From a virus, in the IMG/VR virus record IMGVR_UViG_3300049846_001455, positions 1 to 23,550 of that record: a stretch of 23,550 bases of DNA; one strand, 5' to 3'. Position numbers and translations under genes: made by a program. A model generated the notes under the pieces. It searched no databases and had not been told where the DNA came from. It worked only from the letters and a program-made list of their open reading frames with translations. Of the stretch, positions 1-23,550 are shown piece after piece. How positions within the stretch are numbered: the first letter of the stretch is position 1; every line of letters starts with the position of its first letter.

Positions 1-324
1 ATGGTAATCTGAGAGCGGCATAAGCTCGTCACGCCAAAGTTTGAAATAATCCTGATTAATAAGTTTATCATCGCAATCAAGCCAAAGTTGATAATCTGTT
101 TTTCCCTGCGCAAAGTTGTAATTTCTCGCGGCAGAAAAATCATTGATCCATGTGAAATTCGAAACGGTACAACCAAGATTCTTGGCCAGTTCAATAGTTG
201 AGTCAGTTGATCCAGTATCTGTCAGATAGATCTCATCGACACAGTACTTGACTGAATCGATCAACTCTTTGAGATTGTGAGCCTCGTTTTTTGCAATGAC
301 ATGCAATGATAAAGATTTCTTCAT
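1..324 (-). CDS. GT2 family glycosyltransferase, N-terminal part (cut by window edge)
   Basis: The 108 residues present form the start of a family 2 (GT-A fold) glycosyltransferase, which transfers a sugar from a nucleotide-sugar donor. The N-terminus (MKKSLSLHVIAKNEAHNL) is the usual first strand with the K-N-E motif. It is followed by the nucleotide-binding stretch TDTGSTDST (residues 35-43), and WLDCDD (81-86) supplies the metal-binding acidic cluster expected in the DXD position. The ATG at 324 is preceded by AGGGG about 7 bases upstream, so the start is secure; the C-terminus lies beyond the window. It is the last visible gene of the leftward adhesin block and the second GT2 gene in the window. 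By context it may glycosylate virion proteins or host surface glycans; the acceptor cannot be read from the sequence. Confidence 0.88.
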   Translation of the reverse strand, partial: MKKSLSLHVIAKNEAHNLKELIDSVKYCVDEIYLTDTGSTDSTIELAKNLGCTVSNFTWINDFSAARNYNFAQGKTDYQLWLDCDDKLINQDYFKLWRDELMPLSDYH

Positions 325-368
325 AAATAACCCCTGCTAGAGAGAATATTTAAAAAGATTTAACACTG

Positions 369-845
369 TCAAGACTTCGATGCAGTACTTGACGTGTTTG
401 ATAGAGTTTTCTCAACCAATAAGGTCGAGCTACCACGGCTATAGACGTCCCACGTGAGAGTTGACTTGTTATAGGTCGCATTCCCCTCTTGAAACTCCTG
501 AACGCGCTTAGCAAATCCAAAGAGTGTCGACGGATCCGTTGAAGAATCACCGAAAGAACTGACTGAATTTCCAATCTGAACATCTGTTTGATCAACAGGA
601 TCGAGAACGCCTGTTAGATATCGACTCGAATCAGAGACGCTTGAACCACCGTCTAGGCAAAATTGAATCGCAAGAGTTGCAGCATATGACCAACCATATA
701 TTCCAGTTCCTGCAATCGTTTCAGTAATAGATGGAGGAGCCAGCGTTGCACCCGTTGCTGTTTGAAAAATAATAAACGTCGGACTAAGTCCCGTGACAAG
801 CCTTGGATCTCCACTTGTGAAAGTCGCTGAATATCTTACTGACAT
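369..845 (-). CDS. Small beta-rich virion-region protein (158 aa), unknown function
   Basis: No enzymatic motif is visible. The protein is rich in Ser, Thr and Gly. The segment from about residue 15 to 85 (TGLSPTF, PPSITE, GWSYAAT, CLDGGSSVSDSSRYLTGVLDP) alternates polar and hydrophobic residues like a beta-sandwich and resembles small structural-region proteins seen in environmental phages. The C-terminal third (FGFAKRVQEFQ, TLTWDVYSRGSSTLLVEKTL) is a distinct small domain. The start is fixed by a strong GGAGGAG ribosome binding site 7 bases before ATG. It follows the 236-aa coiled-coil gene with only 4 bases between the two. A role in the adhesin or tail apparatus is inferred from position only. 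Confidence 0.75.
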   Translation of the reverse strand: MSVRYSATFTSGDPRLVTGLSPTFIIFQTATGATLAPPSITETIAGTGIYGWSYAATLAIQFCLDGGSSVSDSSRYLTGVLDPVDQTDVQIGNSVSSFGDSSTDPSTLFGFAKRVQEFQEGNATYNKSTLTWDVYSRGSSTLLVEKTLSNTSSTASKS

Positions 846-849
846 TTTT

Positions 850-1560
850 TTACTCCTCCGTGACTAATTTTAAACCCTGAGGCTTCACCTCTAATTTTAA
901 TGCTGCCGCAATCCCTTGCGGAGTTCTATCCTCTAAATTCTTTTCAACTGCAAACCAACCCACAAGCTCAGGCATTCCTAACTTCAAACCCATCGCAGCC
1001 TTTACCTCTTTGGGCATAGGTAAGTGTTCAAGGTGTAAACTCGTGCCCTTTACTTGTTGCTGGTGCGCTCTGTATTCCGTAACAGCTTTCCAATTGTCTG
1101 GCTCTGATTGTTCAATGCCATTTGGATACTGCGCGCGTACCTTATCCTGTAATTCACTTGCTACTTTCAAAAAAGTATCAAGCTGCCTCTTCACGTCCTC
1201 AGCCATCACAAGAGAATTCTCAAGCGCTGTGCTAGCCTTCAAATGTGCGGCTTTTGCTCTTAATTCTTCTTGTTTTGTTTTTGCTAAGTTTAACGCTTCT
1301 TGTGCGTCGAGGAGATTTGCCTCAGCTTCAAGAGCCTGAATCTTGTAATCTTTTAACGATTGAGCCCTGCTATATGATTCCTTTAGCGCCTGGTAATAAC
1401 GTTGCGAATCCGTGATTTTCTCATGCCCATCCGAAAGCGTGCCGTATCTACAGACATAGGAGGACATTCCAAACTGTAACTCTTTGTGTAGTAGTTCTTT
1501 GAAACTATCCGCAAGCTTTGCCTCGTGTGAATCGGTGACTTTCAAAACGCTTTCAATCAT
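850..1560 (-). CDS. Coiled-coil protein paired with the kelch-like adhesin (236 aa)
   Basis: The frame stays open upstream to 1752, but that part overlaps the adhesin gene. The start is placed at ATG 1560, which overlaps the TGA of the adhesin in an ATGA junction and has AAGGAG about 14 bases upstream. The protein begins MIESVLKVTDSHEAK. The middle (roughly residues 55-140) is a long charged helix rich in Ala, Leu, Glu and Lys (ALEAEANLLDAQEALNLAK), typical of a coiled coil. The C-terminal part is compact with no recognisable catalytic motif. Tight translational coupling to the adhesin suggests a partner: a chaperone for fibre folding or an accessory baseplate/fibre protein. This is inference; the family is not recognised. 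Confidence 0.75.
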   Translation of the reverse strand: MIESVLKVTDSHEAKLADSFKELLHKELQFGMSSYVCRYGTLSDGHEKITDSQRYYQALKESYSRAQSLKDYKIQALEAEANLLDAQEALNLAKTKQEELRAKAAHLKASTALENSLVMAEDVKRQLDTFLKVASELQDKVRAQYPNGIEQSEPDNWKAVTEYRAHQQQVKGTSLHLEHLPMPKEVKAAMGLKLGMPELVGWFAVEKNLEDRTPQGIAAALKLEVKPQGLKLVTEE

Positions 1561-4526
1561 AAGAACGATGCTGCTCCTTGATATGCGTTTCTGTCTAGGT
1601 TTGTTTGTGCCGCAAAAGCCGAACCGTTGTAAGAGTAAACAGCGTTCGAGCTCGCACCACCGATAGATAACGCTCTTGATTGAGATGCTGCGCAAAATCC
1701 TTGCGGTGCAGCACCGCCCTGAGATGTGGGCGCAGTGATTGACGTATTCCAACTTGAACCGTTGTATCTAAACGCCGCTGTATTTGCTGATGAACCCGAT
1801 GCGTACATGCAAATAAATGCAGCCCTCAAAACCGTGTCGTTCATCGTAGCTCTTGGCTGTGTCGCGGTTCCTGCTGCTGTTGCAGTGTTCACAGAATCCG
1901 CGGTCGTTCTTGTTTCAAGTAAATCTTGAATTACGTTGGATGTATTGAACCCGCCAACACTATATAGAACCCCTGATATTTCAGCCGTACCGCCTTGTCC
2001 AAGTGGATTAGGCCAGTTAGTAGCTGCAACCCAAGCTGTGCCATTCCATGAATCAGCATTGGCGCCAGCCGTCGCAATCGTCCCACCAGTTGAAACGCCT
2101 TTCGATGCGTAATACTGATTTTTCCCTCTAAAAGTCGTGTTTTGATTCCATGTTCGACCTGTCGTTCGACTTGTAAATGTCGCCCAGCTTGCACGATTGA
2201 ATTGTCGGCTCGAAGTCGTTCGAGCTTCTGCGGTCGTGTTGTAATCTACTACAATATGCATGTTTGCAAACGCAGAATCTGCGGCACTTGATCCAGTTCC
2301 CGACACAGAGTCGGCAACACCTGAAAGCCATGAAGTTGAATTGTAAATACTTACCAAAGCATTTCCAGCGGTGTAATCTGAACCGCTTGACCCGTGAGAA
2401 ACAATCCCAACACCTGCGTTCGGATCATCTGTTTGCGCAAGAGTTTGCAGTTGCACCCATCGATTCCACATTCTCACCCAAACGGTGCCGTCTTTAGGAT
2501 TCGCGCCCCAAAGGTCTCCGTCTTTTGGATTTTGTGGCGTATCGCTTTGAGCATATACAGCAGGGATAGAATCAAGATCGCACTGCGCTTCAAATGTTTG
2601 TAAATTCTTCATTTCGCCATAAGGCCGAGTGAAATCAAATGCGTTAAGAATCACTAAACTTGCACGATTTGAAACTGCAACGGAATGAAAGCCTAACGTT
2701 GCAACACTATAAAGCTGGTTAAGTGTTGCGCTCACTGATTGGCCATCGAGTAACACGGTCAAACTTGCAGACTGAGACCCAATCAATGCGAAATCTTTAC
2801 CAAAATAATTCATTTGCAAAACTGAGTTTGTGCTTGATCCCTGCGCCCACACAGCGCCAGGCATTGCGGCACTCGCACCAAACGTCCACGCTCCAGTTAA
2901 ATAAAACTGATCAGCGTATACACGTCTAAACGTTCCAACGGTCATAAGGGACGCATTGACTGCGCTTCGATTGATCTGGGAACCATAAACATCCATCTCA
3001 CCTAATCGGCCAAGAGTAATGCTTGCGGGAGGCGCAAGATTGTAAAGATTGATCTGGCTTATGACTGTGTTCATCATCGAGCCGCCAAAGCCTAGCTTAA
3101 ACGTATTCCATCCAGGCATCCCGTCAGTAAATATAGTTTGTTTAATTGTTCCGGTGACGCCTTGGTTTTGTGAGGACGTTACAATCCCATTCACTCCAAG
3201 AGTTGCATGAATTACTGATGTGATTCCAGGAAATGGAATGTATTCAATTTCTGCTGCTTGGAAATTTCCGTCAACCTGAATGAACGAGTTAACGCCTGAT
3301 GGAATCACTCCTCTATATCCATCGATTGCAGACATCGTTAAGCTCTGACCAAATACTCTCCAACGGTTATACGGATCAGAATATAAATTCGTACTCGTTG
3401 AATTTAAAAACGCGTATTGATTAATAGGCTGAAACGCAGAGCCTAGATCGATCACACTTTGAAGCTGATGCATGGTTGCGCTAATGGCTTGCGTTGTTCC
3501 AACGTTGAATGCTTTAAATACTGTCCCACTCACGCCCATTGCAAGAGTCGGAGAAACAGTCAACGTGTCTGTAGATACAGAAGTCACAAAGTGAAGCGCA
3601 AAACTTCCACCGTTGTCTCTTAATCCAATACCTGAACCAATTGGAAAGCTTGCGCCCGATCCAGTTGCTACAGTGATAGTATTAGCACCCGATGCGCCTA
3701 GTGCTGTAGACGTTGGCGCTGTTCTTTGATTCGCACTCAATGCATAGGCGTTCAATGTGGTTTTATAGGCTAAAACCTTCCCGCCGTTGTAATTCGTAAA
3801 GGTTGGAAGAGAAACGCCACTTCCTGATGTTGTGGTGTATTTTGTTTTATCGATGTATGTAGAGCCAGGCAAAAAATCAACTGTCTGAGTAGAGTTTTCA
3901 AAGTAAACTCCAATACCTGCAACGTTTAAAACTGATGCGGTTGATGTAACAAGCTGGTAGGTATGTAGATCTCGTGTCTCATTACTTGATGCGTGAACTC
4001 CAGCAGAATAGTAATTGATCCCACTCGATCCGTTTGCGTTATCTCCAATTGATACGCTAGTTCCATTTGTTGCGCCGTCTACCTTAACTGTTGCGGTCGT
4101 TGAAGCAGTAGGAACAGGATTAGTAAAGAAATGAACACGTCGTCCGTATGTAGTTAACGCGAAATAATCGCCCTCTGATTTAATATCAACAGAGAGTCCA
4201 TTTGGTAAGTTTCTTAGTCTACAGTTACCCACTACAAATGCGTAGACGTTTGGATATTCTTCGTGAAATATAACTTTATATGTTGGCTTATTATCAAGCC
4301 ATTGAGAGCGATCGCTTAGAAGTAATAGATCTTTAATCCAAAGCGTTTTATAAGAAAACGTGGGAGCGTCGCTATTTGCTATATTTACGCTCACCGGATT
4401 TTTAGCAACTGAAGTTGAAAAACCAGTATTATTGGTAGCGGCCAAAGAGAAATCATCGAAGGCATCATTCACAAAGTCTTGAGCGTCTTGCCCTGCTGCG
4501 CCCGTTGGTTTGAAAAAATTAGCCAT
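1557..4526 (-). CDS. Large tail adhesin / fibre protein with kelch-like C-terminal repeats (989 aa)
   Basis: The N-terminal ~120 residues form a compact domain (KTLWIKDLLLLSDRSQWL, VFHEEYPNVYAFVVGNCRLR). A long Ser/Thr/Gly-rich beta region of fibre type follows. Around residues 665-695 the PQNPKDGDLWGANPKDG / WVRMWNRWVQL pattern matches a small Trp-rich module common in phage tail proteins. The last ~260 residues carry kelch-like motifs: SWNGTAW (827-833), YSVGGFNTSN (856-865), YNGSSWN (921-927), LSIGGASSNAVYSYNG (953-968). These suggest a beta-propeller able to bind a host surface ligand. A GGGAGA ribosome binding site precedes the ATG, and a terminator lies immediately upstream, so the gene probably begins its own transcription unit. 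Receptor binding is inferred. Confidence 0.85.
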   Translation of the reverse strand: MANFFKPTGAAGQDAQDFVNDAFDDFSLAATNNTGFSTSVAKNPVSVNIANSDAPTFSYKTLWIKDLLLLSDRSQWLDNKPTYKVIFHEEYPNVYAFVVGNCRLRNLPNGLSVDIKSEGDYFALTTYGRRVHFFTNPVPTASTTATVKVDGATNGTSVSIGDNANGSSGINYYSAGVHASSNETRDLHTYQLVTSTASVLNVAGIGVYFENSTQTVDFLPGSTYIDKTKYTTTSGSGVSLPTFTNYNGGKVLAYKTTLNAYALSANQRTAPTSTALGASGANTITVATGSGASFPIGSGIGLRDNGGSFALHFVTSVSTDTLTVSPTLAMGVSGTVFKAFNVGTTQAISATMHQLQSVIDLGSAFQPINQYAFLNSTSTNLYSDPYNRWRVFGQSLTMSAIDGYRGVIPSGVNSFIQVDGNFQAAEIEYIPFPGITSVIHATLGVNGIVTSSQNQGVTGTIKQTIFTDGMPGWNTFKLGFGGSMMNTVISQINLYNLAPPASITLGRLGEMDVYGSQINRSAVNASLMTVGTFRRVYADQFYLTGAWTFGASAAMPGAVWAQGSSTNSVLQMNYFGKDFALIGSQSASLTVLLDGQSVSATLNQLYSVATLGFHSVAVSNRASLVILNAFDFTRPYGEMKNLQTFEAQCDLDSIPAVYAQSDTPQNPKDGDLWGANPKDGTVWVRMWNRWVQLQTLAQTDDPNAGVGIVSHGSSGSDYTAGNALVSIYNSTSWLSGVADSVSGTGSSAADSAFANMHIVVDYNTTAEARTTSSRQFNRASWATFTSRTTGRTWNQNTTFRGKNQYYASKGVSTGGTIATAGANADSWNGTAWVAATNWPNPLGQGGTAEISGVLYSVGGFNTSNVIQDLLETRTTADSVNTATAAGTATQPRATMNDTVLRAAFICMYASGSSANTAAFRYNGSSWNTSITAPTSQGGAAPQGFCAASQSRALSIGGASSNAVYSYNGSAFAAQTNLDRNAYQGAASFL

Positions 4527-4543
4527 TCTTTATTTCTCCCGTC

Positions 4544-4579
4544 AAAAAAGAGGGCTCAAGGCCGAAACCCTAAACCCTC
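4544..4579 (-). terminator. Intrinsic terminator between capsid operon and adhesin gene
   Basis: Read on the minus strand, GAGGG pairs with CCCTC across a GC-rich arm, which itself can fold as AGGGTTTC/GAGCCCT. A run of six T follows directly. It lies in the 74-base gap after the 143-aa gene and before the adhesin, so it should end or attenuate the portal-scaffold-capsid transcript. Confidence 0.75.
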
Positions 4580-4600
4580 CTCATTCATGTTTCTTATATA

Positions 4601-5032
4601 TTAAGTCGCAGAACCGAAATGCGAAACAATGTCCTGAGTTTTCTTTACAACCACTTCAAATACAGGGTAGTTGGCGCCATTGTTCAATCTGAATTGAACC
4701 ATGTCACCAGCGATGAGATTGAGCAATGAGCTGCCTGACGAAACCAAGGAAACCGATAGGTATCCAGAGGTTCCAAAGGTGGGCACAACAAAAGAGGCCC
4801 CTAGGCCGCTTATTGTGGTGAATCCAGTACCAGGAATGAATCGCGCTACCTCAACCGATGAGGAAGAAGTCGCTGCCGCTCCTTGAGCTGTTGCAATAAC
4901 AGCTTGCAGGGTACAAGGAAAAGGGATCGGACCAATTTGCAAAGTTTGACCAGTGATGATCGAAGCTCCGAAATTGTCAATAAATGATACTTTTTGTTCT
5001 GAGGCATCTAATGCCTTATTAGTAATGGCCAT
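4601..5032 (-). CDS. Capsid-adjacent small beta protein (143 aa), possible decoration or head protein
   Basis: The composition is rich in Ser, Gly, Thr and Val with beta-strand alternation throughout (ASIITGQTLQIGPIPFPCTLQAV, GYLSVSLVSSGSSLLNLIAGDMVQFRL) and no catalytic motif. This resembles small virion surface or decoration proteins with a jelly-roll fold. It is the last gene of the portal-scaffold-capsid block, followed by an intrinsic terminator. An AAGG sequence lies about 12 bases before the ATG, a weak ribosome binding site. The family is not recognised, so the head-decoration role is inference from fold-like composition and position. Confidence 0.7.
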   Translation of the reverse strand: MAITNKALDASEQKVSFIDNFGASIITGQTLQIGPIPFPCTLQAVIATAQGAAATSSSSVEVARFIPGTGFTTISGLGASFVVPTFGTSGYLSVSLVSSGSSLLNLIAGDMVQFRLNNGANYPVFEVVVKKTQDIVSHFGSAT

Positions 5033-5040
5033 TTAAAATA

Positions 5041-5505
5041 TTACCTTTCTAATTTTTGTTCTAATTTTTTTCTGACGTCAGTTTTGTCCATCGATGAAAC
5101 GTTAAAATCCTTAAACAGCTTTTTAAAATGACCATGGATTTCATAGGTTGCGGCTTCGATTTCAAGCTCTCGCTCTTTATCTACAGCCCTTTCATGTTGC
5201 TCGTGGGATGCATAGAATTCTTCTAAAACAGAATCAGATCTTTGTGCGTCGATTCTCTTTAGTCGATCCATGAGTCTTTCGATTCCACAATCAACAGGAT
5301 TACCTTTGATGCTCCATGTGTCAGTTAAAGGGAGAACTGTTTGAGGATCTTTTACGGGGTAATAAATAGTGTCGCCATTATATTCAAACGCTTCATATTT
5401 AACGGCGTTACGGATGACAAACATCATTCCGTTTTCTGCACGTTTCACGTAAAGCATCGGATCATACGCCTTAACTATTTTTGTTAACTCCCATTCACGC
5501 CTCAT
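5041..5505 (-). CDS. Capsid-operon protein of unknown function (154 aa)
   Basis: The frame extends to 5556 inside the capsid gene, but the ATG at 5505 (MRREWELTKIVKAYDPML) has GAGG 8 bases upstream and begins just after the capsid stop, so it is preferred. The N-terminal half looks like a compact alpha/beta domain (VIRNAVKYEAFEYNGDTIYYPVKDP). The C-terminal half is helical and strongly charged (VLEEFYASHEQHERAVDKERELEIEAA), probably coiled coil, ending in a Lys/Arg-rich helix. Its place directly after the major capsid gene suggests a virion or assembly protein such as a head completion factor, but no family is recognised. Confidence 0.75.
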   Translation of the reverse strand: MRREWELTKIVKAYDPMLYVKRAENGMMFVIRNAVKYEAFEYNGDTIYYPVKDPQTVLPLTDTWSIKGNPVDCGIERLMDRLKRIDAQRSDSVLEEFYASHEQHERAVDKERELEIEAATYEIHGHFKKLFKDFNVSSMDKTDVRKKLEQKLER

Positions 5506-5522
5506 CTTTAGACCTCGTTTAA

Positions 5523-6752
5523 TTATGGGGAAATGTAGTTGTACAAAGCAGCACAAGCAGAAGGCTGGCTATTGAACATATTTGCGAAGAAACGCATACG
5601 AATCTCGAAAGAATCGCTGTCAGTTTGCGCAATAAGTCCAGAACCAGTTTCAGTGGCTTGCTCAAGCTCGTTAAGAACGTAGAGTTTCAACACGTCCGAA
5701 GGAATCATGTAGATCCGTTGTGGAAGATCTTTATCAACCATGATTGGTACGTTGTTGAATGACAACCCAATGGATTTAGCGCCCTTCCATTGTCTGTTAT
5801 CCATGGTCTCGCCGGAGCTAATATAGCGTCGGTCTGCCTGAAGCAATTTGCCATAGTACCTGGACGAGTCGAAATCCATGAGAAGACCTTGATATGAACC
5901 GTTGCCAGTTCCCCCGCGTCTAAGACCTAAGTTCCAAGCAGTCTGCATCGCATCGATGGTTAATTGACCACCAGAAACGTTTACAAGATTTCCTTGAAAC
6001 TGTGGGTAAGCAGATCGATCAATTCCGTAGATCGTGGATGTTCCGCCGTCAAGCGCATATCCAAGACCTTGAATTTCTGCATTGTATGCTCCAGTTCTTA
6101 CAATCAAGTCACCGCTTGCAGCAGTAACAGGAGTATCGAGTGTTACGGTTGCCGTAGTTGTTCCAGTAACAGCCGTTACAGTTACGCCTGTGGCTTTGTA
6201 CACCCCTGCCGAACTGACGATATCGATAATCATGTCAGGGAAAATGAATTTAGAACCGTCTTCAGTGGTTCCTTCACGTCCTTGAACAGAAATCGATTGA
6301 GTCGCGACAGCAGCTGCGGAAAGTTTTCCGAGTGTCCCAGTTCCATCAAAACCCAATTGACGATTGAGATCAGATTTAAGATCAACGTATCCAGCTTTAA
6401 CGACGGCATCTAATTGACGAAGAAACGCGCCTTTGTCATTTTTAGAAGCTGCGATAATTCCAGCGGTTAATCCAGTTCTCAACCAATTATATTTATGAGC
6501 TACAACAGCTTGGGAGGTCTTGTATCGACCGATTCCAGGCATATTGCCGCCGTCGGTTCCTGCACCGATGCCTTGATTACGATTTAGCTTCAAAGCAACG
6601 TAAGTGGCATCACCTGCAACGCCTGCTTTTGATTTTTCAATGAACGACATAACAGGCATGTCATTGTTCAACTGATCGACCATACCGTCGATATAGAATC
6701 GTTTAAGAAGTGCGCCTGTTTCATTGACGACACTTGAGAATTGATTACTCAT
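5523..6752 (-). CDS. Major capsid protein
   Basis: The length (409 aa) and sequence match HK97-fold phage major capsid proteins. The N-terminal helix region is MSNQFSSVVNETGALLKRF. A conserved segment reads DATYVALKLNRNQGIGAGTDGGNMPG. An inserted beta region (YKATGVTVTAVTGTTTATVTL, then SGDLIVRTGAYNAEIQGL) is typical of coats related to N4/P22-like families, and a C-terminal part (NNVPIMVDKDLPQRIYMIP) is typical of the P-domain and A-domain. It assembles the icosahedral shell around the scaffold protein encoded just upstream. AGGGGG lies about 6 bases before the ATG, a strong ribosome binding site suited to high expression. Family assignment is by recognition, without a database search. Confidence 0.9.
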   Translation of the reverse strand: MSNQFSSVVNETGALLKRFYIDGMVDQLNNDMPVMSFIEKSKAGVAGDATYVALKLNRNQGIGAGTDGGNMPGIGRYKTSQAVVAHKYNWLRTGLTAGIIAASKNDKGAFLRQLDAVVKAGYVDLKSDLNRQLGFDGTGTLGKLSAAAVATQSISVQGREGTTEDGSKFIFPDMIIDIVSSAGVYKATGVTVTAVTGTTTATVTLDTPVTAASGDLIVRTGAYNAEIQGLGYALDGGTSTIYGIDRSAYPQFQGNLVNVSGGQLTIDAMQTAWNLGLRRGGTGNGSYQGLLMDFDSSRYYGKLLQADRRYISSGETMDNRQWKGAKSIGLSFNNVPIMVDKDLPQRIYMIPSDVLKLYVLNELEQATETGSGLIAQTDSDSFEIRMRFFANMFNSQPSACAALYNYISP

Positions 6753-6777
6753 GTAATCCCCCTATATATTTTTAAAG

Positions 6778-7695
6778 CTATTCAATACCTAAAGCTTTAC
6801 TCATTTCTTTGAACGAATCCTTCAGCGCAAAACGTTGAGGAACTTGCCCTGGAATTGAGCCACCTGCTTTGGTGTCTTTAGCTTTGTTGTTAATTGTTTT
6901 AGTTTGCTGAATGTTCTCAGAAAGCCATTGCTTTTTGAGCGCATCCATCTTTTCGTGGCTTAGCTTGTAGGCTTGTTCCCATAACTCAGCGGTTGCGGGA
7001 GTTCCATTTGCTAATGCTTGGCTTAGCACTGCTTCGACTTGTTCAGGTTGGGCAAGTGAATACTTGCTTTTGTTCTGAGTGTCCCATGCTTGCCATTGTG
7101 CGATGGTCGCGGCTTTTTCTCTCTCTGTTACGGATTCCCTTAACGGGTTGATCTCTTTAGAGATGAGAGCCTGGACCTCTTGTAAAATTTGTGACTTGCT
7201 AATTCCACTTTGTTCGCTTGGTTGCTCTTCAAATTCAGCAACAAATGAGTGGAATTTAGCAGGATAAGTTTCTTTAAATTTTGAAACAAGATTTGGATAT
7301 TGCTTCACCATGGATAGATCGTGCTGCAAATTATCCCAGTACTTTGCTTCCTGTTTTTGTGCTTCAAATTCTTTCTTCGTCGCTGCAATTTCTTGCATCT
7401 TCTTTGTGTAATCAGATTGACGAAGTAAATTTTTCTTAAGCTCATCAAGAGTGAATTCTCTGTCCTCAAACTTAAATTTACCGTCTTTAACGAGATCTTT
7501 AAGGTCTAAAATTTTTTGCTCTTGTGGTTCGACAGGTGTTTCAGCTGCTTCAGGTGCTTGAGCTTGCTGAACAGGTTCGGGCAACTCTTGAGGTACTTCA
7601 GAAGGTGCAGCGTCAGGCGCTTGTGCAAGAGGTTCGTCTTTGTTGACGTTGTCTACTACGGCGCTAATGATGTCGTCTAATTTAGGAAACGCCAT
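6778..7695 (-). CDS. Capsid scaffolding protein
   Basis: The 305-aa protein is acidic and helical, lies between portal and major capsid genes, and has the composition of a phage scaffold. A Pro/Glu/Ala/Gln-rich disordered arm (roughly residues 20-60) leads into a conserved patch (DLVKDGKFKFEDREFTLDEL, DYTKKMQEI). A long coiled-coil region (KKEFEAQKQEAKYWDNLQHD onward) follows, with a basic C-terminal helix (FALKDSFKEMSKALGIE) of the type that contacts coat protein. Scaffolds guide procapsid assembly and are then removed; no protease domain or separate protease gene is seen nearby, so release is probably without cleavage. Order and spacing fit the portal-scaffold-coat arrangement. Confidence 0.85.
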   Translation of the reverse strand: MAFPKLDDIISAVVDNVNKDEPLAQAPDAAPSEVPQELPEPVQQAQAPEAAETPVEPQEQKILDLKDLVKDGKFKFEDREFTLDELKKNLLRQSDYTKKMQEIAATKKEFEAQKQEAKYWDNLQHDLSMVKQYPNLVSKFKETYPAKFHSFVAEFEEQPSEQSGISKSQILQEVQALISKEINPLRESVTEREKAATIAQWQAWDTQNKSKYSLAQPEQVEAVLSQALANGTPATAELWEQAYKLSHEKMDALKKQWLSENIQQTKTINNKAKDTKAGGSIPGQVPQRFALKDSFKEMSKALGIE

Positions 7696-7699
7696 AAAG

Positions 7700-7882
7700 T
7701 TACTTCATTCCCTTCATGAGTTTCTGAGGTAAAGATTTCTCTTCTTCCATGTCGCCTATTTCGTCTTTGGATTCTTTTGGTTCGATTTCAATTTCAACGG
7801 ATGACTCGTCGCTTGGTACGAGTTTGAAGCTCGCGTTTTTAAAGTAGTCGGCAATAGCCTTCTTCATGATTTCGTCTTTCAT
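7700..7882 (-). CDS. Small acidic protein between portal and scaffold (60 aa)
   Basis: The ATG at 7882 overlaps the portal stop in an ATGA junction, and AAGGAGAGG lies upstream, so translation is coupled to the portal. The protein has an amphipathic N-terminal helix (MKKAIADYFKNASFKLV), an acidic centre (VEIEIEPKESKDEIGDMEEE) and a Lys/Met-rich tail. No family is recognised. Small genes in this position sometimes encode assembly cofactors; nothing more can be supported. Confidence 0.65.
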   Translation of the reverse strand: MKDEIMKKAIADYFKNASFKLVPSDESSVEIEIEPKESKDEIGDMEEEKSLPQKLMKGMK

Positions 7883-9819
7883 AGACCTGTAACCTCTCCT
7901 TGTGGTTCTTGTCCTAATGCTTGTGGTTCTTGTTGTTGCGGTACTGGTGGAGCTTTATGCGATTGTGGAAGTGTTTGCGTGATGCAAGCCTCCATCATGT
8001 CCATCAGCATCGCTTGAATCTGTGGAGCTAATTTTTCGAACTTATCGCCTAGACGATATTCGTTGAGTTTTTGCAGCCATAAAGGCGAGTTATCAAAATC
8101 TGTCGGATAGCTTGGAATTCCTTGCTCAAGCTTCTCGATGACTTTTTTGATCTGCATCTGATCAAGGTTCTGTTTCTTCCAAGCCTCTTGAACATCACCG
8201 AACTCAAGTAATCCAAGAACGTTTTCCCTGACCGCTGCATCGGCTGGATCTCCAAATAGGCCGCGTTCATAAATATTAAGTATGTCTTGCCTCATCATGG
8301 CCTGACTATTCGGGAGTGTAGATCCACGTCTGACAATGACATCGGTATTGTCTTTAATGTCAGCGCCTAGGAATGATGAAACCCTATAGCCTTGATTCGA
8401 TGCTTGCTTTAGTAAGCGTTCATTTTGAATATATTTTTGAGCATATAAAAGAATCAGGCGGCCAACCTTGGCCCATGAATGCTCATCTGCCTCCGTGATG
8501 ATCCCGATCCGGGTTGCATCTGCCTCCAAGAGGATTTGCATCCCAACCCCACTAATTGAAGAACTCGGAATCTGCCCACGGGCTACGTCTGAGACGCCTG
8601 CTATTTCATAAAGCGCATTTAAAAGTCTATCCTCTTCCGTATATGCATATTGAGGAATCATCGGAACCTGAACAGGTTGCGGCCTTCCCCCATCAGCGGC
8701 GTTGGGGACTGGATCGTATTCAACGATCTCTCCGCTTTCATCATCCATCGCCTCTTGAGCCAAGCCAGCTCCACGTGGAACAGAGTACTTTCCTGCAATG
8801 AGTTTATTCACCCATGATGCGCGCTTATTAATCAGGATATTGATCTGTTCCTGAACTGGGCGCATGTGGGTAACAATAGCTTCTGAGTAATATTTCCCAC
8901 CGACGATAATATCATCGAACTTAACGAATGGGATTTCTCCTACTGGAAGAGGTTTGTCATCAAGTAATGTTTGCCCACACCATGTAATCATGCGGCCTTC
9001 TGGGTACTTGATTGATGGTGCTTCGTAGTAGACTTTTTCAACTGCGCAGTTTTTAATCGCAGAGTTTGCTGTCTCTGATCCACCTTGCGCATTCATTGAG
9101 TTGATGCGTTGTTGATATTGAAGACCCATAAGAGAGACTTGCTCTTCTTTGATCTGCATTCCCTTTTCGCCGTAAGTTGATTTGAAATAATTAAGCGGCC
9201 TTACTTTGGCGTGAATAACAAACGCACACTCATCAAGGGTCTTTGCAACTGGATCAGGATAAAGCTCAAAAGCTGATACGACATCAATACGAATGTCGCC
9301 TTCTTTTATGACTTCTCCGGTCATTGGGTCCTGCATCTTGCGACCCTTGTCGGCATCCCAGCAAACTTTGACGTAAGCATGTCCGCATTGCTGCTTCCAC
9401 ATGTAAAGATCAATCCGTTTTCGGTTTAAATCCTCAGCATCCCAATAGTGATTGATGATCGAAATGCCAAGCTCTGCACCCTCTTTGTCCTCAACCTCAG
9501 ATGAGTTTGGTCTTACTTCGTATTTCGGGGGGAGTTTGCACATCCGTGCAGTTCTGTTTTGAAGCGTAGGTAGAATACGATTGGTCTGAAGCTTCATCTT
9601 CCGAACGCCAAGCGTATCTATAGTTCGATACATGCGCTCGGCCTGCGACCAGGTAAGATTTTGATAACCTAAAAGCCAGGCGGAATTTGTTAGCCAAAGT
9701 GATTCGTGAGCTGTGCGGTTCGCAGCGCGTCTTGATTCGTCTAGCTTACCTTCAACGTAAGCGATAATACTGCGCTCACTGAGCGGCTGCTGTTCGTTTT
9801 CGCTTTCGTTGTCGAGCAA
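7879..9819 (-). CDS. Portal protein
   Basis: The protein (646 aa) resembles the long portal proteins of podovirus-like phages. N-terminal helices carry Trp-rich LWLTNSAWLLGYQNLTWSQ. A core follows with NRILPTLQNRTARMCKLPPKYEVRPNSSEVEDKEGAE, then HAYVKVCWD and FELYPDPVAKTLDECAFVIH. The stem/crown region has a helix with PVQEQINILINKRASWVNKL and the stretch ISGVGMQILLEADATRIG. The dodecameric portal sits at one capsid vertex and docks the terminase. The only in-frame start before the conserved N-terminus is TTG at 9819 (or CTG 9825). It overlaps a 17-codon out-of-frame ORF that begins with a better-placed ATG at 9829. The C-terminus is Gln/Pro-rich. Confidence 0.9.
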   Translation of the reverse strand: MLDNESENEQQPLSERSIIAYVEGKLDESRRAANRTAHESLWLTNSAWLLGYQNLTWSQAERMYRTIDTLGVRKMKLQTNRILPTLQNRTARMCKLPPKYEVRPNSSEVEDKEGAELGISIINHYWDAEDLNRKRIDLYMWKQQCGHAYVKVCWDADKGRKMQDPMTGEVIKEGDIRIDVVSAFELYPDPVAKTLDECAFVIHAKVRPLNYFKSTYGEKGMQIKEEQVSLMGLQYQQRINSMNAQGGSETANSAIKNCAVEKVYYEAPSIKYPEGRMITWCGQTLLDDKPLPVGEIPFVKFDDIIVGGKYYSEAIVTHMRPVQEQINILINKRASWVNKLIAGKYSVPRGAGLAQEAMDDESGEIVEYDPVPNAADGGRPQPVQVPMIPQYAYTEEDRLLNALYEIAGVSDVARGQIPSSSISGVGMQILLEADATRIGIITEADEHSWAKVGRLILLYAQKYIQNERLLKQASNQGYRVSSFLGADIKDNTDVIVRRGSTLPNSQAMMRQDILNIYERGLFGDPADAAVRENVLGLLEFGDVQEAWKKQNLDQMQIKKVIEKLEQGIPSYPTDFDNSPLWLQKLNEYRLGDKFEKLAPQIQAMLMDMMEACITQTLPQSHKAPPVPQQQEPQALGQEPQGEVTGL

Positions 9820-9840
9820 ATCCAGTCATCCCTAACCCCT

Positions 9841-10044
9841 TTAAATGAATTGAATCGAAGCACTTGTGTCCTCAGCGGTCGCATCTTGCTTGGCTGCGGG
9901 TTTTTTCGATTCTCTTGGTTTAATTGTATTTGAAATATTGTAGTCGTAAAAGCTTCTTGACATAAGCTTATTAACTAGCTTTTGAACTTGTAGCATCCAG
10001 AATATATTTGACGCTAACAAGGCGCACAAAAGGGCCATTTCCAT
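9841..10044 (-). CDS. Small membrane-anchored protein (67 aa)
   Basis: An N-terminal hydrophobic stretch (MALLCALLASNIFWMLQVQ) is long enough for one membrane helix. It is followed by a basic segment and an Ala/Thr/Ser/Glu tail (KKPAAKQDATAEDTSASIQ) that looks disordered. Its start overlaps the stop of the 114-aa gene (TAATG). ATG 10038 is a possible alternative start. No family is recognised; a lysis or envelope role is possible but unsupported. Confidence 0.6.
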   Translation of the reverse strand: MEMALLCALLASNIFWMLQVQKLVNKLMSRSFYDYNISNTIKPRESKKPAAKQDATAEDTSASIQFI

Positions 10045-10388
10045 TACTGTGTGTGCCCTTCAACAACTAGAGTAGTTTGGCCGTGAAGTCTTTGATGGGA
10101 TTGCATTTTTTCAAATGCTTCCGTCTTCTCTTGTGTCCCAGGCTTGTAAACCCGTAGATTTTTGTAATCAATGTAATTCGAATCGCCTAATCCTTGAGGA
10201 CAGATGTAAGTCAACATATCTTCGTTGGCTTCAATAGCCTTGAGTCCATCGACTACTGCCTTAAAATGTCTGAGCTCGAACATCTGAGGCGTCTCATCTT
10301 TGACGGCCGTGTAGTAATCAATAACTGTTTTGGTTGTTTTTGTCCCGACTTCGGGCTTTTTGAAGCTGGTTGATGTAGTGTCGCTCAT
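10044..10388 (-). CDS. Unknown protein downstream of the terminase nuclease half (114 aa)
   Basis: The ATG at 10388 has a strong GGGGGATAAAG ribosome binding site and lies 71 bases inside the end of the terminase nuclease gene in another frame. The protein starts with a polar arm (MSDTTSTSFKKPEVGTKTTK) and continues as a small alpha/beta domain (VIDYYTAVKDETPQMFELRHFKAVVDGLKAI, ICPQGLGDSNYIDYKNLRVYK). No motif is recognised. The position between terminase and portal suggests a packaging or virion role, as inference only. Confidence 0.7.
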   Translation of the reverse strand: MSDTTSTSFKKPEVGTKTTKTVIDYYTAVKDETPQMFELRHFKAVVDGLKAIEANEDMLTYICPQGLGDSNYIDYKNLRVYKPGTQEKTEAFEKMQSHQRLHGQTTLVVEGHTQ

Positions 10389-11115
10389 AATCTTTATCCC
10401 CCGGTTGTGGCGCTCTCGGTTTTACGTTTGGTTTAGCTGGATAGTGAATCACAGTCTCAACACTTGAAAGGGCATCAAGTAGATCGTCATGTTTTGCCCG
10501 TGGAAACTGCGCTAGTTCCAGCTCTAAATCAAATAACCCCTTGTTGAGATAAGCGTAGCCCCATTCGAAACGTGGCACAAGGCCCATAATCCTCTGTTCT
10601 TTGGTTTTATCAGTGCCTGGGTGAATGCCTTTAACAGGAATAATTTCCCCCCGCCTACGCATTTCCTCCGCGATCATATATATGAGTGCCTTTTGATAGG
10701 CTACTTCCTCAATTCCCAGGCACATGATCTTTTGCTCTTTACAGACCCTAAAAACAAGGTCTACTAGTTGCGTAGGATTAACCCTATATCTTTGCGCGGT
10801 TTTGATGTACCAGTTTTTATCCTCATCGACGGAAACAATCACTAACGCCGTGAAGTCAGAACCTTCTTGCTCGCTCAACGCTGGATCAATAAAAGCAAAG
10901 TTGTAAACCTTCTCTGGAATGGCCGAATAATACTTAACCCAAGCCTTTTGGAATGGCGTCTCACCTTCCGGCACAATCTCATTCTGATACTGATTAGCGA
11001 ATATATAGGAGCCTTGTGTTCGTTTTGCATTATCTAAAAATTCAGAGGTTAAACGCTCGGGGAATAGTAATGATCCATCGTCTTGGATGGCTTTTTTGTA
11101 TGTTACTGACCACAT
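10318..11115 (-). CDS. Terminase large subunit, C-terminal nuclease half
   Basis: The 265 residues correspond to the last part of the ATPase domain plus the RNase H-like nuclease of a phage large terminase. The opening MWSVTYKKAIQDDGSLLFPE is the region that normally follows the GTRY motif inside one polypeptide. The nuclease shows FIDPAL (D77), GSDFTA (D87), the IEE pair (136-137), PRFEWGYAYL, and the C-terminal HDDLLDAL cluster (D210, D211, D214), so all catalytic acids are present. It cuts concatemeric DNA during packaging. The ATPase half is encoded 5.6 kb upstream at 16720-17418. The start directly abuts the TGA of the 132-aa gene, with no good ribosome binding site, so reinitiation is likely. 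Confidence 0.9.
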   Translation of the reverse strand: MWSVTYKKAIQDDGSLLFPERLTSEFLDNAKRTQGSYIFANQYQNEIVPEGETPFQKAWVKYYSAIPEKVYNFAFIDPALSEQEGSDFTALVIVSVDEDKNWYIKTAQRYRVNPTQLVDLVFRVCKEQKIMCLGIEEVAYQKALIYMIAEEMRRRGEIIPVKGIHPGTDKTKEQRIMGLVPRFEWGYAYLNKGLFDLELELAQFPRAKHDDLLDALSSVETVIHYPAKPNVKPRAPQPGDKDYERHYINQLQKARSRDKNNQNSY

Positions 11116-11514
11116 TCACAAACGTCCGAGTAGATACCCTAGAGTAGTTGCAAAAAATGCAACAACTGATTTACTCCCATAGACTTTAAAAAACGCTTTC
11201 GACTTCTTCCATGCACTTTGCTCGACGTACGGCATGAAATCATTCACAACCCCAAACGCTTCAATGTGTTCTGAACGCGCTACACGCTCCGGATACGTTA
11301 AAGGCACAACACGACCAGAAACAAACTTCCAATACTGTGGAGAAAACCCTTGAACAGCCGATAAATCAGGGTTTTTTGCAACAATGTGAGCGCCTTCCCA
11401 TTTCATACGCTCAATCTCGGGGGGATTAACTACTATCCGTGCGTTGTTAAACGTAAACACAACATAAAAATCGTTGATCGCGTCTTTTGGGTTACCTGTG
11501 AACCATGATTTCAT
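11116..11514 (-). CDS. Protein with hydrophobic C-terminus (132 aa), unknown
   Basis: The first ~85 residues look like a compact domain (FYVVFTFNNARIVVNPPEIERMKWEGAHIV, PQYWKFVSGRVVPLTYPERV). A Lys-rich stretch follows, then a hydrophobic C-terminal segment (SVVAFFATTLGYLLGRL) that could be a single membrane helix. The ATG overlaps the stop of the 371-aa gene (ATGA). Its own TGA is immediately followed, in the same frame, by the ATG of the terminase nuclease half, so the two are separated by one stop codon. The family is not recognised. Confidence 0.7.
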   Translation of the reverse strand: MKSWFTGNPKDAINDFYVVFTFNNARIVVNPPEIERMKWEGAHIVAKNPDLSAVQGFSPQYWKFVSGRVVPLTYPERVARSEHIEAFGVVNDFMPYVEQSAWKKSKAFFKVYGSKSVVAFFATTLGYLLGRL

Positions 11515-12626
11515 CCAAAGTACCCCATTGAATAAGCGGATGAGCCGCCACCGCTTGACGTATCAATAGCGTTCTCGTTTTCCAATATCAATCCGCATGC
11601 ATATATTTGATCGCTGTAATCTGTCCACGAACTGCCATCGTAATAGGTTTTTTGAAATGTCCCATTGAATGGCAATAAAGACGAATATCCAGTATCTGTT
11701 CCGCAAGTATATTTATAGCTCGAATAATAATTCGAAGATGTATCACTTTGTGATGACTCCGCTATCGTAATTCTATAGGTGGTGTTTGCACTTAATGACT
11801 GTGTAGTTGAAAAATATAACGGAATATATTGAGCGTTACCGTTTGTAGTTTGAGTATTTGGGACGGTCGAAACAGTTGTATCAACCAGAGACGTGCCATT
11901 ATAAAGTCGATAGCGCAAATTTCCTGTTGGTGTACCGTTTCGAAATATAAAAAAAGTTATCCCAATTACTCGGAATTTTCCATTTGTTGGAGTTGTAAAT
12001 TTCACGCCGACTTCACGTGTTGAATATGTCGTTTGCGTCACCTCTGTTCCATTGTTATGGATAGCGGAACCATCGTATTGAGGAGTCGTCCCTGTGTCTA
12101 AAATAACAATGATACCCGGAGAAGCGGCCACATTGCCAGCAGTCCAGGCAGTTCCGGAATTTGTTGTATGCCGTTTATTATAACCGTAGGTCACGTTATT
12201 ACCACAGGAGAACACGGGGACAGCGCCGTTAGCTGGATAACGAAACGTGACGTTATTACTAGCCGGCGTCCCGTTTACATTTTTAAAAACTGCCCAGTAT
12301 TGGCTTCCCGCCGTGTAAGCGGTAGTGAACCCAGTCCATTTGTAAAATCCTGCAGCACTAGGAGTGCTTGAGCAATTTTTTGATTCAATACTTGAACCAG
12401 GAACACCACTAGAATCGCTATAAATGTCACAAGTGATGTCACTTGCGACGAGAGTTCCTGTGATCGTTGATAAATAAGCATGAATTTCATTAACGTTAGC
12501 GCTTTTTGCAATGAATGAAAAAGCGACCCAGGTCGCCGCAGCGTTGATTGCTTGAGTTCCCATGCCGTTGGCTGGAGCATTCGGCAGGAAGCCAACACAT
12601 AAACTATTTGGTTTAATTAATGCCAT
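11511..12626 (-). CDS. Beta-sandwich virion protein, probable fibre or adhesin (371 aa)
   Basis: The protein is rich in Thr, Ser, Asn, Tyr and Gly. It appears to consist of two related beta-sandwich domains (about residues 20-180 and 190-350). Each contains a pattern seen in carbohydrate-binding or choice-of-anchor type modules: DIYSDSSGVPGSSIESKN with TAGSQYWAVFKN in the first, and RYRLYNGTSLVDTT with LSANTTYRITIAESS in the second. The tail is a flexible Gly/Ser segment (SSGGGSSAYSMGYFG). It lies in the adhesin cassette between the two terminase halves. No catalytic site is visible. Binding of glycans or decoration of the tail is inferred. Confidence 0.75.
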   Translation of the reverse strand: MALIKPNSLCVGFLPNAPANGMGTQAINAAATWVAFSFIAKSANVNEIHAYLSTITGTLVASDITCDIYSDSSGVPGSSIESKNCSSTPSAAGFYKWTGFTTAYTAGSQYWAVFKNVNGTPASNNVTFRYPANGAVPVFSCGNNVTYGYNKRHTTNSGTAWTAGNVAASPGIIVILDTGTTPQYDGSAIHNNGTEVTQTTYSTREVGVKFTTPTNGKFRVIGITFFIFRNGTPTGNLRYRLYNGTSLVDTTVSTVPNTQTTNGNAQYIPLYFSTTQSLSANTTYRITIAESSQSDTSSNYYSSYKYTCGTDTGYSSLLPFNGTFQKTYYDGSSWTDYSDQIYACGLILENENAIDTSSGGGSSAYSMGYFG

Positions 12627-12629
12627 AAA

Positions 12630-12881
12630 TTACTTAATAATAATCATATCGCCAATGGCTTGCGCTATAGCTTCGGCATTTCCTAGATTTACGTTTAAAT
12701 CGGCTAGTTTCATCGCAATTTGATAAATTAAATATTGCTGCTCAGAGTGTCCGCCTTCATCGATAATATAACCTAGAGTTGATCTAGGCACTGTGAAACT
12801 CCCACCTTGTCCATCACCGATCTCAATTTGAGATTCGTCAATATTTAAAACTGTTAATTGAGCCGTTGGAAAGTTTACCAT
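12630..12881 (-). CDS. Small protein of the fibre cassette (83 aa), unknown
   Basis: A short beta-rich N-terminus (AQLTVLNIDESQIEIGDGQGGSFTVPRSTL) is followed by a helical C-terminus (QQYLIYQIAMKLADLNVNLGNAEAIAQAIGDMII). It sits 3 bases after the repeat-bearing fibre gene and 3 bases before the 371-aa gene, so all three are one transcript. No family is recognised. Confidence 0.65.
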   Translation of the reverse strand: MVNFPTAQLTVLNIDESQIEIGDGQGGSFTVPRSTLGYIIDEGGHSEQQYLIYQIAMKLADLNVNLGNAEAIAQAIGDMIIIK

Positions 12882-12884
12882 TTT

Positions 12885-15068
12885 TCATCCCATCCTTGTG
12901 CAAATAAGTGTGACAGTGACCCTGGTTACAGTCGATACAGAATCAACATTGAAGCCTAGATAATCACCATCTGTTAAGTTTGTAGTCCATGTGCTTAAAG
13001 CTAAATCTTGATTTTTTGTTGCACTCGATAGGGTTGGTTTTTCAGATCCGGCAATTGTATCTGCAACAGTAGGCGGAAAGTTTGCGTAAGTATCTTTCCA
13101 GACGTCTACAACGATTGAACCTGATTGATCAGCGACGATGTCCCAACCGGTGATGACACAATTGAAAGGAACTCTCACGTAACCCTTTACGCCAGTCGTA
13201 ATCGCAGAGCCCCCGCCATCAATTGTAAAGGTACAATTCGATTTCAAAGCTAAGAACGAAAGCTGTCCGGCTGCATTGGTTACTAAAGGGGCAAACGTTG
13301 CGCCGTCAGCAGGCGGAAATATATAAGTTTGATTAGCCATGCCCGAAGCGCCGCGAAAAGTAATTTCGTTAGCGCTATTTGCATGAGCGAACCGAAACGA
13401 TCCGGTTTGTTGATTTGCTACACCTAAACGTAGTCCTAAAATTGTCGGTGAAAACGTCCAACCCGGTGCAGCTCCATCGCTGATCGGAATTGCCCAAGTC
13501 GCACCTTGTGCTGTGTAGCGAATCCCTGTTGAAGTTCCGTAAGCCAACCCATTGAGAATTTGAAGGGTGTTCCCTGTGCCCCCCATTGTGATGCCAAGAA
13601 TGCCCGAGAATCCGCCTCCACCACCGCCCGACACCGTTGACCAAGATAACCCACCGCTTGCGTTGGTGGTTAGAACTTGTCCGTTCGTGCCGTCACCTGT
13701 TGGCCATGTGTATGATTGTGCTAGGCTTGATGCACCAGCTGCAAAGGTGATCAGATTATTAGAATTAAGATGTCCAAAACTAAGCGAACCAGTTGCAACC
13801 CCAGTAATACCTAAAATCAACGAGTTTATTTGTGGGCTCGCAGTCCATCCGGGGTTAGTCACTCCGCCAATGAGAACTTGATTAGTGCTTCCTTGAGCGG
13901 TGTAAACGAATCCAGTAGATGTGCCAACAGCGACGCCTCTATCAGTGAGTGATGCGTTTCCAGTGCCTCCGAGGGTTACGCCCCAAGGGATAGCGAACGT
14001 TTGACCACCACCAAGAGCAGACACAGAAGCCCATGCAAGAACACCAGTTGAATCTGTTTTAAGCACTTGATTCGCAGACCCGTCAGCACTTGGAAGAGTG
14101 TAGGTTGTCGATGCTTGCCCAGAGATACCTTGAATCTGAATAAAATTCGCAGATCCAGCATGTCCGAATCTTGCGACACCAGTGATCGAGTTAGGGAACC
14201 CGATATTGATGTTGTTTACAGTTGGCGTGTTTGTGAACCCTGGAGCGCCAACGCCTCCGACGAATACTTGATTAGTAAATCCTGCAGCAGAGTAAGCAAT
14301 CTGTGTACTTGTGCCATATGCAACGCCGTTGAGCGTAGTTAAAGTCGCACCTGTCCCGCCGATTGAGATGCCGTAAGGAAGAGCGAAGCTTTGTCCGCCT
14401 GAAGCTGCAACGGTTTGAAACGCTAATTGCCCAGTAGTTGGATCAGAGAGAGCTAAAACTTGATTGGTTGTACCAATAGCACTTGGAAGCTTAAGGGTGT
14501 AGCCAGCGACCACGCTATGCCCTACAACAGATATAGCATTGACGTTATCTGTAGCATAGAACGCGACGCCCTTAGCTGAACGCATGCCCATTGGATAGAA
14601 GACGTCAATTGGACCTGATTGCCCGAATGTCATGCGAAAAATCGAGCTAACGCCTACGTTGAAAGTCGTGTTATCCGCAGTCCCAACAAAATGAATCGTA
14701 GAATTAGTTCCAGCGTTCCCACTAAATCCCCAGCCGGTAGCTACGGCCTGTGAAACCCCTGTGGGTATTTGCCAGGTGCCGTCAGCGCGAAGAAATTTAG
14801 TCGATCCGTCGCCTGCGGCTGGAGCGGGGACCATCCCAAGAGACCCGCCTGATCCAGCGTCGCCTTGGAAAGCCACGCCGTTTAAAGTGATTTTCTTAGT
14901 TGTTGAATCGCCAACAACAGTGATCGATTGGTCGGCTGTAATCGTGAGAGTAGACGTTGCTGTGTCAGCCGTTGGGCTTGTACCTGTTTCGGGTTGAATG
15001 ATAGTAAAAGCGTTTTGAGCTCCACCACCTGATCCGCCAGCTCCTCCGACCTGTCCTATTCTGCTCAT
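12885..15068 (-). CDS. Tail fibre with three ~130-residue repeats and a C-terminal binding-type domain (727 aa)
   Basis: A Gly-rich N-terminus (VGGAGGSGGGAQ) leads into phage-fibre stretches (FLRADGTWQIPTG). From residue 237 three tandem repeats start with GGTG at 237, 367 and 496. Each carries GVAYGTSTQIAYS-like, QVLIGGVTNPGWT-like, FGHANSANEI-like and TYTLPSADG-like blocks. A partial copy precedes them. The C-terminal ~115 residues (FTIDGGGSAITTGVKGYV, DVWKDTYANFPPTVAD, YLGFNVDSVSTVTRV) match a jelly-roll-like domain recurrent at the ends of phage fibre proteins. AAGGGG precedes the ATG. The start directly abuts the TAG of the 92-aa gene. A role in host attachment is inferred. Confidence 0.85.
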   Translation of the reverse strand: MSRIGQVGGAGGSGGGAQNAFTIIQPETGTSPTADTATSTLTITADQSITVVGDSTTKKITLNGVAFQGDAGSGGSLGMVPAPAAGDGSTKFLRADGTWQIPTGVSQAVATGWGFSGNAGTNSTIHFVGTADNTTFNVGVSSIFRMTFGQSGPIDVFYPMGMRSAKGVAFYATDNVNAISVVGHSVVAGYTLKLPSAIGTTNQVLALSDPTTGQLAFQTVAASGGQSFALPYGISIGGTGATLTTLNGVAYGTSTQIAYSAAGFTNQVFVGGVGAPGFTNTPTVNNINIGFPNSITGVARFGHAGSANFIQIQGISGQASTTYTLPSADGSANQVLKTDSTGVLAWASVSALGGGQTFAIPWGVTLGGTGNASLTDRGVAVGTSTGFVYTAQGSTNQVLIGGVTNPGWTASPQINSLILGITGVATGSLSFGHLNSNNLITFAAGASSLAQSYTWPTGDGTNGQVLTTNASGGLSWSTVSGGGGGGFSGILGITMGGTGNTLQILNGLAYGTSTGIRYTAQGATWAIPISDGAAPGWTFSPTILGLRLGVANQQTGSFRFAHANSANEITFRGASGMANQTYIFPPADGATFAPLVTNAAGQLSFLALKSNCTFTIDGGGSAITTGVKGYVRVPFNCVITGWDIVADQSGSIVVDVWKDTYANFPPTVADTIAGSEKPTLSSATKNQDLALSTWTTNLTDGDYLGFNVDSVSTVTRVTVTLICTRMG

Positions 15069-15347
15069 CTATACCCCTTGATTGTAGCCGAATAGGCATT
15101 GAATGCTTACGGTTGAAGATGTCGCGGCAACGTAGAACGTGCCTGCACAGTTGAAATAGATAGCACTGCCTCGGTACTGGTAGCCTTGTCCCCAACGAAG
15201 TGAAGCGCCTCCGATTTCAAAGCTTCCGCCTGACAGCTGATCTATCAAAACGCAGTTAAGCCCAGGCGTTACAGTTACGCCGAATATTGTCGAAAGTCCT
15301 ACATTATACCTTTGAGCTGCTAAATAATGGACATCATCACGAGCCAT
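15069..15347 (-). CDS. Small virion-region protein, paralogue A (92 aa)
   Basis: It shares its layout with the 93-aa neighbour. A polar N-terminus ends in a GV/GVT segment, followed by a central Gly-rich hairpin. The C-terminal block FNCAGTFYVAATSSTVSIQ corresponds to LNCAGTFYIAASGSTAVIQ in the neighbour. This suggests a tandem duplication. A GGGG ribosome binding site is present. The fold is probably a small beta-barrel or sandwich; the function is unknown, and fibre or tail decoration is suggested by position between a glycosyltransferase gene and the fibre gene. Confidence 0.75.
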   Translation of the reverse strand: MARDDVHYLAAQRYNVGLSTIFGVTVTPGLNCVLIDQLSGGSFEIGGASLRWGQGYQYRGSAIYFNCAGTFYVAATSSTVSIQCLFGYNQGV

Positions 15348-15348
15348 T

Positions 15349-15630
15349 TTAAAACCCCATCGAGACGCCGAAGACTGTTTTAACTATTTGAATGACAGCA
15401 GTTGAACCACTAGCTGCGATGTAAAACGTTCCAGCACAGTTAAGTCCTAACGTTGTGGTGGGGAGTAGAAAGCCATTACCAAAGCTTCCACCGATATTAG
15501 TAAGTGCGGCGGTTCCGCCAGTTACCTGAACACCAACGGCATATTGTCCAAAGGTTCCTGTTACTCCCCGAGTTGTATTCGGAGCGATTTGATATTGTTC
15601 TATGACCAATCCATTTGATCGTTCTGCCAT
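15349..15630 (-). CDS. Small virion-region protein, paralogue B (93 aa)
   Basis: This is the tandem partner of the 92-aa gene and is separated from it by 1 base. The conserved C-terminal block (LNCAGTFYIAASGSTAVIQ) and similar length show common origin, while the N-terminal halves have diverged. The ribosome binding site is GGAAGGACC about 7 bases before the ATG. The composition is Gly, Thr and Val rich, consistent with a small beta structural protein. No enzymatic motif is seen. Confidence 0.75.
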   Translation of the reverse strand: MAERSNGLVIEQYQIAPNTTRGVTGTFGQYAVGVQVTGGTAALTNIGGSFGNGFLLPTTTLGLNCAGTFYIAASGSTAVIQIVKTVFGVSMGF

Positions 15631-15633
15631 TTT

Positions 15634-15756
15634 TTAAGGTCCTTCCGGAATAACAGGAGCAGAGCCATCGCCACTTGATGAGAAGCCCCCAATTCCTACA
15701 CTTCCAAGAGTAATTGCGCTACACCAATAAAGGTAAAAAAACTCTTCGTCATCCAT
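15634..15756 (-). CDS. Very small hypothetical protein (40 aa)
   Basis: The frame is open to 15879, but the upstream part lies inside the glycosyltransferase gene. The ATG at 15756 (MDDEEFFYLYWCSAITLG) starts 4 bases after that gene ends and its stop lies 3 bases before the next start, so it fits the operon exactly. There is an acidic, aromatic N-terminus and a Gly/Ser/Pro tail. No convincing ribosome binding site is visible. Function unknown. Confidence 0.5.
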   Translation of the reverse strand: MDDEEFFYLYWCSAITLGSVGIGGFSSSGDGSAPVIPEGP

Positions 15757-15760
15757 TAAT

Positions 15761-16525
15761 TTACATTGTGGCTTGCAAAAGTTCAAAAGGCGAGAACTTC
15801 GATTGGAAATGAGCCATCTCTTTTGAATTATCGTAGCCTTTACCCATGGTTTTCGAGCCAAAGTGTAAGGCAAAAGCATTCGTATTCACAAACGTGGCTA
15901 TTCCGTGCAATGCGGCGCGCATGCAAAAATCAATGTCGTTATGACTTCGGTCAAGGAGTGGATCAAGCCTTCCTAGTTTCTTCCAGACAGCAACAGGGAT
16001 GAACGGGCAGATAAAACTTACCCAAGGCATTCGGTAGTGGATGCCAAAATAGGGCGAATAATATTTCAAGAATTCGAAATCTATATCTTCAAACTCATAA
16101 CCTGTTTGCTTGTACGGTATCTGCCCGATGAAACGAGTGCCGTGCTCATTGTTAGAAAGGGGGGATAAAATGATTGGCTGCTTTTGTAGCGTTCTAAAGT
16201 AAAGATTCTCCATCTCCTCGACCGATCTTTGAGTCAAATAAACGTCATTAGACATGAGCGCCGTCAATTCTGTGTCGGGCTGCAAGTGATCAAGGAAGTA
16301 TTCGACTTTCTTTGATGCGTTATCGAGTGCTTTATCGATGTGAAGAATCGCTCCTGGAATAGAATCGACCAATCTTATCATTTCATTACTTACCTGATCT
16401 GTAGAGCTAACTACAGTGAGGAGTGGCAGAGACGTTTGAAGCTTAATGGATTCTATAGCTTTAAGCGTATACTTTTCGGTCTCTAGCTTATGATGGCTGA
16501 TTATTATCTCGGTTTTCGATTTCAT
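15761..16525 (-). CDS. GT2-type glycosyltransferase (254 aa)
   Basis: The GT-A layout is recognisable. There is an N-terminal strand (TEIIISHHKLE), a helix with SIKLQT, a strand (LLTVVSSTD), and the metal-site region ALMSNDVYLT (residues 89-98) in the DXD position. Near the C-terminus, HNDIDFCMRAALHG (195-208) and ALHFGSKT (219-226) match the acceptor/catalytic segment of rhamnosyltransferase-like GT2 enzymes. Donor and acceptor cannot be told. It lies between small virion genes and a basic protein, inside the cassette that splits the terminase gene. It may modify virion proteins or host surface glycans. The ribosome binding site is AGGAT, and its start overlaps the preceding gene by 38 bases. 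Confidence 0.85.
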   Translation of the reverse strand: MKSKTEIIISHHKLETEKYTLKAIESIKLQTSLPLLTVVSSTDQVSNEMIRLVDSIPGAILHIDKALDNASKKVEYFLDHLQPDTELTALMSNDVYLTQRSVEEMENLYFRTLQKQPIILSPLSNNEHGTRFIGQIPYKQTGYEFEDIDFEFLKYYSPYFGIHYRMPWVSFICPFIPVAVWKKLGRLDPLLDRSHNDIDFCMRAALHGIATFVNTNAFALHFGSKTMGKGYDNSKEMAHFQSKFSPFELLQATM

Positions 16526-16736
16526 GAAAAATCCTGATTATCGGCAAATGAAATAATTCAAGTATAAACCCACCAACAGTCGTTTTCTTAACTTGTTTCT
16601 TCAACTGCTTCAAATGAGTTTTATTTTTTGCTGGCAACAATGGTTCTAGTTGTTTGGCGCACCAATCCCGATACTCTTGTGTTTTTTTATATTTCCTAAT
16701 TTTTTCGCGCATTCGAGTGCTATATTTCTTTTTCAT
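16488..16736 (-). CDS. Small basic protein overlapping the terminase ATPase half (82 aa)
   Basis: Starts 17 bases inside the end of the terminase ATPase gene in another frame. It is strongly basic at the N-terminus (MKKKYSTRMREKIRKYKKTQ) with helical character and a second Lys cluster (HLKQLKKQVKKTT). A hydrophobic stretch then follows (VGGFILELFHLPIIRIF). This could bind nucleic acid or membrane. It is the first gene of the cassette that separates the two terminase halves. No homing-endonuclease motif (LAGLIDADG, GIY-YIG, HNH) is visible. Function unknown. Confidence 0.6.
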   Translation of the reverse strand: MKKKYSTRMREKIRKYKKTQEYRDWCAKQLEPLLPAKNKTHLKQLKKQVKKTTVGGFILELFHLPIIRIFHEIENRDNNQPS

Positions 16737-17418
16737 TTTCTATTTCGTTTTCTAATATATATCCGATTACATCTAGCGCAGAATATCTCGTTCCAATGAC
16801 AACTAATGTGCCCTCTGGCTCGAGAATACTAATATTAAGCCGGTAGTGGTCAAGGACCTTTTGACAGCCCTCAGGTGTTGCGGAATTTTTATCTGTATTT
16901 AGGTCATCGGCGATAATGGTATCAAAATGAGCCCCAGTCTTATTCGCTTCAATTCCAGATGCAACCACAGAGGGTTCTCTGACGTTTGCTGTGCGATTAG
17001 CTAGGGTTATTTCGCCTTCCCCCCAAGGTATTCCGCGAAGATCACCAAATAAATCCATCATCAATGGTTTTTCGAATATTGTTCTAATTTGTTTGATCCA
17101 ATTCTTACTATTTGCGTATTTCTCACTATCGATAAGGATTCGAAGATTCGGATTGCGCAACAAAAGCCAAACAGAATAAGCAACAACACCGATGGAGCTT
17201 TTAAATGTTCCCCGTGGCATTACAATGAGCTTACGTTTTGTCTCACTCTCAAGGTTCTCGATCATATCGCCATGAGTGCGCCAAGTGATTTCATTAAAGC
17301 CGCAAAGGTATTTTGCAGTCATGTAGAGTGAGCTTTTAAACTCATCGCGTAGGAGTTCTTTGTGTATTTCATGATCTATTTCTGAACTATTTGGAATTTC
17401 CGGAAGGTTGGTTTCCAT
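16720..17418 (-). CDS. Terminase large subunit, N-terminal ATPase half
   Basis: The 232-aa protein holds the packaging motor ATPase: Walker A MPRGTFKSS (residues 67-75), Walker B with TIIADD (167-172), and the coupling motif VVIGTRYS (206-213). It stops shortly after GYILENE, where a full terminase would continue into the nuclease domain; that remainder is encoded at 10318-11115. The frame also offers TTG 17421, but ATG 17418 has AGAGG 7 bases upstream and overlaps the preceding stop (TGATG), so it is preferred. The ATPase core is intact, so it probably works with the separately made nuclease half. Whether they assemble is not shown by the sequence. Confidence 0.9.
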   Translation of the reverse strand: METNLPEIPNSSEIDHEIHKELLRDEFKSSLYMTAKYLCGFNEITWRTHGDMIENLESETKRKLIVMPRGTFKSSIGVVAYSVWLLLRNPNLRILIDSEKYANSKNWIKQIRTIFEKPLMMDLFGDLRGIPWGEGEITLANRTANVREPSVVASGIEANKTGAHFDTIIADDLNTDKNSATPEGCQKVLDHYRLNISILEPEGTLVVIGTRYSALDVIGYILENEIENEKEI

Positions 17419-17636
17419 CAATTACCTCTGCGATTTGACCAGATAACAACGCAAAACCATACCAACGTGAGGAAAATTGGCATTGAATAGAATACGACGA
17501 TGTCCCAAGAAATGACAGGTTTTGATAACTGAACTTTTAACAAATGCAGGACCCACACGGTCGAAGATACAAATTGAAAAATAAGAACAATAGCGATCAA
17601 GACTCCGGCAATTTTTGCCCTTTTTTCTCTGTGCAA
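17418..17636 (-). CDS. Small protein with two membrane helices (72 aa), holin-like
   Basis: After a basic N-terminus (MHREKRAK) come a hydrophobic segment (IAGVLIAIVLIFQFVSSTVWVLHLL), a short polar loop and a second hydrophobic segment (WDIVVFYSMPIFLTLVWFCVVIW), ending in basic SNRRGN. Two helices with charged ends fit small holins or other inner-membrane phage proteins. It overlaps the terminase ATPase start by 1 base. No endolysin gene is visible in the window, so a lysis role is only a suggestion. Confidence 0.65.
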   Translation of the reverse strand: MHREKRAKIAGVLIAIVLIFQFVSSTVWVLHLLKVQLSKPVISWDIVVFYSMPIFLTLVWFCVVIWSNRRGN

Positions 17637-17646
17637 TTTATAACTC

Positions 17647-17892
17647 CTATTTTTTGGAGCTTAGCAGTCTAAGAATTTCTTTCAAATCTTTCTGCGTTTC
17701 GGCCTGTGCTTCCTGGAGATTCTTAACAATTGCATCGAACTCGTCGCGTCCGACGTGTTTGTTAAAAGTCACCCAGACCCGTTCGATATCTCTTTCAACT
17801 GAGGAGAGTCGGGCTGTGAGGATTCCCCAGGTGACTCCAGCGGAGACGACGGCGGCAATGACTGCGATGAAGTCTGAAGGGTTTGCAAACAT
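17647..17892 (-). CDS. Small membrane protein with coiled-coil tail (81 aa)
   Basis: An N-terminal membrane helix (FIAVIAAVVSAGVTWGILTA) is followed by a charged helical tail with heptad character (LSSVERDIERVWVTFNKHVG, IVKNLQEAQAETQKDLKEIL). This layout, with a single helix and cytoplasmic coiled coil, resembles haemolysin XhlA-like or holin-accessory proteins. It overlaps the end of the 144-aa gene by 124 bases in another frame. No strong ribosome binding site is visible. Paired with the 72-aa two-helix protein it could form a holin system; this is inference. Confidence 0.6.
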   Translation of the reverse strand: MFANPSDFIAVIAAVVSAGVTWGILTARLSSVERDIERVWVTFNKHVGRDEFDAIVKNLQEAQAETQKDLKEILRLLSSKK

Positions 17893-18203
17893 TCTTGTTT
17901 TATTTTCTCAGCCGTAATTTGTTTAAGCAAAGAAATATTCTGCTCGCTCATTTCTGTGTTCATCTCAGTGCTGATGGTAGTGCTTTGTAACGAGGGTGGT
18001 TTTTGTAACCCGTACTCCATCAATTTATGAAGCATTGCTATTTTCAACGCTAGTTGCTGATTGTCCGATTCATCAAGTTGGTTGTATAAACGCCACCACT
18101 CGCCAGCGGCGTCGAGACCTAAATCATCAAGACGTCCCCAGAATTCGATTGATCGTTTTGCAGGGTTCCAACCCCCATTTCGTTTTTTGTGATGAAATCC
18201 CAT
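17769..18203 (-). CDS. Possible terminase small subunit or DNA-binding protein (144 aa)
   Basis: The N-terminal ~75 residues form a helical, Trp-containing domain (NGGWNPAKRSIEFWGRLDDL, AAGEWWRLYNQLDE, LALKIAMLHKLMEYGL). The second half is Ser/Pro/Gln-rich and probably disordered, and overlaps the membrane-protein gene. Its position before the large terminase suggests the small terminase subunit, which recognises DNA for packaging, but no helix-turn-helix can be asserted. No Shine-Dalgarno sequence lies before the ATG. The next in-frame ATG is at about residue 57, so the start is not confirmed. Confidence 0.55.
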   Translation of the reverse strand: MGFHHKKRNGGWNPAKRSIEFWGRLDDLGLDAAGEWWRLYNQLDESDNQQLALKIAMLHKLMEYGLQKPPSLQSTTISTEMNTEMSEQNISLLKQITAEKIKQECLQTLQTSSQSLPPSSPLESPGESSQPDSPQLKEISNGSG

Positions 18204-18217
18204 ATATAGTTTAATAA

Positions 18218-18237
18218 AAACAAATTAAGTCAAGTAT
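18218..18237 (-). repeat. Intergenic repeat R1, copy 1 (TTGACT-containing)
   Basis: On the minus strand it reads TACTTGACTTAATTTGTTT. A near-identical element lies at 19237-19255 with one base fewer. TTGACT matches a -35 hexamer, and downstream AT-rich sequence (TATATA, 19 bases on) is a weak -10. It sits just before the 144-aa gene and may be a leftward promoter or protein-binding site. Confidence 0.5.
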
Positions 18238-18238
18238 T

Positions 18239-18349
18239 CTACATCGCGCCGCAATAATCATGAAATGGTTTTAAAACATATTCATAGAATATATCTGCGT
18301 GGGCTGCATTGATAAGAAACCAATCGCTTTCAATCTGTAGCCATATCAT
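18239..18349 (-). CDS. Very small hypothetical protein (36 aa)
   Basis: The ATG at 18349 has a strong AAGGAG ribosome binding site 7 bases upstream. The product begins MIWLQIESDWFLINAAHADI and ends DYCGAM. It is aromatic-rich with no clear membrane helix. It begins just downstream of the tRNA-like gene and ends 35 bases before the 144-aa gene, consistent with one leftward transcript from which the tRNA would be processed. Function unknown. Confidence 0.5.
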   Translation of the reverse strand: MIWLQIESDWFLINAAHADIFYEYVLKPFHDYCGAM

Positions 18350-18368
18350 GAAACAACTCCTTTTTCAG

Positions 18369-18452
18369 GCGCCTCGGAGGGACTCGAACCCCCACGGTCT
18401 TCCCAAGTTACGTGGACTTTGGGAGTGCCCTACCTACTTAGGCGACGAGGCA
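18369..18452 (-). tRNA. tRNA-like gene with abnormal anticodon arm
   Basis: Acceptor strands TGCCTCG and CGAGGCG pair over 7 positions (one T-G). A D-arm (GCC, loop with AAGTAGGTAG, GGC) and a canonical T-arm (GGGGG, loop TTCGAGT, CCCTC) are present. No CCA is encoded. The centre does not give a normal anticodon stem. The best pairing is TCCCAA with TTGGGA enclosing a 12-base loop, or an 8-bp stem with one bulged A and loop CCACGTA. The second would present ACG (Arg) but lacks U33. A CTCCCAA loop (CCC, Gly) with a mismatched stem is another possibility. Amino acid identity is unassigned; it may be degenerate or atypical. Confidence 0.6.
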
Positions 18453-18460
18453 ATTACAGT

Positions 18461-18676
18461 TTAATGCATGCGCCCGATTCTTCGGCGTATTACTTTGGGC
18501 GATATTTTCTTTGAAACTGATGTGACTTTCTTGATGACCTCTAACGCCTGTTTTTCAAGCTCAGGGCTATTTTCTGCCTCAGCAATAGCCAAGCGCACGC
18601 ATTTGCCACACAAGGCTGCTCCGTTGATCTTAGTGCGCAATCCGCAGCGTTTACAGTAGGTAACTTCATCTTTCAT
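18461..18676 (-). CDS. Small zinc-ribbon protein (71 aa)
   Basis: Two CxxC pairs (C8-x2-C11 and C23-x2-C26) in YCKRCGLRTKINGAALCGKC form a treble-clef or zinc-ribbon type site. The rest is a helical region (LAIAEAENSPELEKQALEVIKKV) and a basic C-terminus (KKISPKVIRRRIGRMH) suited to nucleic-acid contact. The start overlaps the stop of the 32-aa membrane peptide gene (ATGA). Regulatory or DNA-binding function is inferred from the zinc site and basic tail; no specific family is recognised. Confidence 0.7.
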   Translation of the reverse strand: MKDEVTYCKRCGLRTKINGAALCGKCVRLAIAEAENSPELEKQALEVIKKVTSVSKKISPKVIRRRIGRMH

Positions 18677-18771
18677 TTCAAACCCGTCAGATCAGCAAGC
18701 CATAGAAATAGCAGGCCAGCAATGAAAGAAAACCAGAATGCCAAAATTAGGTCCCACCACCTAGGCCTCAT
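18673..18771 (-). CDS. Very small single-helix membrane peptide (32 aa)
   Basis: The ATG at 18771 opens a short frame: a basic/aromatic start (MRPRWWD), a hydrophobic helix (LILAFWFSFIAGLLFLWLA) and a short polar end. The stop overlaps the start of the zinc-ribbon gene (ATGA), which supports translation. No Shine-Dalgarno sequence is visible. The 15-base TTGACCGTTTGACGC repeat lies just upstream and may include its promoter (TTGACT, 16-base spacer, CAGAAT). Function unknown. Confidence 0.45.
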   Translation of the reverse strand: MRPRWWDLILAFWFSFIAGLLFLWLADLTGLK

Positions 18772-18786
18772 AAAATAAATTCTGAG

Positions 18787-18801
18787 GCGTCAAACGGTCA
18801 A
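18787..18801 (-). repeat. 15-base repeat R2, copy 1
   Basis: On the minus strand TTGACCGTTTGACGC, identical to 21542-21556. It contains two TTGAC half-sites 8 bases apart, and here a third (TTGACT) lies immediately before. It is either a promoter -35 array or an operator of direct repeats in front of the 32-aa gene. Confidence 0.6.
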
Positions 18802-18802
18802 G

Positions 18803-18973
18803 TCAAGGGGTAACCCTATCCGCGATAAAATCAATGGCGTCTGAGACCTTATGGAGCGCCTGGGAAGACCCAAAAGTATTATCCCTGATGTCAGATAGAT
18901 TTTTATTAAGATCATTGAGCGCGTTTTTGAGATTATCCAAAGCAGCAAGTAAGTTGATTTCAAATTCAGTCAT
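18803..18973 (-). CDS. Small helical protein (56 aa)
   Basis: AAGGAG is followed by two in-frame ATGs. The second (18973) is 8 bases from GGAG and is preferred; the first (18979) would add two residues. The product (MTEFEINLLAALDNLKNALN...) has Leu/Asn heptads through LNDLNKNLSDIRDN, suggesting a short coiled coil, and ends DFIADRVTP. The stop lies next to the 15-base repeat. No family is recognised; the strong ribosome binding site supports expression. Confidence 0.6.
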   Translation of the reverse strand: MTEFEINLLAALDNLKNALNDLNKNLSDIRDNTFGSSQALHKVSDAIDFIADRVTP

Positions 18974-19032
18974 AGCCATAACTCCTTGTTTAATATTTAA
19001 ACCATAGAACCACCAGCAACTGGGAGTAAATA

Positions 19033-19053
19033 CTAGAGCGCACTGCGCTCTAG
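19033..19053. repeat. Perfect palindrome, 9-bp arms
   Basis: CTAGAGCGC, spacer ACT, GCGCTCTAG. There is no T tract on either side, so it does not look like an intrinsic terminator. A shorter relative (AGCGC ACA GCGCT) occurs at 21557-21569 in the divergent control region. Confidence 0.7.
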
Positions 19054-19236
19054 CTAAGAAGGTACGCTCGTGCTTCTTCTAGTACTCATCTTTTATTTTT
19101 ATAAAATATATATATATGTATCTAAAAAGAAAAAAGACAAAAAACATGATCTATAAAGTTGAAATCATTGAAAAATATTCCATTTCAGAAAAAGGGAAAT
19201 GAAACCCGAAAAAACGTAGGTTTTCATTAATACCCG

Positions 19237-19255
19237 AAACAAATTAGTCAAGAAT
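19237..19255 (-). repeat. Intergenic repeat R1, copy 2
   Basis: On the minus strand it reads TATTCTTGACTAATTTGTTT around this position, matching 18218-18237 except for one missing base and one substitution. It lies about 55 bases after the prim-pol stop and could be a leftward promoter element (TTGACT). Confidence 0.5.
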
Positions 19256-19275
19256 AGGCATATTTTTGCGCACTT

Positions 19276-19295
19276 TGCGTTCCAAAAGGAACGCA
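19276..19295. repeat. Perfect 8-bp hairpin after the prim-pol gene
   Basis: TGCGTTCC, loop AAAA, GGAACGCA. On the minus strand it follows the prim-pol stop by 11 bases, but the T run lies before rather than after the stem, so it is not a canonical terminator. It could stabilise the mRNA 3' end or act in the DNA as a protein site. Confidence 0.6.
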
Positions 19296-19306
19296 GAAAA
19301 AACGCA

Positions 19307-21388
19307 CTATTTTAGGCAAATTTTTCTTTCATGGGTCACCTTCGTCAAAACTCCCCGAAGGTCTAGAAGCGTTAAAGCTTCGTTTAATAATTTAAGGTCA
19401 GTATCTTTAAATCGGTTATAGAATTTCTTAAAGCCAATGAAATTCTTTTCCGGCGTAACCTTTCCAGTTTCCCTCAACTGGTTTATAAAAACAAGAATTT
19501 CTTCAGCGACCTTGTTAGCCTGATTTGAGCTTAGACCACCAGTCACCAACAATGCGTTTTCTATTGAAGCAAAGACAAATCCCATCGCGTCATCTAAATG
19601 TTTTTTGATGACTGTAATTTTTTTATCACTATATGAATCTTGAACAGATAAGTCGCTCCAAGCTAACGGTTGAACCAAAATGCAAATCATTTCAAATGCT
19701 CTCGAATACATCATCCTATAGATTGTCGATTTTGAGATATCGTCAACTCTTTGATTGCATTTTTGTCGAATCACTTCTACGTAGCCATCGAGGGAATCCT
19801 CTTTGGATGGCGCAATCGTAGAGCAAAGATTAATCTCGATCGGATTAGGTCGTTGAAGTTCTAACGTTGGTCCATCGCCTATAGGTGCGCTCATTGGGAA
19901 AAAATGCTTTAAAAAATCTGTAATCTCATAGAGATCATTCATGTCTTTTGGGCGTTTCTTACTTGTTGTTTTTTCATTAGCGTAAACGCATAAAAAACGA
20001 GTCAAAAGGCCATTTGCAAGCATTTCATAATTGACGTTTTGGACAAAGACATCGGGCTGTATCGCTGCCATCGTGCAAACCGCAGGGGCAAAGCATCTCC
20101 CCGTTTTTTCCCCCCTTGTCACTGCTTTAGTCCCAGGAAAAAAGCCCCCATTGATTGAAAATATTTTGACGAGCATTAAAGCTGCGCCATGGACTGGAGA
20201 ATTTGAGCCTTTACTCATCTCTCGCATCGGTGCGGAAAATTCATCGAAACAATCCCAACGGAAGCGTTGCTCAGGGAAATCAATCGAGTAAGCAACATCA
20301 GAGACTAGTTTGGCAAGACCGTTTAAATTGTAATGCAAAAATTGTGGGCTTGTTAAAACACTTCGAATAAACCTTTGGGGTGCTTCTTTTCCAAGGCCAG
20401 TGTCGCCCATTAAAAGAACATTTAGTGTCGGCCAACGTCCTTGAAATTTCGTTCTACCGAGTAAAAAAACACAGATCAATTGTATCGCCGCAATATCGCA
20501 GAACGGTTTGACAGGGTCCCAACTCCTAGCCGCTATCCAGTCACTAATTATTTTGAGATTCCCATTTAATTCTGGAAACTGTTTAAGCTGAACTTTTTCA
20601 ATGGGTGTAGGTTCGTCATCTTCAATTTCAATTGATACACGACCAGTTTTTTTTATTGATTTCTCAACTGAAGTCGCAAATCTTAAAGCATTTTCGTACC
20701 CTGTCGCTCCTCGTTTATTTTCTTTTTCATCATAAAATAGGGCATTATCTTTGTGGATGTTCACATCGAATTGCAAAAGTTTTTCCGCTATCTCCTCAAT
20801 AGATTTCCCACTATCGAAAATCATTCCGGAAGCAATTTCTACAAGTCGATTATTTCGGCCTATATCTTTCGTTTTTTCCCCATGAAAAAGTGACTCAATA
20901 TTTTTAATAAAACCGACGCCTGGAAATTCAGGCAATTCATCAATATGACTCGGCAATGCAACCAGACCAGTCCAGCTATAAGGTAGAAGCGTGTCTGGAT
21001 GGATGGTAGGAGGTAAAACGCTTATTGTGCGATCGCTCAAGATTTCGATTTTTAGGTCATGTCTTTTGCAACTCTTAGCTTGTTCATTCCAGCGAAAAAA
21101 TCTTGTCTCCCCTTTTTTTCCTCGTTTTATACAAGGAGAGGCAGGACAAAGCGCGAGGATATTTTCATCATCCGTATCGATATCAATTCCGACGATTTGA
21201 GAGATTTGGCCGCAGACGAGAGCGATACCAAGATCTTCATTATTCGACCACGCGGCACATTCTTTTTCTGTTGCCTTCGTATATTGAAACCGTGACCAAT
21301 CTATCTGCGGGTATTTTTTTCCTTTATCGGTGTAAACAACTGAAAAACCGGCCTCGATGTATTTAAAGTAGTCTATTTTTTTGTGCAT
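19307..21388 (-). CDS. Bifunctional primase-polymerase / helicase replication protein (693 aa)
   Basis: The N-terminal ~150 residues are a prim-pol domain. ALVCGQISQIVGIDIDTDD contains the catalytic D69-x-D71, and KIEILSDRTISVLPPTIHP is the second conserved segment (PP-x-x-HP). The C-terminal part (from about residue 270) resembles DUF3987-type P-loop proteins: LLMGDTGLGKEAPQRF is the Walker A loop (K334, then Glu 335 where Thr or Ser is usual) and RWDCFDEFSA the Walker B (D382, E383). Such proteins prime and unwind DNA for phage replication. The start is fixed by AAGGGG 8 bases before ATG. It is divergent from the recombination genes. Confidence 0.85.
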   Translation of the reverse strand: MHKKIDYFKYIEAGFSVVYTDKGKKYPQIDWSRFQYTKATEKECAAWSNNEDLGIALVCGQISQIVGIDIDTDDENILALCPASPCIKRGKKGETRFFRWNEQAKSCKRHDLKIEILSDRTISVLPPTIHPDTLLPYSWTGLVALPSHIDELPEFPGVGFIKNIESLFHGEKTKDIGRNNRLVEIASGMIFDSGKSIEEIAEKLLQFDVNIHKDNALFYDEKENKRGATGYENALRFATSVEKSIKKTGRVSIEIEDDEPTPIEKVQLKQFPELNGNLKIISDWIAARSWDPVKPFCDIAAIQLICVFLLGRTKFQGRWPTLNVLLMGDTGLGKEAPQRFIRSVLTSPQFLHYNLNGLAKLVSDVAYSIDFPEQRFRWDCFDEFSAPMREMSKGSNSPVHGAALMLVKIFSINGGFFPGTKAVTRGEKTGRCFAPAVCTMAAIQPDVFVQNVNYEMLANGLLTRFLCVYANEKTTSKKRPKDMNDLYEITDFLKHFFPMSAPIGDGPTLELQRPNPIEINLCSTIAPSKEDSLDGYVEVIRQKCNQRVDDISKSTIYRMMYSRAFEMICILVQPLAWSDLSVQDSYSDKKITVIKKHLDDAMGFVFASIENALLVTGGLSSNQANKVAEEILVFINQLRETGKVTPEKNFIGFKKFYNRFKDTDLKLLNEALTLLDLRGVLTKVTHERKICLK

Positions 21389-21417
21389 ATATTTACCCCT
21401 TGTGTTTTAACGAAAAA

Positions 21418-21436
21418 TGATCGAAATTTTAGATCA
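21418..21436. promoter_or_regulatory. Palindromic operator candidate in front of the prim-pol gene
   Basis: TGATC and GATCA are separated by a 9-base AT-rich spacer. The site lies about 30 bases upstream of the prim-pol start, within the expected leader or promoter zone. A repressor or activator site is plausible; no regulator gene is identified in the window. Confidence 0.4.
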
Positions 21437-21462
21437 CTGTTTAGGGGACTTAATTTACCCTG

Positions 21463-21494
21463 GCCGCTAATGAGAGATCAAAGGCGGCTTTTTT
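21463..21494 (+). terminator. Plus-strand intrinsic terminator within the divergent control region
   Basis: GCCGC pairs with GCGGC across a 16-base loop and is followed directly by six T. It would stop rightward transcription about 125 bases before the ATPase start. Either it attenuates a long leader or it insulates the rightward operon. The GGCTTTTTT at 21486-21494 can instead pair with AAAAAAGCC at 21513-21521. Confidence 0.6.
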
Positions 21495-21541
21495 ATTTCT
21501 AAAAACCCCTAGAAAAAAGCCATAATTTGCACAAACACAAA

Positions 21542-21556
21542 GCGTCAAACGGTCAA
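21542..21556 (-). repeat. 15-base repeat R2, copy 2
   Basis: Identical to 18787-18801. On the minus strand, TTGACG (5 of 6 to the -35 consensus) is followed after 18 bases by TATGGC, a weak -10, which could drive the prim-pol gene. It abuts the small palindrome AGCGC ACA GCGCT (21557-21569). Confidence 0.6.
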
Positions 21557-21594
21557 AGCGCACAGCGCTCACTAAAATTAATTAACGAAACTTA

Positions 21595-21612
21595 AAGCCG
21601 CTTAGATATAAC
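21595..21612 (+). promoter_or_regulatory. AAGCCGCTT element plus TATAAC -10, ATPase gene promoter
   Basis: AAGCCGCTT (21595-21603) is followed by TATAAC (21607-21612), 5 of 6 to the -10 consensus, ending 7 bases before the ATG. Transcription would begin at or next to the start codon, which has no Shine-Dalgarno sequence, so a leaderless mRNA is likely. CGGCTTA at 21612-21618 makes an inverted partner to the element. Confidence 0.5.
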
Positions 21613-21619
21613 GGCTTAC

Positions 21620-22363
21620 ATGAAAATCAGATCAACCAAAGACTCAAAGGCAACAACAGTTAAGGCGCTCGTTTATGGACCGGCAGGGATAGGAAAGACA
21701 ACACTTGCGGGGACGTTAAAATCGAGGACGCTAATCATCTCGGCAGAGAGTGGATTACTTTCATTACAAAACAAGGAAATCGATGTAATTGACCTATCCT
21801 TGGACGATAATGACAAGCCGCTACCGAAATCAGAGCGTATTGCAAAACTAAGGAAAATCTATCAGTGGCTGACAACGGATGAAGTGATGAAAAAATATAA
21901 AGCAGTGTTCATCGACAGCTTAACTGAGATCAACATGAACATGCTTGAGTATTTACAGACTCAATTCCCCGACAGAAAAGACTCGCTTGTCATGTATGGC
22001 GAACTCAGTAAAAACATGAGGGCACTGATTACATTATTCAGGGATTTGCCGCATTATGATGTGATCTTTACAGCTCTTGCTGAGACAGAGAAAGATGAGA
22101 ACGGTTTTAGATTTCAAACGGTGCAGCTTGTTGGATCGTTTGCCTCACGGATTACCGGGTACTTCGATGAAGTGTTTTATATGACGCACTCACTTGACGG
22201 CGAGAGGGTTTTATTGACGCAAAAAACCGATAGGATTATTGCGAAAGACCGATCTGGTAAGTTATCGACAGAAGAGAAACCTGATTTAGGAATAGTGTTA
22301 GAGAAGATTTTAAGTGAACCTAAGAAACCAGAAACAACAAACGAAACAAAAGGAGTTAAGTAA
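21620..22363 (+). CDS. Sak4-like RecA-fold ATPase / phage nucleotide-binding protein
   Basis: The 247-aa protein opens with a basic strand (TTVKALVYG) into Walker A GPAGIGKTT (residues 20-28). Walker B follows at VFIDSLTE (D99), and FTALAE (about 155) resembles the sensor strand of RecA-like phage ATPases often called AAA family or Sak4. The C-terminus is Lys/Glu/Thr-rich and flexible. Sak4 proteins support single-strand annealing recombination and work with ssDNA-binding proteins. Here the ssDNA-binding gene follows with a 1-base overlap and a RecE-like exonuclease lies downstream. No Shine-Dalgarno sequence precedes the ATG. Confidence 0.82.
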   Translation: MKIRSTKDSKATTVKALVYGPAGIGKTTLAGTLKSRTLIISAESGLLSLQNKEIDVIDLSLDDNDKPLPKSERIAKLRKIYQWLTTDEVMKKYKAVFIDSLTEINMNMLEYLQTQFPDRKDSLVMYGELSKNMRALITLFRDLPHYDVIFTALAETEKDENGFRFQTVQLVGSFASRITGYFDEVFYMTHSLDGERVLLTQKTDRIIAKDRSGKLSTEEKPDLGIVLEKILSEPKKPETTNETKGVK

Positions 22364-22812
22364 TGTTTTTAGACCTAAGTGATGTCCCAAGTAATAACAA
22401 CAAACCGAATTTCGACCCACTCCCCGAAGGCGAGTATGAGGTTAAAGTTGCGACAGCGATGGTAAAGGATGCGCCAAACAATACGCATACGACTTTAGCT
22501 GTTGATTTTGTAATTCAAAGCCCACAGAAACATTCAGGCCGTCATATATTTAAAGACTTCCACATTACGCATGCGAATGAGAAGGTAAAGGAAATTGCGC
22601 TTGAGCAGATTAAATCGATGCTTCAGTGTGCGGGTTGGAAATCTTATAAGATTCAAAGCCCTAACGAACTTACGCTCGTTCATGTCAATATTGTGACGAA
22701 ACACCGGGAATACAATGGTAAAACCTATACAGAGATTAGATATTTTAAAGCACCTAGCCCAATTGCAGGACCGACTGAAACAAAAAACGACTTGTCAGAC
22801 ATCCCGTTTTAA
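22363..22812 (+). CDS. ssDNA-binding protein, DUF669 type
   Basis: The sequence matches the DUF669 family of phage single-stranded DNA-binding proteins. It has PLPEGEYEVKV near the N-terminus, an OB-like core (LAVDFVIQSPQKHSGRHIFKDFHI, EKVKEIALEQIKSMLQCAGW), and VHVNIVTKHREYNGKTYTEI. The last residues DLSDIPF (143-149) mimic the acidic SSB tail that recruits partner proteins. The ATG overlaps the ATPase stop (TAATG) with AGGAG upstream, so both are made together. A strong terminator follows. It would coat ssDNA during replication and recombination. Confidence 0.85.
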   Translation: MFLDLSDVPSNNNKPNFDPLPEGEYEVKVATAMVKDAPNNTHTTLAVDFVIQSPQKHSGRHIFKDFHITHANEKVKEIALEQIKSMLQCAGWKSYKIQSPNELTLVHVNIVTKHREYNGKTYTEIRYFKAPSPIAGPTETKNDLSDIPF

Positions 22813-22873
22813 CTCAAACTGTAATCTCTCACTGTTGATTTCCTTTTAAATGGTTGAACTTCCTTCTTACAGA

Positions 22874-22904
22874 AGCCTACAAGCGACTACCTTGTGGGCT
22901 TTTT
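22874..22904 (+). terminator. Intrinsic terminator after the ssDNA-binding gene
   Basis: AGCCTACAAG pairs with CTTGTGGGCT (10 bp, one T-G) around a 7-base loop and is followed by five T. It ends the rightward ATPase-SSB transcript just before the convergent nuclease gene. Confidence 0.88.
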
Positions 22905-23237
22905 CTATTTGAGTTGGTCAATCGAGTTAACCACCTGAACAATCCCCCCAGCATCACGGACCTCATCAAGAAAACGCTGTTGATAATCAGTTAACTTTCC
23001 CACGGAACTCTTACACTCTACCGCTGTAAAAATCGCGACTTTCTGCCCGACCATTTCTGGGGTAATCACAACGCTTTTAAAGCCAAGTAAATCCGACCCC
23101 CCAGGATTAGCAACGCCGTATCGTATATAGCGATTGGCTAACCTATAGGCCCCGCAGTTGTTTCGCCAAAGCCTAAAGCCCATGCGTGGCAAGAGTATCA
23201 AGGCAGCGCGTAGAATGACGTTTTCTTTAACTTTCAC
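22905..23237 (-). CDS. VRR-NUC domain nuclease (110 aa)
   Basis: A complete small VRR-NUC (PD-(D/E)XK-like) domain: an N-terminal helix with a basic patch (LLPRMGFRLWRNNCGAYRL), GGSDLLG with the catalytic Asp 49, FTAVECKSS with Glu 74 and Lys 76, and LTDYQQRFLDEV with the conserved Gln. Such proteins act as structure-specific or Holliday junction-type nucleases in phages. It is transcribed against its neighbours and ends in the SSB terminator region. The start is GTG at 23237 with no Shine-Dalgarno sequence; the AAGCGGCTT element lies 21 bases upstream on its strand. Confidence 0.87.
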   Translation of the reverse strand: MKVKENVILRAALILLPRMGFRLWRNNCGAYRLANRYIRYGVANPGGSDLLGFKSVVITPEMVGQKVAIFTAVECKSSVGKLTDYQQRFLDEVRDAGGIVQVVNSIDQLK

Positions 23238-23267
23238 AGATAAAACTTAACATTATTAAAGCCGCTT
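23238..23267 (-). promoter_or_regulatory. AAGCGGCTT element upstream of the VRR-NUC gene
   Basis: On the minus strand AAGCGGCTT (23267-23259) is followed by AT-rich TAATAATGTTAAGT and the GTG start 21 bases from the element. This is the same arrangement as at 21595 and 23306. The -10 is weak (TAATAA or TTAAGT). Confidence 0.4.
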
Positions 23268-23304
23268 GATAAATACACATACCGTCAAAATTCTATTGCT
23301 ATTC

Positions 23305-23319
23305 TAAGCCGCTTACATT
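23305..23319 (+). promoter_or_regulatory. TAAGCCGCTTA element upstream of the exonuclease gene
   Basis: A near-perfect palindrome TAAGCCGCTTA (23305-23315), with TACATT overlapping its end as a possible -10. The ATG lies 17 bases after the AAGCCGCTT core and has no Shine-Dalgarno sequence, matching the spacing at the ATPase gene. Confidence 0.45.
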
Positions 23320-23331
23320 AGTGTCACAGAC

Positions 23332-23550
23332 ATGAAGCCAACCGAAACAGCACGAAACGATATTGATTTTGAAACATACAAAGAGATGAAATGCACGAAC
23401 CACAGTGCTCTTCTCACCTTTGCTAAAAGTCCAGCGCACTTTAAATATTACCACTTAGACGGTAACGAAAAGCCCGCAACTCCAGCGATGGAGTTAGGTA
23501 CAGCGATTCATGAGGCGATTTTAGACCATAAAAGTTTTAAAGACTCGCAT
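23332..23550 (+). CDS. RecE-like PDDEXK exonuclease, N-terminal part (cut by window edge)
   Basis: The 73 residues present match the start of the phage PDDEXK exonuclease family related to exodeoxyribonuclease VIII. The motif CTNHSALLTFAKSPAHFKYY (SP-x-HF) and the stretch MELGTAIHEAIL (G-x-x-xHE) form the N-terminal part of the nuclease fold, with His involved near the active site. The catalytic D/E-x-K lies beyond the window. It would resect dsDNA ends to feed the Sak4-like and ssDNA-binding proteins. There is no Shine-Dalgarno sequence; a TAAGCCGCTTA element lies just upstream. Confidence 0.82.
   Translation, partial: MKPTETARNDIDFETYKEMKCTNHSALLTFAKSPAHFKYYHLDGNEKPATPAMELGTAIHEAILDHKSFKDSH

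Follow-up and report, generated by a model that had tools for sequence, protein, structure and literature searches.

The large terminase subunit (TerL) is among the strongest molecular motors, and how its ATPase drives DNA movement via the nuclease/translocation domain is still debated. In herpesviruses, the TerL homologue UL15 is encoded in two exons with other genes between them, which are joined by nuclear mRNA splicing. When the TerL of phage T4 was cut at the linker, or hinge, both activities were retained but translocation was lost (PMC3012670; PMC9958956). Essential genes of T4-type phages can exist as 'genes in pieces', that is, as two ORFs of which both polypeptides are kept and which are not spliced, as for Aeh1 nrdA/mobE, the T4 topoisomerase large subunit/mobA and the Aeromonas phage 43A/43B DNA polymerase (PMC2988022). 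The polypeptides were shown to work together in two such cases, and the split enzymes encoded by Aeh1 nrdA and phage 25 gene 43 keep their function (PMC2988022). The terL genes of ICP1 (PMC10448857) and the Jug phages (PMC12363816) are also in pieces, being interrupted by introns, and in the cultured lytic Parabacteroides phage PDS1 the two TerL parts are carried by two CDS, gp45 and gp46, an arrangement that its authors thought might reflect recoding or a faulty assembly (PMC10773633). A description of a split or bipartite terminase with the arrangement reported here was not found in the open-access literature searched.

The window, a stretch of 23,550 nt of viral DNA from IMG/VR, encodes TerL as two ORFs on one strand, located where the original prediction had placed them (Table 1). 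In a PHROG scan against the TerL profile phrog_38, which has 760 positions, the ATPase piece matched positions 291-465 (E 3e-34) and the nuclease piece positions 468-731 (E 4e-49). The two pieces thus abut on one profile with about 2 positions unaccounted for, in full agreement with the proposal that the nuclease starts where a normal TerL would continue. Pfam Terminase_6C also matched the nuclease piece above its cut-off. The ATPase piece ends with ...GTRYSALDVIGYILENEIENEKEI and a stop codon, and the nuclease piece starts with MWSVTYKKAIQDDG. The predicted 5.6-kb gap filled with co-directional genes, including one for a fibre, was likewise recovered, the 727-aa protein matching a virion structural PHROG at its C-terminus. 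The claimed number of ten genes, however, was not, as we found 8 clear genes and one 40-codon ORF. For the proposed GT2 glycosyltransferase, the window protein gives only a weak match (E 0.2 for the best GT2 Pfam), but other proteins of its family do hit GT2 models (E 3.5e-5 in locus L013, which is below the cut-off).

Table 1. Features of the split terL region and its context in the window
Feature	Coordinates	Strand	Remarks
Major capsid protein (context)	5523..6752	-	phrog_14242, E 3e-42
Scaffold (context)	6778-7695		phrog_3927, E 9e-6
Portal (context)	7879..9819	-	downstream of nuclease piece; phrog_156, E 5e-41; present in 26/28 clade loci
TerL nuclease piece	10318..11115	-	265 aa, own ATG; RNase H-like nuclease from residue ~52
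Presumed ATPase lid/linker (WSVTYKKAI..DGSLLFPERL..EFL)	10963..11115	-	N-terminal ~51 residues of nuclease piece
Stop-start junction TGA/ATG, 132-aa gene and nuclease piece	11113..11118	-	read from the sequence
Cassette between TerL halves	11116..16719	-	5,604 nt; 8-9 co-directional genes; 98% coding
132-aa protein	11116..11514	-	cluster c17; directly precedes nuclease in 6 loci
Adhesin-like cassette protein, 371 aa	11511..12626	-	no family match
Cassette protein, 83 aa	12630..12881	-	
Repetitive fibre/virion protein, 727 aa	12885..15068	-	phrog_35197, E 5e-29; phrog_10330 'virion structural protein', E 2e-18, at C-terminus
Jelly-roll-like companion, copy 2, 92 aa	15069..15347	-	same family as copy 1; AlphaFold model
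Jelly-roll-like companion, copy 1, 93 aa	15349..15630	-	family between halves in 26/28 loci
Uncertain gene, small 40-codon ORF	15634..15756	-	
Putative GT2-like glycosyltransferase, 254 aa	15761..16525	-	cluster c12, in 9 loci; weak GT2 matches in family
Basic protein, 82 aa	16488..16736	-	start overlaps ATPase stop by 17 nt; homologue in same place in L001
TerL ATPase piece	16720..17418	-	232 aa; ASCE ATPase; T7 gp19-like chains 4bij/8dgc, E about 1e-10; ORF from TTG 16720-17421, its ATG at 17418
ATPase motif III GTRY	16794-16783	-	
ATPase Walker B IIADD	16917-16903	-	
ATPase Walker A MPRGTFKSS	17220-17194	-	

The cut does not coincide with the border of the ATPase and nuclease domains. It is located within the former, in the loop that connects the helix following motif III (GTRY..D..G.IL.NE) to the strand behind it (W.V.Y..A). 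Fused relatives have merely a short loop at this position. Since the cut falls inside the ATPase domain, the nuclease piece also carries some 50 residues, which would represent the ATPase lid together with the linker. This segment precedes the nuclease domain proper, for which an AlphaFold model (residues 51-229) matches solved TerL nucleases with Z 13-16, and it aligns to the segment that follows motif III in fused TerLs. The residues between the ATPase core and the nuclease domain sum to ~67 across both pieces, close to the ~65 in the corresponding stretch of T7 gp19, and no residues were lost at the break. Both catalytic sets had been predicted to be intact and are so in the clade described below: PRGTFK, both aspartates of ADD and GTRY were invariant in all 15 members compared, and so were D77, E136, D211 and D214 of the nuclease in the clade. 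With pN of 0.12-0.32 against pS of 0.77-0.92, both halves are under purifying selection.

The split is not peculiar to the window. The sample consisted of 28 non-redundant IMG/VR contigs carrying both TerL halves, the window included, and in all 28 the ATPase and the nuclease, which in other TerLs share one polypeptide, are encoded by separate ORFs that part at one and the same junction. Chance is excluded because 27 further contigs share the split of the window. In another 17 contigs, TerL was represented by a nuclease-sized ORF of this type alone. The split TerLs form a single clade (SH-aLRT 100) that requires one change on the tree, a result found again on repeat, and related TerLs outside it are fused. 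The split is thus an old, single-origin trait of a whole clade of uncultured phages, shared by at least 28 of them. Conserved neighbour genes flank it on both sides across the clade, while the gap varies about 20-fold in length (320-6,322 nt) and the cassettes, which include virion genes, vary in size and content. In the cultured phages closest in portal and capsid, TerL is intact and lies upstream of the portal, which indicates that the split is derived. Judging by CDS length, TerL is also fused in the best isolate matches ICP2, S-CBS2, 1N2-2, LE4, Quhwah, ANMV-1 and Manatee Spring ctsTn925. Among 50,697 phage records no cultured relative of the ATPase piece exceeded 32% identity, and one pattern-based scan of 84,980 species genomes revealed no prophage relatives. 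Halves may conceivably have been reassorted between phages, as the trees of the ATPase and nuclease halves conflict strongly (log-likelihood drops of 151 and 199), but odd/even-site and fused controls conflict too. The correlation of ATPase and nuclease distances was 0.47 for split and 0.97 for fused TerLs, and 0.34 versus 0.46 within the same distance range.

Together, an old cut common to at least 28 phages and selection on both halves make it probable that the packaging motor of these phages consists of two chains. The best explanation, in which we have considerable confidence, is a two-chain TerL that works in trans and descends from a gene broken once, in the clade ancestor, at the ATPase-domain loop after motif III. 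The break may have been caused by a homing endonuclease or by illegitimate recombination. It would then have become the site of a small jelly-roll-like gene, joined in many lineages by further host-recognition genes, and each half would have acquired its own stop and start with no loss of residues. The ATPase stop often overlaps the next start (ATGA), and the nuclease start abuts or overlaps the preceding stop in 23 of the 28 loci. Conceivably, the operon is translated via stop-start coupling, which would keep both products in step. The two chains would reassemble into a working TerL, with the ATPase core as chain 1 and the lid, linker and nuclease as chain 2. The lid, the hinge and the nuclease/translocation domain, through which ATP hydrolysis is coupled to the movement of DNA, would thus reside in one chain, and the ATPase core alone would be separate. 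The two-subunit, in-trans reading of the original prediction is supported: of the three outcomes that it named as refuting, an assembly error is excluded by the 28 contigs, no intact terminase turned up elsewhere in the records scanned, and no sign of splicing was seen. That the halves also work jointly is an inference.

Alternatively, the chains might not reassemble, the ATPase piece driving packaging with another partner and the nuclease piece merely cutting DNA. Isolated T4 domains do retain ATPase and nuclease activity (PMC3012670), and the loss of translocation upon the T4 linker cut means that a TerL, once cut, does not necessarily act as a motor. The T4 cut lies elsewhere, however, and an ATPase piece acting alone would have to do without its presumed lid, which sits on the nuclease piece. 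Moreover, all loci of sufficient length have both halves, in one operon, and no second or intact TerL was found in the window record, a 40-kb relative and 14 other clade records, none of which is proved complete. We therefore regard such separate work as improbable.

A gene for a jelly-roll-like protein of ~100 aa lies between the halves in 26 of the 28 split loci and near no fused TerL found, and it is the sole gene in the two smallest gaps. This near-constant companion had escaped the first reading of the sequence. The AlphaFold model of copy 2 (pLDDT 82.6) had spike P1 of PM2 as its best PDB match (Z 10.8). A reverse search with the family, using patterns that reach close relatives only, returned solely clade contigs that were already known. 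Rather than a virion decoration protein, it could in principle be a bridge or regulator of the two TerL chains in a three-component packaging motor, replacing the covalent link, but we consider this improbable.

Given that splicing of terL is on record in ICP1 and the Jug phages, the pieces could also be exons, joined across a long cassette-bearing intron or by trans-splicing. HNH endonucleases were indeed present in two clade cassettes (L184 and L015) among the cassette genes scanned, while the minimal cassettes of L194 and L183 contained no homing endonuclease. Yet in the window, where matches with E values up to 1 were admitted, Rfam searches detected neither a group I nor a group II intron, as the original prediction had held, and 11 related loci likewise gave none. 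In L194, the 320-nt gap is filled by one ORF with ATGA and TAAATG junctions and zero non-coding bases. In the nuclease pieces a start codon precedes the conserved W by a few residues, and the 20-fold variation of a gap that contains virion genes also argues against an intron. Splicing thus appears very unlikely. Protein splicing by a split intein is hardly credible: inteins do occur in the clade (inside the ATPase of L187 and the nuclease of L021), but beyond the junction the ATPase pieces extend for 2 to about 35 residues, and ahead of the conserved W nearly all nuclease pieces have 1-11 residues, which is too short for most split-intein halves. Neither split end in the window bears a Hint domain, consistent with the reported lack of an intein signature. 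An assembly join error, or a decayed terminase with an intact copy elsewhere, is equally implausible; a join error and an intact terminase elsewhere had been named beforehand as grounds for rejection. Although the window, at 23.5 kb, is a fragment that lacks end repeats, both were already refuted by the clade, with its single junction in 28 contigs, conserved neighbours on both sides, halves under purifying selection, and no other TerL in the records scanned.

A two-chain TerL in trans would bear on how the motor works. A cut TerL is kept across a diverse clade, with the cut elsewhere than in T4 and the presumed lid and hinge staying with the nuclease. As the T4 linker cut abolishes translocation, the clade provides a test of whether motor and nuclease have to share a single chain. 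If the motor works, engine and transmission need no covalent link, and what counts may be that transmission and translocation domain are linked. The TerL halves also represent a ready split system for titrating motor subunits. In annotation, such phages will appear to lack a terminase or to have a broken one.

The closest likeness is to the T4-type 'genes in pieces', of which the split TerL is best explained as a further variant: both parts are intact, no residues are lost and there is no splicing signal. In those cases, however, a homing endonuclease or short spacer separates the parts and few phages are concerned (PMC2988022), whereas here the gene is terL, its parts are separated by 0.3-6.3 kb of virion and host-recognition genes, the split has become fixed throughout a deep clade, and the function is a presumed one. 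In ICP1 (PMC10448857) and the Jug phages (PMC12363816), RNA splicing joins the terL pieces, whereas the loci of the split clade that were searched yielded no intron and the nuclease piece has its own start. The PDS1 CDS, of about 337 and 148 aa, are 92 nt apart and, unlike the split clade, have no cassette between them (PMC10773633). Lastly, PHROG 4758 (ATPase-length, 243) and PHROG 5573 (nuclease-length, 250) have nearly the same borders as the window pieces and match them, although fused TerLs match both as well. A public catalogue may thus already contain similar split TerLs, apparently without their having been noted as a pair.

In the window, a complete IMG/VR record of 23,550 bases, an ATPase and a nuclease open reading frame (ORF) of the large terminase (TerL) were located on the minus strand, separated by 5,604 nt. 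Because the two pieces match successive stretches of the PHROG TerL profile phrog_38, they are consecutive parts of a single TerL, as the original prediction had proposed. Where it had placed ten genes in the gap, counting gave eight clear ones, all co-directional, plus a single ORF of 40 codons. A tRNA-Gly (CCC) gene is located at 18368-18452 (minus strand), between the replication and packaging modules.

Coordinates of TerL pieces, cassette genes and inteins in the window and other loci
Feature	Locus	Coordinates	Strand	Details
TerL ATPase ORF	window	16720-17418	-	from ATG; phrog_38 291-465, E 3e-34
TerL nuclease ORF	window	10318-11115	-	phrog_38 468-731, E 4e-49; Pfam Terminase_6C above cut-off
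Companion family, two copies	window	15069-15347 and 15349-15630		~100 aa
GDP-mannose 4,6-dehydratase-like gene	L020	2922-3878		in cassette; Pfam E 9e-67; sugar-modifying cargo
HNH homing-type endonuclease	L184	2164-2637		in cassette
HNH homing-type endonuclease	L015	6017-6532	-	in cassette
LAGLIDADG intein	L187	5833-7638		in ATPase half
Intein	L021	1655-3397		Hint_2 match; at HDD motif of nuclease half
Second split TerL	L148; L150	381-2752; 3096-5461		halves flank two small genes of 89 and 99 aa
TerL of phage PDS1	L213 (MN929097)	23502-25054		two CDS, ~337 and 148 aa

The sole contig from the first scan, the 40-kb relative L001, displayed the same split with a gap of 5,405 nt (identity 70% for the ATPase, 81% for the nuclease). 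A wider search, by scans with alignments and HMM classification, identified both halves in 28 non-redundant contigs, window included, and TerL was split in every one; the gaps were as short as 320 nt (L194) and 384 nt (L183) and as long as 6,322 nt (L017). Seventeen further contigs carried a nuclease-sized ORF with the ATPase absent from the available stretch, and TerLs more distant than this clade were fused. In a two-domain tree the 28 split TerLs formed one clade (SH-aLRT 100) with a single change of state, and a second tree with a different background gave the same result. A TerL-profile scan of the window, L001 and 14 more clade records revealed no intact terminase, nor any TerL beyond the two pieces. 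Since 28 contigs of one clade share the split and only two pieces were present per record scanned, an assembly join error is excluded. RNA splicing was disfavored at the sequence level: Rfam detected no introns in the window (E up to 1) or in 11 related loci (gathering thresholds), and the intervening gene of L194 occupies its gap with zero spare bases. Inteins do occur within the halves of two clade members, away from the cut.

Fused relatives read ...GTRW-Y-DLY--I--NE---F-V---A---G-L-FPERL at the cut site in the alignment. The clade ATPase pieces stop a few to ~35 residues past the 'NE' helix, while the nuclease pieces begin 1-11 residues ahead of a W that replaces the fused-type F in nearly all of them. 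An AlphaFold model built for the nuclease piece (pLDDT 82) aligned with solved TerL nuclease domains from its residue ~51 on (Z 13-16), the matches starting at residue 361 of T4 gp17 and 212-213 of Sf6 gp2. In T7 gp19, ~65 residues separate the end of the ATPase-profile alignment (residue 207) from the nuclease match (from 272). Because the window counterpart amounts to 67 residues (16 in the ATPase piece, 51 in the nuclease piece), no residues have been lost at the break. With the T4 gp17 subdomain borders as we presume them to run, residues 1 to ~50 of the nuclease piece are by position most simply read as the lid/linker of the ATPase domain.

The clade gene order is ATPase, cassette, nuclease, small genes, portal, scaffold and capsid. 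In 11 loci an HTH gene precedes the ATPase and is perhaps the small terminase, to which it shows a weak match (E 0.001). The closest cultured phages by portal or capsid, Microbacterium phage Shocker and Arthrobacter phage Jasmine (23-26% identity), have a single intact terminase gene of ~527 codons directly upstream of portal, scaffold and capsid. Since these nearest phages keep the intact gene, the split is the derived state.

Between the halves, 26 of the 28 loci carry genes of one companion family (one to three copies each); none was found in the 60 fused loci, flanks included. In L194 and L183 the companion is the sole intervening gene; L168 lacks it, and L184 has an unassigned 128-aa protein there, unmatched by the family profile. 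The AlphaFold model of the companion (pLDDT 83) is a predicted double-stranded beta-helix/jelly roll with PM2 spike P1 as top PDB match (Z 10.8, 85 residues). Since cupins and others score close behind, we take the model to support the fold only. The remaining cassette genes are variable and include putative glycosyltransferases, fibre-like proteins, a GDP-mannose dehydratase-like gene (L020) and HNH endonucleases (L184 and L015); the break site therefore seems to take in host-recognition genes.

Both halves are conserved. Walker A (PRGTFK), the ADD aspartates and GTRY were invariant in an alignment of 15, as were nuclease residues D77, E136, D211 and D214 in 14 sequences, and close pairs gave pN 0.12-0.32 and pS 0.77-0.92 for both halves. 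In most clade loci the ATPase stop overlaps or lies near the next start, frequently as ATGA. When the first start codon was assigned mechanically, the start of the nuclease ORF touched or overlapped the stop before it in 23/28 loci; in the window TGA is directly followed by ATG. Stop-start coupling of this kind along one uninterrupted operon would keep production of the two halves matched.

The split is best read as a two-chain TerL. Aeh1 NrdA and phage 25 DNA polymerase function as split proteins (PMC2988022). Given these precedents, a homing endonuclease would be an obvious candidate cause of the break; such genes were present in two cassettes only, and in none of the minimal ones. As a counter-case, T4 TerL cut at the linker lost translocation while keeping ATPase and nuclease activity (PMC3012670, PMC9958956). 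The clade cut, in contrast, lies elsewhere and would leave the hinge intact, with the presumed lid, hinge and nuclease on one chain and the ATPase core alone separate. We think that this sparing of the hinge is why the split is tolerated.

A second split in the same loop, with a gap of 524-530 nt, was found in a distant phage lineage (L148/L150). It is probably an independent event: L148 was placed among fused TerLs (SH-aLRT 99), although a joint clade with the split TerLs was not quite rejected (AU p 0.054). PHROGs contains ATPase-length and nuclease-length TerL families. Two other interruptions were observed. In MW202554 (L003:9804-12341), two CDS are annotated 'terminase large subunit', the first of which (551 aa) contains an intein-like insert, with a short gene after it; in L130, one in-frame stop, either a sequence error or a nonsense change, breaks the TerL frame into two otherwise contiguous ORFs.

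In the open-access literature we found no clade described as having an unspliced TerL in which a multi-gene insert is fixed. The terL genes of ICP1 (PMC10448857) and the Jug phages (PMC12363816) are split by introns, whereas the clade version appears unspliced, with a multi-gene insert fixed across the clade. Phage PDS1 has a two-CDS terminase, unexplained by its authors (PMC10773633), with a 92-nt gap, as opposed to the 320-6,322 nt of the clade. We file the split TerL as a further form of genes-in-pieces rather than as a separate category.
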